Source of the DNA: Sulfuracidifex tepidarius | GTDB taxonomy: Archaea > Thermoproteota > Thermoprotei_A > Sulfolobales > Sulfolobaceae | Assembly (NCBI RefSeq): GCF_008326425.1 | Contig: NZ_AP018929.1 | Coordinates: 1,192,875-1,256,874 of the forward strand | Reading direction: 5' to 3' | Length of the DNA stretch: 64,000 nt | Shown here: piece after piece, positions 1 through 64,000 of the stretch | How positions within the stretch are numbered: position 1 is the stretch's first letter | Layout of the letters: the number at the start of each line of letters is the position of its first letter | The notes under the pieces: model-generated | Database searches by the model: none | Told to the model about the DNA's origin: nothing | What the model saw: the letters and a program-made list of their open reading frames with translations, nothing else | Translations under genes and position numbers: made by a program

Positions 1-318
1 GACTACAACTCTGAAGGGAACATCATGGTCAGGGGGTGGTCGACAGCCGTAAACGTTTCCTTGGTCGAAGCAATAGAGAGGTCCAATCGATGGAACCTGA
101 GGGGGGTAATTTTCACCTACGTGGAAAACGAAGGCACTAAGAAGGGGATCGACGTGAACTTAGGGAGATATACCCACCTAGTTAAGGGTATTAAGGAGTA
201 TGCAGGAGGTATTTCCACAATGGAAGATCTGAAAACCTTGAAGGGTGCAAGAATTGATTACGCAATAGTAGGCATGGCATTTTACACTAACTCTCTTAAG
301 GGTGTAATAGATGTCTAG
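1..318 (+). CDS. hisA: HisA, ProFAR isomerase (3' part)
   Basis: The frame is open from the first base, so the start lies outside the window. About 105 residues are visible, roughly the C-terminal half of a family of about 240. HisA converts ProFAR to PRFAR in histidine biosynthesis and is a (beta/alpha)8 barrel. The visible part has the phosphate-binding turn AGGISTMEDL and the last strand DYAIVGMAFY, typical of HisA. It overlaps hisB by 8 bp and is the first visible gene of a his operon running to 4060; hisG and hisC may lie upstream, outside the window. The barrel could be confused with HisF, but a complete hisF follows. Confidence 0.93.
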   Translation, partial: DYNSEGNIMVRGWSTAVNVSLVEAIERSNRWNLRGVIFTYVENEGTKKGIDVNLGRYTHLVKGIKEYAGGISTMEDLKTLKGARIDYAIVGMAFYTNSLKGVIDV

Positions 319-892
319 ATCTGTTCATAAGGAAAGGGAGACCAAGGAGACTCGCATATCAGTTTACCTGGATCTAGACGTGAAGGGTGATGTTCAGGTG
401 ACCACACCAGTTCCTTTTTTCAATCATATGCTATATTCCATGCTGTTTTATATGAACTCTAGCGCCAAAATAGACGCTGAGGATAAACAAAGCTTTGACG
501 ATCACCACGTGGTAGAGGACGTAGCTATAGTTCTCGGTGATTCAATTGCAGAGATACTCGGAGACAGGAAAGGGATAAGGAGGTTTTCCAGTGTTATACT
601 CCCCATGGACGAAACTTTAGTTCTGGTATCTCTTGATATTTCGGGTAGGGGGGCTTCGTATGTTAGGCTCAAGTTGAGAAGGGATTCCGTTGGAGGACTT
701 TCGATGGAGAACGTCCCGCATTTTCTAGACACACTTTCGAAGCACGCAGGCTTTACCTTGCACGTAGAGCAAATGAGAGGGAAGAACTCCCATCATATAG
801 TAGAGGCAGTGTTCAAGGGGTTAGGTATGTCAATTTATGAAGCTACTAGAGTTGTCTCAAACGAGGTTAGGAGCACTAAGGGGTCTTTATGA
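311..892 (+). CDS. hisB: Imidazoleglycerol-phosphate dehydratase
   Basis: HisB dehydrates imidazole glycerol phosphate to imidazole acetol phosphate. The 193 residues match the usual single-domain enzyme without the phosphatase found in enterobacteria. The metal-binding histidine motifs of the family are present: NHML near residue 38, DDHHVVED near 64 and NSHHIVEA near 160. The ATG start overlaps the hisA stop by 8 bp and the end overlaps hisF by 4 bp, so the genes are translated as one operon. Confidence 0.96.
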
Positions 893-1638
893 AAAGGATA
901 ATAGCATGTCTTGACGTAAAGAACGGAAGAGTAGTTAAGGGTGTGAACTTCCTTAACTTAAGAGATAAAGGAGACCCGGTGGAGCTGGCATCTAAATACG
1001 AAGAAGAGGGGGCTGATGAGATAGTGTTCCTAGATATATCAGCTACGATTGAAGAGAGGAAGACGCTTTTCAACGTCGTGAAGGATACTGCAAGCGTTTT
1101 ATCAATACCTCTCACAGTTGGAGGAGGAATACGTTCATATGAGGATTTCAGACATGCGTTGTCATCAGGAGCTGACAAGGTGAGCATAAATACTGCAGCA
1201 ATAGAAAACCCAGCTCTTATCACTAGAGCGTCTCAGGACTTCGGAGCTCAGGCAGTAGTAGTGGCTATAGACGCTAAGAGAGTAGGGAACAGTTGGAGAG
1301 TGTTTACTAAGTCTGGATCATATGACACTAAACTGGACGCTATCAGTTGGGCAACGGAAGTTGTCGACCTTGGTGCGGGAGAAATTCTTCTCACCAGCAT
1401 TGACAGAGACGGAACTAGAAAGGGGTATGATATAGAACTTACGAGGGAGATATCCTCGAGAGTGAGGATCCCTGTCATAGCAAGCGGGGGCGCAGGGAAA
1501 CCAGAACATTTCCTTGATGTCTTCAACTCAGGTTTGGCAGACGCTGCATTAGCTGCGGGAATCTTCCATGACGGGACAGTGAAAATAGAGGAGCTTAAAA
1601 TCTACCTGAAAGAGAAAGGTGTCGAGGTAAGACTTTGA
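889..1638 (+). CDS. hisF: Imidazole glycerol phosphate synthase, HisF subunit
   Basis: HisF is the cyclase subunit that uses ammonia delivered by HisH to turn PRFAR into imidazole glycerol phosphate and AICAR. The 249-residue barrel begins with [13 protein letters not shown], containing the catalytic Asp near residue 9, and has the second catalytic Asp in SIDRDGT near residue 130. Two phosphate turns, VGGGIRS and ASGGAGK, are present. The ATG overlaps the hisB stop by 4 bp. Its partner hisH lies three genes downstream in the same operon, and the AICAR by-product links this pathway to the purine genes further along. Confidence 0.97.
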
Positions 1639-2840
1639 TACATGATAAATTGCCTGAAGTAAGGCCGAACAGTTTAGAACCTTTCCTTGATAAGGTCAAG
1701 GAAATAATAAACGACGTAGTAAGAGACGGAGACCAAGGCCTGATAGACTTAACCGCAAAATTTGACAACGTGAGGCTTTCTTCTGTGAAAGCCTCTGACG
1801 AGGAAATCAAGGAGTCCTCTGAGTCTCTTCCTGAGGAAGTTAAGAGTTCCATTGACATGATATGGGATCAGTTAAAGAACTTCCACGAATCTGCAAAGCC
1901 ACCTAACTTCGGTGGAGGAAGAAACGGAATTTCGTTCGGAATAATGTGGAAGCCTATAGACAGGGTAGGGATTTACGTCCCTGGCGGTCTGAAATCTTAT
2001 CCATCAACGTTAATGATGGCTGGGATTCCAGCTAAAGTTGCGGGAGTGAAGGAGGTTCATGTATCAACACCGACTAAGGGTAAGTTAGATCCAGCGATAG
2101 CCTATGTAGGTAGGAAGCTAGGAGTTAAAGCATTCTATAAGATAGGAGGGGCACAAGCGATAGCTGCGATGGCGTATGGGACGTCCAGTGTGGCGAAAGT
2201 TGACAAGATTGTGGGCCCTGGTAACGTATTCGTTCAGGCAGCGAAGTTCCTGGTGAGCAACATGGTAGGAATAGACGGGATTGAAGGACCTACTGAATTA
2301 GTCGTCTTAGCTGACGATAGCGCTGATCCTTCCTTGATAGCTAAGGACCTAGTTGCCCAAGGTGAGCATGGTCCTTTGAGCTTTCTGGTGCTGATTTCGT
2401 GGAGCGAGGCTTTACTGAATAAAGTGAGGGAGGCTCTCATTTCACTCGGGCAAGATAAATCCAAGGAGAACTTCTACCTCGTGTTAGTACGCAGTCCAAA
2501 CGAAGGAATAGATCAGGTTAACCAGATTGGGCCTGAACATTTGTCTTTGTATGTATCCAAGCCCAGGGAAATTCTTTCCTCCGTAAGGAACGTAGGTGCA
2601 GTAAGTTTAGGTAGGACGCCCCCAGCTATAATAGACTACGCTGCTGGTCCTAATCACATCTTGCCAACTAACGGCTGGGCAAAGTTCAGGGGAGGTGTAA
2701 CTGTATATGACTTCCTCAAGCCAGTGATGTATGCAGAAGCAGACTCTCCATCTACGGAATTAATAAAGGCGTCAATCACTCTCGCCAATTATGAGGGTTT
2801 CCGCGTTCATGGGGAGAGCATAGGCGATAGATATGAATGA
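1635..2840 (+). CDS. hisD: Histidinol dehydrogenase
   Basis: HisD carries out the last two oxidations from histidinol to histidine with NAD. At 401 residues it is slightly shorter than the bacterial enzyme (about 430), mostly at the N-terminus. Conserved segments are [33 protein letters not shown], the GPTE box, AQGEHG with zinc/catalytic residues, and IGPEHLSLY. The start is TTG at 1635, overlapping the hisF TGA by 4 bp; no ATG gives a full N-terminus. It overlaps hisE by 8 bp. Confidence 0.95.
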
Positions 2841-3117
2841 AAACGAGATAGACCAACTCTTCGCTACTATAAAGAAGAGACTTAAGGATATGCCAGAAGG
2901 TAGTTACACTGTAGAGCTGTCTAGGAAAGGGTTAGGTTATGTAGCCAGGAAAGTAGGAGAGGAGGCAGTAGAGACAGTTGTGGCTTCACTTTATGAGAGT
3001 AACGAAAGACTGGTGAGCGAGTCTTGTGATCTCATATATCACCTCTTGGTATTACTTGCAGTTAAAGGGGTGGAACTAGAAGATGTATATGAGGAACTGA
3101 GGAGGAGAAGGAAATGA
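2833..3117 (+). CDS. hisE: Phosphoribosyl-ATP pyrophosphatase
   Basis: HisE hydrolyses phosphoribosyl-ATP to phosphoribosyl-AMP, the second step of histidine synthesis. The 94-residue all-alpha MazG-like protein has the family signature KVGEEAVETVVAS followed by DLIYHLLVLLAVKG, which supply the acidic metal ligands. It is separate from HisI here, whereas many bacteria have a HisIE fusion. It sits between hisD and hisH with short overlaps on both sides (8 and 4 bp). Confidence 0.95.
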   Translation: MNENEIDQLFATIKKRLKDMPEGSYTVELSRKGLGYVARKVGEEAVETVVASLYESNERLVSESCDLIYHLLVLLAVKGVELEDVYEELRRRRK

Positions 3118-3701
3118 AGGCTTTAGTCCTAAATTACGGGGTTGGAAACCTATTCAGTATATCTTCAGCGCTTAAACGGAACGGATTCGAGGTAAAAATA
3201 GGCGATCTGGAAAGAGGATACGACTTGATAGTGATGCCAGGAGTGGGTTCATTCTCCGCTGTCTCCTCGTTTCTTAGCTCTAGACTAGACGTCCTCCGAG
3301 ACCTAAAGGGGAGCAATGCCTTTCTAGGTGTATGCCTGGGTTTCCAAGTCCTATTCGACTACGGAACTGAGGGAGGTCAATCTAAAGGTATCGGTTGGTT
3401 TAAAGGGAAGGTGGACCTTCTACACGTCAACGAGAAGTTACCTCACGTAGGCTGGGAGAGGCTACACGTGAAGGGATGCAACGATTTACTTCAGGAAATG
3501 GACCAGGGATATGTGTATTACGTCCACAGTTACGTAGCTTATCCTGAGAGGGATCCAGACGCTTTTTCCAATTACGGAGGGACGAGCTTTCCAGCTGTAA
3601 TGTGCGAGGGAAACGTCGTTGGTACGCAGTTCCATCCAGAGAAAAGCGATAAAACAGGCAGGATATTTTTCGATAACTTGTCTAGGTGGTTGAAACGTTA
3701 A
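3114..3701 (+). CDS. hisH: Imidazole glycerol phosphate synthase, HisH glutaminase
   Basis: HisH is the class I glutamine amidotransferase partner of HisF. The 195 residues contain the nucleophile elbow GVCLGFQVLFDYGTEGG with Cys near residue 74 and the catalytic His/Glu in QFHPEKSDKTG near the C-terminus. It starts with ATG overlapping the hisE stop by 4 bp. All residues needed for glutaminase activity appear intact, in contrast to the second PurF later in the window. Confidence 0.96.
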   Translation: MKALVLNYGVGNLFSISSALKRNGFEVKIGDLERGYDLIVMPGVGSFSAVSSFLSSRLDVLRDLKGSNAFLGVCLGFQVLFDYGTEGGQSKGIGWFKGKVDLLHVNEKLPHVGWERLHVKGCNDLLQEMDQGYVYYVHSYVAYPERDPDAFSNYGGTSFPAVMCEGNVVGTQFHPEKSDKTGRIFFDNLSRWLKR

Positions 3702-3703
3702 CG

Positions 3704-4060
3704 ATGAACGAAGAGGAGGCTAAGGCTTTAGCTTCAAAGATGAACTTCAGACACGAGGAGAACACGATAATAGCTGTCCTTCAGCACTTTCAGACTAAGG
3801 ACGTATTGATGGTAGGAAACATGAACTATGAAGCGCTTTTCCTTACCCTCACCACGGGAAAGGCACACTTCTATTCCCTATCCAGGAGGAAACTCTGGCT
3901 CAAGGGGGAGACCAGTGGTAACTTCCAGATAGTTGAAGGTATGAAGGTTGACTGCGACGAAGATGCCGTAATCCTGCTGGTCAGACCTTTAGGGCCTACA
4001 TGCCACACGGGAAACAGTTCCTGTTTTTATAGAGACCATCTAGATATCCGCAACGGTTAA
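3704..4060 (+). CDS. hisI: Phosphoribosyl-AMP cyclohydrolase
   Basis: HisI opens the purine ring of phosphoribosyl-AMP, the third histidine step. Family motifs are clear: LMVGNMNYEAL, a SRRKLWLKGETSGN block, VDCDEDA with metal-binding Asp and Cys residues, and CHTGNSSCFYR with the two C-terminal zinc Cys. I chose ATG 3704 (118 residues). An in-frame GTG at 3686, inside hisH, would add six residues. An aGGTGG site at 3685-3690 lies 13 bases before the ATG, a rather long gap, so the start is not certain. Last gene of the his operon. Confidence 0.93.
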   Translation: MNEEEAKALASKMNFRHEENTIIAVLQHFQTKDVLMVGNMNYEALFLTLTTGKAHFYSLSRRKLWLKGETSGNFQIVEGMKVDCDEDAVILLVRPLGPTCHTGNSSCFYRDHLDIRNG

Positions 4061-4085
4061 AATCTATCTTTTACACTGTTAATGT

Positions 4086-4487
4086 ATGTCTCAACAACAG
4101 AAGATCGATAAGGAAGAGTGGAAAAAGAAGATAATGGAAGGGTTAACTCAAGTTTATGACCCAGAGATCCCCGTTGACATAGTAAGTCTAGGACTTGTCT
4201 ACGAGTTGAAAATAGGAGACGATGGGTCAGTTTACATAAAGATTGGCTTGACTGCCCCAGGTTGTCCCGTAATAGACGATCTGGTTTACACAATAGAGCA
4301 AGTGATAAAGGAAAGCGTTCCTGCAACCTCAGTAGACATAGACGTTGATCTGGATACTCAATGGACTCCCATGAGGATGAGCCCAGAGGGTAGAGAGAAG
4401 TTCAAGAAGCTTTACGGCTACGATATAGTAGAAATGTGGGTACAAACATACGGTTTACCTGAACAGAAAGAGGAACAGAAGGCATAA
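4086..4487 (+). CDS. MIP18/DUF59 family Fe-S cluster assembly protein
   Basis: This 133-residue protein belongs to the MIP18 (DUF59) family, related to PaaD, SufT and eukaryotic CIAO2, which help insert iron-sulfur clusters. The family core [19 protein letters not shown] and the reactive Cys60 in [13 protein letters not shown] are present. A TATA-like GGTTAAAATC at 4052-4061 lies about 28 bp before the ATG, so it probably has its own leaderless transcript even though it follows hisI by only 25 bp. Several clients in the window are Fe-S proteins (two or three radical SAM enzymes, NuoB, PurF). The exact client is unknown. Confidence 0.88.
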
Positions 4488-4512
4488 AAATCAGCCATTT
4501 TTCTACTACATT

Positions 4513-5871
4513 GTGTCTTGGAGCATTCTAGAGCTCTTGAGGAATAATCCTGATGAGCTAAAGGAGAACCTGAAGCGAAGATATATAGATGTCTCGATAG
4601 TTGACAGAGCGGTAGAGCTTGACAAGAAATGGAGGCAGATATTGCAGGAAGTCGAGAAATTACGTCATGAGCATAACGTGATCAGTTCTCAGATTCCTAA
4701 GGCCAAACCTGAGGAAAGGAAAGCCAAGATAGATGAAGCCAAGAAACTTCTGTCTGTTCTAGAAGGTAAGGAAAAGGAACTGAACGAAGTGGCAGAACAA
4801 CGCGACTCCCTTTTATCCAGTCTGCCTAATCTGATTCAAGGGGATGTCCCTGAAGGACCGGACGATACTTACAGTAAGCCAGTGAAGTTCTGGGGGAAGT
4901 TCAGAGTTTACAAGGAAGACGTCAACGGTTTCTTGGAGAAGGTCAAGGGAGTTGAATATGAAGTACTGGACTGGAAACCTAAAGGGCACGCGGAGATGCT
5001 AGAGAACGTCTTAAAGCTGGGAGATACAATGACAGCGTCAAGAGTAGCAGGGTCCAGATTCTATTACTTGTTCGACGATCTTGTGTGGTTAGACATGGCC
5101 CTTCTCATGTATGCGATAGACTTCATGACTTCCAGGGGATATACCTTGGTTCTTCCGCCCTACATGTTGAAAGGTGAAGTAATTTACTCCATAATAGATA
5201 TGGATACGTTCAAGGACGCAATATACAAGCTCGAGAACGATGACCTTTACCTGATTTCCACAGCTGAGCACCCTCTGGGGGCCCTGCACTTCAGGGACGA
5301 AATAAGGAAGGAAGACCTACCGATAAAGCTCATCGGTGTCAGCCCCGCCTTCAGAAGGGAAGCCGGTGCAGCAAACAAGGATATGAAAGGTATATTCAGG
5401 GTTCACCAATTCCACAAAGTAGAGCAGTTTATCTTTGCGGCTCCGGAACAGTCCCATCAGTTACATCTGGAATTGCTTTCCAATGCGGAACAGATACTAC
5501 AGGGGCTAGAGATACCTTATAGGGTGATAAACATAGCTTCAGGTGATCTCGGAGCATGTGCTACTAAGAAGTACGATATAGAAGCATGGATGCCTGCCCA
5601 GGGTACTTTTAGGGAAATGGTGAGCTGTAGCAACTGCACTGACTGGCAATCGTTTAGAATGAAGATAAGATATGTCGAGAAAAACAATAGGGGGTACGTT
5701 CATACCTTAAATAGCACTGCCATAGCCAGTACAAGGACAATCACAGCGATCCTTGAGAACAATCAACTGGAAGACGGCAGAGTGAAGATCCCTAAGGTTC
5801 TCAGGAAATATTTGGATGTATTCACTATGGCTCCAAAGGAATTTATAGAACCACGGAAGAAGGTAATTTAA
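4513..5871 (+). CDS. serS: Seryl-tRNA synthetase
   Basis: SerS charges tRNA-Ser and also provides the substrate for selenocysteine in other organisms. The 452 residues comprise an N-terminal antiparallel coiled coil (about residues 30-105) that binds the long variable arm, and a class II catalytic core with [12 protein letters not shown], the motif 2 segment [29 protein letters not shown] and the motif 3 segment [17 protein letters not shown]. This is the standard SerS, not the methanogen-type rare form. The start is GTG at 4513; CATAAAAATC at 4482-4491 is a TATA box 26 bp upstream. Confidence 0.96.
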
Positions 5872-5926
5872 CACGAGAAGAGATTTTATAAAATACTAAA
5901 AATGATAAATAATATCTCTATATATT
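5872..5926. terminator. A/T-rich convergent intergenic gap
   Basis: The 55 bp between the converging ends of serS and the radical SAM gene are very A/T-rich with several T runs and A runs, as expected for poly-U type archaeal termination in both directions. No strong hairpin is visible. Confidence 0.4.
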
Positions 5927-7456
5927 TTATTGCTTCATGTTAGTTTCTATCCACTTCTCTACTTGCTTCATCTTTCTCTTTGACGAGGCCAGGAAGATCT
6001 TTAGACCTGCTCTAACTGGAGCGTATAATGGTCCTTTCAAGTAGAACGAATTAAGTATGTCTTGCGCCCAGTAGATATCGTGCCAGAAAACTTTCTTATA
6101 GAGCTCTATGTGCGCAGGGGAAAGCTTGGCTTGCTCTCTCCAATCACGGAACCAGTTCTTGTTCTTGAACATTCCCATTGGTACGAAGAACATTGGAACT
6201 AGGATGCTTCTGTACTGTCTCAAGCTGTCCACAAGCTCTACCGTTCTAATTACGTCTTCCTCCTTCTCCTCTGGAAGGCCTACTATCATAGTTCCTGCTG
6301 GGACTATATGTTTCTCGTGCATTATGCTGAACGCTTCCTGGACTATCTCGGGATACTCCTCAGGTTTGAAAGGAGCCGACTTAGCTGGCATTATCTCTTT
6401 TGCAAGCCTTGTTGATCCAGTCTCTATTCCTACTTCGACTCCTATATAGTCCTGGTTGTCGTCGTAAATTATCTCTCCCAGTTTTGTTATTAGACCGTAC
6501 TTTTCCTCAGAGTACTTTATTGCAGCTAGACTGGCATGGCTCCAGGCTATAATCTTGTAGTATTTTTTCACTAACTTATGTAACCTTATTAAAGGCTCTG
6601 GTCTGGGGAATATTCCGGTAGCTCCATAGAATAGGATATCATCGCTATGTATGACTCCGTGTTTAACTCCGTTCTTGACGTTGACTTGAAGTTCCTTCTC
6701 TATTTTCTCCAGCGAGTAATATCGTGTCGGTCTCAGAGTGACAGAACAGAACCTGCAAGACCTAGCGCATCCTCTCATTACTTCTATCATTCCGTTTACG
6801 CTTGCTCCTTTGATCTCCGGTATGTCATCCACATCAGGTACGTCTTCCCCGCTTACGTATGCATATTTCGGTAAAGGTTCACCGTCTAAGATCTTTTGGG
6901 CTAGCTTCACTACTATCTTCTCTCCCTCACCGTCAACAAAAGAGTCGACTCCCAAGCTTTCAATAGCCTCGGGCGTCCATAGCCATTGCCACGTAGAAGG
7001 TCCTCCGACTAAGATCTTCATTCCTTTGGATTTAGCCTCCTTTATCTCAGGCTTATTCATTAAGGCTAAGAAACTTCTCCTATTGATTGGTTCCTTCTGA
7101 GTTATTGCCCACCATGTGGACGATGGCGGGCCATATCCGAAGTAATCATGGTGTGAAAACATTAACGCTTTAGCGTAACTCAAGTGTTTGTTCAAGTGAT
7201 CTGGATCAATTATAGCAGCACTGAACCCTTCATCTATTAGCTTAGCTTCGACTTTCCTCATTCCGTAAGGTGCCTGCCAAGGTCTTCCGAGTTCATCAAC
7301 CTTCATCTTAGGGCAGGCGATGTATTTCCAAGCGAATTCCGGGACTCCAACTGAGGGTCCAGTACCTAAAAAACCTAGGAATTCCTTCCCATGGTGGTTT
7401 GTCATCAAACATCTGTCCGTTGTAAGGATGAAGTCGAAATGCTCCATGAGAATCAC
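5927..7456 (-). CDS. grsA: Radical SAM protein, candidate tetraether (GDGT) ring synthase GrsA
   Basis: A 509-residue radical SAM enzyme with an N-terminal Rossmann-like B12-binding-type half (about 60-215) and the cluster motif C230-x3-C234-x2-C237 in [13 protein letters not shown], followed by the radical SAM barrel ([31 protein letters not shown]) and a lipid-enzyme-like C-terminal region. GrsA and GrsB put cyclopentane rings into membrane tetraethers in S. acidocaldarius. The assignment to GrsA rests on similar length and domain order and on synteny: I recall grsA as Saci_1585, twelve genes before pyrE, which is the spacing here. GTG 7456 fits a TATA box (centre about 7481); ATG 7447 is the alternative. 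Other radical SAM lipid enzymes (GrsB, Tes, calditol synthase) are not excluded. Confidence 0.78.
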
Positions 7457-7489
7457 TCTATCCTTAGAGTTAATAATTTAAAAAGGTTA

Positions 7490-7729
7490 CTATAAATAAG
7501 CTAATACTTTATTCAATATTGGCTTTAAATTCGCATCAGCTTCTTTGGGTTTAATTTCCTTAGCGTCGTCCTCCTTAAGCGTCCAAGTGTTGTCGTCATT
7601 TAGCTTCACCTCTTTCAGGGAACTCAGGACGAAGATTTTCTCTCCTCTCTCGTTTTTAACTTCCTCAATCAAGAGTTCCTTTCCATTCTTAATTACTTTG
7701 TATTTTCCCGTAGTTTCTGTCACTTTCAC
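7490..7729 (-). CDS. Small charged protein of unknown function (79 aa)
   Basis: I do not recognise a family. The 79 residues are highly charged, with a predicted beta-rich first half (KYKVIKNGKELLIEEV...KIFVLSSLKEVKL) and no Cys, signal peptide or membrane segment. The start is GTG at 7729, supported by a strong AGGTGG site 5-8 bases upstream. It stands alone between grsA and a 217-bp gap with a perfect palindrome over its promoter. Its position is kept next to grsA and lrp in my memory of the S. acidocaldarius order, which supports it being real. Confidence 0.75.
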   Translation of the reverse strand: MKVTETTGKYKVIKNGKELLIEEVKNERGEKIFVLSSLKEVKLNDDNTWTLKEDDAKEIKPKEADANLKPILNKVLAYL

Positions 7730-7946
7730 TTAAACCACCTTATTAACTTCGTAAAACATAGTTAAAGGTTTAACTATAAAAGATATATCTTTAGCTCAAC
7801 ACATTAAGTAATAAATAGTTTCCATTATTATATGTAGAGAAAATAATGTAAATTAATTAAATTTCAGATAAATCTCTTCAAAAATTTTTGCTGAAGTAAG
7901 TTTTCATTCTATGCTATTCTAAGATAAAGGAGAACACTTGATGAGG
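7730..7946. other. Long A/T-rich intergenic region
   Basis: This 217-bp gap lies between two minus-strand genes. Apart from the palindrome at 7758-7777 and the ribosome-binding site next to 7729, it is A/T-rich with no open frame, tRNA-like fold or repeat that I can recognise. Confidence 0.5.
7758..7777. promoter_or_regulatory. Perfect palindrome over the 79-aa gene promoter
   Basis: Arms ATAGTTAAA and TTTAACTAT are perfect 9-base inverted repeats separated by GG. On the minus strand the sequence TTTTATAG (7773-7780) at its edge looks like the TATA box of the gene starting at 7729, which has a leader with AGGTGG. A dimeric regulator bound here would cover the TATA box and the transcription start. 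The neighbouring lrp product is one possible binder; this is inference. Confidence 0.55.
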
Positions 7947-8249
7947 CTATTCTCCTCCTTCGTCTTCTTCTCCTTCTTCGAATTCTTCCCTTAAAAGTTC
8001 TAGTCCTACTTCCTTGTAATACTCTTCTCTTTCCTGCTCTAGGTCATCGCTAAGATTTCTAGAACTACTTTCGCTCACTAGCGACGTTGTTTTAACGTTT
8101 TTCTTCTCAGAATTGGCCTTGACGCTGTATTCCTTCTTTTCCTTGTCGCTGACTTCCTTCTCAAATCCGCATTTGTTACACTTCAATATTTCTTTCCCAT
8201 CCTTCTTTATTGGCATCATCACTCCGCCACATTTGGGACAGAATTTCAT
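7947..8249 (-). CDS. Zinc-ribbon protein with acidic tail (TFS/Rpb9 N-domain-like)
   Basis: The 100 residues begin with a zinc ribbon (C4, C7, C24, C27) whose sequence [13 protein letters not shown]...CNKCGFEKE resembles the N-terminal ribbon of archaeal transcription factor S and RNA polymerase subunit Rpb9. The second, catalytic ribbon of TFS is absent; instead there is a linker rich in Lys/Ser and a Glu-rich acidic tail. It may therefore be an RNA polymerase-associated or DNA-mimicking factor rather than a cleavage factor. TATA-like TTTTTATATT at about 8286-8295 and GGTGA before the ATG suggest its own promoter with a short leader. Confidence 0.8.
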
Positions 8250-8303
8250 TCTATTTCACCAATAAGACTAACTTATGCTTCCTTAGAATATAAAAACCTT
8301 TTC

Positions 8304-8774
8304 CTAGAAAATCCTTATCCTAGGGTCTTCCTTGACTATGTTTAAGACTACGCTCGTGTGCGTTCTTTCTATCCTAGAGTTCTTCAAAAGCTGTTTAAGG
8401 AAGTCGTCTAACTCCTCCACATCTCTGAACTTAGCTATAATTATAACGTCGTACTCTCCAACTACATCGTAAACTGCTACCACGTTGTCTGCGTTGGCTA
8501 TCTCTCTTTCAAACTCTACTAGATGCTTGCCGTCTACCTTAGCCATGATTATCCCAGTCAATATGAAGCCTAACTTGGAGTAATCAAGCAACGCTGCAAA
8601 CCCCTTCACGATTCCTTCTTGGACTAATCTGGTCATTCTGTTGTGCAAAGTGGCGGGGGATATGTTCATTTCCTCAGCTAATCTCCTGAGGCTAGCCCTC
8701 GCGTCTCTTAGGAGTTCTATTAACAATCTTTTATCCACTGTGTCCAGATCTATTCTGTTTTTATTTTCTGCCAT
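8304..8774 (-). CDS. lrp: Lrp/AsnC family transcriptional regulator (Sa-Lrp-like)
   Basis: A 156-residue Lrp-type regulator: N-terminal helix-turn-helix ([40 protein letters not shown], about 10-50) and a C-terminal RAM ligand-binding domain (about 70-150, [19 protein letters not shown]). Such proteins bind DNA as dimers or octamers and respond to amino acids. Its place fits Sa-Lrp, a glutamine-responsive architectural regulator that I recall as Saci_1588. Glutamine is the nitrogen donor for the pur, pyr, his and car genes around it. The ATG is about 26 bp from AAATTTTTTAACG (TATA), so the mRNA is probably leaderless. Confidence 0.9.
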
Positions 8775-8825
8775 GACTGAACTAACTATTACTCGTTAAA
8801 AAATTTTCATCTAATCTATGTATTC

Positions 8826-9431
8826 TCATATCAACTTTATCTGAGATACCCCGTTTATTATTAGCTGAACGCCAAAAGCTGCAATGATTATTGCAACGAA
8901 TCTTCCAGCAGCTACAGTCCCAGTGTTGCCCATTACCTTCACTATTAGAGGACCTAGAGAGAGGACTACGAACACGAGCGCAGATGCAATTAAACTGCTT
9001 ATTATCACATTGAAAATCCCGTTAGTTACACCTAAAGTCACAAGGGCACTCATTGCCCCTGGGCCTACAAGGAGTGGGGTTGCTATAGGTGTTACTACGG
9101 CCTCTTCTATTCTCGTTGACATGAATTTCAATTGCTGGAATCCTCCAAGCGTATCTACGCCTAGATAGATCAAAATGAGACCTCCTCCTATCTCAAGTGA
9201 TGCTACCGATAATCCCAAGTAATATAGCATGGGCCTGCCAAGAACGGAGAACACTACCATTAACCCAGTCACAGCTACGCTTATTTTCTTCACCAGGAGG
9301 TTCCAAGGTATTTTCGTCTGTGAGTTCCTGTTGAACTCTTCATGTAGAGAAAGTAAATAAGGCAAAATGGAAAGTGGATCCATTATTGCAAACAATTTCA
9401 CGGCTAGCACAAGCGGTAGTTCGAAGTTCAT
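8826..9431 (-). CDS. MarC family membrane protein
   Basis: The 201 residues form about six transmembrane helices and match the MarC/UPF0056 family ([24 protein letters not shown] at the start, [18 protein letters not shown] in the middle). The function of MarC proteins is not established; an early link to antibiotic resistance was not upheld. The ATG overlaps the preceding gene by 4 bp, so it is the last gene of a run of overlapping genes that begins with pyrB. A role in moving a pyrimidine or other metabolite across the membrane is conceivable, but only context suggests it. Confidence 0.88.
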
Positions 9432-9727
9432 TTCAGTAGGGTTAGCAAATCTTTCAGATTTTTAATTTTGTCGTTTTCGTTGTTCGATGATACTAGAAGA
9501 ACAACCTTTGATAGTACTAAATAAATACGTGATATCTCCTTCTTGATTTCATTTATATCTGACTCATTTTGTGAAACTCTATTTTGGAGACTCTGGATTG
9601 AAGTTATCAGTTCAGCGACTATGTGTTCTACGTCATCATGGTCGTCGTGCTGATGTTCAAGTTCTCTGCTGAGTTCCTCTAGATCGTCTTCATTTTTAGG
9701 TAGCTTAGGAATTCTGAGATCCATCAT
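9428..9727 (-). CDS. Small coiled-coil protein of unknown function
   Basis: No known family recognised. The 99 residues contain an Asp/His/Glu-rich patch ([14 protein letters not shown], about 21-36) that could bind metal, then a heptad-patterned helix (about 37-75) predicted to form a coiled coil, and a hydrophobic stretch [11 protein letters not shown]. It overlaps its upstream neighbour by 23 bp and marC by 4 bp, which argues for co-translation in the pyr operon tail. It could be a soluble partner for MarC. Confidence 0.72.
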
Positions 9728-10013
9728 CTTCCTCCTCAGTGTCTAGATTAGAAGAAGACACTTGCTCGTTTGATATTATATAATTCCCAACTCCTAACCT
9801 AAGGTAGTGTTTTATCACTGTGGATATTTTCCCAGCGGCGCGTATAGGTATGCATTCAGTTGACACTTTTTCATTGGTATCTGTTATTCCAACCACCTTA
9901 GCTAGTTTCTTCTCGTCATCACAGAACTCTACGTTCACTGACTTCAACCTACCCATAAATACTAGGGATTCCAGATCCCTTCCCTTCATAATTATCTCAT
10001 TATCATCTGTCAT
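9705..10013 (-). CDS. Conserved small protein of unknown function in pyr operon
   Basis: The 102 residues look like a small alpha/beta domain (MKGRDLESLVFMGRLKSVNVEF...KLAKVVGITD) followed by an acidic, Ser/Asp/Glu-rich disordered tail. I do not recognise a family. Its ATG overlaps the pyrD stop by 4 bp (ATGA), and its own end overlaps the coiled-coil gene by 23 bp. The context suggests a function tied to pyrimidine synthesis or its regulation, but nothing in the sequence shows which. Confidence 0.72.
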   Translation of the reverse strand: MTDDNEIIMKGRDLESLVFMGRLKSVNVEFCDDEKKLAKVVGITDTNEKVSTECIPIRAAGKISTVIKHYLRLGVGNYIISNEQVSSSNLDTEEEDDGSQNS

Positions 10014-10885
10014 TTTTTCACTGCTCTTCCTATTACATCAGGGAATCTTAAACCCTTTTCTGAAAGGAAATCATTAACTCCTTTTCTGATCTCTGTCAAC
10101 ACTGAGAGACCTTCGTCCAGAATTGCGGTTCCGACACCTATGATTTTAGCTCCAACCGAAGCTAATTCCAGAGCGTCTTCCCAGTCGAAAACTCCTCCAA
10201 TGCCTATTATTTCAGGTTCGTACTCTCTATAGACGTCATGAATTATCCTAACTGCTAGGGGATGTATACACTTGCCTGAGATTCCTCCGGTGGTATAAGA
10301 TAAATACGGAGAGAACGAATTCAAGTCTATTTTCATACCCTTCAAGGTATTTATCAGGGTTAAACCATCGGCTCCTCCCTCCAAAGCCTTACCCGCTAGT
10401 TGCAGCGTTTCGTCCCACGGTCCAAGCTTTATGAAGACGGGCTTGTCGTTGATAATGTCTTTTACAGCTCCCGCTACCTCCTTTGTGTACCTTGCCATGG
10501 ACTCCCCGAACCCCTTCCTGTTAGGGCTGCTGAGGTTCACCTCTATTATCGTTCCATACTGCTTTGCAATTTCCGCTACCTTGACTATTTCATCTATTGA
10601 TGAACCTCCTATACTGACTATGAGCTGACATGGCTTACCAATGTTCTCAAGTGATCTAACTCCTGGGTTACCCAACCCTATGGCGTTCATGTAACAGCTG
10701 TCGTGGAATTTCAGGACAGTGGGAGGTCTATGAGGTTCAACGCCGTTCAGGGTTAGCGTCTTCAACGTAAGAGATGCCGGTTTGATTTCATTGCATACCT
10801 TAGATATGTACTCAGGGACGTCAGGCACTATCCCGGAGGCTACGGTGAGGAAATCGTTCATTTCAACGTTGGCTATTCTTATCAA
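10010..10885 (-). CDS. pyrD: Dihydroorotate dehydrogenase, catalytic subunit
   Basis: PyrD oxidises dihydroorotate to orotate with FMN. The 291-residue class 1 barrel contains VNLSSPNRKGFGE (substrate loop), FIKLGPWDE, LINTLKGMKIDL and the FMN-phosphate segment IGIGGVFDWEDALELASVGAKIIGVGTAI. The catalytic loop residue (Cys in class 1B, Ser in class 2) appears to be Ser in the SSPN region or lies nearby; I could not settle it. The start TTG at 10885 overlaps pyrC by 23 bp; an ATG lies eight codons later. Its electron-transfer partner is the gene at 12001-12558. Confidence 0.93.
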   Translation of the reverse strand: MIRIANVEMNDFLTVASGIVPDVPEYISKVCNEIKPASLTLKTLTLNGVEPHRPPTVLKFHDSCYMNAIGLGNPGVRSLENIGKPCQLIVSIGGSSIDEIVKVAEIAKQYGTIIEVNLSSPNRKGFGESMARYTKEVAGAVKDIINDKPVFIKLGPWDETLQLAGKALEGGADGLTLINTLKGMKIDLNSFSPYLSYTTGGISGKCIHPLAVRIIHDVYREYEPEIIGIGGVFDWEDALELASVGAKIIGVGTAILDEGLSVLTEIRKGVNDFLSEKGLRFPDVIGRAVKK

Positions 10886-12020
10886 ATACGTTCACCCCCT
10901 TCACGGGAAGAACCTCGCCGTCCATGTAAGCTATCTTACCCCTCACCACTGTCATGTAGACTCTCGCATCAAGCGGATAATTATCAAGAGGGGTCTCTCC
11001 GGCTTTAGTGAACATGGTGGAATACCTCCAGTTTTCCTTCCTTATTACTGTGAAATTAGCAGGGTATCCTTTCTCTATTTCCCCGTATTTTATTCCAAGA
11101 ATTTTAGAAGGATTTCTAGAGATGAGATCTACAACTCTATCGAGGTCTAGAATTCCCTTGAACGCGAGAGAGTAAGCGAAAGGTACAGTGAAAGAGATAC
11201 CCGCTATTCCAGGGGGACATAATTCATATGGGAGTGATTTCTCCCATTTGGAATGTGGCGCGTGGTCGCTCACCATCGCGTCTATTTGAGGTATAGAGCT
11301 GAGGAGTTTGCTTCTCTCCGTTATGTCCCTTATGGGAGGATTCACCTTGGTCAGACAGTCTCTCTCTCCTGGGACTAACAAGTGGTGAGGTGTAACGTCT
11401 ACAGTGAACCCCATCGCCTTAGATATCCTCACGGTTTCAGAGTTAGTAGCATGAGTAATGTGAACCCTTTTTCCGTTGATCATGTATAGAGACGCCAGCT
11501 CCATCCAAGTGCCCCTCATGTTCCTGAAAAGATATAAAGGAACTTCAGGATGTAAGACTTTCAACTTCTCTGACTTAAGGATTAACTTAGTTTCCTCCTT
11601 TTCCAGATCCTCCGGAAAGATCTTGTATCCTGCGATAGGCATAGTCTCAACGTCCTCTCGGGGAACACCAGAGTATATTCCGTAGTTACATCTAGAATAA
11701 TATTCAAATTCGCTGAGCTTTTCTTTTATTGTGTTCCTATCATTTACGTAAGGCGACGTGTTAGGCATGTCCATTATGAGAGTCAACCCACCATAGGTGG
11801 CCTCTTTTGTGGCTGAAGTAACGTCCTCTTTGTATGAGAGCCTCATTCCCCTGACGTGCACGTGCATGTCTACAGCTCCTGGGAAGACTATTGTACCCTC
11901 TGGGATCTCCACGTCTGGGACGCAGTTAGCCCTTATCTGCTTTATTGTTGTGTCGAACTCAATGCAAGCCTCCCTTATTTCGTCCAGGTAAAGCTTCCCT
12001 TTAAGCCACAAGTTTTTCAC
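10863..12020 (-). CDS. pyrC: Dihydroorotase
   Basis: PyrC cyclises carbamoyl aspartate to dihydroorotate. The 385-residue amidohydrolase has the metal motif DMHVHVRG near residue 50, the HITHATNSETV histidine, HHLLV, and the catalytic DHAPHSKWEK segment near 250. It is a class I type enzyme. The start is GTG 12020, overlapping the pyrK-like gene by 20 bp. Fourth gene of the pyrBIKCD order read on the minus strand. Confidence 0.95.
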   Translation of the reverse strand: MKNLWLKGKLYLDEIREACIEFDTTIKQIRANCVPDVEIPEGTIVFPGAVDMHVHVRGMRLSYKEDVTSATKEATYGGLTLIMDMPNTSPYVNDRNTIKEKLSEFEYYSRCNYGIYSGVPREDVETMPIAGYKIFPEDLEKEETKLILKSEKLKVLHPEVPLYLFRNMRGTWMELASLYMINGKRVHITHATNSETVRISKAMGFTVDVTPHHLLVPGERDCLTKVNPPIRDITERSKLLSSIPQIDAMVSDHAPHSKWEKSLPYELCPPGIAGISFTVPFAYSLAFKGILDLDRVVDLISRNPSKILGIKYGEIEKGYPANFTVIRKENWRYSTMFTKAGETPLDNYPLDARVYMTVVRGKIAYMDGEVLPVKGVNVFDKNSQR

Positions 12021-12558
12021 CTTTCAGGAAAGGTCCATCAACACAAGGGAGAGATCCTCTGTAGTTACATACTCCACAGACCCCAACAGCGCAGTTCATT
12101 TTCACCCACCTGATGTATACGAAGGATTTCCTTAACACGTTAGGTGGAATCATGGTTAACTCTTCCTTTGGAAGCGAGAAAAGAATCATTGTATCGTCAT
12201 CTACGTGTTCGGGAATCTTGTGGACGAGGGAAGATTCTAGCCCCATCTTCGAAGCTACCTTTAAAGGATAGTGCAGGTCATGTTCTAACGTGCCCCTTGA
12301 GACTCCGATCACGCTGGTGTAGCCTTTAAATGAGAGCGGAGATCCTAAAGGTCCTTTCAAATACAGCCAGTTATACATTACGTTACCTTTCTCCATGAAG
12401 ATCGAAAGTTCCCCTTCATCATAATCATAAACCCCGACCGGTATTTCTTTCCCGTCTAGCAGGACTGTCATGAATTGTCCTGGCTTAGGCGAGAGTGGAA
12501 ACTTCACCTTCAATATTTCTCCATGAGTTATCCTCTCTCTCTTCGTGATCCTGTACAT
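12001..12558 (-). CDS. pyrK: Dihydroorotate dehydrogenase electron-transfer subunit (PyrK-like)
   Basis: A ferredoxin-reductase-like protein of about 185 residues with a C-terminal cysteine cluster CAVGVCGVCNYRGSLPCVDGPF that binds a 2Fe-2S cluster, as in PyrK. The N-terminal beta barrel and a short nucleotide-binding region are smaller than in bacterial PyrK (about 260). I recall that S. solfataricus has an unusual 'type 1S' PyrD with a second operon-encoded subunit, and this gene fits that role. ATG 12558 overlaps the pyrI TGA as TGATG; an in-frame TTG one codon earlier is less likely. Confidence 0.85.
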   Translation of the reverse strand: MYRITKRERITHGEILKVKFPLSPKPGQFMTVLLDGKEIPVGVYDYDEGELSIFMEKGNVMYNWLYLKGPLGSPLSFKGYTSVIGVSRGTLEHDLHYPLKVASKMGLESSLVHKIPEHVDDDTMILFSLPKEELTMIPPNVLRKSFVYIRWVKMNCAVGVCGVCNYRGSLPCVDGPFLKGEKLVA

Positions 12559-13025
12559 CAAAGCACCTGCTTCATTACTTGGATTTCATCTATTATGGTC
12601 TCACAGTAACTGCATTTTAGAAGTAAAGGTGTCTCCGACACGGTGAAGAAGTGGGTATGTGCCTCAGGGTCGTTGTTAGTTATACATGAAGGGTTAGGAC
12701 ATTTGAGAAGCCCCTCTATGACTGAGGGAATCTTCATCTTCATCTTCCTTGTAACGTCGTAGTCCTTGATGATGTTTATAGTAGCGTTAGGGGCTATCAA
12801 CGTAATCAGGTTGGATTCCTTCTCATCTACTGTCCTCCCTGAAATTTTCACTATGTCCTTTCTACCCATCTTTTTGCTCTCTACGTTCATTACAAGGGCT
12901 ACTCTATACCCCTCACTTCCGTTTATTCCTAAGACCCTGAGAACGGCTAAAGCCCTTCCAGCAGGGATATGGTCTATTACAGTCCCATTGTTAATTTTAG
13001 TTACAAGGAGTTCTTTGTCGCTCAT
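12558..13025 (-). CDS. pyrI: Aspartate carbamoyltransferase regulatory chain
   Basis: PyrI binds nucleotides and regulates PyrB in the ATCase holoenzyme. The 155 residues have the allosteric domain ([18 protein letters not shown] at about 17-34) and a C-terminal zinc domain with four Cys in CPNPSCITN and LKCSYCETI. All four zinc ligands are present, so assembly with PyrB should be possible. The ATG overlaps the pyrB stop by 4 bp. Confidence 0.96.
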
Positions 13026-13942
13026 TCTGAACCACCCAAGAGGTACCTAATGATGGCCATTCTAACCTGAACCCCAAGTGAAGCTTGATAAAAATACTTA
13101 GCTTGAGGCGTCTTATCTACCTTCCTGTCTATCTCGTTCACTCTGGGTAGAGGATGAAGGATGATCGAGTCACTCTTCATCATTTCAACCGCCTTGAGGT
13201 CAACCTTGTAGCTCTCCTTTACCTTCTCGAACTCTACCTCGTCGGCGAACCTCTCCTTCTGTATCCTGGTCACGTAAAGTACGTCTGTATCTCCTAACAC
13301 GTCTTGTAGGGAACTGGTCTCTATTACAGGGTAATTCAGAGTGCTCTTGACTTCTTCCCTCAGTTTAAGCTGTTGAGGTGAAACCAGGAACACTTTCCCT
13401 GGTCTAAACTTAGTCATTAACCTGAGAAGACTATTCACTGCTCTTCCGTATTTTAGATCTCCAAGCACACAGAAGTTCAACCCGTCTACATGACCCTTGA
13501 TTTTGCTTACAGTGTACAAGTCTATGATTGACTGTGTGGGATGTTCGTGTTTCCCATCTCCTGCATTAATTATAGGTACATGACTTACCTCGGATGCGAA
13601 CTTTGCTGTACCGTCAAATTTGTGCCTTATCACTATCATATCAGAGTATCCTTCAAGCATCCTTATGGTGTCTGCTACTGTCTCTCCTTTCTCTGTTGAT
13701 GTTCCCTCTGAGGACGAGAAGCCTATAGTGCTGGCTCCCAATCTCTCTACTGCAGACTCGAAACTGTTCTTTGTCCTAGTGCTGGGTTCAAAGAAGGCTA
13801 GAGCGACTACCTTTCCTGAAAGTTCTTTAGATACTCTTCCTCTCTTTTCGTATTCATCTGCGACCTCGAAAATGTGCTCTACTTCCCTTCTATCTAAGTC
13901 TAACGACGAAATAATATGTTTAGGCAAGAATGCCCTTAGCAT
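13022..13942 (-). CDS. pyrB: Aspartate carbamoyltransferase catalytic chain
   Basis: PyrB condenses carbamoyl phosphate and aspartate. The 306 residues show the carbamoyl-phosphate motif [13 protein letters not shown] near 52, [10 protein letters not shown] near 130 and [10 protein letters not shown] near 262. ATG 13942 is 19-20 bases from the centre of the TATA box at 13958-13965, shorter than the usual 26, so transcription may start just inside the annotated gene and codon 6 (TTG) may be the real start. First gene of the minus-strand pyr operon; carbamoyl phosphate comes from carAB later in the window. Confidence 0.95.
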
Positions 13943-13955
13943 CTACTGACGCAGG

Positions 13956-13966
13956 ATATTTAAATT
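13956..13966. promoter_or_regulatory. Shared palindromic TATA box of pyrB and pyrE
   Basis: Only 44 bp separate the pyrB and pyrE start codons. In the middle is ATTTAAAT (13958-13965), an 8-base palindrome that reads as a TATA box on both strands. Its centre is 25-26 bp from the pyrE ATG, the normal distance for leaderless transcription, and 19-20 bp from the pyrB ATG. One TBP site may serve both directions, keeping the two halves of UMP synthesis balanced or competing. Confidence 0.6.
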
Positions 13967-13986
13967 CTTTTACAGACAAAGCTCCA

Positions 13987-14571
13987 ATGGACTTCGCTAA
14001 CTTTTTGCTCGAGAAAAAGCTTCTTCTCCTAGGTAACTTTGTCCTCAATTCAGGCAAGGTAAGCCCTTACTATCTAGATATGAGGTCGCTTCCAAGTTAC
14101 GTTTACTTCAATGACATAGTGAACAAAGCTGTGGACGTTTTATCTACTATGGATTTCGACATGACTGTGGGTGTGGCAACCGGGGGAGTCCCGTTAGCGT
14201 CTTTCATAGCTTGTAGGATGGGTAAGCTAACAGGTTATGTTAGACCCGAGAAGAAAGGCCACGGGACGAACAGACTGGTGGAAGGGATAGTAGAGGGGAA
14301 ACAAGTGTTGGTTGTGGACGACGTTTCTACAACTGGAGGGTCTCTTGTCTCTGCAGTGAACAAGGTAAGGGAGAACGGAGGTAAGGTAGACAAAGCGCTA
14401 GTTATCGTGGATAGGGAGGAAGGAGCTAAGGAGAAATTAAAAGAAGCAGGTGTTTCGTTGGTCAGCTTATTCACGATTCAGGATATCTTAGAGTCTCTAC
14501 TTAGTTCATCGAAACTCAAGGAAGGAGAAAGGAAGGCAATACAGGAGTACCTTCAAGGAAATCTGAGGTGA
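13987..14571 (+). CDS. pyrE: Orotate phosphoribosyltransferase
   Basis: PyrE joins orotate and PRPP to give OMP. The 194-residue type I phosphoribosyltransferase has the PRPP loop QVLVVDDVSTTGGS near residue 102 and the mobile loop RPEKKGHGTN near 80. I place the start at ATG 13987 (DFANFLLEKKLL), which is the family N-terminus; an upstream in-frame ATG at 13930 lies inside pyrB and upstream of the TATA box. It overlaps the pyrF ribosome-binding region. Confidence 0.95.
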   Translation: MDFANFLLEKKLLLLGNFVLNSGKVSPYYLDMRSLPSYVYFNDIVNKAVDVLSTMDFDMTVGVATGGVPLASFIACRMGKLTGYVRPEKKGHGTNRLVEGIVEGKQVLVVDDVSTTGGSLVSAVNKVRENGGKVDKALVIVDREEGAKEKLKEAGVSLVSLFTIQDILESLLSSSKLKEGERKAIQEYLQGNLR

Positions 14572-14576
14572 TCGAC

Positions 14577-15239
14577 ATGGAGAAAGCCAAAATAATACTA
14601 GCTCTGGACTCACTCGTAGACAAGGGAACTCTAAGGGAAGCTTGTAGCTACGTCCACGGAATAAAGATAGGACTACCTTTGACACTCGACATTGGGGTAA
14701 GCGGAGTCAAGGATCTCGTTAAAGGGATAGATGTTGATGAAGTGATAGTGGACTTCAAGCTTGCCGACATAGGTGATATCATGGTGAAAATAGCGTCAAA
14801 ACTAGACTTTGCAGACTCCTTCATATCGCATTCCTTCGTGGGGAGAAACGGAGCTTTGGATGAACTGAAGGGTTTCTTGGACAGTAAAGGGAAGAAGCTC
14901 TACTTAGTGGGCGCTATGTCACATCCAGGCTGGGATGATTCTCTCAACTCCTACACTGTTTCAGTTATCCGGGAAGTTAACCCTTACGGTATAGTAACTC
15001 CTGCAACTAGGGGCGATGTAATTTCAAAATTCAGACATGAATTTGCTGACAAGGTGATAATATCCCCTGGATTGGGCACTCAGGGCGCTAAGTACGGGGA
15101 GGCAATATGTCACGGAGCCTCCTTTGAAATAATAGGCAGAAGCATTTTCTCCTCGTCACCGTTAAAGGCTTTAAATAAGATCGTAGAAAAACAGAGGGAA
15201 GAGGTGTTGCGTTGTAAAGGAGCAGAAAATAGGGAGTGA
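14577..15239 (+). CDS. pyrF: Orotidine 5'-phosphate decarboxylase
   Basis: PyrF makes UMP from OMP. The 220-residue barrel has the catalytic tetrad segment VDFKLADIGDIM near 60, and the C-terminal phosphate loop SPGLGTQGAKYG plus IIGRSIFSS. ATG 14577 has GAGGTG (14565-14570) six bases upstream, so I prefer it to the GTG at 14568 that overlaps the pyrE stop. Last known pyrimidine gene on this strand; the next gene follows with a puzzling junction. Confidence 0.95.
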   Translation: MEKAKIILALDSLVDKGTLREACSYVHGIKIGLPLTLDIGVSGVKDLVKGIDVDEVIVDFKLADIGDIMVKIASKLDFADSFISHSFVGRNGALDELKGFLDSKGKKLYLVGAMSHPGWDDSLNSYTVSVIREVNPYGIVTPATRGDVISKFRHEFADKVIISPGLGTQGAKYGEAICHGASFEIIGRSIFSSSPLKALNKIVEKQREEVLRCKGAENRE

Positions 15240-15360
15240 CCAATACACCAAAGAAATTTCCAGGCTGTACGACCTGGTAACTGAAGCGGAAGACATACAT
15301 GAGGAGTTCGACGTAGTCCCAACTACAGACTTCGCTTACCTTTTTGTACCTCAAGACTCC

Positions 15361-15873
15361 ATGGTGACTTCTGAAAACGTGAAAGTGGGCAACGGAAACG
15401 TGACATATTTCAGGCTATATTCAGAGATAATGGAGTACTATCTTAAATTTCTCAAGGAAGAGATGATCAGCTACGCTTCGAGGACACTCAGCAACGACGT
15501 TGAGTTCTTGAGCATAGTCCTAGAGAGTGGAGACTACGTCATATTTGAGGGTGACGAAAAGAAGGTGAACATGCCGATGCCCCGTGGGATAGCTTCAGTC
15601 CATACTCATCCTGGAATATGCTTGTTTTCCCATAAGGACATAGAAACTGCAGATTCGCTCTTCATAAAAGGATACGTCGTAATCGCAGTTATGAACAACC
15701 AGTGCGTGAGCTCCTTCGTCAGAGAAGGAGTTTATACAGAGGAGGATAGAAACGTCTTGAAGGAGCTGAGAGACAAAGTGAAGAAAGCCAGAAGCTTGAA
15801 TGATTTGACCTCTGCGTATAACGACTTAAGTTTCCCTAACTTTCTGAGGTTCTACTCGCTTCAATTGTTTTAG
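15361..15873 (+). CDS. JAB/MPN-like metalloprotein of unknown function, start uncertain
   Basis: From ATG 15361 the product has 170 residues with SVHTHPGICLFSHKDIETAD (H81, H83, S90, D93), close to the JAMM motif HxHx7SxxD of JAB/MPN peptidases but one residue shorter in the spacer. Such proteins cut isopeptide or peptide bonds with zinc, or bind nucleotides. Upstream the same frame stays open from 15187 and reads like protein (QYTKEISRLYDLVTEAED, FDVVPTTDFAYLFVPQD) but has no ATG, GTG or TTG. Possible explanations are an unusual start, a frameshift out of pyrF, or a sequence error. It overlaps the convergent phoU gene by 38 bp. In S. acidocaldarius order this would be the gene after pyrF. 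Confidence 0.72.
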   Translation: MVTSENVKVGNGNVTYFRLYSEIMEYYLKFLKEEMISYASRTLSNDVEFLSIVLESGDYVIFEGDEKKVNMPMPRGIASVHTHPGICLFSHKDIETADSLFIKGYVVIAVMNNQCVSSFVREGVYTEEDRNVLKELRDKVKKARSLNDLTSAYNDLSFPNFLRFYSLQLF

Positions 15874-16867
15874 AGATGAGGTCTATTGTTGCCTCTGCTA
15901 TATCTATAGAATACCTCATGACTCTCCTAAACGAATCTAAGATCATTATTCCTGACGAGGTAGCCTTGACGTCCCTCTCCTCAGCTAAAAGCAGATCGGC
16001 TGTCCTTATCACCTTCTCGAAAGTCCTCATGTTGCTCCCTATTACCTCATGGGACATCTCTTTCCTTTGGTTCAGGAACCCGCTTATGCTCTTTTCATAG
16101 AACTCCATGCTCATTTTACCCACTTCGAGCACGTCGCTTCTGTGTTGCAGTTTTTCTGTGTAAGGAATGTTCTCAGCTATTCTGCTGGCGTGGTCTGCAA
16201 CTCTCTCTATGGACTTCACTATTGAGTATAAGTCTACCACTTGGGTCAGGTTATACCCCTCTTCGGTCAAAATGTTCAGGGAAGAGACTGAAAGGGTCAG
16301 TTGCCTAGCAACGTAAAAGAAGAAACGATCAACTTCATCGTCCCTTCCCAGGATCTCCTTTGCTATCTCCAGATCCTGAGACTCGATTGACACTAAAGCG
16401 TCCTTCAACATGTTGTGAGATATGGCATACGCCCTGCTTATAGCCTTGGTAATGGGAAGATCCTTTTCGTTTATTAGGAACTGAACCGTCAGGCTGGACA
16501 CGTCTTCCTCTATTACCTCTGCACCAAGTAGCCTCTTCCTCACCACGTCCTTTATATATGCCCTGTCCTCTCCTTTCATTTTTTTGCACGTTATGGTAAC
16601 CTGAGAGTATCCAGCCATATAGTAAGCTATGAACTCCCTTGCTATCGCCTCAACTATCATGTTCTCGCACAGGAGAATTTTCCTCTTGTCAGTATCTTTC
16701 TTTTCCCCGTTTTTCGGTATGACAACGAGCTTGAGGTCAGAGTCTTCCATTATCTGAACTTCGTCTCCAGCCTTCAACGAGAGTGCCTTTACCCACTCCT
16801 TAGGCAATGAAACTATATACGTTGAGCCTCCTGTAAGTTGAATTTTTCTTGTGATGTAGTTTACCAT
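15836..16867 (-). CDS. PhoU-like regulator with AbrB DNA-binding domain
   Basis: The 343 residues start with a SpoVT/AbrB swapped-hairpin DNA-binding domain (ITRKIQLTGGSTYIVSLPKEWVKAL, about 5-50) followed by two PhoU helical bundles (about 95-335; for example SIVKSIERVADHASRIAENI). Archaeal proteins with this layout are thought to control phosphate uptake genes. No pst genes are nearby. It lies 24 bp after cdvB3 on the same strand, so the two may share a transcript. Confidence 0.88.
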   Translation of the reverse strand: MVNYITRKIQLTGGSTYIVSLPKEWVKALSLKAGDEVQIMEDSDLKLVVIPKNGEKKDTDKRKILLCENMIVEAIAREFIAYYMAGYSQVTITCKKMKGEDRAYIKDVVRKRLLGAEVIEEDVSSLTVQFLINEKDLPITKAISRAYAISHNMLKDALVSIESQDLEIAKEILGRDDEVDRFFFYVARQLTLSVSSLNILTEEGYNLTQVVDLYSIVKSIERVADHASRIAENIPYTEKLQHRSDVLEVGKMSMEFYEKSISGFLNQRKEMSHEVIGSNMRTFEKVIRTADLLLAEERDVKATSSGIMILDSFRRVMRYSIDIAEATIDLISKTIEASRTSES

Positions 16868-16891
16868 ATTTTCATGAATACTATATAGCTT

Positions 16892-17389
16892 TTAGCTTAA
16901 AAGCTTCTCTTCTCTGGATTCAGAGATCTTTTCAGCCTCTTCAAGAACTTTTTTGCCCTCCTCTGTCGACCTTATTTTCATTTCTTGGGGTACTTCAACG
17001 GAGGCATAAAATCCTGAGTATATGTCCTCAAGCATGACTGAAAGCTCTGGAATCCCGCCCATCTGCTTCTTAAGTTCCTTCAGGGCCTCAATCACGGCTG
17101 GAGCTTCATTAACTATATAGCCTATATAGACTATAGTCTCTATTTTTATTTCAGCCATTTCAAGAAGAATGTCAAGCGTATCGAGAAATTGTACTACTCT
17201 TTGAAGCTGGTCAACTTCCTTCATGTATTCAGCCGAAATGGAAGTAAACCTTCCGAAGTTTCTTTCAGCCATCTGGTTGTATTTGAGTATTCTATCCTTC
17301 ATTCTGTTCTTATATATCCTCACCCTGTTTCTGGCTATCTTTATGTCAGTCAAAACGTCAGCTAGGGTTACTTTCCTCTTGCCGAACAC
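16892..17389 (-). CDS. cdvB3: ESCRT-III-like cell division protein, CdvB3 type
   Basis: A 165-residue protein of basic alpha-helical hairpin type (KIARNRVRIYKNRMKDRILKYNQMAERNF at about 17-45, then long acidic helices), matching the ESCRT-III core of the CdvB paralogues. It lacks the C-terminal winged helix of CdvB itself. CdvB1-B3 take part in Sulfolobus cytokinesis and vesicle budding. Assignment as CdvB3 relies on length and on synteny (I recall Saci_1601, three genes after pyrF, as here). Start GTG 17389 lies 27 bp from TTTTAAACT (TATA), implying a leaderless mRNA. Confidence 0.78.
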   Translation of the reverse strand: MFGKRKVTLADVLTDIKIARNRVRIYKNRMKDRILKYNQMAERNFGRFTSISAEYMKEVDQLQRVVQFLDTLDILLEMAEIKIETIVYIGYIVNEAPAVIEALKELKKQMGGIPELSVMLEDIYSGFYASVEVPQEMKIRSTEEGKKVLEEAEKISESREEKLLS

Positions 17390-17410
17390 GAGAATATGAT
17401 TGAGTTGGAA

Positions 17411-17419
17411 AGTTTAAAA
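17411..17419 (-). promoter_or_regulatory. cdvB3 promoter (TATA) behind a purine tract
   Basis: On the minus strand TTTTAAACT with CCTATCCC before it forms a plausible BRE/TATA pair 27 bp from the GTG of cdvB3. Further upstream, about 17454-17506 is almost pure pyrimidine on the plus strand (purine on the transcribed side), which is unusual for this genome. I saw no copy of the AGTATTA-type cell-cycle motif in this gap. Confidence 0.45.
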
Positions 17420-17522
17420 GGGATAGGATTCTAGCGAAGAACAAGTTAAGTCGTTCTTCTTCCTTTTTCCTCTCCCCTCTTTCTTATTTCTTATTTGTTT
17501 TTCCCTAGGTCATCAATAAGTC

Positions 17523-17819
17523 TTACTTACCTTTCTCAAGATCTTCTAGTATATCCTCATGGGATAAGAAGAACTGAGTCAGCCTATAGAGAGCCCCGTA
17601 CTTCTCATCTTCTTTGCGTATTACCCCGTTTGAGGCTAGGACTTCCAAATGGTGAATTACAGTCTTATAGTCCATACCTAGAGAGGAGGCTATTCTATTA
17701 GCGTTCATTGGAGACTCCATAAGCAAACGGACTATTTTCAGTCTGGTGAGTCCTCCACGGCTGGTGAAAAACAAGAACTTAAAGAGCTTCCTTACCTCCT
17801 TCTTTTCTCTATCACTCAA
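17523..17819 (-). CDS. Winged helix-turn-helix transcriptional regulator
   Basis: The 98 residues form an ArsR-like winged helix: TRLKIVRLLMESPMNANRIASSLGMDYKTVIHHLEVLASNGVIRKE (about 25-70), with a C-terminal acidic helix. No metal-binding Cys pair is present. Start TTG 17819 is the only sensible one. It lies 42 bp after the lipoamide dehydrogenase-like gene on the same strand and may regulate that operon or the downstream cdvB3 gene; neither is shown by the sequence. Confidence 0.85.
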   Translation of the reverse strand: MSDREKKEVRKLFKFLFFTSRGGLTRLKIVRLLMESPMNANRIASSLGMDYKTVIHHLEVLASNGVIRKEDEKYGALYRLTQFFLSHEDILEDLEKGK

Positions 17820-17861
17820 ATCATAGAAAGGTTCTAGGAAATGCTTATGTGATTTTTCGTT

Positions 17862-19232
17862 CTAATACATCTCGCCAGAAACTGCTCTTTGTACAGCCTC
17901 GCTTACGACCTCGGTTATTGTCGGGTGAGAGAAAGTTACGGGGTACAAGTCGTTTACTGTTGCTGAGAGTTCCATCGCCATGCTTACTGTATTTATGACC
18001 TCAGTAGCACCTTCGCCGACCATGTAAGCACCGTGGATCCTCCCGTCCTTTCCTATCACTAGTTTGAAGAAACCTTGAGGCTCGTTTACAGTTAGCGCTC
18101 TGGGTATGCTCTCCATTTTCACTGTTATTTCCCTTACCTCTATCCCTTCGTTCTTCAAGTCGTCGATGCTCTTACCTACGCTTCCTATCTCAAGGTCTGC
18201 GAAAATTGAGAGTGGCATGTACTTTGGCATCTTCGACTGTTTTCCTCCTATGTTGTCTCCAGCTACCAACCCTTGTCTCCAAGCCTTAGTTGCCGAAAGA
18301 GCTCCTCCAGTTACGTCGCCTACTGCGTATACCTTGTTATTGGACGTCTCTGCTTTGTCATTGACCACTATGTAACCTCTCTTGTCAACGTTCACCTTGA
18401 GGGAGTTAAGGTCTATTCCTTCAGTCACTCCCTTTCTCCCTATAGTTATAACTGCTAGGTCTCCGTCTATGTCCTCCGATGAGGAAGGTGTTTCAACGTG
18501 GAACCTGACCTTTTCGTCGGCACTGGATATCTTTGACTTGGCTTGAAGGATTATTCTTATGCCTTTCTCCTCCAGTCTGGACTTCACGGCGTCAGCTACG
18601 TCCTTATCCATGCCGGGAACTGGTAGGAGTCTCGGCATGAGCTCCAGTATTGTGACTTCCTTTCCCATGGATCTGAACAAGGTTGCTAGCTCGACCCCGG
18701 CTACTCCCCCACCGACTATTACAACCTTCGGCGGAACGGACTGAAGGTTCATGGCACTCCATGGATCCAATACATTCTTTCCATTCAGCGGAAAATCTGG
18801 TATGGAAATTGGAACTGATCCTGTAGATATCACCATTTTGTCTGTAGTGATCACTTTCTCACCGACCTTTACCTCTCCCTCCTGCTTGACTTCAGCTCTT
18901 CCCGGTATCACCGTAACTCCATATTTATCCAGAGTGTGCTTTAGGTTTCCCCTAAGCTTCTCGATTACCTCGTTCTTGTGCTGGTTCAAAGCCTCGTAAT
19001 TTAGAGACAACTCTCCGTTGCTTCCCTTTCCTATCCATTTAGCCTTGTCGGCTTTAGAGAGAAGTTTGACTGCGTCTATTAAGGTCTTAGAGGGAATACA
19101 CGCTCTGTTTATACACTCTCCTCCCAGCTGATCTTTCTCTACTATTGCGACCTTCTTACCAGACTCAGCAGCCCTTATTGCAGCCGCCAGTCCTCCAACA
19201 CCTCCGCCTATGACAGTTACGTCAAAGTCCAT
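17862..19232 (-). CDS. Dihydrolipoamide dehydrogenase-like disulfide reductase
   Basis: A 456-residue flavoprotein disulfide reductase: FAD motif VIGGGVGGLAAAIRAA (8-23), redox pair C40-x4-C45 in GGECINRACIPSK, NAD motif VIVGGGVAGVELATLF, second FAD motif YAVGDVTGGALSATKA and the C-terminal TFSHPTITEV with the catalytic His. It fits E3 lipoamide dehydrogenase, but mercuric or CoA-disulfide type reductases share the fold. No E1/E2 genes are nearby. It follows the 126-aa gene by 2 bp. Confidence 0.87.
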   Translation of the reverse strand: MDFDVTVIGGGVGGLAAAIRAAESGKKVAIVEKDQLGGECINRACIPSKTLIDAVKLLSKADKAKWIGKGSNGELSLNYEALNQHKNEVIEKLRGNLKHTLDKYGVTVIPGRAEVKQEGEVKVGEKVITTDKMVISTGSVPISIPDFPLNGKNVLDPWSAMNLQSVPPKVVIVGGGVAGVELATLFRSMGKEVTILELMPRLLPVPGMDKDVADAVKSRLEEKGIRIILQAKSKISSADEKVRFHVETPSSSEDIDGDLAVITIGRKGVTEGIDLNSLKVNVDKRGYIVVNDKAETSNNKVYAVGDVTGGALSATKAWRQGLVAGDNIGGKQSKMPKYMPLSIFADLEIGSVGKSIDDLKNEGIEVREITVKMESIPRALTVNEPQGFFKLVIGKDGRIHGAYMVGEGATEVINTVSMAMELSATVNDLYPVTFSHPTITEVVSEAVQRAVSGEMY

Positions 19233-19234
19233 AA

Positions 19235-19615
19235 CTAAGATTTCTCTCTAGATAGTATAAAGGCTTTCAGCTTTGTAGCTACTTCAGCCAGATCTGGGTC
19301 TACCACAATCGGAGGACAATTAAGGGAGAAGTACTCAAGCTCGGTGTATACTCGGTACCTCCTGTGAATGTCATCTAAAGAGTAATTCAAGTTAAGGAAG
19401 TCCTTTACGAAGTTAACTCCATCGCACTTGTTGAAAATTATTGAGAGTAGACCCAAGTCTATTATCCTTTTCCTTCCTTTCATCTGAAGGATAACGTTGG
19501 TGCCAAGTTTTATTTCCACTCCTTTAAGTTCGTCAGGGTTCAGATTTTCGATAGTGATCACGTCCTCTTCTTCAAGCTTGAATCTCTCCAGAATTTCTGC
19601 TAAAGACACTGTCAT
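19235..19615 (-). CDS. Conserved protein of unknown function (126 aa)
   Basis: No family recognised. The protein starts with an acidic amphipathic helix (SLAEILERFKLEEEDVITIENL), then alternating beta/alpha segments, with two Cys at about 69 and 100 and no membrane segment. The stop is 2 bp before the lipoamide dehydrogenase-like gene, so the two are surely co-transcribed and may act together. The ATG lies 53 bp from the divergent taw3 start across an A/T-rich promoter gap. Confidence 0.72.
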   Translation of the reverse strand: MTVSLAEILERFKLEEEDVITIENLNPDELKGVEIKLGTNVILQMKGRKRIIDLGLLSIIFNKCDGVNFVKDFLNLNYSLDDIHRRYRVYTELEYFSLNCPPIVVDPDLAEVATKLKAFILSREKS

Positions 19616-19668
19616 GGGAAGTTGTAGGGAATTTAAAAACTTTTTACTCGAGCTATCAAAGTTAGGCT

Positions 19669-20319
19669 ATGGACGAGTGGAGCTCGCTTAGGCAGAAAGC
19701 ATGGGAGAGGATTTTTAGAGACAAGGAAATAGGATACCTTGACCCTGATATCTTCCCCCTCCTCGAAGCTTTTAGAAAGAGAGAAAACGCGTTCACGCAG
19801 AGCAGCTGTAGTGGAAGAATTACCATAATAGATTCCGTCTTTCCATGGTCAAGGAAACATTCGAGCGTGATCTATAAGAACCACCTCGGAACTACAGTAG
19901 ACGAGTTCAAAGAAATTCTTGCACAGAACCAAGCATGGAGACTTTGGCTTGTCGTACAAGGTCCGATAGTCCATGTTTACACTAGAGACGAGAACGAAGC
20001 ATGGGAGATATTGAGAATAGCCAGATCGGTTGGGTACAAACACTCAGCGATACTCACTGAAAACTATAAGGGAACTTTGGTAGAGCTTAGAACTGGGATA
20101 AAGATGGTTCATCTATTGAGAGAGAATCAGAGCGACGTGATAAACGATGAAGACCTCGAAAGGATAGTGAGGGTTTCTTTGGACGTACTGAAAGAAGGTA
20201 AAAGGAAAATGGATGAACTCAGGCAAGCTATCTTATCTGACGGAGATGATTCTGTGAAGCTGAGGAAGGACTCTGAAGGGAAGCCCGAGGTCCATGACAT
20301 CGGAGGAAAGTTGCCTTAA
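19669..20319 (+). CDS. taw3: tRNA wybutosine-synthesis methyltransferase Taw3/TYW3
   Basis: Taw3/TYW3 methylates N4 of the tricyclic base on the way to wybutosine-type bases at position 37 of tRNA-Phe. The 216 residues carry the family signature FTQSSCSGRITI near residue 44, HLG near 65 and the WLVVQGPIVHVYTRDE segment. In Sulfolobus the pathway makes mimG or related derivatives. Its last 87 bp overlap queE on the other strand, which is a large convergent overlap for this window. Confidence 0.9.
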   Translation: MDEWSSLRQKAWERIFRDKEIGYLDPDIFPLLEAFRKRENAFTQSSCSGRITIIDSVFPWSRKHSSVIYKNHLGTTVDEFKEILAQNQAWRLWLVVQGPIVHVYTRDENEAWEILRIARSVGYKHSAILTENYKGTLVELRTGIKMVHLLRENQSDVINDEDLERIVRVSLDVLKEGKRKMDELRQAILSDGDDSVKLRKDSEGKPEVHDIGGKLP

Positions 20320-20853
20320 GGACTCTATGTAATCTTCTCTCCTTCCGTCTGGCTGGACTATCACTTTACCTGGGTCTATCCCGTGTTCTTCTACGAAATC
20401 CTTGACCTCCTTCAGATCCTCTTTGTTAAGTATGACGAACTTGAAGTAAGTTGCCCAGTCCATTTCCCCGTAATTTATCCTATGACCGCTGTTCCTTAGC
20501 TTAGGAGATACAGAGAACACATCTACCGTCTTTCTCAGTTCATCGCTGGGTTTGATGGTGCCGTTAGTCTCGACGGCTATCCTCTGACCTTCAGCTTTAA
20601 GTCTGCTCGCAAGGGGGATCAGGTTCTGAAGAAGAGGCTCTCCGCCAGTTATAGTAGTCATCCTAATTTCGTTCCTTATGTGGGAGACGATCTCGTCTAC
20701 CCCCATCTTGATTCCTTTCTCCCAGGAGTACGTGGTATCGCACCAAAGGCACCTCAAGTTACACCTGGCTAACCTTATGAAGTTCGATGGTGTGCCTATG
20801 ATTTCGCCTTCCCCTTGTATTGAAGTAAATATCTCAATTATCCAATAGTCCAC
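20233..20853 (-). CDS. queE: 7-carboxy-7-deazaguanine synthase QueE
   Basis: QueE is a radical SAM enzyme that makes CDG, precursor of archaeosine in the tRNA D-loop. The 206 residues have FTSIQGEGEIIGTP at the start, the cluster motif C31-x3-C35-x2-C38 followed by DTTYSW, and TITGGEPLLQ. Start GTG 20853 overlaps the GTPase stop by 20 bp. With taw3 facing it, this is a small tRNA-modification spot. Confidence 0.92.
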   Translation of the reverse strand: MDYWIIEIFTSIQGEGEIIGTPSNFIRLARCNLRCLWCDTTYSWEKGIKMGVDEIVSHIRNEIRMTTITGGEPLLQNLIPLASRLKAEGQRIAVETNGTIKPSDELRKTVDVFSVSPKLRNSGHRINYGEMDWATYFKFVILNKEDLKEVKDFVEEHGIDPGKVIVQPDGRREDYIESLRQLSSDVMDLGLPFRVLPQLHRIISVR

Positions 20854-21826
20854 GATCCAGTGATGTACCTAGCATTTTTAAGATTTCTTTTTTAAGTTCC
20901 TCTAGACCTATATCCTTGTCAGCACTTATCTCGAGGGCGTTCTCAACCCTAGCCCGAACTTCATTGTAATACGTATCGTCTTTTTCATCGATCTTGTTTA
21001 TCACTGGTATGGTTCTCTTCTCACTCAGTTCCTTAACTTCCTTAAACAAGGAATATTGGTCTTCTATACCATAATATGACAACGGAGAGACATCAAAAAC
21101 GAATACAACTATCCCCTTTAGGTTCTTCAATGCGTTTACGCTCCTCAGTTCTATTTGATTCCTTTCCGTGTTAGGTCTATCCAGTATCCCCGGCGTGTCT
21201 ATGAACTGTATCAACCTCTCCCCCATCCTCATATGTCCCACGTGGATATCCTTGGTGGTGAAAGGATAGTTAGCTATCTCAGGCTTTGCTCTGGTTAGCT
21301 TGGATATCAGAGTGGACTTCCCTACGTTAGGTGCCCCTGCTACGATCACTGTAGGAAGGCTAGGGTCCACAGCCATCATCCTCTTTAACTGCACTGTTAC
21401 CTTAATCAAGAAGGAAGTGCACTCCCTATTTTTCCTGAGGATAGACGAAGTCCTGCCGAAAGTCCTCCTCATTATGGCGTTAGCTTCCTTCTCGTCCTTG
21501 GTTTTTATAGTGTTTATCCCTTCTCTCAGGGACTTCATGGCGAGGTCTGCAGTTCTGCTCGTGTTAAAGAGGCATATCTTAACCCTGTCTATGTCAGCAA
21601 GTATCTCGACGCTCTCCTTGTAGAAAGGGTGAAGCTTCTCCACTCTTGGAAACTTCGACACGAAGTCCTTGTATTTCTCTACTTGGTTCATGTAAGTTAA
21701 TAGCCTGTTGATCTCTCTCTCCTTCACCGTCTTGCCTTGGATCTTCGGAAGTCTGTTCAAGACCAAGTTTATTACGTCATCTACTTCGGGAGGTACCGGA
21801 ACCCTCTCGAACGGCGTCCTCAACAT
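20834..21826 (-). CDS. Nog1-type GTPase
   Basis: The 330 residues have a helical N-terminal domain (about 1-155) and an Obg/Nog1-type G domain: G1 VAGAPNVGKSTLI near 165, G2 YPFTTKDIHVGH, G3 IDTPGILDRP, G4 NKID near 280 and G5-like SADKDIG. Eukaryotic Nog1 acts in large ribosomal subunit assembly, and a similar role is likely. It overlaps the MetG-beta gene by 7 bp and queE by 20 bp on the same strand. Confidence 0.9.
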   Translation of the reverse strand: MLRTPFERVPVPPEVDDVINLVLNRLPKIQGKTVKEREINRLLTYMNQVEKYKDFVSKFPRVEKLHPFYKESVEILADIDRVKICLFNTSRTADLAMKSLREGINTIKTKDEKEANAIMRRTFGRTSSILRKNRECTSFLIKVTVQLKRMMAVDPSLPTVIVAGAPNVGKSTLISKLTRAKPEIANYPFTTKDIHVGHMRMGERLIQFIDTPGILDRPNTERNQIELRSVNALKNLKGIVVFVFDVSPLSYYGIEDQYSLFKEVKELSEKRTIPVINKIDEKDDTYYNEVRARVENALEISADKDIGLEELKKEILKMLGTSLDRGLLDN

Positions 21827-22173
21827 ACTGAAGTTCCAGGGGGTATATCCCCATCATCAACTGTGAGTAACCTAGGTCTAATTCCCTTCTCTTCGTCTTC
21901 TTTACATCCCGCCGCAAGTATCATTCCTTGGCTCTCGAAACCCCTGATTACTCTAGGTTTCAAATTAGCTATGAGAATTATCTTCTTTCCTACCATTTCT
22001 TCTGCCGTGTAGAGTTCCGCAATGCCTGAAATAACTTGCCTAGTTTCAGTTCCAATGTCTATCATTAACCTCAGGAGCCTAGTTCCTTCGATTCTCTCTG
22101 CAGTCTTCACCACACCCACAACGAGCTTGAGTTTCGCGAAGTCGTCTATGGTTATCTGCTCAGACATACACAA
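21820..22173 (-). CDS. MetG C-terminal-like tRNA-binding protein
   Basis: A free-standing OB-fold tRNA-binding domain of the EMAPII/Trbp111 type, as found at the C-terminus of many methionyl-tRNA synthetases: DFAKLKLVVGVVKTAERIEGTRLL, IGTETRQVISGIAELY, KKIILIANLKPRVIRGFESQGMILAA. At 117 residues it probably acts in trans with MetRS as a dimer. The start could be GTG/ATG at 22173 or ATG 22167 (MSEQ). First gene of the minus operon leading to nog1 and queE; divergent from purC. Confidence 0.9.
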   Translation of the reverse strand: MCMSEQITIDDFAKLKLVVGVVKTAERIEGTRLLRLMIDIGTETRQVISGIAELYTAEEMVGKKIILIANLKPRVIRGFESQGMILAAGCKEDEEKGIRPRLLTVDDGDIPPGTSVC

Positions 22174-22201
22174 CCCTTCAACTAGAGATACATAAAGCGA
22201 T

Positions 22202-22221
22202 ATTTACTTGACTAAGTAAAT
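22202..22221. promoter_or_regulatory. Perfect palindrome in the purC / metG-beta divergent promoter
   Basis: Arms ATTTACTT and AAGTAAAT are perfect 8-base inverted repeats around GACT. The purC TATA box CTTTTTAAC is at 22244-22252, and a shorter inverted repeat CACTA-c-TAGTG is at 22230-22240 between them. A dimeric factor here could control the eight-gene purine operon and possibly the divergent gene. No archaeal pur operator of this form is known to me in Sulfolobales. Confidence 0.5.
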
Positions 22222-22243
22222 GAAAACGTCACTACTAGTGAAT

Positions 22244-22252
22244 CTTTTTAAC
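22244..22252 (+). promoter_or_regulatory. purC operon TATA box
   Basis: CTTTTTAAC is centred 25 bp before the purC ATG at 22273, the distance typical of leaderless transcripts in Sulfolobales. It is the only clear promoter for the whole purC-purM run. Confidence 0.55.
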
Positions 22253-22272
22253 TCGGCTAAGTTAAAGCGAGT

Positions 22273-22971
22273 ATGGGGGAAAAGTTAGGGGAAGGTAAAA
22301 CAAAGGAAGTTTTTTACTTGGACGAAGATCACGTTCTCCTCAAGTTCAAGGACTCTGTAACTGCAGGTGATGGCTTAAAGAAGGACGAAATAGAGGGAAA
22401 GGGAGTCCTCAACGCTCAGACCTCGGCTCTGTTCTTTAGGGTCCTCGAGAGTGCTGGGATTCCAACTCATTATGTCAGTATGAAGGACGAAAGGACAATG
22501 ATAGCGAAGAAACTTTCCATGATACCGGTTGAGGTAGTAGCCAGGAACATAGCGACAGGTAGTATTGTAAAGAGGTTGCCGATAAAGGAGGGCGAGATCT
22601 TCGACCCGCCTATAGTGGAGTTCTTCTTGAAGGACGACTCGAGACATGATCCCCTTTTGAATTATTCTCATATGGAGTATTTTAAGTTGATGAGCAGGAG
22701 GGAGGCTGAAGAGGCAGAGGACATGATAAAGAGGGCAATAAAGGTTCTTTCTGATTATATAAACAAGAGAGGGTTGATTCTGTACGATCTGAAACTAGAA
22801 TTTGGAAGGTTGAAAGGGAATTTAGTCGTGGGAGACGAAATATCGCTTGATAGTATGAGGGTGAGGAACCCTAAGGGAGAAATATATGACAAGGACATCT
22901 ACAGGAGAGGAGAGCCTCTCGACAAAGTGAAGTCGAAGTACTCAGAGTTCCTAGGGTTGATGTCACATTGA
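22273..22971 (+). CDS. purC: SAICAR synthetase
   Basis: PurC ligates aspartate to CAIR, making SAICAR. The 232 residues show GKTKEVF at the ATP loop, [25 protein letters not shown], the substrate segment [10 protein letters not shown] and [10 protein letters not shown]. Length and order are standard. It is the first gene of a purine operon with tiny overlaps throughout and is preceded by the TATA box and palindrome described separately. Confidence 0.96.
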
Positions 22972-23216
22972 TCTGTAACGTGGAGCTTATAATTAAGACT
23001 AAGACGGAGGTCAGGGATCCCGAGGGAGAGAGCATAAAGATGTATGCCGTAAATAAGGTGGACAGTAACGTAGCAGATGTCAGGGCCGGAAAGTACCTCC
23101 TTTTCAAGTTAGAGGCTGACACATGCGAGAACGCTTTAAACAGGGTAAAGGAGATAGCAGAGAAGGCCAGGCTTTACAATCCAATTATTCAAGAAATTCA
23201 AGTGAGACTATCATGA
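22968..23216 (+). CDS. purS: FGAM synthase subunit PurS
   Basis: PurS is the small bridging subunit of the three-part PurSLQ complex that makes FGAM. The 82 residues fit the family ([19 protein letters not shown]..., [19 protein letters not shown]). The start is TTG 22968 overlapping the purC TGA by 4 bp; a GTG four codons on would remove part of the first strand. It overlaps purQ by 4 bp. Confidence 0.93.
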
Positions 23217-23884
23217 CCAAGAAAGTCGCAGTTCTAAAGTTTCCTGGCACTACATGTGAGGGCGATGTAGAGAAGGCTTTGAGAGAGGCTGGAGGAAACC
23301 CTCAGGTTGTAAGGCATGATAGCTTCGATCCAGACAAGTTTGACGCAGTTGTCCTTCCGGGCGGGTTCAGCTACGGAGATTACTTGGTAGCGGGAGCAAT
23401 AGCTGCAAGCGGAGATTCCATGAGGAAAGTGAAGGAGATGGCAGAAGAGGGAAAGATAGTGCTCGGTATATGCAACGGATTTCAAATATTGGTATGGAGC
23501 GGACTCCTGAAGGGAGCACTCCTGGAGAACTTAAACAGAAGGTTTGTAAGCAAGTGGGTCTACGTGAAAGTCGTTAACGATTCCACTGCAATAACTAAGG
23601 GATTGAAGGGGAAAGTCCTCAGACTTCCAATAGCACATGCAGAGGGAAGGTACTACCATAAAGACGTAAGCGAAGTGAGCCCGGTTTTAGTTTACTCCTC
23701 TCAAGAAGGAAAGGTGAGTGACGAATATAACCCGAATGGATCGTTACAGAACATAGCCTCAGTCTCTAATGAAGCGGGAAACGTGATCGGCATGATGCCA
23801 CATCCAGAGAGGGCCTCATTTAAGAACATATCTCCTTTCGGAGAGCCAGACGGTCTCTATCTTCTTAGGGGTGTTGTGAATTGA
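23213..23884 (+). CDS. purQ: FGAM synthase glutaminase subunit PurQ
   Basis: PurQ releases ammonia from glutamine for PurL. The 223 residues contain GGFSYGDYLVAGAIA, the nucleophile turn GICNGFQILVWSG and the catalytic His/Glu in MMPHPERAS. The start is ATG 23213 (ATGA overlap with purS), not the in-frame ATG at 23123 that runs through purS. It overlaps purL by 4 bp. Confidence 0.96.
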   Translation: MTKKVAVLKFPGTTCEGDVEKALREAGGNPQVVRHDSFDPDKFDAVVLPGGFSYGDYLVAGAIAASGDSMRKVKEMAEEGKIVLGICNGFQILVWSGLLKGALLENLNRRFVSKWVYVKVVNDSTAITKGLKGKVLRLPIAHAEGRYYHKDVSEVSPVLVYSSQEGKVSDEYNPNGSLQNIASVSNEAGNVIGMMPHPERASFKNISPFGEPDGLYLLRGVVN

Positions 23885-25986
23885 CTCTCTTTGAGGAAGA
23901 GAAGAAAATAGCCAGGGAAAAGCTGGACCGTGAACCGTCTGAGGCAGAGTGGAAAGTTTTGGACGCGGTTTGGTCAGAACATTGCTCTTACAAGTCCTCA
24001 AAGTTCTTCCTCCACAGTTTGCCGAGCACTGGAGAAAACGTGGTGATGAGTGTAGAGGACTGGCAGGACGCTGGAGCAGTAGACATAGGGGGAGGATACG
24101 CTCTAGTCCTCAAGGTGGAGAGCCACAACCATCCTTCGGCGATAGACCCTTTCAACGGTGCCGCGACGGGAGTGGGAGGGATAATCAGAGACATAATAAG
24201 CAAGGGAGCTAAACCCATAGCTCTTCTGGACATGATCAGGGTGGGAGAGCTCAATAAGGAAAGGAACAGGTGGTTGCTCAAGAACATAATCAGGGGAATA
24301 GGGTTCTACGGTAACAGCGTTGGGGTCCCCGTAGTCGGAGGAGAGATAGGCTTCGACGAAACCTATAACGATAATCCTCTTGTAGACGTCGCTTGCGTGG
24401 GCATAGTTAAGAAAGACAGGATTGTTCCAAGCGTCGTGAAGCGACCTGGTTTGAAGCTAGTCCTCACCGGGTTGACCGGTATTGACGGTTTGGGAGGAGC
24501 GTCCTTCGCGTCAAGGAGGTTAAGCGGAGAGGATGAAATAGGTGCAGTTCAAATAGCTGATCCTTTCGCCGGGAAAATTACCATCGATTCGACCCTCGAG
24601 ATATCAGGTAAAGCGGAGGCCATAAAGGACCTAGGAGGGGGAGGTCTTGCTGTTGCAGTAACTGAGATGGCTAACGGTCTTGGAGCTAGGGTTTATCTGG
24701 ACAGAGTTCCTCTCAGGGTGAAAGAAATGAGCCCTGAGGACATCATGATATCAGAAACTCAGGAGAGGATGCTCTTCGCAGTTAAGCCCGAACTTGTAGA
24801 CGAGATATGTGAGCCATTCACACGTGATAAGTACCCATGTACGGTTATAGGAGAGACCACAGGGGACGGAGTAATAAGGTTCATATACGAAGGCAAGGAA
24901 GTTGTGTCTTTGAAGAGTGAACTCCTGTTATCGCCTTCTAGATTCGTATGGGACTTCTCGTCCAGCTATAGGACATTTAACATGGAATTCCCTGCTCTTA
25001 CACAGGAAGCGATAAAGAAAGTCATTTCTCATCCTGACCTTGTAAGCAAGGAGTGGGCTTTCTCCCAATTCGATTATGAGGTAGGCACATCCACAATCAT
25101 TAAGCCGGGGGAAGCGGACGGCGCGGTAGTTTCTCTCCCTAACGGGAAATATCTCGCCGTCAAGGCTGACGCCAACCCGGACTTGTGTCAACATGACCCT
25201 TACGAATGCGGTAAAATGATATTTGCGGAGTCCTATCGGAATCTGGCTACCATCGGAGGGAAGGGTATAGTTGCCGTGGATCACTTACAGTTCGGAGATC
25301 CCAGGAAGCCTGAAGTTTATGGAGCTTTCATAGACTCCATCAGGGGGATATCCGAGGCATCTAGAGTGTTCAACGTACCGATAGTTGGAGGAAAGGTATC
25401 TTTCTATAATGAGAATAAGGAAGGTAAACCGATAAAGCATACGCCTATGATCGTGATGGCTGGAATCCTAGAACACGAACCGATCAGACCTAAGGTTAAA
25501 GCAGGAATGAGCATAGTTCATTTGGGGATAGCTAGGGGAGAAATGGGAGGCACTTTGGCATCTAAGGTTTTAGGTATAGATGGCGTACCTCAGAAAGCTA
25601 GACTTCATGAGGACTTACTAGCTTCAGAGATAGTGATGAACGGCAAAGAGCCCTTCATAAAGGACGTTTCTAGAGGAGGGCTGATGGCTTCGTTGTTTCC
25701 CGTGATAGTTAAAGGCCTTGGAATTAAGGTCAACCTCGATTCAATACGTTCTGACGTTAAAAGCGACTTCGTTAAGGTCTTCTCCGAGGGAAGCGGTAGA
25801 TTCATTGTAATTACTAACAACCCGAGGGAGATCATCGAAAAGGGAAGGGAGAAGGGAATCATAGCCCAGGAAATAGGTCTCGTGACCGATGAGTCTTTCA
25901 CCTTGGACATAGGGAAGAAGGTGGACCTAATGAAGGAAGTTAGAAACTACGAGAATTACTTGGAGGAGATGCTGAATGTTCCTTAA
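23881..25986 (+). CDS. purL: FGAM synthase large subunit PurL
   Basis: PurL converts FGAR to FGAM with ATP and ammonia from PurQ. At 701 residues it is the 'small PurL' type that needs PurS and PurQ. Motifs include DAVWSEHCSYKSSK near residue 22, VESHNHPSAIDPFNGAATGVGGIIRD, a repeated PurM-like half with IKDLGGGGLAVAVTEMA, and FIKDVSRGGLMASL. Start TTG 23881 overlaps the purQ TGA. It overlaps purF by 11 bp. Confidence 0.96.
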   Translation: MTLFEEEKKIAREKLDREPSEAEWKVLDAVWSEHCSYKSSKFFLHSLPSTGENVVMSVEDWQDAGAVDIGGGYALVLKVESHNHPSAIDPFNGAATGVGGIIRDIISKGAKPIALLDMIRVGELNKERNRWLLKNIIRGIGFYGNSVGVPVVGGEIGFDETYNDNPLVDVACVGIVKKDRIVPSVVKRPGLKLVLTGLTGIDGLGGASFASRRLSGEDEIGAVQIADPFAGKITIDSTLEISGKAEAIKDLGGGGLAVAVTEMANGLGARVYLDRVPLRVKEMSPEDIMISETQERMLFAVKPELVDEICEPFTRDKYPCTVIGETTGDGVIRFIYEGKEVVSLKSELLLSPSRFVWDFSSSYRTFNMEFPALTQEAIKKVISHPDLVSKEWAFSQFDYEVGTSTIIKPGEADGAVVSLPNGKYLAVKADANPDLCQHDPYECGKMIFAESYRNLATIGGKGIVAVDHLQFGDPRKPEVYGAFIDSIRGISEASRVFNVPIVGGKVSFYNENKEGKPIKHTPMIVMAGILEHEPIRPKVKAGMSIVHLGIARGEMGGTLASKVLGIDGVPQKARLHEDLLASEIVMNGKEPFIKDVSRGGLMASLFPVIVKGLGIKVNLDSIRSDVKSDFVKVFSEGSGRFIVITNNPREIIEKGREKGIIAQEIGLVTDESFTLDIGKKVDLMKEVRNYENYLEEMLNVP

Positions 25987-27331
25987 AGAGCATTGTGGAG
26001 TAATAGGGGTAAGCTCTCCTTTTCCCGTCCCGCTGAAGCTGACTTATGACGGACTTAAGTTGCTTCAACACAGGGGAGAGGAGTCCGCAGGGATCTCTTA
26101 CGTAGACTCAGGAAACCTGAAGCTCAATCGTGGTCTTGGCCTTGTAGAGGAAGCAATAGATCGTTCTCTTACGTACTTTAGCTCAACTTCATCCGTAGGT
26201 CACGTAAGGTACTCCACGTCCGGAGTTCCAGATGTAAGCGAAGCACAGCCTCTCAGTGACGGCAGAATCGTCGTTGCGTTCAATGGAACTATTACGAACT
26301 TCTTCAAGTTCGGGAAATATCCAAACGATACTACCTTCATCTTGGATTTCCTCTCCAAGGATTTAAAGGAGGATAGTTCCATGGTAGACGCAATCAAACA
26401 CTTCATTGACGTTGCAGACGGAGCTTACTCTCTTCTCGTGATGAACTCTGACGGCGAAATATATGCTGTGAGGGACCCGCATGGTTACAGACCTCTCGTA
26501 GTGGGAACTGTGGGCGGTTCTTTGATAATATCATCGGAGGATTCAGCGGTCAAGCAGTTAGGGGGTAAGAAGATAAAGGACGTGGAGCCAGGGGAAGTGC
26601 TAGGTATCAAGGACGGGGGAATCTTTTACGACGAGGTGGTGAAGTCAAAGCCAAAGACTATCTGTTCTTTTGAGTTCATATATTTCTCTCGTGCAGACAC
26701 TACGATTGACGGGAATCCGGTTTACCTGAGCAGGGTAAGGCTGGGAGAGATCTTAGCTAGGAGACATGGAGCTGAAGGTGACGTGGTAGTTCCGGTGCCG
26801 GACTCTTCACGTCCCATAGCCATAGGTTTCTCCAGAGAGAGCAAGATTCCTCTGGAGGAGGCACTAGTGAGGACAATCTCCTCCAAGAGGTCTTTCATAA
26901 TGCCGACTCAGCAGGCTAGGTTGGACGCCCTAAAGGAGAAGTTCGGAATAGTCGAAAGCGCAATTCGTGGGAAATCCATAATTCTAATAGACGATTCTAT
27001 AGTGAGGGGTAACACGATGAAGAGGCTCATATCGAGGCTGAGGGACGCCGGTGCTAAGGAGATCCACGTCAGGGTCGGTTCCCCTATGATAAAGTTCCCG
27101 TGTTACATGGGGATAGATTTCCCGAGTGTCAATGAGTTGATAGCGAGGTCGAAGAATGAAGAGGAGATCTCCAAGGAGATTGGTGCAGATTCTGTTCAGT
27201 TCTTAACTGTAGACGAAATGATATCAGCAGTGGGGATCTCCACCTTGTGTCATGCTTGCTTCACGGGGAGATATCCCCTTGAAGATAATTATAATTTTTC
27301 TTCGTTAGATAAAATTTTTGGTAAGGTGTAA
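25976..27331 (+). CDS. purF: Amidophosphoribosyltransferase
   Basis: PurF makes phosphoribosylamine from PRPP and glutamine, the first step of purine synthesis. The 451 residues keep the whole Ntn glutaminase site: Cys7 after a six-residue propeptide (EHCGVIGV), HVRYSTSG near 76 and FNGTITN near 102. The PRPP loop IILIDDSIVRGNTM and the flexible loop RSFIMPTQQAR are normal, and four Cys (230, 376, 425, 428) fit the 4Fe-4S cluster of the B. subtilis-type enzyme. This is the catalytically complete copy. Confidence 0.96.
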   Translation: MFLKEHCGVIGVSSPFPVPLKLTYDGLKLLQHRGEESAGISYVDSGNLKLNRGLGLVEEAIDRSLTYFSSTSSVGHVRYSTSGVPDVSEAQPLSDGRIVVAFNGTITNFFKFGKYPNDTTFILDFLSKDLKEDSSMVDAIKHFIDVADGAYSLLVMNSDGEIYAVRDPHGYRPLVVGTVGGSLIISSEDSAVKQLGGKKIKDVEPGEVLGIKDGGIFYDEVVKSKPKTICSFEFIYFSRADTTIDGNPVYLSRVRLGEILARRHGAEGDVVVPVPDSSRPIAIGFSRESKIPLEEALVRTISSKRSFIMPTQQARLDALKEKFGIVESAIRGKSIILIDDSIVRGNTMKRLISRLRDAGAKEIHVRVGSPMIKFPCYMGIDFPSVNELIARSKNEEEISKEIGADSVQFLTVDEMISAVGISTLCHACFTGRYPLEDNYNFSSLDKIFGKV

Positions 27332-27333
27332 AA

Positions 27334-28542
27334 ATGGCAGGATTAATAGGTATACTTGCATTTGATAAGATTTGGAATATAAATAAATTTTTATATTATG
27401 GATTAATAGGAGTTCAGCACAGGGGATATACGAGGTCTGGAGTATCGCTCCTAAGCGAGGGCGGTCTGATCAGGACAGCCAGATCTAGTGTAGCTCCAGA
27501 GGATCTGGAATTCGGAGAACTCGAAGGATGGGCTGGTATAGGATACGCTGGGACGTCGAATTACCCCATTCAAAGTGAGGGCATCTCTCTAGCTATAGAC
27601 GGAGTGATCAAAGACCAAGAGGTATTCGTCAAGGAACTGGAAAAGGATCCGGTAGAAGCTGTGAAGAGGAACAAGCCCACATTCACTTTCGTTGCGATCA
27701 CCAAGGACGGAAGGATAATAGCTTACAGGGACTACCTAGGTCTCAAGCCACTTTCAATAGGAGGTTTCGGCTTCGATATGGCTATAGTATCCTCAGAGAT
27801 GACCAGTATGAACGTAATAGGAGGAGAATTGAGGAGAGAGATAGAGCCCGGTGAAATGGTGATTATAGACAGGCTAAATGTGGAAAGTATGAAGCTCTTT
27901 TCGCCAGAGAAAAACTATTGCTCAATAGAGTACATCTATCAAGCCAGAATAGACAGCTTCGTTGACGAAAAGGAGATATATTCGCTTAGATTACGCATAG
28001 GAGAGAAGCTAGCTGAGGAATATCCTATAGAAGCAGACTGTGTAGTAGGAGTCCCCGACACCGCGTTACCGTTCGCTTTAGGTTACTCAAGGAAGAGTGG
28101 AATTCCTATGGATTTGGGTTTCACCAGAACTGGAAGTCCGATAAGAACTATGTTAGCCTCGGACGATTTCACTAAGGTCGTCGGGATCCAGCTGAAACTC
28201 AATCCGATAAAAACGGCATTCTTCAACAAGAGAGTAGTCCTGATTGACGATTCCATGGTAACAGGAACTACTTTGAAGAACACAGTGTTTAACTTGAGGA
28301 GGTTAGGTGCTAAAGAGGTACATATTCTCATAGGCAGTCCGAAGCTCACGTCTAAATGTCCTTACGGTGTTGCCGTACCCGAGGAAAAAGAGCTCATAGC
28401 TGCTAACCTGCCTGACGACGAGATAGCAAAGGTAATAGGGGCAGATTCTATACATTGGCTGTCTTTAAACGGTCTGTACTCAGCCATAGGTCACCGTGAC
28501 TTATGCGTGGGTTGTATGACAGGTAAGTATCCTACAAGGTGA
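27334..28542 (+). CDS. PurF paralogue lacking glutaminase residues
   Basis: The 402 residues align end to end with PurF, but the nucleophile Cys is replaced (MAGLIGI against EHCGVIGV), HVRYSTSG becomes GYAGTSNY, and NGT becomes DGV, so it cannot use glutamine in the usual way. It keeps the four Cys for the Fe-S cluster (196, 342, 391, 394), much of the PRPP loop (VVLIDDSMVTGTTL, with Arg to Thr) and part of the flexible loop (KLNPI). It probably partners PurF as a structural or regulatory subunit, or uses free ammonia. GGTG precedes the ATG; it starts 2 bp after purF. Confidence 0.88.
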   Translation: MAGLIGILAFDKIWNINKFLYYGLIGVQHRGYTRSGVSLLSEGGLIRTARSSVAPEDLEFGELEGWAGIGYAGTSNYPIQSEGISLAIDGVIKDQEVFVKELEKDPVEAVKRNKPTFTFVAITKDGRIIAYRDYLGLKPLSIGGFGFDMAIVSSEMTSMNVIGGELRREIEPGEMVIIDRLNVESMKLFSPEKNYCSIEYIYQARIDSFVDEKEIYSLRLRIGEKLAEEYPIEADCVVGVPDTALPFALGYSRKSGIPMDLGFTRTGSPIRTMLASDDFTKVVGIQLKLNPIKTAFFNKRVVLIDDSMVTGTTLKNTVFNLRRLGAKEVHILIGSPKLTSKCPYGVAVPEEKELIAANLPDDEIAKVIGADSIHWLSLNGLYSAIGHRDLCVGCMTGKYPTR

Positions 28543-28547
28543 AAGAA

Positions 28548-29969
28548 ATGAAGATATTAGTAGTTGGAGACGGAGCGAGAGAGAACGCTTTAGCTAAATC
28601 TCTCTCGTCACATAAGGTCTTCGCGTTATCCTCATACATTAACCCAGGAATAAAAGAGGTAGTGGATTCAACCCAAGGAGAGTACTTCCTCGGTGAGATT
28701 ACTCCTGAGGAGGTCAGGAAAATAATATCTAGAATTAACCCAGACATGGGGGTGATAGGTCCTGAGGATCCTTTGTTCAGAGGTGTTTCTGACGAATTCA
28801 GAAAGGAAGGTATTCCAGTGTTTGGGGCTAGCAAGAAGAACGCTAGGATAGAGGAATCCAAAGTCTGGGCTAGGTGGCTGATGTGGAAATACGAGATCCC
28901 AGGTAGGCTGAGGTATAAGGCATTCTCTACGATGGAGGAAGCCGCGAAGTTCATAAGCGAGTATGGAGGTTCCTTAGCTGTCAAGCCAGCAGGGCAAGCG
29001 GGAGGAAAGGGTGTAAAGGTAATAGCTGACATACAAGCTTACTTGTCGAGGGACAAAAGACAAGCTATGGCTAAGAGCGTTAACGAGATAGGTTCCTATT
29101 ACAACAAAGAGGGAGAACCCAAGATCATAGTAGAGGAGAAAGTGGATGGACCCGAATACACGCTCCACGCCCTCTCAGACGGTAGCACAATTCTTCCTCT
29201 TCCTTTGGCACAGGATTACAAGAACGCATATCAGGACGGGATAGGTCCAGAAACCGGGGGTATGGGGTCGATTTCCGGTCCAGGCTTCCTCCTTCCATTC
29301 ATAAATCAGGAGGAATATGACGGAACTTTTGACATAGTACGGAAGACAGTCTCGGCGGTGGAGAAGGAGACGGGAGAGAGTTATACTGGGGCTATAGCAG
29401 GGCAGATGATGCTGACCGGTCTTTGGGGTCCTACTGTTATAGAGTACTATTCACGTTTCGGAGACCCAGAAGCCTCAGCTATAATTCCGAGAATACAGGA
29501 CTTTGGCGATTTGATCGAGAGAACGGCAACCGGGCATCTGAGCAATGCCAAGTTGAGGGTAGATGAAAGGCCTTCCCTTGTGTGGGCTGTATCTCCTTTA
29601 GGATATCCCTTAGACAGGAAGCTAGCCTCAGGCCACAAGGTGTCGATTGACGTACCGAAAATCAGGGAGATCGGCTGCGACGTATTTTTCGGCTCTATAG
29701 CACTTGAGGAAAACTCGCTCGTCACTAAAGGCTCAAGGGCCTTAGAGTTAGTATGTCTGGGCGACTTCGAGGAGTCTAGGAGGAAGTTGATGAAGTCATT
29801 GTCTTTCATTGAGTCAGACGTTAAGTTAATTTATCGCAATGACATAGGCTCAACGATTCTAGAACAAGAGGAGAAAGCTGAGATCGTAAGGTATACTTAC
29901 ACCTCGAGGAAGAAGAGGGGAACTTTAGGGGTATCCGCTGACTGGTCTCCCAACGGTGGTCTTTGGTGA
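28548..29969 (+). CDS. purD: Phosphoribosylamine-glycine ligase
   Basis: PurD joins glycine to phosphoribosylamine. The ATP-grasp protein has KILVVGDGARENALAKSL at the start, KPAGQAGGKGVKVI, the DYKNAYQDGIGPETGGMGSISG loop, and EYYSRFGDPEASAI. At about 473 residues it is some 45 longer than bacterial PurD, with extra sequence in the C-terminal third. I prefer ATG 28548 because AAGGTG (28536-28541) is six bases upstream; a GTG at 28539 overlaps the previous stop. Confidence 0.95.
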   Translation: MKILVVGDGARENALAKSLSSHKVFALSSYINPGIKEVVDSTQGEYFLGEITPEEVRKIISRINPDMGVIGPEDPLFRGVSDEFRKEGIPVFGASKKNARIEESKVWARWLMWKYEIPGRLRYKAFSTMEEAAKFISEYGGSLAVKPAGQAGGKGVKVIADIQAYLSRDKRQAMAKSVNEIGSYYNKEGEPKIIVEEKVDGPEYTLHALSDGSTILPLPLAQDYKNAYQDGIGPETGGMGSISGPGFLLPFINQEEYDGTFDIVRKTVSAVEKETGESYTGAIAGQMMLTGLWGPTVIEYYSRFGDPEASAIIPRIQDFGDLIERTATGHLSNAKLRVDERPSLVWAVSPLGYPLDRKLASGHKVSIDVPKIREIGCDVFFGSIALEENSLVTKGSRALELVCLGDFEESRRKLMKSLSFIESDVKLIYRNDIGSTILEQEEKAEIVRYTYTSRKKRGTLGVSADWSPNGGLW

Positions 29970-30937
29970 GCGAGTACAAGAAGTCTGGAGTGGATTTAGA
30001 CTCAGTAAAGGACATCCATAAAACCATAGCCGACATGCTGAGCAAAACTTACAGGAATACCGTGATAGGTGCAGGACATTATGCTGGGGTCATAGACTTG
30101 GACGGAAAGAAGATAGCGCTCCACGTTGACGGAGTTGGAACTAAGACCTTGTTAGCTCTCAAGACTGGGATAATTGAACCTACTGGGATAGACTGCGTAG
30201 CGATGAACGTGAACGACATAGCCTGCGTAGGAGCTAGACCGGTCGCGTTACTAGACTACTTAGCCATGGAGAAGGAAGACAAGACCACGATAACAGAGGT
30301 TTTGAAGGGGATAATAAAGGGAAGTGAAGAGGCTCATGTGGAAGTGGTAGGGGGAGAAACGGCGATAATGCCATCCGTAGTTAACGGATTCGACGTTTCC
30401 TGCTCTGTCATGGGTAAGGTAGAAAGGCTTATAACGGGCTCAGATATAGTTCCCGGAGACATTGTGATCGGCCTGCCTAGCAACGGAATCCACTCAAACG
30501 GGTTCTCATTGGTTAGAAGGTTAATAGACCAGGGAAAGATAAGCCTCAAGGACTATGCTGAAGAGATAATGAAACCCACCGCAATATACTCTGACGCAGT
30601 CTTGGAAGTCCTCCCAAAGATTCACGGTGCAGCCCACATAACTGGTGGCGCATTCACCAAGTTGCATAGGGTAACTAATCACGGAATCGAGATCCAAATG
30701 CCAGACCCTCCGGAAATCTTTAAAGTTATAGAAAATTCTGGAGTACCTCACGATGAGATGTATAAAGTTTTCAATATGGGAGTGGGTATGGTTATATTTG
30801 TTTCAGAAGAATATGGGGAAGATGTTAAAAGGGAGCTTGCAAAGAAGAATTTTAATGCAATAGAACTCGGAAGGGTCACAAACTCACATTCCGAGGTCAG
30901 AATAACTACGCATAAGGGCAGTGTTCTCCATTTATAG
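29963..30937 (+). CDS. purM: AIR synthetase
   Basis: PurM cyclises FGAM to AIR. The 324 residues show GAGHYAGVIDLDGKKIALHVDGVGTK, DCVAMNVNDIACVGARPVALLDYLA, VVGGETAIMP and the GLPSNGIHSNGFSLVR signature. The start is TTG 29963 or GTG 29966; both overlap the purD stop. It is the last gene of the operon. purE, purB, purH/P and the GAR transformylase are not in this window. Confidence 0.96.
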   Translation: MVSEYKKSGVDLDSVKDIHKTIADMLSKTYRNTVIGAGHYAGVIDLDGKKIALHVDGVGTKTLLALKTGIIEPTGIDCVAMNVNDIACVGARPVALLDYLAMEKEDKTTITEVLKGIIKGSEEAHVEVVGGETAIMPSVVNGFDVSCSVMGKVERLITGSDIVPGDIVIGLPSNGIHSNGFSLVRRLIDQGKISLKDYAEEIMKPTAIYSDAVLEVLPKIHGAAHITGGAFTKLHRVTNHGIEIQMPDPPEIFKVIENSGVPHDEMYKVFNMGVGMVIFVSEEYGEDVKRELAKKNFNAIELGRVTNSHSEVRITTHKGSVLHL

Positions 30938-30993
30938 AATAATCATACTTCTTTTTAAACTCTAACTCGTATAGTCCACTCTAGTGACTAAGT

Positions 30994-31458
30994 ATGAAAC
31001 AGACTGATGTAAAGTCTTTAATAAATTATATAGCCCTAAAAATATTGGGAGGAAGCGACTACGTGCTTGATGCACTTGAGGAGTATCTCGTCAAAGGCGA
31101 AGGTCCAGCTTCAGTTGCATATAAGTATAATATTTCAAAACACCAGCTTCGTGGCTACGCACAGAGGATCATAGAGAAGAGCGGAAGCGAAGGCAAAGCC
31201 AAGAAGATTGTCCCGATTCTCAAGGACATTTCTATTAACGTTAAACCGGTAGTCAGAAGAAGTGAGGACGGAATGTATAAATGCTCACTGTGTAATATGA
31301 CTATGTCAAGAGAGGACACAGAGGAACATGTTAGGAAGTACCATAAGGAAGCTCTAACAGTAGCAATAAAGGAGATGCAGACACGTTTAGAGCAAGTAAA
31401 GCAGGAGCTACAGAAAGCAAAAGAAGAGAAGACCGTAATATTTACTTCAGCAAGTTAA
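30994..31458 (+). CDS. Helix-turn-helix protein with a C2H2 zinc finger
   Basis: The 154 residues contain a predicted helix-turn-helix (GEGPASVAYKYNISKHQLRGYAQRI, about 36-60), a classical C2H2 zinc finger (C97, C100, H112, H117 in YKCSLCNMTMSREDTEEHVR) and a C-terminal coiled coil (about 120-147). It looks like a DNA-binding regulator of crenarchaeal type; single C2H2 fingers are common in Sulfolobales and their viruses. It has its own TATA box CTTTTTAAAC (30951-30960). Position between the purine and arginine operons suggests, but does not show, control of one of them. Confidence 0.8.
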   Translation: MKQTDVKSLINYIALKILGGSDYVLDALEEYLVKGEGPASVAYKYNISKHQLRGYAQRIIEKSGSEGKAKKIVPILKDISINVKPVVRRSEDGMYKCSLCNMTMSREDTEEHVRKYHKEALTVAIKEMQTRLEQVKQELQKAKEEKTVIFTSAS

Positions 31459-31547
31459 TTTCATGTTCCGTTTTCAACGTAGCCTTTCTCCTTAAGTTAA
31501 AACCTTTTCGTTTGATATACTTTTTATTTGGGTATTACATTTTTATA

Positions 31548-31706
31548 ATGAGAATTATGAGAAAGGTCGTCAGTGTTAGATTAAAGGAGGACGTCGTGAA
31601 TGAAATAGATGTTTACTGTAAGAAGCTGAACAAGAGTAGTAGAACTGAATTTATTAAAGAAGCATTAGACTTTTTTGTTCAAAAGAAAACTAAAGGAAAC
31701 CTTTAA
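31548..31706 (+). CDS. Ribbon-helix-helix (CopG-type) DNA-binding protein
   Basis: A 52-residue protein with the ribbon-helix-helix pattern RKVVSVRLKEDVVNEIDVYCKKLNKSSRTEFIKEALDFF. Such proteins bind operators as dimers and often repress their own gene. ATG 31548 is about 24 bp from CTTTTTATT (31520-31528), so I prefer it; ATG 31557 is possible and a longer frame from 31512 would put the TATA box inside the gene. It stands just before argG, and no toxin gene accompanies it. Confidence 0.8.
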   Translation: MRIMRKVVSVRLKEDVVNEIDVYCKKLNKSSRTEFIKEALDFFVQKKTKGNL

Positions 31707-31750
31707 CATTCTCTTTATAAGGAAGAACGTAGTTTTTATTATCTATACCA

Positions 31751-31758
31751 TTTTTAAG
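31751..31758 (+). promoter_or_regulatory. argG operon TATA box
   Basis: TTTTTAAG is centred about 27 bp before the argG ATG at 31782, fitting a leaderless transcript. Arginine-gene promoters of Sulfolobus are reported to share a conserved element near the TATA box; I could not confirm its sequence here. Confidence 0.5.
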
Positions 31759-31781
31759 TTCATTAACATCGTTCTTTAGGG

Positions 31782-32957
31782 ATGAAAATAGTCCTAGCAT
31801 ACTCGGGCGGGTTAGACACTACAGTTGCAATATCTTGGCTGAAGGAAACCTTCAAGGCTGAAGTTATAACAGTCACAGTGGACGTAGGTCAGCCCGACGA
31901 TTTCAAGAAAATAGAGGAGAGGTCATATCAAGCTGGATCTTTCAAACACTTCACGATAGACGCGAAGGACGAATTCGCAAACAATTACGTGAAATATTCC
32001 ATTATGCTCAACGGTCTATATGAGGGAGTTTATCCACTAGCTACTGCCTTAGCAAGGCCCTTGATAGCCAACAAGGTGGTAGAGGTAGCAAAGAAGGAAG
32101 GTGCGGAAGGAGTAGCACACGGTTCAACGTCTAAAGGAAACGATCAAGTGAGGTTCGACCTCTCCGTCAAAGCGCTGTACCCAGACGCTAAGATAGTAGC
32201 ACCCGCTAGGGTGTGGAACATGACAAGGGACGACGAGGTCAAGTACGCAAAAGAGAAAGGAATCCCAATAAAAAGTGAGAGCAGCAAGTACAGTATTGAC
32301 GAGAATTTATGGGGGAGGAGCATAGAGGGAGACGTGATTTCTGATTCCTCCACAGAAGTTCCAGAGGACGCGTTCGAGTGGACAAAGAAGACAGTTGAGG
32401 AACCAGTTACCTTAACTGTAGGTTTCGAAAAGGGAGTGCCAGTTGCAGTTGACGGTGAGAAGCTGAGTTTAACTAAGCTAATTCAGGTAGTAAACTCTGT
32501 GGCAGGAAGCCGTGGATTTGGTAGAGTAGACCACATAGAGAATAGGGTTGTCGGATTTAAATCGAGGGAAGTGTATGAAGCCCCTGCTGCACTGCTTCTA
32601 ACGTCAGCACACACGGATCTCGAGAAGACAGTTTTGACCCCTCACGAGCTCAGGTTCAAGAGGATAATGGACTCTACGTGGTCTGATCTGGTGTATCAAG
32701 GTCTTTGGTACGAACCTCTAAGGGAGGAGATACAGCATACAGCGGAGGAAATGAACAAGTGGGTCTCCGGAGAAGTGAAAGTGAAGGTAGAAGGCTCCGG
32801 GGCCAGGGTAATAGGTAGGTCTTCTCCTTACTCTCCTTACTCTGAGAAGGTAGCGAGCTACAATAAGGGGTGGTATCCCTCAGACGAGATGGCGAGGGGC
32901 TTCATAGAGATATGGGGAATGCATTCCCTACTAGCAAACAAATCGAGGTCTGAATGA
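31782..32957 (+). CDS. argG: Argininosuccinate synthase
   Basis: ArgG joins citrulline and aspartate with ATP. The 391 residues begin with the PP-loop [16 protein letters not shown] and contain [30 protein letters not shown] and [12 protein letters not shown]. It opens a five-gene operon that also makes carbamoyl phosphate. The gap to argH is 1 bp. Confidence 0.97.
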
Positions 32958-32958
32958 G

Positions 32959-34302
32959 ATGTTGTACAGATCTTGGGGGTCTTCATCAGACGAAGCCTCG
33001 GATTACACTAATTCCATACACGAGGACGCAGAAATCACAGAGCAGGTCAAACTCACGATGAAAGCTCACGTGATATCGTTGTTCCTCTCTGGAACAGTAG
33101 ACAAACCCGTGACGAGAGACTTGATTAAGGCAATAAACTCCTTCAAGGAAGTGAAGCAGGGATATGAAGACGTTCATGAAGCCTTAGAAGACCACCTAAT
33201 AAAGGAAGTAGGTGAGCCAGGAGGGTGGGTAGGACTAGCTAGGAGCAGGAACGACCACGTCGCCACAGCGTTGAGGCTGAAGACTAGGGATTTGTTAGAC
33301 GAGCTCCTGAACTCGCTTTTAACTTTAAGGGAGGCCCTCCTGAGTAAGGCTGAGGAGAACAAAGAAGTAATTTTCCCGGTATACACGCATTTTCAGCTCG
33401 CCCAACCATCAACTCTCTCCCATTACCTCCTTTACATAGAGGAGGAATTATCATCAAGATGGAGGAACATATTTTCAGAACTTTCACAACTTAATAGATC
33501 CCCTTTGGGCTCAGGCGCAATAGTAGGAACTAATCTCAAGGTGGACAGACAGAAGGAGGCTACGATGCTCGGCTTCGACGACATAGTATATAACACAATC
33601 TCAGCCACAGCGTCTAGGTCTGACATAATTTCCGTGGTCTTAGAGGTAGCCAACTTGATGGTATCTATGAGCAGGATCGCGGAGGACATGGTTTTGCTCT
33701 CCTCCAACATGATAGACGTGGTACAGCTTCCAGATTCACATGTGAGCACCAGCTCACTCATGCCACACAAGAGGAACGCCGTGACTATGGAGACCCTTAG
33801 GGCTAAAGCAGGTCTAATCATAGGCGAAGTTACCTCCATTTTGTCTATCTATAAAGGAACTCCCTCTGGTTACGACCTAGATTTGCAGGAGATGAACTTG
33901 CATTACTGGAACGTCTTGGAGGAAGCCATTAGAGCGGTGAAGATTCTCAAGTCTGCGATTTCAGGCATGGTTGTAAAGAGGGAAGTGATGGACGTCAAGT
34001 CTCTATCCACAGATGAAGCAGAGTTAACGTCAATTCAAAACAAGGTACCATACAGGAAAGCCTACTTCGACGTAGCATCGAGGATAAAACAAGGTAGCTA
34101 TCAGTCAAACTTAAAACCTCAGGACTCTATTAGAATGAAGGCAGTCATAGGTTCTCCTAATCCAGATTTAATAACAGAAGAGATAAAAACAAAGAGAAAA
34201 TTTCTCTCTCAAGATCGAGAGAAGTTAACTTCCTTTTCCTTGAAGGTAAGGAACGGGATGAACTTGATGAAGGTGATAGAGGATGACTTATTGCAAGAGT
34301 GA
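32959..34302 (+). CDS. argH: Argininosuccinate lyase
   Basis: ArgH splits argininosuccinate to arginine and fumarate. The 447 residues contain GLARSRNDHVATALRL, the THFQLAQPSTLSHYLLY segment, SPLGSGAI and the flexible signature loop SSLMPHKRNAVTMETLRAKAG with the catalytic Ser. It overlaps carA by 20 bp. Confidence 0.96.
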   Translation: MLYRSWGSSSDEASDYTNSIHEDAEITEQVKLTMKAHVISLFLSGTVDKPVTRDLIKAINSFKEVKQGYEDVHEALEDHLIKEVGEPGGWVGLARSRNDHVATALRLKTRDLLDELLNSLLTLREALLSKAEENKEVIFPVYTHFQLAQPSTLSHYLLYIEEELSSRWRNIFSELSQLNRSPLGSGAIVGTNLKVDRQKEATMLGFDDIVYNTISATASRSDIISVVLEVANLMVSMSRIAEDMVLLSSNMIDVVQLPDSHVSTSSLMPHKRNAVTMETLRAKAGLIIGEVTSILSIYKGTPSGYDLDLQEMNLHYWNVLEEAIRAVKILKSAISGMVVKREVMDVKSLSTDEAELTSIQNKVPYRKAYFDVASRIKQGSYQSNLKPQDSIRMKAVIGSPNPDLITEEIKTKRKFLSQDREKLTSFSLKVRNGMNLMKVIEDDLLQE

Positions 34303-35398
34303 ACCAGGGTACATCTATCTAGAGGACGGCACTCTGTTAGAGGGTTGTGGCTTCGGATCAAAAGGAGTGAGTGCAGGGGAGGTAGTTTTCAGCACTGCCA
34401 TGAACGGATATCCAGAGAGCTTAACTGACCCGTCGTACAGGGGACAAATACTAGTTCTCACCCATCCATTGGTGGGGAACTATGGTGTCCCCAGGAAGCA
34501 AGCTATTGAGGGTATCTATGAGAACTTCGAGTCCGATTCAATTCAGGTAGAAGGTCTGGTTGTGACTGAGGTCACGGAACCTTATAAATGGAACTCTGAA
34601 AGGTCTCTGCACAAGTGGTTAGAGGACGAAGGGGTGCCTGGAGTATCTGATGTCGATACCAGGGCTATAGTGAGCAGGGTGAGGAGGAAAGGTTCCATGA
34701 TGGGAGTTATCTCCTCAGGCATTAACATGGAAAACCCCAGGGACTACTTGAAGCAGAGATATGACGAGACAGACTTCTCAGCGCTTACATCTCCTAAGAC
34801 CCCAGTTGTTCACAAAGGAAAGGGAGACAAGGGAATAATCGTCATGATTGACTGCGGGACTAAGCACGGAATAATTAAGGGCTTATACGATCAAGGCTTT
34901 ACGATAGTGAGGGTTCCGTGTTGGTTCTCGGTTAAGGAGGTTATGGATTACAATCCCAAAGCGATAGTTTTCGGAAATGGCCCAGGAAATCCAAATATCT
35001 ATCAGAAACAAGTAAAGAACTTTCGGGAGATATTGGAATACAAGTTACCTACTCTGGGTATCTGTTTGGGTCACCAGTTGCTCTCAATATCTATGGGAGG
35101 AAAGGTGACTAAAATGAAGTTCGGTCATAGGGCAATAAACAAAGCTGTAGTTGATGTAACCACTGGAGAGGCTTACATCACTACTCATAACCACGGGTAT
35201 GCTATAGTATCCAAGGAGGACGTCCCGTCAGAAATGAAAGTGTGGTTCTACAACCCGGACGACGGGACAATAGAGGGGCTATATCACGATAAGTTACCTA
35301 TAATTACGACTCAGTTTCATCCCGAGGCCAGACCAGGCCCTTGGGACGCGACTTGGGTTTTCAAGAAGTTTGCAAAAATGGTGGAGTCAAATGGTTGA
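34283..35398 (+). CDS. carA: Carbamoyl-phosphate synthase small subunit
   Basis: CarA is the glutaminase subunit that feeds ammonia to CarB. The 371 residues have the N-terminal CarA domain ([36 protein letters not shown]) and a class I amidotransferase domain with [16 protein letters not shown] and [11 protein letters not shown]. The ATG lies 20 bp inside argH. Carbamoyl phosphate serves both arginine and, through PyrB, pyrimidine synthesis. Confidence 0.97.
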
Positions 35399-38300
35399 GT
35401 TTCCCAAAAAGGTAATGGTAATAGGCTCAGGTCCGATAAAGATAGCGGAAGCTGCGGAGTTCGACTACTCCGCAAGTCAGGCTTTGAAGGCTTTCAGGGA
35501 GGAAGGGATATCTCAGGTATTGGTGAACTCTAACGTAGCCACAGTGCAGACCAGCAGGCAGTTCGCCGATAGGTTATACATGATCCCCGTATCATGGTGG
35601 TCTGTAGCGAAGGTAATAGAGAAGGAGAGACCTGACGCCATAGCTATAGGATTTGGAGGGCAGACAGCACTAAACGTCGGAATAGATCTATTCAAGAAGG
35701 GCATACTCAAGAAGTACGGAATTAAGGTACTCGGGACACCTATAGAGGGCATAGAGAAGGCCCTCAGTAGGGAGAAGTTCAGGGAGACCATGATAGAGAG
35801 GAACCTTCCAGTCCCTCCTAGCATGAGCGCCACCAGCGTCGAAGAGGCCCTGAGGAAGGCAAAGATCTTAGGTTACCCAGTCATGGTAAGGGTAAGCTTC
35901 AATCTAGGAGGGAGAGGATCAACTGTAGCGTGGAATGAGAGGGAACTTGAGGAGAATATAGTGAGGGCACTTTCACAGAGTTACATAGGTGAAGTGTTGA
36001 TAGAGAAGTACCTCCATTTCTGGAAGGAGCTGGAGTACGAGGTAATGAGGGACAGCAAGGGCAACTCGGCTGTGGTAGCCTGCATAGAGAACCTCGACCC
36101 CATGGGCGTTCACACCGGAGAGTCCACAGTTATCTCACCTTGTCAGACATTGGATAACAAAGAGTTTCAAGACATGAGGACATTATCCATGGAGGTTGCT
36201 AAGTCAATAGACTTAGTAGGGGAATGTAACGTTCAGTTCGCACTTAACCCATCTTCGTATGATTTCTTCATTATAGAAACTAATCCTAGGATGTCTAGGT
36301 CCAGTGCTCTCGCCAGCAAAGCTACGGGGTATCCACTGGCGTATGTCTCAGCAAAACTATCGCTAGGGTACTCGATTTATGAGATACTCAACAAGGTGTC
36401 AGGCAGGACTACAGCGTTCTTTGAGCCGAGTCTGGACTACCTAGTAATGAAGATACCTAGGTGGGATATGAACAAGTTCGAGCACGTGGAGAACTCCTTG
36501 GCAACTGAGATGAAGAGCATAGGAGAGGTAATGAGCATAGGCAGGACCTTTGAGGAGACCTTCCAGAAGGCGGTGAGAATGTTAGATATAGGAGAGCCAG
36601 GACTGGTTGGAGGCAAGATATATTTCTCTAGCCTCAGCAAGGAGGAAGCCCTCTCATACATGAGGGAGAAGAGGCCATATTGGTTCCTTTACGCCATGAA
36701 GGCGTTCAAAGAAGGCGCTACCATAGATGAGGTATACGACTCTTACGGAGTGGACAGGTTCTTCCTGATCAAGCTAAAGGCTTTGGTAGACACATTTGAG
36801 AAGTTCAGGAACAAGGAACTGACTCCTGACGAAGTGAAGTACTTGAAGTCCCTTGGTTTCTCTGACGAACAAATAACCTCCATGTCTAAGGTCAGGGAAA
36901 AGGAAAGGATCCTCCCTTGGGTAAAGAGGATAGATACATTGGCAGGGGAATGGGACGCGGTCACGAACTACCTTTATACCACGTATAAGGGGGTTGAAGA
37001 CGACGTCAAACATGAGGAAGGTAGGAAGTTGTTGATAGTTGGAGCTGGAGGTTTCAGGATAGGAGTATCAGTGGAATTCGACTGGAGCGTTGTATCAGCT
37101 CTGAACGAGAGCAGGAAGTACTTCGACGACGTAGCTGTCCTCAATTACAACCCGGAGACTGTATCCACAGACTGGGACATCGCGGGTAACCTCTACTTCG
37201 ACGAAATCTCTGTGGAGAGGGTTAAAGACATAGTACGAAAGGGCAAGTTCACCGAGGTATGCTTGTTCTCAGGAGGGCAAATAGGTAATTCCATAGCTAA
37301 GAGGTTGGAGGAGGAAGGGATAAAGATATACGGTTCCTCTGGGTCTGCTGTAGACTCAGCGGAGGACAGGGAGAAGTTCTCCTCCCTCTTGGACAAACTT
37401 GGCATTCCTCAGCCCAGATGGATCTCCGCTAGGAACCTCAATGAGGTCAAGAAGTTCGTTGAGGACGTGGAGTTCCCAGTTTTAGTCAGACCAAGTTACG
37501 TCCTCAGCGGCTCTTCAATGGCTATAGCTTATAATGAAGCTGAGTTAGACTCCATACTTCAAAGGGCTAACAAGATATCGGAGAGGTATCCCTTGGTGAT
37601 ATCGAAGTACCTCACTGATGCAATCGAGGCCGAAATAGATGGTGCTACTGACGGCAGGAAGGTCATTGGCGGAGTCCTGGAACACGTCGAGGAAGCTGGA
37701 GTCCACAGCGGTGACGCGACCATATCCATACCTAACAGAAAGCTCACCCATGACCTCTCGTTGAAGATGAAGAAATACGCTGTTTCAATAGTTAACGAGT
37801 TGAACGTGAAAGGGCCTTTCAACCTACAGATGGTAGTTAAGGACAACGTCCCGTACGTGATAGAGATGAACATGAGGGCAAGCAGATCCATGCCATTCAC
37901 GAGTAAGGCTAAGGGTTTCAACATAATCAGCAAGGCTATAGAGGCGATAGAGAGAGGACTAGACCAGGACGAGGAGTTTTACGAGCCTCCATCCTCGAGT
38001 TGGGCAGTTAAGTCGCCTCAATTCTCGTGGGCCCAGCTGAAGGGAGCTTACCCGTTCCTGGGTCCTGAGATGAGGAGCACGGGGGAAGTCGCGTCCTTCG
38101 GAGTGGACTTCCACGACGCTTTGCTCAAGAGCTGGCTTTCGTCTCCACCCAACTCGATACCTGAGCCTGGAGCTAAGGCTTTAGTTTACGGAGATAGGAA
38201 CATTGATCACTTGGAAGAAACAGCAAAGAATTTAAGTCAATACGGAATACAAGTACTGACCCTAGAAGGTCTAAACATAAAAGAGGGAGAGGTAGTTGCC

Positions 38301-38519
38301 CTTAAAACCGCTCAAGATCTTCTCCTGAAAAGGGAGGTAGGACTAGTAGCAACAGACGGTTTCTTGGAAAGCAAGGACTATGCAGTGAGAAGGCTTGCTG
38401 TAGATTTAAACGTTCCAGTGATTCTAAACGGTAGGTTAGCCTCAGAACTATCTAAGTCTTTCAATAAGAAGCAAGACCTCACTTTTTTGGAAATCGGCGA
38501 ATATGGTGGTGGTATATGA
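35391..38519 (+). CDS. carB: Carbamoyl-phosphate synthase large subunit
   Basis: CarB makes carbamoyl phosphate in three steps with two ATP-grasp halves: the first (about 1-400) with [24 protein letters not shown] and [12 protein letters not shown], the second (about 540-930) with [20 protein letters not shown] and [13 protein letters not shown], followed by a short C-terminal methylglyoxal-synthase-like allosteric domain. About 1042 residues from ATG 35391, which overlaps the carA TGA; an earlier in-frame ATG at 35370 lies inside carA. It is full length with no break. Confidence 0.97.
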
Positions 38520-39361
38520 AAGTAGCCCTGGTTGTAGATATAATAAGACAAGAGGAAAAAATGTTAATAAATGCGTTAAACTCAAAGAAAGTAAACTATG
38601 ATGTTATAAATGCATCGATGGAGCCCCTGCCTTTCAATAAGGCTTTAGGTAGATACGATGTGGCGATAATAAGGACTATAAGCATGTATCGTGGGCTGTA
38701 CGCTAGTGCTGTATTAGAGTCTGCTAGTGTCCACACGATTAACTCCATGGACTCTATAACCATCTGTGGAGACAAGATACTGACTTACTCTAAGCTGTTC
38801 AAGGAAAACGTGCCAATACCCGATTCTCTGGTCTCTATGTCTCCTGACTCAACAATGAAAGCATACGAGGAGATGAGCTTCCCTATTATAGACAAGCCCC
38901 CAATAGGGAGCTGGGGGAGGATGGTATCTCTAATCAGGGACATAATGGAGGGGAAAACGATTATAGAACACAGAGAGATGCTAGGAAACTCGGCGTTAAA
39001 GGTACACATAGTCCAGGAGTATATACAGTACAAAGGAAGGGATATAAGGTGCATAACAATAGGGGAAGAGTTAGTTGGCTGTTATGCAAGGAACATTCCA
39101 CCGAACGATTGGAGGGCTAACGTGGCGCTAGGTGGGATGCCTTCCAAACTGGAGGTGGATGAAGAACTGAAGAAACTGGTAATAAAAGCTACGAAGACTG
39201 TCAAGGGAGAGTTCATATCAATTGACATACTGGAACATCCAAAGAAGGGCTACGTGATAAACGAGCTTAACGATTCACCAGAATTTAAGGGATTCCTCTT
39301 GGCTACCGGTATAAACGTTGCGGAGAGGCTAGTGGATTACGTCATTAGTAGATATTCTTAA
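38516..39361 (+). CDS. argX: Glutamate-LysW ligase ArgX (LysX/RimK family)
   Basis: A 281-residue ATP-grasp ligase of the LysX/RimK type ([75 protein letters not shown]). In Sulfolobus, ArgX attaches glutamate to the C-terminus of the carrier LysW to start arginine synthesis, while LysX does the same with 2-aminoadipate for lysine. Its place after carB in the arginine operon (4-bp overlap) favours ArgX; LysW itself is not in the window. The sequence alone does not separate ArgX from LysX for me. Confidence 0.86.
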
Positions 39362-39940
39362 TGAAGCCAAGAAGATATCATGGTAAGTCTCTTCAAGTAT
39401 TCTCCTCAAGGAGTCCACTTTTTGCCTTAGTCCTGGAACAACTGACTTTGGGTACTCTAACCCCCATAGGGTCTGATAGATTTCCTCCATCATGGAGTAA
39501 GTTTCTTCAGCCTTCTTGTTTTCCCCCTTCTTTAATAGTTCCAACACCCTTCTCCTCATCTCCCCGACCGAGTCAGCAATTCCGGTTATGTAATAAGTAT
39601 CTGGTATTCCTAGGTCAGAGGCTAGCTTCAACTTCTCATCGAAGTACATAGAGACCACTACAGACGCCTCGGCTAGTTCTTGGAAAGCCGTGCCAACGTC
39701 CCCATAAAGTAGTTCCGGGAAATTGCTTACCACCTGAAGCACTTCCTTAGACTTCTTAATAGCTTCGTCGTACTTCTTCAGGGCTTTCTCCTTTTCACCT
39801 CTGTGCGATAAGGAGACAGTCTCACCACAGCTCCTTATTAACTCCCTCGACATCTGGAGTAACTTCTCTCTATTCTCAAATCTATCCATTAATTTTCCGT
39901 TAACAGACGAGATGTACTCCTTGAGCTCTTCCGAGATCAT
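39329..39940 (-). CDS. Translin family protein
   Basis: An all-helical 203-residue protein matching archaeal translin/TRAX homologues ([97 protein letters not shown]). Translins bind single-stranded nucleic acid; TRAX-like members are RNases that need three acidic residues, and Glu/Asp candidates are visible in the middle helix. TATA-like CTTTTATGC at 39963-39971 lies 27 bp from the ATG. Its 3' end overlaps argX by 33 bp on the opposite strand. Confidence 0.82.
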
Positions 39941-40222
39941 GTCTTATCAAAAGTAGACCTAGCATAAAAGTGTACTTTAACTAGACTGGCACTATCTCCT
40001 TCCAAAGCTCACTCTGGAAAAGAATTACACATTAGAGAAAAAGTAACATTAAGATACATTTCTGTGAAATATTGTGAAAACAAATCACTTCTTTATAGAT
40101 AACAGTCTTTTTCCTTTCCCTGTAACACATTACGCTGCAATATATTTCTAATATTTTTCTTCTTTTCTATTCTAAATTAAAAAACCGAAACTTACTTATA
40201 CTACTTATATAGTTCTTATATC
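39941..40222. other. 282-bp divergent A/T-rich promoter region
   Basis: This gap lies between the divergent translin and 3-hydroxyacyl-CoA dehydrogenase genes. It holds the translin TATA box (39963-39971) and ACTTATAC (about 40192-40199) near 26 bp before the ATG at 40223. The rest is A/T-rich with no open frame or repeat that I recognise. Confidence 0.5.
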
Positions 40223-41188
40223 ATGCGAGACATCAAGAAGGTTTCTGTAATCGGAGCCGGCGTAATAGGTGCAGGTTGGGCAACCCTCATTGCAACTAAG
40301 GGGTACTCTGTTTCCCTGTACTCCGAGAAGAAGGAAACGTTAGATAAAGCAATGGCCAAGGTCAAGGGATATCTAGAGGTCATGAAGAACGTTAAAATGG
40401 TCAATGAAGAGCTTGAGGCTTACATGACGAAGATAAAAACGACTACCAGTCTGGACGAAGCTGTAGAAGGCACTGACTACGTCTTGGAGGCTATAATTGA
40501 AGACTATGACGCAAAGAAAAAGCTCTTCGGATATCTGGACGACAAGTTAGATAGAGACGTCATCCTAGCGAGCTGTACTTCAGGGTTGCTTATGACTGAG
40601 ATGCAGAAGGCTATGAAGAAGCATCCAGAAAGAGGAGTGATAGACCATCCTTGGAACCCTCCACATCTTCTTCCTTTAGTGGAAATAGTTCCGGGGGAAA
40701 AGACCTCTCAGGAGACCTTAGATATATCAAAAGACTTCATGGAGAAATTAGATAGGATAGTTGTAGTCCTGAAAAAGGAAGTCCCAGGATTCCTGGGGAA
40801 CAGGCTAGCCTTCGCTCTTTTCAGGGAGGCGGTGTATCTCGTCGATGAAGGAATAGCTACAGTGGAGGATATAGACAAAGTGATGACTGCAGCGATAGGA
40901 CTTAGATGGGCTTTCATGGGCCCATTCCTGACCTATCACCTGGGTGGAGGGGAAGGAGGACTCGAGTATTTCTTTAATAGGGGATTCGGATACGGAGCCA
41001 ATGAGTGGATGCATGACCTTGCCAAGTACGACAAGTTCCCTTACACTGGTGTAGTAAGAGCAGTATCTCAAATGAAGGACTATGAGTTCCTCAAGGGTAA
41101 GACTTTCCCAGAAATATCTAAATGGCGTGATGAGAAACTAATAAACGTCTTCAAGTTAGTTTGGGGAGATAAGTTCAACATTAAGTAA
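40223..41188 (+). CDS. 3-hydroxyacyl-CoA dehydrogenase family protein
   Basis: A 321-residue NAD enzyme: Rossmann motif [24 protein letters not shown] (7-30), [12 protein letters not shown], the catalytic His in [22 protein letters not shown], and a C-terminal helical domain starting [26 protein letters not shown]. The [12 protein letters not shown] form is common to 3-hydroxyacyl-CoA dehydrogenases and to lambda-crystallin/L-carnitine dehydrogenase relatives, so the substrate is open. It might serve 3-hydroxybutyryl-CoA oxidation. It stands alone with its own promoter. Confidence 0.85.
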
Positions 41189-41361
41189 CATGTTTTATTT
41201 AAAACCTTTTCTCCTCACATTTTAAAGAGTCTCCTTTCATGGAAAGCTTCTGAGTGAACGGAACACAGCCTAGATACTAATAATTAGAACCTAACCTTTT
41301 TACTATAAAAATAAGAGATATTATAAAAAACCTTTTTCCTTTCTTTCTTATCTTTTACCTC
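41189..41361. terminator. A/T-rich convergent gap with T runs
   Basis: Between two converging genes lie TTTTATTTAAAACCTTTT just after 41188 and, on the other strand, a purine-rich run preceding TTTTTT-like signals near 41330. These fit poly-U termination in both directions. No hairpin stands out. Confidence 0.35.
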
Positions 41362-41913
41362 TCATTCCTGTTCTCTAAATTCCAGTATACCCAGGCTCTC
41401 CAATAGGCCTGAATCGGTTACGTCGAATAGGACTGCGTCTTCGTCTCCCGTGTTAGTGTGAGAGTGAACTGCGTTCGCAGGAACTACGAATACGTCTCCT
41501 TCGTTCCAGTCGTATCTCTTCCCGTCTATCTCGCTGTAGCCCTTTCCTTTGACGACTAGATATATTGAGGCCATGTTATGGGAATGTGGCCTAGTTGTTC
41601 TCCCAGGTTTCACTAGCTGAAATCCGGGCATCATGGTAGGCGTGAGTCCTCTATTTCTGCCAGTAGACTTAGAGAAGAACATTATCTTCGCAACTCCTTC
41701 CTCTATGTCGTTGTTTTCGGCTATGGTTTGGAGTATGGGCAAGACCTTGGTGAAGCTTATTACTTTAGGCTTCACTTCTTCAGGTGGTGCTGTATACTCC
41801 ATGAATGTGACTACTTTTAGGTCTTCGGATACCTCCTCTACTTCACTTACGAGGGAATTAACCCTCTCTTTTAGTTCCTCTTGTCTATCCTTCCTTTCAA
41901 CTAGCTTTGACAT
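41362..41913 (-). CDS. Cupin-domain protein
   Basis: The 183 residues have a helical N-terminal third and a cupin beta barrel (about 95-175) with the metal motif [23 protein letters not shown] (three His/Glu-type ligands, HxH) and a second motif [18 protein letters not shown]. The layout resembles the small cupins related to gentisate or homogentisate dioxygenases, but substrate and reaction cannot be told. It has no operon partners and is divergent from the Cys-rich 63-aa gene with 45 bp between. Confidence 0.82.
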
Positions 41914-41958
41914 GCTAATACTTAAATTGTATAAGTAATATAAAAAGGTGTTAGACTA

Positions 41959-42150
41959 ATGAATGAAAAATGCTTTATATTTTTGGAAGGAAGGAAGTGC
42001 GTAGAGATCTGCGGAAGGGTAATATGCGATGAGGAAACCGTTAAGAATTACGTAGACCTTTGCGAACGGTGTAACAAGGGGGAGAAAAAAGCATGTTTTC
42101 TGCTTCACGAAAGATACGGATGCATGGACATCTCAGGTTGGTGGATATAG
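41959..42150 (+). CDS. Cysteine-rich miniprotein (63 aa), function unknown
   Basis: Eight Cys in 63 residues (5, 14, 18, 23, 35, 38, 46, 55) in the pattern C-x8-C-x3-C-x4-C-x11-C-x2-C-x7-C-x8-C, with aromatic and charged residues between. There is no signal peptide, so it is probably intracellular and may bind zinc, copper or an Fe-S cluster. AGGTG at 41947-41951 precedes the ATG, and codon use looks like the neighbours. I do not recognise a family. The next gene, a VIT-like membrane protein, converges on it with an 8-bp gap. Confidence 0.7.
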   Translation: MNEKCFIFLEGRKCVEICGRVICDEETVKNYVDLCERCNKGEKKACFLLHERYGCMDISGWWI

Positions 42151-42158
42151 ACGGGAAG

Positions 42159-42707
42159 TCAGGAAATCACGTAAATTATTGCTACAGCTATTACTCCGGC
42201 TAAAATCATGACTACACTAGTCCTAATTTTTTGTTTGATTTCATTCCCGTATAGTAGCCCCATCGAGAACAGCAAAATGAGGGAAACGAGCATAGTGTAA
42301 GTTATCTCATGTGTGTACGAGAAAACCTCGAAAGGGAGTAGTCCTAGAAATGGGGAAACCCCGTGGGATATTCCAGATACTACAGCTGAAATTTTACCAC
42401 TGTAATCGTATACGGTCCCCTTCAAGCTTCTCATCAGCTGTCTCTCCAGCTCCTCCAGTTCCTCCTTCTTCTGGCTCAGCTCTACCACAAACGCGTTCCA
42501 AAGGGAGGAGATTGACGTGCCCACTAGCCCGCTTATTATTACAGTTCTCATATCAGCAGTAGAAATGTTATAGAAAACTGACCCCATGATAATGCTTATG
42601 GAAAGAAGCAAACCATCAAAAGAGCCCAAAACGAGGTAGTTCCTAGCGCTTCCAATATCGTGCATTAAAGCGTACTTTATAGCGTTAAGGATCTTTTGAT
42701 TATACAC
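42159..42707 (-). CDS. VIT/CCC1-like membrane protein
   Basis: A 182-residue protein with about five transmembrane helices and an N-terminal segment AKNYLVLG-like (GSARNYLVLGSFDGLLLSISIIMGSVF) resembling the first helix of VIT1/CCC1 iron-manganese transporters, plus GLVGTSISSLWNAFVVELSQKKEELEELERQL, where the family has acidic metal-binding residues before helix 3. It is shorter than typical VIT1 (about 230). A transport role is inferred. Start GTG 42707; divergent from the secreted protein at 42769. Confidence 0.7.
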   Translation of the reverse strand: MYNQKILNAIKYALMHDIGSARNYLVLGSFDGLLLSISIIMGSVFYNISTADMRTVIISGLVGTSISSLWNAFVVELSQKKEELEELERQLMRSLKGTVYDYSGKISAVVSGISHGVSPFLGLLPFEVFSYTHEITYTMLVSLILLFSMGLLYGNEIKQKIRTSVVMILAGVIAVAIIYVIS

Positions 42708-42768
42708 AATTAAACTCTAAGATCATTATGCTTGAACTTATATATTAGTTTATGGGAAAAGGCTAGAG

Positions 42769-43164
42769 ATGAATAAAAGGATATTGCTTGGCTTGTTGGT
42801 GCTGGTTCTAGTCTTAACTGCAGTAGGAGTTTTCGCTGCCTCTTCTTACAAGACTACAGTTTCCACTTCGCCTATTTCTACAACCGCTAATGGAGACTAC
42901 ATACTCAAAGTGAAAGTTCTAATGAACTATGGTCCTTTTGGAGGAGTATCTCCTCTAGGTGACGCAGATGTTTGGCTCTACTATTATAACGGCTCGGCTT
43001 ACGTCTATCATGAGATGAATTTCACAGCTTCTAATGGGGTCGCTACATTCGTCTTACCTAAGGGAGACTACAAGATATTAATTACAGATCTTCACTATAC
43101 CTACACTTTCTCGCTCTCCGGGAGTGAGGAGATTACAGTAAGTTATGCTTACTTATACAGATGA
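42769..43164 (+). CDS. Secreted or membrane-anchored small beta protein
   Basis: The 131 residues start with a hydrophobic signal peptide ([23 protein letters not shown], cleavage likely after ASS or kept as an anchor). The mature part is Ser/Thr/Tyr-rich and beta-structured, resembling an extracellular Ig- or transthyretin-like domain ([38 protein letters not shown]). One or two N-glycosylation sequons are visible. TATA-like ACTTATATAT lies about 29 bp before the ATG. Function unknown. Confidence 0.8.
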
Positions 43165-43240
43165 AGACTTAGGAGTACAACTGAAAAATGATGAAGTGGT
43201 CCTCGACGGATTTTTAATTTTCTTTCACGTAGTGGTTAAT

Positions 43241-43729
43241 ATGAGCGTTAAGATAGACGTAGTCAGACTGGACATACCTGATAACACGAATGTAATAGTT
43301 GGGCAATCTCATTTTATAAAGACTGTAGAAGACCTATACGAAACCCTAGTGTCATCAAGTCCTTCCATAAAGTTCGGTATCGGTTTCTGTGAAGCTAGCG
43401 GTAAGAGGTTGATAAGGAGGGACGGAAACGATGAGAAGTTGGTCATGGCTGCCGTAGAAGCTTGCAAGAGAGTTGCCGCTGGCCACGTTTTCGTAATTTA
43501 CATCTCGAACTCTTACCCGATAAACGTGCTTAACAGGATAAAGGACGTAGAAGAGGTAGTGAGGATATTCGCGGCTACTGCGAACCCGTTACAAGTGATA
43601 GTAGCAGAGACAGATCAAGGTAGGGGAGTGATAGGAGTTGTAGACGGAATGACACCTTTAGGCGTGGAGACCGAGGAAGACGTCAAAGAGAGGTACAACA
43701 TACTACGTAAGTTTGGTTATAAGAAATAA
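43241..43729 (+). CDS. Adenosine-specific kinase family protein
   Basis: From ATG 43241 the product has 162 residues of the archaeal adenosine-specific kinase family (DUF355): [101 protein letters not shown] longer frame from 43145 is ruled out because TATA-like TTTTTAATTTTC (43211-43222) lies 26 bp before 43241. The molecular role in vivo is unclear; an adenosine-binding or salvage function is likely. Confidence 0.9.
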
Positions 43730-43823
43730 AAAAAGATATATTATAAAAAGTATACATTTGCGTAAGTCAAGATAAATGAAATTTTATCTATACTAAGATA
43801 TATTTAGATCCGTCCCTTCAATG

Positions 43824-44309
43824 TTACTTGCTCCAATTATTTTTCTTATAGTCTGAAATCAATTTCTTGAACGCCTCCTCTCTCTTGTATCCAGGTACTT
43901 TCGTCAGAAGCGAGAGGGCTTTCTCCATTAGATCGTCTGAGACCTTGAGCTCCCCCTTATAGAACTTTATCATTGATGCACAGACCAGGATTAACGCTTG
44001 GTAGTAATTTCTCATGTCTAAGTCTCTTTCTCCTCTCCATAGGCTTTCTATGGCCTCATGCGCCTCCCAGAACCTCCCATCCCAGAAACATGAAAAATCT
44101 TCAAAGCGGTTAGACTTGAACAGGGGATCTCCTAGCGTTGTTATTACACCACTGTAGTCCCCTAAGATATCCACTTCCATATACTTAGGCCCTTTCCTTA
44201 TATCTATTATATTGCTCCTTAATCTCAGTAGTTCTTTTAAGTCTTTTGTAAAAAGAGTTTTATTGTAAAAAAGGATTGTCCTTAGCTCTTCTTTTTTCAC
44301 ATTTTCCAT
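43824..44309 (-). CDS. DUF309 domain protein
   Basis: The 161 residues end in a DUF309 helical domain with the signature FWDGRFWEAHEAIESLWRGERDLDMRNYYQALILVCASMIKFYKG (about 86-130), whose His and Glu residues suggest metal or nucleotide binding. The function is not known. The N-terminal 80 residues look like a small alpha/beta domain that is absent in many relatives. The start ATG immediately follows the stop of the upstream membrane protein gene (44310), so the two form an operon. Confidence 0.85.
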   Translation of the reverse strand: MENVKKEELRTILFYNKTLFTKDLKELLRLRSNIIDIRKGPKYMEVDILGDYSGVITTLGDPLFKSNRFEDFSCFWDGRFWEAHEAIESLWRGERDLDMRNYYQALILVCASMIKFYKGELKVSDDLMEKALSLLTKVPGYKREEAFKKLISDYKKNNWSK

Positions 44310-44879
44310 TTAGTAATTCATCCTCACTGACATATTAGCTTCTCTCTGTGGTGTTATTGTAACCTCAACTATCAGCTCTCCGCATCTCCTCTTTAGAACC
44401 ATCTTGTCATCGCCTAGATAGGTAACTCTAAGGTGTCCACAGTTATTCATGTTACCTAACTTCTTTGAATAGTAAGGATTCCTTATGCTCCTCGACGCTT
44501 TCTTGAAAACGTGGTTAAACAACTCATTAGGATCATATGAAGAAATATCCACAGGGACCTTGACGTCTATTTCAATGTAATTCTCGGTCACTCTAGTCTC
44601 TATCCCCTTGTATTTAATTGACATGATAATGGGAACAACCAAGGGAGCAAGGATAACTGCAGCAACTATGTATAGGGAGTAATACATATTACCTAGGATG
44701 AGGTAAGAAGCCACTCCAGTAGTGAACGCAGTAAGTGGGATGCAAGTTAAAAGGTATTGATAAACTGAAAATACATCTCTTAACTTGGTGAAGAGATGTC
44801 CGGACGCTATGCTACTTCCTACAAAAGGTACTACCGACTCTGAGATTGAAGTTAGTAATAATTGCTTGTCCAGACCCAT
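44310..44879 (-). CDS. Membrane protein of unknown function
   Basis: The 189 residues have two or three hydrophobic segments (about 35-60 and 65-88: YQYLLTCIPLTAFTTGVASYLIL, LYIVAAVILAPLVVPIIMSI) and a C-terminal soluble domain of about 95 residues with basic and beta-rich sequence. I do not recognise it. The stop abuts the DUF309 gene start, so they may work together at the membrane. It diverges from the enoyl-CoA hydratase gene at 44934. Confidence 0.7.
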   Translation of the reverse strand: MGLDKQLLLTSISESVVPFVGSSIASGHLFTKLRDVFSVYQYLLTCIPLTAFTTGVASYLILGNMYYSLYIVAAVILAPLVVPIIMSIKYKGIETRVTENYIEIDVKVPVDISSYDPNELFNHVFKKASRSIRNPYYSKKLGNMNNCGHLRVTYLGDDKMVLKRRCGELIVEVTITPQREANMSVRMNY

Positions 44880-44906
44880 AAGCTATATTATCACTCCGAG
44901 CTTTAA

Positions 44907-46765
<1,859 letters not shown>

Positions 46766-46963
46766 ACTTTAATTAAGATATCGCGTTCCTCCGTATTAAG
46801 GATTAGTGTATGTACGTGTTCTACTTCTTTAAAGGGACTAGTGAAGATGTCAAGGTGTGAATTTCCTGCTTTCACTTCTAAAGTAATTTTTTTCTTGAAT
46901 TATTCAGGATAATTCTTGATTCCGAAACGAGAATTCGTTTGCACCCTTATATGTTCTTCTCAT
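46766..46963. other. Intergenic region with a 7-base inverted repeat
   Basis: Both flanking genes are on the minus strand. At 46897-46915 GAATTAT and ATAATTC form an inverted repeat around TCAGG. A TATA-like sequence for amrS is expected just beyond 46765 (ATATCTTAATTAAAG). No open frame is seen. Confidence 0.4.
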
Positions 46964-47827
46964 CTAAATTAACTTAGAAATAATTAGAGCGATTAGAATT
47001 ATTGCTAGATAAGGTGCGGATATCTTAAACGAAGTCCATGCTTCCTGTGCTGTAGGATTCTTTATGAGCCTTACGCTGTAAACCATTAGAAGTGCAGAGA
47101 AGACTATGGCTACACCTAGATAGATGAGGTTGGAGTATAGGTAGAGGAGTAGGGCAACTGGTATCATGAGCGCGTTGGATATTGCTATTGCTATAGCGGC
47201 TTTCTTCTCGTCGGTCACTACTGGTAACATGGGTACTCCTGCTCTGGCGTAATCATCTTTGAATCTGAGGGCTAGAGACCAGAAGTGGCCTGGAGTCCAC
47301 ATGAATATCAGGAAACCAAGAATGAACGACGCTATATCGAATTTGCCAGAGAGAGCTGCATAACCTGCCCACGCTGCTGCGCTTCCTGCGAAGCCTCCTA
47401 TCACTATGTTAGCGGGATGCCTTGGTTTAAGCCAAATCGTGTAAACGAAAACGTAAATGAACGCCCCAAGGAAAACGAAGAATGCAGTCAAGGGGTTTGC
47501 TATTAGACCTACGACTGTACCTAAGGCAACAAGTGATGCGCCTACGGTAATTGCCTCGTTCCTCGTAACGTAACCTAATACAGTGGGTCTTTTAGACGTT
47601 CTTTTCATCTTGCTATCCTTTTCTATCTCCCATCCTCCGTTCACTATCATAGCTCCTCCTGAGGCTAAAGTTCCGCCTATCAGGACTGCAACTAGGGCGA
47701 TCCAATTGATCGTAGTTCTAAACGCTAAAAAATATCCTCCTAGAGCAGCTAGGTCAAGAAGCCATATGATCCTGGGCTTGCTCAGATTAACATAGAACAA
47801 AAGTCTATTCCCAAGCGATACTGCCAT
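46964..47827 (-). CDS. ctaB: Heme O synthase (protoheme IX farnesyltransferase)
   Basis: A UbiA-family prenyltransferase of 287 residues and about nine membrane helices. The aspartate-rich substrate site is [20 protein letters not shown] near residue 63-81, and a second site is FKDDYARAG near 188. Heme O/A supplies terminal oxidases such as the Sulfolobus SoxABCD and SoxM complexes, which use heme As. No oxidase genes are nearby. Confidence 0.92.
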
Positions 47828-47928
47828 AGATTAATTGACGACTCCTAAGAATAAAAATTAGCCTATAAATCACAATTAACTTTTAGAACATACTTTTTAT
47901 ATTCATGTAAAAATGTAAACAAGATTAA

Positions 47929-48861
47929 CTATTTTGTTCCATTTATAATAAAAAGATCCGATATCGCAGCGTAAGCTGCAGTTTCCGGTCCGGCGCCGGG
48001 TCCTCTGATGGAAACTCTCTGGACTTCGTTTGTTACTTCCAGGGAGTTCTCTACACCGTCTATTGAGAATAATGGGTCATTAGCCTCTATTTCCATAGGT
48101 CTCACAGATATTTCTTTTTCGTCGGCGTAGGCTATGAGCTTTATCTTTGAACCTCTCCTTTTTGCTTCCTCTATGTCATCAAGCTTGAGGTCCTCTATTC
48201 CCTTTATCTGAAAGTCGCCTATTTTCACCTTCTTGTTGAGCATCAAGTTAGCAAGTATTGTAAGTTTAGCCCCAGCATCAAATCCGTTCAGGTCTACAGT
48301 GGGATCCTCTTCCGCGTAGCCAAGCCTTTTCGCTTCACTTAAAGCCTCAGAGAAGTCCCTTCCTTCGTACATCTCGGTCAAAATGAAGTTTGTAGTCCCA
48401 TTCAGTATTCCCCTGACTTTCTTCACCTTGGCGAGCGGTAAAACCTTATAAAGGTTTATCGACGGAGTTCCGCTCATAACAGTCCCTTGAAACCCTATTT
48501 TTCTTCCATGCTTCTTAGCGTTCTCCATGATCTCAAAATATCTAATTGCCAAGGGAGCCTTATTGGTAGTTACCACGTCAGCCCCAACCTCGAATGCGTG
48601 AAAGTAAGCTGAAAGGGAAGGCTGTCCGTCCTTATAGTTCGCCGACGCCATGTCGATTAAAACGTCCGGTTTCACCTTGTCTATAGCGTCCGTGACGCTT
48701 ACGTCTGCATCCTTTCTGAACTCCGGCGAATCTCCCATCATCAACCCTCTTCTAGTCACTACACCGACTATCTCCGCGTCCAACTCCTCTTTCCATTTAT
48801 GCAAAAAATTCCTGAAGGTCTTCCCTACGTTGCCGTAGCCTATGAGTAAAAGCTTCCTCAT
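47929..48861 (-). CDS. hom: Homoserine dehydrogenase
   Basis: The 310 residues form a monofunctional homoserine dehydrogenase: NAD motif LIGYGNVGKTFRNFL, VVTTNKAPLA, VRGILNGTTNFILTEMYEGRDFSEALSEAKRLGYAEEDPTVDLNGFDAGAKLTILAN and ISIRGPGAGPETAAYA. No aspartokinase or ACT domain is attached. It leads to threonine, methionine and isoleucine. The ATG overlaps the B3/4 gene stop by 4 bp. Confidence 0.95.
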   Translation of the reverse strand: MRKLLLIGYGNVGKTFRNFLHKWKEELDAEIVGVVTRRGLMMGDSPEFRKDADVSVTDAIDKVKPDVLIDMASANYKDGQPSLSAYFHAFEVGADVVTTNKAPLAIRYFEIMENAKKHGRKIGFQGTVMSGTPSINLYKVLPLAKVKKVRGILNGTTNFILTEMYEGRDFSEALSEAKRLGYAEEDPTVDLNGFDAGAKLTILANLMLNKKVKIGDFQIKGIEDLKLDDIEEAKRRGSKIKLIAYADEKEISVRPMEIEANDPLFSIDGVENSLEVTNEVQRVSIRGPGAGPETAAYAAISDLFIINGTK

Positions 48862-49532
48862 TGTAACACCACGGTATCCATGGCTCTTTTTCCAAATAGA
48901 AACTTTTCTATGTAGGAGGTCACTTCATCTACCGCGTTCTTGACTTCCTGTGGAGGAACTCCTTTCACTCCAGCCCCTACTATTAATGCTTCTGAAGTGT
49001 CATCCCTTACGCTCGTGACCCTGGAGTCCCTATGGGGAAATATGTGAACGACTTTTCCCGTGAAGTCCTTCATCACCGGTGTCCCGTCTGGCAAAGGTTT
49101 TCCCTCTTCCTCTCCCTTTCCTATCCCGAAGAAGACGTCACCCTTAGACGTTGTAAGCGCCAGAGGAAACTCTATGAAGCGCATGTCATATATTCCGATC
49201 GGAATGAGAGTTCTAGCGCTCACCACATTTCCTACGTCAACTAGGTCGTTGATTCTGGGGAACGGAAGTCCCCTCAGGACTCTTCTCCTCAAAGCCTCGC
49301 CACTAGGTCTGGTCTTAGTCGGATCTATGCCTATTTTCCAGTAGAAATCCCTGTAACATCTCACTACCGGGTTTTCCTTAAGTGAGTCTGGATCTCCCGA
49401 TATACCTTTTAGCTCAAGGTTAACGTCCAGGCTCCCCTTGGAGTTCCTTATCCCCTTTGCAGAGGAGTACGTCACGAACCCCCCTATTTTCCTGAAACTC
49501 TCATCTATTCTAATTTCAGGCGTCTTGCTCAA
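48858..49532 (-). CDS. B3/B4 domain protein
   Basis: The 224 residues match stand-alone B3/B4 domains related to the editing domain of the phenylalanyl-tRNA synthetase beta chain (YRDFYWKIGIDPTKTRPSGEALRRRVLRGLPFPRINDLVDVGN, PIGIYD, HRDSRVTSV). Such proteins may hydrolyse mischarged aminoacyl-tRNAs, or act on other substrates. Start TTG 49532 overlaps nikR by 17 bp. The operon nikR - B3/4 - hom is functionally mixed. Confidence 0.85.
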   Translation of the reverse strand: MSKTPEIRIDESFRKIGGFVTYSSAKGIRNSKGSLDVNLELKGISGDPDSLKENPVVRCYRDFYWKIGIDPTKTRPSGEALRRRVLRGLPFPRINDLVDVGNVVSARTLIPIGIYDMRFIEFPLALTTSKGDVFFGIGKGEEEGKPLPDGTPVMKDFTGKVVHIFPHRDSRVTSVRDDTSEALIVGAGVKGVPPQEVKNAVDEVTSYIEKFLFGKRAMDTVVLQ

Positions 49533-49914
49533 TGTAAGAGAAAGTAGGTTTCACCTTTTTTATACCTTTAATCCTGTTCAGTTCTTTCACGAGACGTACT
49601 ATCTCAGACCTCTTTCCCCTCACGAAGATCGCTTCCATGCATTCCTTGTGCGATACATGAACGTGAGAGTTAGACATTATCACTTCTGCGTATTCGTGTT
49701 GAACTCTAGTGAAATCGGTTTCTGCCACTTCGAAGTCATATACCACGCTTATTACGCCGTAAACTAGCTCGTCTGATTCTTTGTTCTCGTCAAGGAAGTT
49801 CTTCAAAGCCAGCTGTATTATCTTAGACCTATCTCCAGACTTTTTCTCGTCCATGAACTGTTCCAGCTCATTTAGCAATTCTCGTGGAATTGAAATACTT
49901 ATCTTCTCGGACAT
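49516..49914 (-). CDS. nikR: NikR-type nickel-responsive regulator
   Basis: The 132 residues have an N-terminal ribbon-helix-helix (KISISIPRELLNELEQFMDEKKSGDRSKIIQLAL) and a C-terminal ACT-like domain with the complete high-affinity nickel site: H73, H84, H86 and C92 with the exact NikR spacing (H-x10-H-x-H-x5-C). It should bind nickel and DNA. Its ATG is preceded by GGAGG. No nickel transporter or hydrogenase is visible, so the target is probably elsewhere. Confidence 0.88.
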   Translation of the reverse strand: MSEKISISIPRELLNELEQFMDEKKSGDRSKIIQLALKNFLDENKESDELVYGVISVVYDFEVAETDFTRVQHEYAEVIMSNSHVHVSHKECMEAIFVRGKRSEIVRLVKELNRIKGIKKVKPTFSYIEQDA

Positions 49915-50311
49915 CAGCGACCTCCTTTTTGAACCCTATTTCCTGCTTTGAAAATTAACATTTTATGATTCCACGGGACGAAAACGCCGATTTGTTCACA
50001 TGTCGAAAGGCTAACTTGCAACGTCGTGACGTCCCCGGTCAATTTGGAACCGTTGGACCGAGATTTCTTTTGGTTCATGTTGTCAAAAAAGTTGATTATA
50101 TGAGGATTTTTCAACATCATAAAAGAGATCTTTTTAAAGCATACTTTAAGCCTTTCCGAGGAAGTTTATGTTTTTATAGGAAAAAATATAGTGCATATGT
50201 AATTAAAGGAATAAAATAAATAAGTTCAGACATAAGACCAGTTAGTGAAACCGAAATTTCGAGGTGGTCGGGTTTACTAGCCTTTAAAACTCCGTATTCA
50301 TCTCGGGAAAT
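49915..50311. other. 397-bp gap between nikR and tldD
   Basis: The longest non-coding stretch with a gene on each side. On the minus strand a TATA-like CTTTAAAAAG (about 50131-50140) would give nikR a leader near 190 nt. In the leader a 68-codon frame (start ATG 50120) ends in TGATG on the nikR ATG, but its composition is not convincing. Small palindromes are ACGTCGTGACGT (50020-50031) and CGAAATTTCG (50252-50261). TATA-like CTTTAAAAC at 50281-50289 serves tldD, 27 bp from its ATG. Confidence 0.5.
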
Positions 50312-51649
50312 ATGTGGGAGTTTCTAAAAAAGGCACAAGAGATAGGGGCCTCCTTCGCTGACATAAGGTTCAAGAAGAACAGAAACCTGCTTCTTGTATC
50401 CACAGAGGAGAGAGATCAGGTCAGATCTAACGGGGTAGATCAAGGTTATAGCTTGAGAGTTCTTTATAATAAGAACTGGGGCTACTTGTCGTCCCCTTCA
50501 CTCTCTACAGAAGATGTGAAGAGAGCTATATCGAGCAGTTTCGGTGATGAAAGGACAAATATAGTATACCTCCCTAGTAAGAAGGACACTGTGGAGCTGA
50601 AACCCAAGAACTACGTTGAGAGGTCTGTGGAAGAGAAAATGAAGGTGTTGAAGTCATTAAGAGAACAAGTCACCTCATCAATGAAAGTTAGCAATGTCTC
50701 AGTATCTTACAACGAGTCCTGGATCGAGAACTGGTACCTTAGCTCTGAGGGAAGAGATATCAAAGTTAAATACTTCATGTCTGGATTATCCATCTCTGCT
50801 GGAGCCCATGAGGCAGATAGAAGGGCGTCGGCTTACGTTTCAAAGTTCTCTGTGACGTCTTCAGTATTGGAGGAGGACTTGAACTCTCTCGTCTCGACCC
50901 TGAAGAGAAGGCTCGAGAACCAACTTAAGGGTGTAGTCCCAGACGGAGGAGAGCACACGGTAGTGCTCGCACCAGACGTAGTAGGAGTCTTCTCTCACGA
51001 GGCGGTAGGACACCTAGCGGAAGCTGACCTAGCCACTTCAGGGGTTCTCTTCAAGAATAGGGGGAAAAGGATTGCGCCTGAGAACGTTAACGTCGTAGAC
51101 TCCCCCGTGGTTAGCCTAGAAGGGGGAATAGGCTACGTCCCTTACGATGATGAAGGAGTAGAAGGTAGGAAGGTTGAAATAATAAAGGGTGGAATAGTGA
51201 GGGAAATGTTGACGGATCGCTATTACTCAGCTTATTTGGGTCAAAGGCCTACAGGAAACGCGAGGGCAGAAGACTACAGAAGCCCAGTACTCATCAGGAT
51301 GAGGAACACCTTCATAGAACCGGGAGAGATGTCTAAGGACGAGATCCTACAGGAGGTTAAGGAAGGGTATTTCTTGGTATCGACCTTGGGGGGCGAAACG
51401 TCTCCGGAGGGAACTTTCCAGTTCGGCATTCAGGAGGGCTACAGGGTAGAGAACGGAGAGTTGAAAGAGCCTTTGAGGAACACCGGGATATCAGGTTACA
51501 CGATGGAGACCCTTTCAAGAATAAGGAGGATTTCCAAGAACTTCGAGATGTGGCCTGGGTTCTGCGGTAAAGGTGGACAGTCAGTTCCAGTCGGTACTGG
51601 AGGTCCTTATGTACTAGTAGAGAAAATGAAGGTGGGAGGAAATGCTTGA
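50312..51649 (+). CDS. tldD: TldD-type metalloprotease
   Basis: TldD is the zinc-binding half of the TldD/TldE complex, which cleaves peptides after modification or during quality control. The 445 residues have the HExxxH zinc motif (H229, E230, H234 in SHEAVGHLAEAD), a middle glycine-rich region and the C-terminal GFCGKGGQSVPVGTGGPYVLVEKMKVGG with the usual third-ligand Cys nearby. It overlaps its partner tldE by 8 bp. In Sulfolobus the pair is also known as an archaeal TldD with no known substrate. Confidence 0.93.
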   Translation: MWEFLKKAQEIGASFADIRFKKNRNLLLVSTEERDQVRSNGVDQGYSLRVLYNKNWGYLSSPSLSTEDVKRAISSSFGDERTNIVYLPSKKDTVELKPKNYVERSVEEKMKVLKSLREQVTSSMKVSNVSVSYNESWIENWYLSSEGRDIKVKYFMSGLSISAGAHEADRRASAYVSKFSVTSSVLEEDLNSLVSTLKRRLENQLKGVVPDGGEHTVVLAPDVVGVFSHEAVGHLAEADLATSGVLFKNRGKRIAPENVNVVDSPVVSLEGGIGYVPYDDEGVEGRKVEIIKGGIVREMLTDRYYSAYLGQRPTGNARAEDYRSPVLIRMRNTFIEPGEMSKDEILQEVKEGYFLVSTLGGETSPEGTFQFGIQEGYRVENGELKEPLRNTGISGYTMETLSRIRRISKNFEMWPGFCGKGGQSVPVGTGGPYVLVEKMKVGGNA

Positions 51650-52901
51650 CGAGTATTCTATTCTAAGCAGGGCTAAATCCATCGGAGTCTCAGCAGAGGT
51701 ACTCTCTTTGGAATCTAAGGGATACTCAGTGTATGTAGAGAAAGGTCAAAAGTCTGGGTCACAAGTGATCGATAGAGGCTACGCGATCAGGGTTGTGAAG
51801 GACGGTAGAGTTGGGATGGCTTATTCTACAGTACTAGATGAGAAAGTGTTAGATTATGCCCTAGATACGATGAAGGTCTCCAACCAAGATAAGGACTACT
51901 TGCTCCCTCCCGGAAGGAAAGTGGACTACCTATCAGGGGTTTACTATTCAGAGGTAGAGGAACCCTTTGACAAGGTAAAGGAATATGCTTCGTATTTCGA
52001 GGGAATAGACAACCTGAAGATCAACTACATTCAAACTCGCTCTGAGTCATTCATGGTTAAGGTAGTGAGCACAGAGGGAGTGGACGTCCAGGAGAGGAGG
52101 ACCTTCGTATCGCTTGGGGTAGCAGCCAATACTGTCTCAGGGAGCGAAGTGAGTCCTGAAGTTTTTGAGTCTAGAGAATCTAGACGTTTCGATATAGACC
52201 TTGACGAAGTTAAGGAAACCCTCAAAGAGAAAACCGAGATAACCTCAAACAGAACTAAGACAGAGGTGAAGGGTCTAGACGTAACCTTTACGACTTCGGC
52301 ACAGGAAGAGCTCATATTTCCCCTCATTAACTTCTCGTTTTCTGGAGAGAACTTCTACAGGAAGAGAAGTATCTTCTATCCAGGGGAAGATATAAACCCT
52401 AAGCTCAGGATAACTGATTCACCCAGGAGAGAGGACGGAGTATTCTCTAGGTCGTTTGACGCTGAAGGCATGCCAACCCAAGAGAACGTTTTGGTGGAGT
52501 CGTCAGCGAAGACTTTCCTGACTAACTACTATTGGTCGAGGAAAGCTTCACTCCCTCATACATCTTCTGCCTCAAGGAATTTCACCTCCCTGCCTTCAAT
52601 TTCGGTGACCAACTTGGTGATCGAGTTTAAGGAAAAGAGCAAGGACGTAAGGGAAGGTACAGTGGTAGTAGATAAAGTTCAAGGAGTTCATACAAGCAAC
52701 CCAGAGACCGGAGAGTTCAGTGTGGTGGGATCGGTAGCCTGGCTTGATGACGGTAAAAAGAGAGTAGGGCTAAGAGAGATAGTCCTAACAGGAAACATAA
52801 AGACGCTATTGAAGAACGTAGTTTCACAGTCTAGCCCTAGAAGGTGCGGTTCTCTAATTTCAGGCGACTTAAGAGTTTCTGGCATTTCTCTGATAATTTA
52901 G
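51642..52901 (+). CDS. tldE: TldE/PmbA-type partner subunit
   Basis: The 419 residues align with TldE/PmbA, share the N-terminal VEKGQKSGSQVIDRGYAIRVVKDGRVGMAYS region with TldD, and end in DLRVSGISLII, but lack the HExxxH motif, as expected for the non-catalytic partner that shapes the substrate channel. The ATG lies 8 bp inside tldD. Confidence 0.92.
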   Translation: MLDEYSILSRAKSIGVSAEVLSLESKGYSVYVEKGQKSGSQVIDRGYAIRVVKDGRVGMAYSTVLDEKVLDYALDTMKVSNQDKDYLLPPGRKVDYLSGVYYSEVEEPFDKVKEYASYFEGIDNLKINYIQTRSESFMVKVVSTEGVDVQERRTFVSLGVAANTVSGSEVSPEVFESRESRRFDIDLDEVKETLKEKTEITSNRTKTEVKGLDVTFTTSAQEELIFPLINFSFSGENFYRKRSIFYPGEDINPKLRITDSPRREDGVFSRSFDAEGMPTQENVLVESSAKTFLTNYYWSRKASLPHTSSASRNFTSLPSISVTNLVIEFKEKSKDVREGTVVVDKVQGVHTSNPETGEFSVVGSVAWLDDGKKRVGLREIVLTGNIKTLLKNVVSQSSPRRCGSLISGDLRVSGISLII

Positions 52902-52965
52902 CCTTTATAAACAAGCCATTTATTTTTTAATTCTCTTCTTTCAAAGTTATAGATGGGTAATATTC

Positions 52966-53394
52966 ATGTTCAAATCCATAGTAGTTGCGTATGATGGGTC
53001 GGAGCACGCGAACAGAGCGTTAGAAATAGGAATAGATCTTGCACAAAAATACAATGCAAAGCTCGATGTAATAGAGGTAATAGACACCGCGATGTTGACT
53101 GGTATGGGCTTAGCTCCAGTACCTGCAGAGGTTGTAGACCAGATTTACACTAAGGCTAAGAGGGAGGTTGAAATGGCCAAGAACAAGGCAGTACAAGCAG
53201 GGTTATCGAACGTGAGTGGTGAGACACTTGAAGGAGACCCAGCGTCTTCACTGTTGGAATATGCGGGGAAAAACGGTGCAGATCTAATAATAACCGGAAG
53301 CAGAGGTCTTTCCACCTTGAAGAGAATAGTTTTAGGTAGCGTGTCTAGCAGGATAGTGCAGGAATCTAAGATACCAGTGTTAGTAGTGAAGTGA
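52966..53394 (+). CDS. uspA: Universal stress protein
   Basis: The 142-residue single-domain UspA begins FKSIVVAYDGSEHANRALEIGIDLA and has the ATP-binding GSRGLSTLKRIVLGSVSSRIVQ motif near the C-terminus, so it is of the nucleotide-binding type. It has its own TATA-like TTTTTTA at 52925-52931 with a short leader. It converges on birA. Confidence 0.93.
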   Translation: MFKSIVVAYDGSEHANRALEIGIDLAQKYNAKLDVIEVIDTAMLTGMGLAPVPAEVVDQIYTKAKREVEMAKNKAVQAGLSNVSGETLEGDPASSLLEYAGKNGADLIITGSRGLSTLKRIVLGSVSSRIVQESKIPVLVVK

Positions 53395-53425
53395 GAAAGT
53401 CGTAGCATCCCACCTCTTTGGTCGG

Positions 53426-53465
53426 TCTCAAGAAATTTACCACATTTCACTTTCTTGAGATTTTT
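53426..53465. terminator. 10-bp hairpin with T run between uspA and birA
   Basis: TCTCAAGAAA (53426-53435) and TTTCTTGAGA (53451-53460) are perfect inverted repeats separated by 15 bp, followed by TTTTT. On the plus strand this looks like a classic stem-loop plus U-run at the end of uspA; on the minus strand it lies 25 bp after birA and could serve it too. Hairpin terminators are not usual in archaea, which makes it stand out. Confidence 0.5.
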
Positions 53466-53484
53466 CTTCACGTTTATCTTTGAC

Positions 53485-55426
<1,942 letters not shown>

Positions 55427-55939
55427 ATGGCACAAGAAATATTATTAAGCGGAGACCTAAACGAGTCCGCTAGGAAAGCTGCGAAATGGCTAATTAACAG
55501 GAAACCTATACGTTCTTTGAGGGACTGGGGGATATCATTCTCTCTGTGGCCCCCTCATTTGACTACCTCGTGTTGCGGGACCGAGTTCGGATCATTTGCA
55601 GCAGCTAGGTATGACGCTGAGAGGTTCGGGATGTTACCTTTCTCCTCAGCTAGGCAGTCAAACATCCTCGTGATAGAGGGAACCATGACGAGGAAGATGG
55701 CCAGAGCAGCTAAGGTAGTCTATGATCAGATGCCAGAGCCTAAGTTCGTTATGGCTATAGGCGCTTGCAGTTTGGAAGGAGGGATATTCTGGAACTCGTA
55801 TAACACTGTACTTCCTTCTGATATAGGAATTCCTGTGGACATATACGTTCCGGGATGTCCAATAAGACCCGAGGCAATAGCTAAAGGTCTGGTCATGTTG
55901 CAGAAGAAGATAAGGACTCAGGGAGCATACAGAACGTAA
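55427..55939 (+). CDS. nuoB: NADH-quinone oxidoreductase-like subunit B
   Basis: The 170 residues match NuoB/PSST with the four ligands of the N2 4Fe-4S cluster: C49 and C50 (TTSCCGTEF), C114 (AIGACSLEGG) and C144 (VPGCPIRPEA). Other complex I subunits are absent here, though in archaea they usually cluster. The Sulfolobales complex lacks the NADH-input module and may use another donor. Whether this is the only nuoB in the genome cannot be seen. It overlaps the glycerate kinase gene by 22 bp on the other strand. Confidence 0.9.
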   Translation: MAQEILLSGDLNESARKAAKWLINRKPIRSLRDWGISFSLWPPHLTTSCCGTEFGSFAAARYDAERFGMLPFSSARQSNILVIEGTMTRKMARAAKVVYDQMPEPKFVMAIGACSLEGGIFWNSYNTVLPSDIGIPVDIYVPGCPIRPEAIAKGLVMLQKKIRTQGAYRT

Positions 55940-57093
55940 ATGTTGTTCACATTAGTCCCAGTTGGACCCGTATTCAAAACATTTCCGTTTTTTTCAAGTA
56001 TTTCATAAGACGAGTGCTCCCTCAGGGCTTTCTCTATGTCCTGGACTTTCAGCCCGTGGCCTGAAGTTATATAACATCCCGCATATTCTGAGTTACCGTC
56101 TATCCCGTCCGTTGCTAGAGCCAGGAACTCGAATTCACCCTTCGCGTACCTCGCTAGAGAGAGACACACCTCTCCGTTGCGACCTCCCTTACCTGAATTT
56201 CCCGTTACCTTAACCTCGGGCTCTCCTCCTGCAACTACGGTGAAAGGCGGTTTCAGTGGTTCTCCTCGCTTCCTGCTATTGTTTAAGATGGATGACAAGG
56301 TGTAGCCGAAATCTCTGGCTTCCCCCCTCACGCAAGAGGAAAGGGAGATTCCGTTCAATTTCCATTTAACGTTTTCCACTACCTTATCGACGTCGAGGAC
56401 CACCCACGCTTTGGAGTTGGGGATCTCTTTTGGAGTCTCAGTTAACGCTTTAATGAACTTATCTTCCTTTATGTCAATGCTCTTCATGATCTCTAACGCT
56501 TCTGTTAACGTACTTTGATCTGGGATTGTAGGTCCGCTTCCCACAGAGCTTATGTCCCCGCCGACAACGTCGCTTACGACCAGAGTGAAGACTGCTTTAG
56601 AGGATTCAAGGGCCAACCTCCCTCCTTTTATTGAGGAAACGTGTTTTCTCACCACGTTTATTTCGTCTATAGAGAGACCTGAAGTGACGAGAATTTCGTT
56701 CAATTTCCTGAAATCCTGGGGAGATAGCCTATCAGACCATTCCATAAGCGATGATGCCCCTCCAGATAGGAGGAAAAGTATGGAAGTGTAACCTCCCTTT
56801 CTTACCGCGTCGAGCACTGTCTCTCCTGCCCTGAAGCTCTCCTCATTAGGGAAAGGATGGCCAGACCTAATTACTACGTCGGCTTCAGCGTCTCCGGCGT
56901 TAGTTACTACTATGGACTTCCACGGCTTCACCTTTTCTGTCATTGCATTGTACATTTTCACAGATGCCTTGCCCACAGCTATTACGAGTGGCCTTTCCAG
57001 AAGAATTTCTGGAATTTGTTTCAATCCTTTAAGGGTGGGTTCCCTCGGGTCTGCCTCTCTTAATATTAAATCAACAGTTTCTCTAACCTTCAT
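55918..57093 (-). CDS. gck: Glycerate 2-kinase (MOFRL family)
   Basis: The 391-residue DUF4147/MOFRL enzyme phosphorylates glycerate to 2-phosphoglycerate in the non- or semi-phosphorylative Entner-Doudoroff pathway of Sulfolobales. Visible segments are VIAVGKASVKMYNAM, ILFLLSGGASSLMEWSD, NVVRKHVSSIKGGRLA, VVAGGEPEVKVTGNSGKGGRNGE and ALATDGIDGNSEYAGCY. The gene is monocistronic; the N-terminus contains an ATG start with no clear SD. Confidence 0.92.
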   Translation of the reverse strand: MKVRETVDLILREADPREPTLKGLKQIPEILLERPLVIAVGKASVKMYNAMTEKVKPWKSIVVTNAGDAEADVVIRSGHPFPNEESFRAGETVLDAVRKGGYTSILFLLSGGASSLMEWSDRLSPQDFRKLNEILVTSGLSIDEINVVRKHVSSIKGGRLALESSKAVFTLVVSDVVGGDISSVGSGPTIPDQSTLTEALEIMKSIDIKEDKFIKALTETPKEIPNSKAWVVLDVDKVVENVKWKLNGISLSSCVRGEARDFGYTLSSILNNSRKRGEPLKPPFTVVAGGEPEVKVTGNSGKGGRNGEVCLSLARYAKGEFEFLALATDGIDGNSEYAGCYITSGHGLKVQDIEKALREHSSYEILEKNGNVLNTGPTGTNVNNIYVLYAP

Positions 57094-57161
57094 CGGTTTC
57101 GCCTAGTAGAGTTCCTTTCGAAGAGCCTTCACTTTTGTAACCACGCATTCCCCCTTTTTTC

Positions 57162-57530
57162 CTACTTTTTCGCTTTCTTTTGATCCTCTTCTGACTTGTA
57201 GTCCTTATATAGTTGAGAAGCTATTCTCCTTCCTTCCTTGGTCAGATCGTAATATATTCCCTTAGGTTTGTGTCCGAGCTCCTTTGCTTTTACCTTGAGC
57301 CAAGGTTTCACAGAAGACGTTACCGCTTTCTTCAACGCACCCTTGTAAGGGACCAAATAGCCTTCGTCCTTAAGCTTCCTACAAGCTACCTCTATGTCAT
57401 CCGCACTATACTTGGGCGCCCACCCACTCTCCCCGAGTAGCCTCCTGGCCATGTACCATGGGTTATCGGGGCCATATTTGTATATGTGCATGAGAATCTT
57501 TGTTGAGAGCTCGTCTAGTTCATCTGTCAC
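57162..57530 (-). CDS. Winged-helix-like protein of unknown function
   Basis: The 122 residues look like a winged helix ([26 protein letters not shown]..., [47 protein letters not shown]) with a basic Lys-rich C-terminus. It resembles archaeal DUF2250-type or PadR-like regulators, but I am not sure. Start GTG 57530 overlaps the dtxR stop by 11 bp, with GAGGTG upstream, so it belongs to the metal-regulator operon. Confidence 0.75.
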
Positions 57531-58161
57531 TTACCATCACCTCTTTGGCCATGGGAATAGAGAGCACATACTCCTTATCCGTCACCCTGATGTGTACCTT
57601 GTCTTCATCCCTGTCGATTACTTCTATTTCCTTTCCAGGGAACAAAGACGCTCTTTCAGCTTCCCTTAATATCCACTCCTCCTCCCTAACTATCATGATT
57701 ACCTTGTATTTACCCTTTCCCGCTTCGCTTAACAGTATACCAAGGTCTACCTTTCTCCCGGGGATAGGGTGTCCGTGAGGGCAAGTTGACGGCTTGTCTA
57801 GCTTTGAATCTATCACCTCTAAAACATCGTCAGGCCATATATGTTCGAGTTTGTGAGCTATCTCGTGAGACCTGATCCAGTCTAAACCGAGCATATCCGT
57901 CAATAGCCTTTCGCTCAGCCTATGAGACCTAATAAGTCTCTCGGCGATTCTCCTCCCTTCAGGGGTGAGCTTCAATCCGTTTTTTCTCTCTATTAAACTC
58001 ATCTTCTCTAGCCTGCTTATAGCCTTGCTTATGGTCCCGGGGGAAACATGAAATGCATCTATGAGATCAGTTACCTTCGCTTTTCCCTTTATTTCCTCTA
58101 ATTCGTATATCTCCTTGATGTAGTTCTCTAGAGGCTCTGAAAGCTCTTCCATGCTTCTCAT
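57520..58161 (-). CDS. DtxR/MntR-type metal-dependent regulator
   Basis: The 213 residues have an N-terminal winged helix (about 5-60), a dimerisation/metal domain with [30 protein letters not shown] (residues near 105-135, carrying His, Glu, Cys metal ligands) and a C-terminal SH3-like FeoA domain. Iron or manganese would activate DNA binding. Start ATG 58161 or 58152. It overlaps orf84 by 4 bp and the winged-helix gene by 11 bp. The divergent pair at 58509 is a likely target region. Confidence 0.9.
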
Positions 58162-58412
58162 ATTGAAATTCTAGTTTTTATGCTCTCCACGAGGTTCGAG
58201 TTCTCTTCGTCCTTAACGAAGACCTCTATCCTGGCTGTGAATTTCCCCTTCATTCCTTCTCTCCTTAAAAACTCCTTAAGCCTGTCTATTGCCTCATCTA
58301 CAGCACCTGAAATGTGTCTGTGATCGCCTGTAAGTGTAACCTCTTCTGGTACATCAAGTGTATCTATTTTACCTATTGCAAAGAACTTCTGTGTAGTGTA
58401 AGAAGAGCTCAT
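58158..58412 (-). CDS. Small protein of unknown function in DtxR operon
   Basis: The 84 residues look like a small alpha/beta fold ([60 protein letters not shown]) with no Cys and no membrane segment. The pattern of helix after a beta hairpin is reminiscent of small dodecin- or ACT-like domains, but the family is not recognised. It is the first gene of a three-gene minus-strand operon with dtxR. Confidence 0.72.
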
Positions 58413-58508
58413 GGCTCTTGTTCCAATCTGTTTCCCAACTCTTAAATCTAAGGTTTTTAGTGAGTACTTGACAAATATATTTATAGTTTTTTATTAGATG
58501 TTATATTC

Positions 58509-58928
58509 ATGTACAAGGTTTCTTTTAAGGTACAGGGATCGCCTGGGAACCTGCTCAAAGAGCTGAAGAATTCAGGCTTCATTCCCGTTTACTTCAGGAA
58601 TAACAACGGGATAGAAAACTACGTTGCCTTGATCAGGAGCGATGATCTAAATGAGGTTAGGGAAGCCATACTCGACTTCGCACTTCTTGCTAAGCGTAGA
58701 GGTAAGTTTGGCGGGCGTGATTTCGCTACTATATTTAAAGTGGACGATAAATTAATGGGTAAAGCATTCGGCACGACTATAGGAGGCCTTCTGGGGCTGA
58801 AATTTGCGGGCATTCCCGGACTCCTCCTGGGAGCGCTGGGAGGGTTGCTCGCAGGTGAGATAATGGACGTTCAACTAGGAGAGAAAGTGGTAGGTGTGGA
58901 ACAATGGCCGGTGTCATTAACAGGATAA
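58509..58928 (+). CDS. Protein with glycine-zipper membrane segment
   Basis: The 139 residues have a soluble N-terminal alpha/beta region (about 1-75) and a Gly/Leu/Ala-rich hydrophobic segment GTTIGGLLGLKFAGIPGLLLGALGGLLAGEIMD (about 89-121) with repeated GxxxG spacing, typical of glycine-zipper helices that pack or form pores. The family is not known to me. ATTTATAG (about 58479-58486) is its TATA box. It overlaps the next gene by 25 bp and diverges from the DtxR operon. Confidence 0.72.
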   Translation: MYKVSFKVQGSPGNLLKELKNSGFIPVYFRNNNGIENYVALIRSDDLNEVREAILDFALLAKRRGKFGGRDFATIFKVDDKLMGKAFGTTIGGLLGLKFAGIPGLLLGALGGLLAGEIMDVQLGEKVVGVEQWPVSLTG

Positions 58929-59317
58929 AGAAGAGAGGACTCAGCATATCCTCCGGAGTTCTGCTTGTAGCTTTATCAGCTCTGCTAATGTGGAGACTAG
59001 GTCCGTCTGGATTTACAGACTTCTCGTTCTTCTTCTACGGCTTGGACCCTGTGTACTTCTATCTGCTGGGCCTAGTTTTAGGCGGTGAAAGGGTAGTCTT
59101 CGGGTTGACTGGTAGTGAAAGGTTGTTCAAGTTAATAGCTGGAGATGGAATGATGTACTACTACTCTTTGATGATTTTGGTCCTCATACTAGGCGTGGCT
59201 GGGATATATGTAATGGCTTTCTCCTTCGTTACTTTCTCATCGCTAACTTTCAGGATCCTTGATATAGTAGACGGAATAGCTTTCATAGTTACAGCAATGA
59301 CGATTTGGATGAAGTAA
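58904..59317 (+). CDS. Membrane protein of unknown function
   Basis: A 137-residue protein with about four transmembrane helices (ISSGVLLVALSALLMW, FSFFFYGLDPVYFYLLGLVLG, MMYYYSLMILVLILGVAGIYVMAFS, LDIVDGIAFIVTAMTIW). No family recognised. ATG 58904 lies inside the preceding gene with GGTGTGG (58893-58899) as ribosome-binding site, so the two are translationally coupled and perhaps form one complex. Confidence 0.72.
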   Translation: MAGVINRIKKRGLSISSGVLLVALSALLMWRLGPSGFTDFSFFFYGLDPVYFYLLGLVLGGERVVFGLTGSERLFKLIAGDGMMYYYSLMILVLILGVAGIYVMAFSFVTFSSLTFRILDIVDGIAFIVTAMTIWMK

Positions 59318-59533
59318 CTCCATTCCATTACCTGAGACCTAAAAAGAGGATCTCTCATTTTCCCTAAGTGTTGAGCAGTGAAGCGGAAACATGATATACC
59401 TTCATCAACCGAAAGGTTATTTATCGAGTCTATGAGCGACTTATTTTCTCTTTCCTTCCGGCCTCTCTTCTAATTGTTATACAGTAACTTAAATTAAGTT
59501 GATACAGGGGTAGAGCGATCCCAGAACCAGACC
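59318..59533. other. 216-bp convergent gap with palindrome
   Basis: Contains a 15-base palindrome AACTTAA-A-TTAAGTT at 59486-59500 and a weak GAGACC...GGATCTC hairpin near 59334-59353 after the membrane protein gene, a possible terminator. GGGGTAGAGC at 59507-59516 resembles a tRNA D-arm, but no tRNA can be built around it. Confidence 0.4.
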
Positions 59534-60229
59534 TTATCTCTTCTCTCCTTTTATCATGACCCAAGGTCCCATATTCTTCATCTCCTTCACTTCTATTCCG
59601 TTATCGGAGAAGTAGGAAGCATACACGTCTTTAGACCTCAAGTCGAGCTTCCACCACTTTGACAGGGTTCTCCCAAAGAAGTTGCTGTTAGCTAAAACCG
59701 TAACTGCTACATTTCCACCCTTCTTGGTTATCCTCGATATCTCCTTTATGGCGACAGACGGATTAGGTATCATGTGGAGGACAAAGGAGGACGCGACACC
59801 GTCAGCAACTTCGCTTAAAATAGGTAACCCCAACGCATTCCCTTTAACTGCGATGACGTTCTTTCTCTTGGTAACTAGCATTTTCAGAAACTTTGAAGAG
59901 AGGTCCACTCCGACGCATGTGCCGCACTTTACGAAGTCGAAGAGCCTACCAGGTCCCGTGCCTACATCCACAACTACGTCTCCAGAAACGTGATCTGCTA
60001 TTTCCCTCATGATCGAGCTGTAAGTCCTATGCGACGTTATGAACATACCTATTGGAGCCCAAACGTTCTCATAAAGCGGAGCTACCTTCTCTAAGACGTC
60101 ATCTACCTTAACGTCCTTCAATACGAAGTCGTAATAGCCATCAACCTTGTAAAACTTGTGTTCCTTTTCACACGTTAATCTGTTCTCATCTATTGGGGTC
60201 CCATCAATGGGACAAGCTAAGATTCTCAC
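59534..60229 (-). CDS. Class I SAM-dependent methyltransferase
   Basis: The 231 residues have a short N-terminal Cys-containing segment (ILACPIDGTPID...LTCEKEHKFYKVDGYYDF) like that of rRNA methyltransferase RlmA, then the SAM motif VVVDVGTGPGRLFDFV (about 89-104) and motif II/III regions ending at VASSFVLHMIPNPSVAIKEISRI. The substrate is unknown (menaquinone/quinone or RNA are possible). Start GTG 60229, 10 bp after the CBS gene in a molybdenum-cofactor operon. Confidence 0.85.
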   Translation of the reverse strand: MRILACPIDGTPIDENRLTCEKEHKFYKVDGYYDFVLKDVKVDDVLEKVAPLYENVWAPIGMFITSHRTYSSIMREIADHVSGDVVVDVGTGPGRLFDFVKCGTCVGVDLSSKFLKMLVTKRKNVIAVKGNALGLPILSEVADGVASSFVLHMIPNPSVAIKEISRITKKGGNVAVTVLANSNFFGRTLSKWWKLDLRSKDVYASYFSDNGIEVKEMKNMGPWVMIKGEKR

Positions 60230-60239
60230 ACTTACATTA

Positions 60240-60935
60240 TTACATATGCTTTGAAATAACTTTTATCAAGTCTCTTAAAGTAAACAATTTAACTTGATCT
60301 TCCCTAACTACGACAGCTCCAACGTTTCTCGACAGCATTATTTTCACTGCTTCTCTGAGCTTCATGTCCCCCGACACCGAAACGAGGGACGGCTGGATGA
60401 AAGAAGATGTCTCAGCGTTTAGCCCTATTTCGCCGTAGGAGAACACTACGTCTCTGGCGGAAAGGACTCCCATAGGTTCCTTCTCACCTATTACTAGGTG
60501 TCTGACTCCCTTCTTCACCATTATTTCAATAGCTGTGAAAAGTCTGGTATAAGGAGGGATAACTATTCCTTCATTAGATATGGACGATACTACTTCGTCA
60601 ACTAAGTCCCAATCGAAGCTCTTTACCACGTCCTTTTCCGTGACTATCTTCTTGTCGACCAGGACGAAGTCAGAGTTCTCCTTCACCATTCTGGAGACTA
60701 TCCTTTTGAGGTCGAAGTCCTCTTCCGCTATAGGCTTCTTTTTCCTTGCCTCTATCAACTTGATATCTACAGTTCCCTCCAATATGTGGTGCAAAGCCTC
60801 ATCTACGGTGAACACTCCGTAAGTTTCCTGGTTGTCCCTAACTACTATCCTCCTGATGTTGTTCCTCTTCATAAAGAATATCGCATCTGATACGAAAGCC
60901 GAAGATGAAAGCGAGATCTGTTCTTCACCTAGCAT
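60240..60935 (-). CDS. CBS-domain protein
   Basis: The 231 residues contain four CBS motifs as two Bateman pairs (about 8-60, 62-115, 120-175 and 180-230; for example IRRIVVRDNQETYGVFTVDEALHHILEG and VRHLVIGEKEPMGVLSARDVV). Such proteins bind AMP, ATP or SAM and act as sensors. The gene overlaps mobB by 7 bp, so it is probably involved with molybdenum-cofactor or methyltransferase functions; nothing shows which. Confidence 0.87.
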   Translation of the reverse strand: MLGEEQISLSSSAFVSDAIFFMKRNNIRRIVVRDNQETYGVFTVDEALHHILEGTVDIKLIEARKKKPIAEEDFDLKRIVSRMVKENSDFVLVDKKIVTEKDVVKSFDWDLVDEVVSSISNEGIVIPPYTRLFTAIEIMVKKGVRHLVIGEKEPMGVLSARDVVFSYGEIGLNAETSSFIQPSLVSVSGDMKLREAVKIMLSRNVGAVVVREDQVKLFTLRDLIKVISKHM

Positions 60936-61435
60936 TTCAACTTTACCTCTTTAACTCCCAATTTCTTCATTAAATTATACATTAGCCATAAGTTAGAGTT
61001 CTCCCTTACCTCCCGTGTATCTCCGTCTACCACTATTCTCTTTATCGTGTAACACTCCTCTATCTTCGAACTTATCACGGAGGACAAATTTTCAACTTCC
61101 TCAGGCGAGGTTATAATGAACTTCTCACCTATTTCTTCCTGGTTGAAACCCTCTATGAGGACTGCATCGCTGGGCAATAGATCCAAGAAATCCAACGGAT
61201 TCTCCTCAATGAGGATTGAGGTAACGTTATCTCCACCGTAAAAGAGGACCACATGAGCCCCTGCCTTTCTGAACCTCCACGTGTCCTTTCCTTCAGGGTC
61301 TACAACGTGATGGGACTTCTTGATCACTGCTATCTTTATTTTTTCATTGTTTCTCTTGACCTTGTTTAACACCGACTCTATCACCGAGGTCTTACCCGTG
61401 TCCTTGAGCCCAGCGATCTGGAAGATACAATTCAT
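60929..61435 (-). CDS. mobB: Molybdopterin-guanine dinucleotide biosynthesis protein MobB
   Basis: The 168-residue P-loop GTPase of the MobB family has IAGLKDTGKTSVIESVL near 7-23, KKSHHVVDPEGKDTWRFRKAGAHVV near 44-68 and AVLIEGFNQE. MobB supports MobA in attaching GMP to molybdopterin. It is divergent from moeA (50 bp apart) and heads an operon with the CBS and methyltransferase genes. Confidence 0.92.
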   Translation of the reverse strand: MNCIFQIAGLKDTGKTSVIESVLNKVKRNNEKIKIAVIKKSHHVVDPEGKDTWRFRKAGAHVVLFYGGDNVTSILIEENPLDFLDLLPSDAVLIEGFNQEEIGEKFIITSPEEVENLSSVISSKIEECYTIKRIVVDGDTREVRENSNLWLMYNLMKKLGVKEVKLKC

Positions 61436-61451
61436 AGGGTAATATAGAACT

Positions 61452-61462
61452 AAATTTTAAAT
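61452..61462. promoter_or_regulatory. Shared palindromic TATA of mobB and moeA
   Basis: AAATTTTAAAT at 61452-61462 includes ATTTTAAAT, which reads as a TATA box in both directions. Its centre is 28 bp from the moeA ATG and 23 bp from the mobB ATG. This repeats the arrangement of pyrB/pyrE. Confidence 0.5.
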
Positions 61463-61485
61463 GATTAACAACATTATCTTAATAT

Positions 61486-62637
61486 ATGGCATTAATATCA
61501 CTAGAGGAAGCCAGAAGGTTGATCAATGATTACTCGTTTAACTTGAGATGTAAAGCGAAGGAGATGGACGTCTTAAGGGCTGGAGGTAGGGCTTTAGCTA
61601 GGGACTTGATCGCGACCAAGAACGTACCTGATAAGAGGTTGTCGGCGATGGACGGATATGCAGTCAGGTACGAAGACCTGAAGCTCGGTAGACTGAGGAT
61701 CTCAGGAAAGGTCTTTCCAGACTCGGTTCAACCCTCCCTAATGCCCGGGGAGGCTTATTACGTTGCTACTGGAGCTCCAATCCCTTCAGGAGCGGACACA
61801 GTGGTAAGGGTAGAGAACTCCAGAACGACTGAGGACGGTTACGTGGAGTTCAAAGGAGAGGTAATGAGAGGGAAGGACATCAGAGAGGTAGGCGAGGACG
61901 CGAAGGAGGGAGACGTCATATTGAGGAGAGGGGAGATCTTGACTGCTAACAAGATCGGACTTGTCCTCACACAAGGAGTGAAGAGCATAGACGTAATGGA
62001 TTTACAGTTCTCTATCTTCGCCAACGGTGACGAACTCGCACCTTTCTACAGCGATGAGGGGAACAGAGACATCATCTCCCCTATGGTAATGGAGTTCCTC
62101 CGCCCGTTCGGTAGCTCTAAGTATTTAGGTGTAGCCAGAGACAACATTGAAGACGTCAGGTCTAACATCTTGAAGGGTGTGGAGGAATCTGACGTCGTGA
62201 TCTCCATTGGTGGATCGTCCGTGGGAGAGAAGGACTTCGTCAAGAGAGTGATAAGGGAGGAAGGAGACCTTCTCTTCGAGGGGATATCCACAAACGTGAT
62301 TAAGAGAGGAGCTATGGGTGCAATAAAAGGGAAGCCTGTCCTGGTTCTTCCGGGTCAGGTAGTTTCTGCTTTCCTTGTCCTCCACGAGCTCGTTTTCTCT
62401 CTCCTCTCAAGGTTCGGCGTTCAGAGGAGGAAGCTGAAGGTAAAGTTGGGCGAGGAACTCTTGGTGACCCATAACATGGACTCTACTTTTCTTTTCCAAA
62501 TAGACGGTTGTTACGCCAAACCCATGAGGTGGGGAGTCGGGCTATACAGTGAGCTAGCCAAGGCTAACTCATACGGTTATCTGAAGAGGCTTTCTCATTA
62601 CAGAAAGGGAGAGGAGATTGAGCTCTATCTCCTTTGA
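61486..62637 (+). CDS. moeA: Molybdopterin molybdotransferase
   Basis: MoeA inserts molybdate into adenylylated molybdopterin. The 383 residues show NVPDKRLSAMDGYAVR near 46-61, GEAYYVATGAPIPSGADTVVRVEN near 87-110, and the MogA-like domain with SIGGSSVGEKDF and the PGQVVSAF segment, plus a C-terminal barrel. Tungsten is an alternative metal. A TATA box in front (61452-61462) suggests a leaderless mRNA. It overlaps mobA by 20 bp. Confidence 0.94.
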   Translation: MALISLEEARRLINDYSFNLRCKAKEMDVLRAGGRALARDLIATKNVPDKRLSAMDGYAVRYEDLKLGRLRISGKVFPDSVQPSLMPGEAYYVATGAPIPSGADTVVRVENSRTTEDGYVEFKGEVMRGKDIREVGEDAKEGDVILRRGEILTANKIGLVLTQGVKSIDVMDLQFSIFANGDELAPFYSDEGNRDIISPMVMEFLRPFGSSKYLGVARDNIEDVRSNILKGVEESDVVISIGGSSVGEKDFVKRVIREEGDLLFEGISTNVIKRGAMGAIKGKPVLVLPGQVVSAFLVLHELVFSLLSRFGVQRRKLKVKLGEELLVTHNMDSTFLFQIDGCYAKPMRWGVGLYSELAKANSYGYLKRLSHYRKGEEIELYLL

Positions 62638-63181
62638 TGTAATGGTTTTAGCCGGAGGTATGTCCAGGAGGTTCGGGTGTGATAAGTGTTCCTTCAGGAT
62701 CAACGGAAAGACCATGCTCGATAGACTTGTGTCAGAGCTAGACCCTTTGATAGTAACCAGACATAAGCGGGGTTACAAGAGGGAGGTAGTGGAGGAAGGT
62801 GAATATGGAGGACCGTTAAAAGGAGTTAAGGAAGGAGTCAAACATGTAAGAGGTGAGAAGGTTTTCATAACTGGGTGCGACTATCCGTTCCTTACTTTCA
62901 GGGTAGTCAGTTCTATGTGCGAAAAGAACTATAAGGTCGTTTCATTTTATGATGGTAAGGTACAACCCCTTCTCTCATGTTACTCCGTTTCGTATTTGAG
63001 AGACGCAATTCGAAAGGCATCGAGGTTGAGCGATCTGGTGACCCTTTCCGACGAAATATACTACGTGGGCTATTACGAGATGAAAATGTACGACCCGTTG
63101 TTGGCTTCGATCCAGGATTATGATTCCATAACGACACACACGAAATTAAGGTTCAGTAACAGCCTAGTGGTGATCAAGTAA
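62618..63181 (+). CDS. mobA: MobA-like nucleotidyltransferase
   Basis: The 187 residues form an NTP-transferase: VLAGGMSRRFGCDKCSFRINGKTMLDRLV near 10-38, EYGGPLKGVKEGVKHV near 67-82, and FITGCDYPFL with the metal-binding Asp near 88. MobA attaches GMP to molybdopterin; related MocA uses CTP. The start is TTG 62618, 20 bp inside moeA, with GGAGAG upstream (62609-62614). The pair with mobB supports a complete last step. Confidence 0.9.
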   Translation: MSSISFDVMVLAGGMSRRFGCDKCSFRINGKTMLDRLVSELDPLIVTRHKRGYKREVVEEGEYGGPLKGVKEGVKHVRGEKVFITGCDYPFLTFRVVSSMCEKNYKVVSFYDGKVQPLLSCYSVSYLRDAIRKASRLSDLVTLSDEIYYVGYYEMKMYDPLLASIQDYDSITTHTKLRFSNSLVVIK

Positions 63182-63398
63182 TGTATTTTTTCCCTGCAAG
63201 TCCTCCTTAACGGGACGTCTCCTTTACTACGTCGTTCAGAATACACATTTTCAGTTTGTGGAACTTCATCCCTAGGGTTTCAATGGTATAGAAAAGAGCG
63301 TGTTCGTAAAATCATGTATTTTCAATATGTTCTTGTTCCAAATAGGAATAACAAGACAGCTTAGTTTAATAGGAACTAAAGATATCTCTTCTTTCTCA
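63182..63398. other. Non-coding region before dph6
   Basis: A 217-bp gap with no open frame. It contains inverted arms TCTTGTT (63331-63337) and AACAAGA (63350-63356) and a TATA-like GTTTAATAG at 63364-63372 about 31 bp before the ATG of the last gene. Nothing else was recognised. Confidence 0.4.
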
Positions 63399-64000
63399 AT
63401 GAAAATATGCTCTCTCTTTTCAGGGGGAAAGGACAGCACTTATGCTTTACATTGGGCAGTCCTTAAAGGTTTCGAAGTGACCAGCCTGATCACTTTCCTC
63501 CCTGAGCTAGAAGATTCATGGATGTTTCAATATCAGAACGTCAAATTCACTGAGTTCCAAGCAAGGTCGATGGGTTTCCCCGTAAAGACGTTTGAGACTT
63601 CCGGGGAAAAGGAAGAGGAGATCGAGGACCTCAGGAGGGCTTTGCTTTTCTGCAACAATGAGGGAAACCAGGGAGTTGTTACCGGAGCCCTACTTTCGGA
63701 CTATCAGAGGATGAACATAAACATGGTTGCAGGTGAGCTAGGAATGAAGGTTTTCTCTCCACTCTGGAGGAAGGACCAAGAGCACTACATGAGGTCTCTA
63801 CTTAATGAAGGTTTCAAGTTCATAATAACTCATTCAGCCTCAATGGGGTTTCCTCACCATTTGGTGGGGAAAGCGGTCGACGAACGAGACATAGAGGAAA
63901 TCATCCTTGCGTCGAGGAAATACGGCTTCAACCCAGCCTTTGAAGGTGGCGAAGCAGAGACTTTCGTGGTAGACGCTCCTCTTTTCAGGCATGAGCTAGA
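63399..64000 (+). CDS. dph6: Diphthine-ammonia ligase (Dph6), 5' part
   Basis: The frame starts at ATG 63399 and runs past the window end, giving about 200 residues. It opens with the N-type ATP-pyrophosphatase P-loop CSLFSGGKDSTYALHWA and has the family signature EGGEAETFVVDAPLF near its visible end, as well as GALLSDYQR and LWRKDQEHYM. Dph6 amidates diphthine on elongation factor 2. The usual length is 220-240, so only the last 20-40 residues are missing. Confidence 0.93.
   Translation, partial: MKICSLFSGGKDSTYALHWAVLKGFEVTSLITFLPELEDSWMFQYQNVKFTEFQARSMGFPVKTFETSGEKEEEIEDLRRALLFCNNEGNQGVVTGALLSDYQRMNINMVAGELGMKVFSPLWRKDQEHYMRSLLNEGFKFIITHSASMGFPHHLVGKAVDERDIEEIILASRKYGFNPAFEGGEAETFVVDAPLFRHEL

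Follow-up and report, generated by a model that had tools for sequence, protein, structure and literature searches.

Background: PurF' in Crenarchaeota

In the Crenarchaeota that they studied, Brown et al. (Biol Direct 6:63, 2011, PMC3261824) found two PurF-like proteins and gave the name PurF' to the cluster of sequences that lack the N-terminal Cys. Genes of this cluster are grouped with other pur genes, and ammonia-dependent amination of PRPP was proposed as the function of their products, without a biochemical test or an analysis of residues (PMC3261824). Our search of the open literature found no biochemical characterization of PurF'. Likewise, the open papers searched contained no essentiality or complex data for the purF' gene discussed here.

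The committed step of purine biosynthesis is treated as the work of one enzyme, PurF, and yet nearly all purine-making members of the archaeal class examined here carry an ancient paralogue too. A map of its residues, together with two natural cases in which purine glutaminase is missing, makes its role directly testable. Judged by its sequence, the open reading frame (ORF) that we examined is the PurF' of Brown et al. 2011, and as such it has already been described and is not new. The present analysis adds to that work the wider spread in the phylum, the single origin, the dependence on PurF, the invariant PRPP site and the loss of further positions that are invariant in PurF.

The purF-purF' locus of Sulfuracidifex tepidarius

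The window, a 64,000-nucleotide stretch of DNA, comes from a 2.56 Mb single-contig genome (G000) that contains one PurF and one PurF' gene. It carries one run of purC, purS, purQ, purL, purF, the purF' ORF, purD and purM, in which the gene names other than purF were assigned by sequence and position. Thus, the purF' gene sits within a pur gene cluster, in a purL-purF-purF'-purD run. A contig search for related loci returned only one close relative, and the closest named relative found was Sulfolobus sp. UBA167 (92% identical).

All features of the window described below are on the forward (+) strand. The purF gene (25976..27331) encodes a canonical amidophosphoribosyltransferase of 451 amino acids in which all glutaminase residues are present. 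Its nucleophile is Cys7 (MFLKEHC, 25976-25996), and therefore a leader of six residues must be removed, as in PurF of the B. subtilis type, which also has a short cleaved leader. The stop codon of purF (TAA at 27331) is separated by a gap of 2 bp from the start codon of purF' (ATG at 27334), whose ORF (27334..28542) encodes a 402 amino acid, glutaminase-dead PurF paralogue, assigned by its place in the PurF' clade and by its AlphaFold2 model. The end of purF' overlaps by 4 bp with purD (28539..29969), which encodes the next enzyme of the pathway according to the ORF table, its sequence and its position. The NCBIfam purF model TIGR01134 matches PurF' with 224.5 bits (E 3e-66), which places its homology to PurF far beyond chance; the equivalog cut-off of this model is 350 bits, which is passed by the window PurF (385.2 bits) and missed by PurF'.

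The glutaminase domain

The N-terminal part of PurF' (27337..27861) is a predicted pseudo-glutaminase domain, shorter (about 175 residues) than its counterpart in PurF (203), and Pfam GATase (glutaminase) profiles gave no match to the window PurF'. The nucleophile Cys1 is replaced by Ala2 (27337..27339), and none of the 102 PurF' sequences in our comparison set (which also holds 130 PurF sequences) has a Cys there, most carrying a small residue (A/S/T/G/P). YAGTSN (residues 71-76, 27544..27561) stands in place of the HVRYST glutamine loop, with R73 kept in 0 of 102 PurF' sequences and Y74 in 1%. Similarly, DGV (residues 89-91, 27598..27606) replaces the NGT oxyanion motif, wherein N101 has become Asp or Glu in 89 of 102 representatives. 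With the numbering of mature E. coli PurF, which is used for conservation throughout, the glutaminase residues lost across PurF' are C1, R73, Y74, T76 and N101. Of the glutaminase-site residues Cys1, R73, N101, G102 and D127, the window PurF' lacks the first three.

AlphaFold2 models were made from alignments for both proteins of the window. The PurF' model has a pLDDT of 94.8 and a pTM of 0.91, and the PurF model has a pLDDT of 94.0 and a pTM of 0.92, with a TM score of 0.87 to B. subtilis PurF. The PurF' model matches B. subtilis PurF (1ao0) over its whole length (TM 0.88 by query), and its N-terminal domain matches Ntn glutaminase domains. This whole-length match suggests that the N-terminal domain of PurF' keeps the Ntn fold despite the loss of its catalytic residues.

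The PRPP site and the Fe-S ligands

The phosphoribosyltransferase domain (27862..28539; PF00156, E 2.9e-8) has an intact PRPP site. The residues R26, Y258, R275, P302, T304, R332, K349, D366, D367, S368 and G372 are invariant among the 102 PurF' sequences, and N351 (97/102) and T374 (100/102) are nearly so. The window PurF' has R271 at the R332 position, followed by M273 and L274 at the positions of F334 and I335 (28144..28155). Next come the flexible-loop motif KLNPI (residues 288-292, 28195..28209), whose K288 corresponds to K349, and the PRPP loop VVLIDDSMVTGTT (28234..28272), in which D366, D367, S368 and G372 are each present in all 102 representatives. Thus, the window PurF' carries the PRPP loop, the flexible-loop Lys and the Y258 that characterize PurF (EC 2.4.2.14). 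Within the PRPP loop, the R371 position is Thr in 57 and Arg in 34 of the 102 sequences. Thr is also the usual residue at this position in the PRPP motifs of type I phosphoribosyltransferases, and because it is the commonest state in PurF' as well, the change from Arg to Thr is not damage. In Arabidopsis GPRAT2, the residues equivalent to Y258, D366, D367 and S368 are required, as mutating them cripples the enzyme (PMC7056826).

PurF is looser than PurF' at K349 (91/103) and D366 (98/103), and N351 is Gly in 62 of 103 partner PurF sequences. The K[FY]G sequence in the flexible loop of the partner led us to consider a complementary split, wherein PurF would be losing its transferase function. 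We rejected this idea: K[FY]G occurs in only some members of the clade, and PurF keeps K349 at the frequency given above and D367, S368 and G372 in all sequences. In two loci from genomes with PurF only (L148 and L152), the flexible loop is longer (RKGPIRSFIEP-like) and K349 is absent, with Arg or Trp aligned in its place; in each of these genomes it is the sole PurF, and yet it must supply the activity alone.

There are also losses within the transferase domain of PurF', namely F259, F334 and I335, all of which are near-invariant in PurF. F334 is kept in 0 of 102 PurF' sequences, with Ala or Met there in 99, whereas F259 is replaced by Leu or Gln, and RNR has become [RS]TG. We take F334 and I335 to sit on the ammonia path of PurF, and all three residues are presumed to be near it. 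Overall, of the columns that are invariant in PurF, PurF' keeps (>=90%) 18 of 26 in the transferase domain and 5 of 17 in the N-terminal glutaminase domain, a difference with a Fisher p of 0.014.

The four Fe-S ligands of the window PurF', which are Cys196 (27919..27921), Cys342 (28357..28359), and Cys391 and Cys394 of a CVGC motif (28504..28515), align with the cysteines of B. subtilis PurF, and its sequence thus has the full ligand set of the Fe-S class of these enzymes. The first is Cys in 96 of 102 PurF' sequences and Ser in 6, and the other three are Cys in all 102, such that 96 of 102 have all four. The Ser representatives, with three Cys ligands left, belong to loci L047, L053, L056, L060, L062 and L071, where the partner PurF keeps all four Fe-S cysteines. 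A preliminary description of this DNA had placed a second PurF 2 bp after the active one and had listed the nucleophile Cys, HVRYST and NGT as lost and four Fe-S cysteines, a PRPP loop with Arg changed to Thr, and KLNPI as retained. The codon positions and the alignment agree with it on each of these points.

Distribution, descent and selection

A tree built with 233 sequences places the 102 PurF' sequences together in one clade with a support of 1.0, separate from PurF. This suggests a single ancient duplication that was followed by losses or transfers, two processes that the tree does not separate. In the Sulfolobaceae, the family to which the window belongs, PurF' is found beside purF in every sampled genome except one (G167), which lacks PurF as well. 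Across the class, PurF is present in 78 of 229 genomes and PurF' in 74 of those 78, whereas PurF' is found in none of the 151 genomes that lack PurF; these counts were tallied by hand, and related genomes are not independent, for which reason a Fisher test of the association should be read with caution. Among the four genomes with PurF and no PurF', one is 56% and one 77% complete, and the other two have purF at a contig end. One genome (G508) seemed at first to carry PurF' only, on the basis of a single strong hit, but the hit is a contig-cut PurF and this candidate was rejected.

PurF' also occurs in many further families of the Thermoproteota beyond this class, and other families have PurF only. 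Families f2, f3, f5, f6, f8, f9 and f10 each mix genomes that bear the pair with genomes that have neither gene, which points to repeated joint loss or gain. The two genes are usually neighbours, lying in the same order with a gap of at most 60 bp in 83 of 94 shared loci. However, in G006, G017, G018 and G047 they are widely separated or carried by different contigs, and therefore linkage alone does not explain their joint presence and absence. Loci L133, L136 and L140 have purF and purF' on opposite strands, in contrast to the tandem order elsewhere.

For pairs of PurF' genes with measurable synonymous change, dN/dS is mostly 0.03-0.08, similar to that of PurF; among the most closely related pairs the values are noisier and rise to as much as 0.21. 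These ratios indicate strong purifying selection on PurF'. One PurF' match (G342:C12:48231-49052) has an in-frame TGA, for which an assembly error, a frameshift and decay are all possible explanations. The preliminary description had suggested a selected role, which would have been called into question by a sporadic or decaying paralogue in relatives, and had asked whether the gene always sits next to purF. PurF' is instead widespread and under selection, and its adjacency to purF holds throughout the sampled Sulfolobaceae, the sole exception being the genome without purF. Together with the single ancient origin, the low dN/dS and the dependence on PurF, this gives a selected role good support. 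Both roles offered in the preliminary description, a hetero-oligomer partner and an ammonia-using phosphoribosyltransferase, are still candidates, and the second had already been published for this family (PMC3261824).

A lineage apparently without purine glutaminases

Two genomes of one genus, G132 (L063 9950-11344) and G152 (L070 9614-11005), have a canonical PurF whose glutaminase is dead (C1G, R73G, Y74D, N101D) and whose transferase residues are intact. Their pur cluster also has no purQ between purE and purL, which is where the congener G109 (L054) carries it. A genome search found no PurQ in either G132 or G152, and the same search found PurQ in 4 of 4 congeners tested. Both genomes are metagenome-assembled (79-83% complete) and they probably reflect one event, but local synteny indicates that the loss of purQ is real despite their incompleteness. 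PurQ was also not found in a few other genomes with PurF, and thus its loss alone is not unique to this lineage. Among them is G006 (single contig, 99% complete), which has no PurQ by PF13507 and whose PurF keeps its Cys.

If de novo purine synthesis is running in G132 and G152, it could hardly use glutamine nitrogen at the PurF and PurQ/PurL steps. Ammonia is a plausible substrate, and the two genomes are an apparent case of ammonia-only de novo purine synthesis. The PRPP sites of both PurF and PurF' are intact. Between G132 and G152, the transferase domain of PurF' is 84% identical (dN/dS 0.19) and that of PurF 70% (dN/dS 0.29), a contrast that comes from a single pair; in congeners with an intact Cys, the identity is 82% for PurF' and 82% for PurF. 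That PurF' is retained even where ammonia has to serve PurF as well speaks against a role of PurF' as no more than a backup for ammonia use.

Possible functions of PurF'

The evidence narrows the candidates to an ammonia-using or a regulatory partner of PurF. We tentatively favour over all rivals, at somewhat less than an even chance, the reading that PurF' is a partner subunit of PurF that uses PRPP independently of glutamine and whose second substrate is probably ammonia. After the ancient duplication, one copy would have lost its glutaminase and residues near the ammonia path, whereas its PRPP site was retained in full, as were the mobile loop and the ligands of the Fe-S cluster. This changed copy most likely acts together with PurF, probably as part of a mixed oligomer. 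It may form phosphoribosylamine from PRPP and from ammonia supplied by a source other than its own N-terminal domain, either free ammonia or a neighbouring PurF. This reading is supported by the invariant PRPP site, the lost glutaminase and the tie to PurF even where the genes are unlinked, with genomic dependence suggesting the partnership as such. Additional support comes from G132 and G152, where both PRPP sites are kept and PurF' is better conserved than PurF. Arguments on the other side are that a non-catalytic, PRPP-binding subunit would keep the same residues, that PurF is enough without PurF' in many Thermoproteota, and that no lineage was seen to have kept PurF' and lost PurF, as would be expected of a simple ammonia-dependent enzyme. 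Heat shortens the life of phosphoribosylamine and makes ammonia more available, such that feeding the first step with ammonia, or placing it in a complex, would make physiological sense. A broader proposal, which we consider unlikely, is a first enzyme with two feeds, glutamine through PurF and ammonia through PurF', combined with a whole switch to ammonia in the G132/G152 lineage, through loss of the PurF glutaminase and of PurQ, with both PRPP sites kept.

The main rival is a PRPP-sensing regulatory subunit. In mixed PurF/PurF' tetramers, PurF' would make no product but would tune or stabilize PurF, binding either PRPP or, at the C and A sites that overlap with it, AMP/GMP. Such a role would fit the observation that PurF' never occurs without PurF, whereas PurF occurs without PurF', and the predicted retention of the full PurF fold along with the Fe-S ligands. 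It would also fit the overlap, in PurF, between the PRPP site and the sites at which inhibitory nucleotides bind (PMC7056826). The evolutionary distances of PurF and PurF' correlate (r 0.82), as shared ancestry alone can bring about, and we rejected this mirror-tree correlation as proof of contact. However, at K349 and the two catalytic Asp residues, PurF' is more strictly conserved (102/102) than PurF, which is more than sensing seems to need, and we judge this explanation somewhat unlikely.

We regard as quite improbable the idea, put forward by Brown et al. 2011, that PurF' is a stand-alone ammonia-dependent phosphoribosylamine synthase, acting in parallel to PurF without contact. The intact PRPP site and dead glutaminase are as expected for such an enzyme, and E. 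coli PurF with C1A or C1S is cited in PMC3261824 as still using ammonia. Lineages with PurF' tend to have a GC-richer 16S rRNA (mean 61.9 versus 57.0%, uncorrected for relatedness), suggesting hotter growth. Heat raises the NH3 fraction. A strict adaptation to heat was nevertheless rejected, as the GC ranges overlap (63.3% in PurF-only G461; 55.5% in G255 and G341, which have PurF'). Against a stand-alone enzyme are the strict dependence on PurF and the retention of PurF' in G132 and G152, where it would be redundant once PurF uses only ammonia.

It is more doubtful still that PurF' moves phosphoribosyl to a different acceptor, such as another amine or a base. Positions on the acceptor side do differ from PurF and show a conservation pattern of their own, as seen for RNR, F334 and F259, but PurF' is always accompanied by PurF, is mostly located in the pur cluster beside purD, and is lost together with purine synthesis. 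Finally, the lost glutaminase residues might suggest a decaying relic of a duplication, to which we assign next to no chance and which we rejected, because the single well-supported clade of 102 sequences, their open frames and conservation, and a dN/dS like that of PurF contradict it.

Comparison with known systems

The window PurF' resembles the PurF' proteins of Crenarchaeota (PMC3261824) in the absence of the N-terminal Cys, often replaced by Ala, and in its location near purF and other pur genes. Mlab_0150 of Methanocorpusculum labreanum is likewise a PurF paralogue without the nucleophile (Ser in this protein), but it is described as the product of a recent lineage-specific duplication (PMC3261824) and not as part of the ancient PurF' clade. 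With the Fe-S PurF of B. subtilis (EC 2.4.2.14; 1ao0, 1gph), PurF' shares the whole-length fold, the PRPP site, the Fe-S ligands and the KL(N/S) loop. Unlike that enzyme, it has no nucleophile, glutamine loop or oxyanion Asn, and F259, F334 and I335 are replaced. Pairs of the HisZ-HisG type provide a precedent for an inactive enzyme paralogue that serves as the regulatory partner of a phosphoribosyltransferase. However, HisZ derives from HisRS and not from the transferase, and PurF' differs from HisZ in that it keeps a PRPP site.
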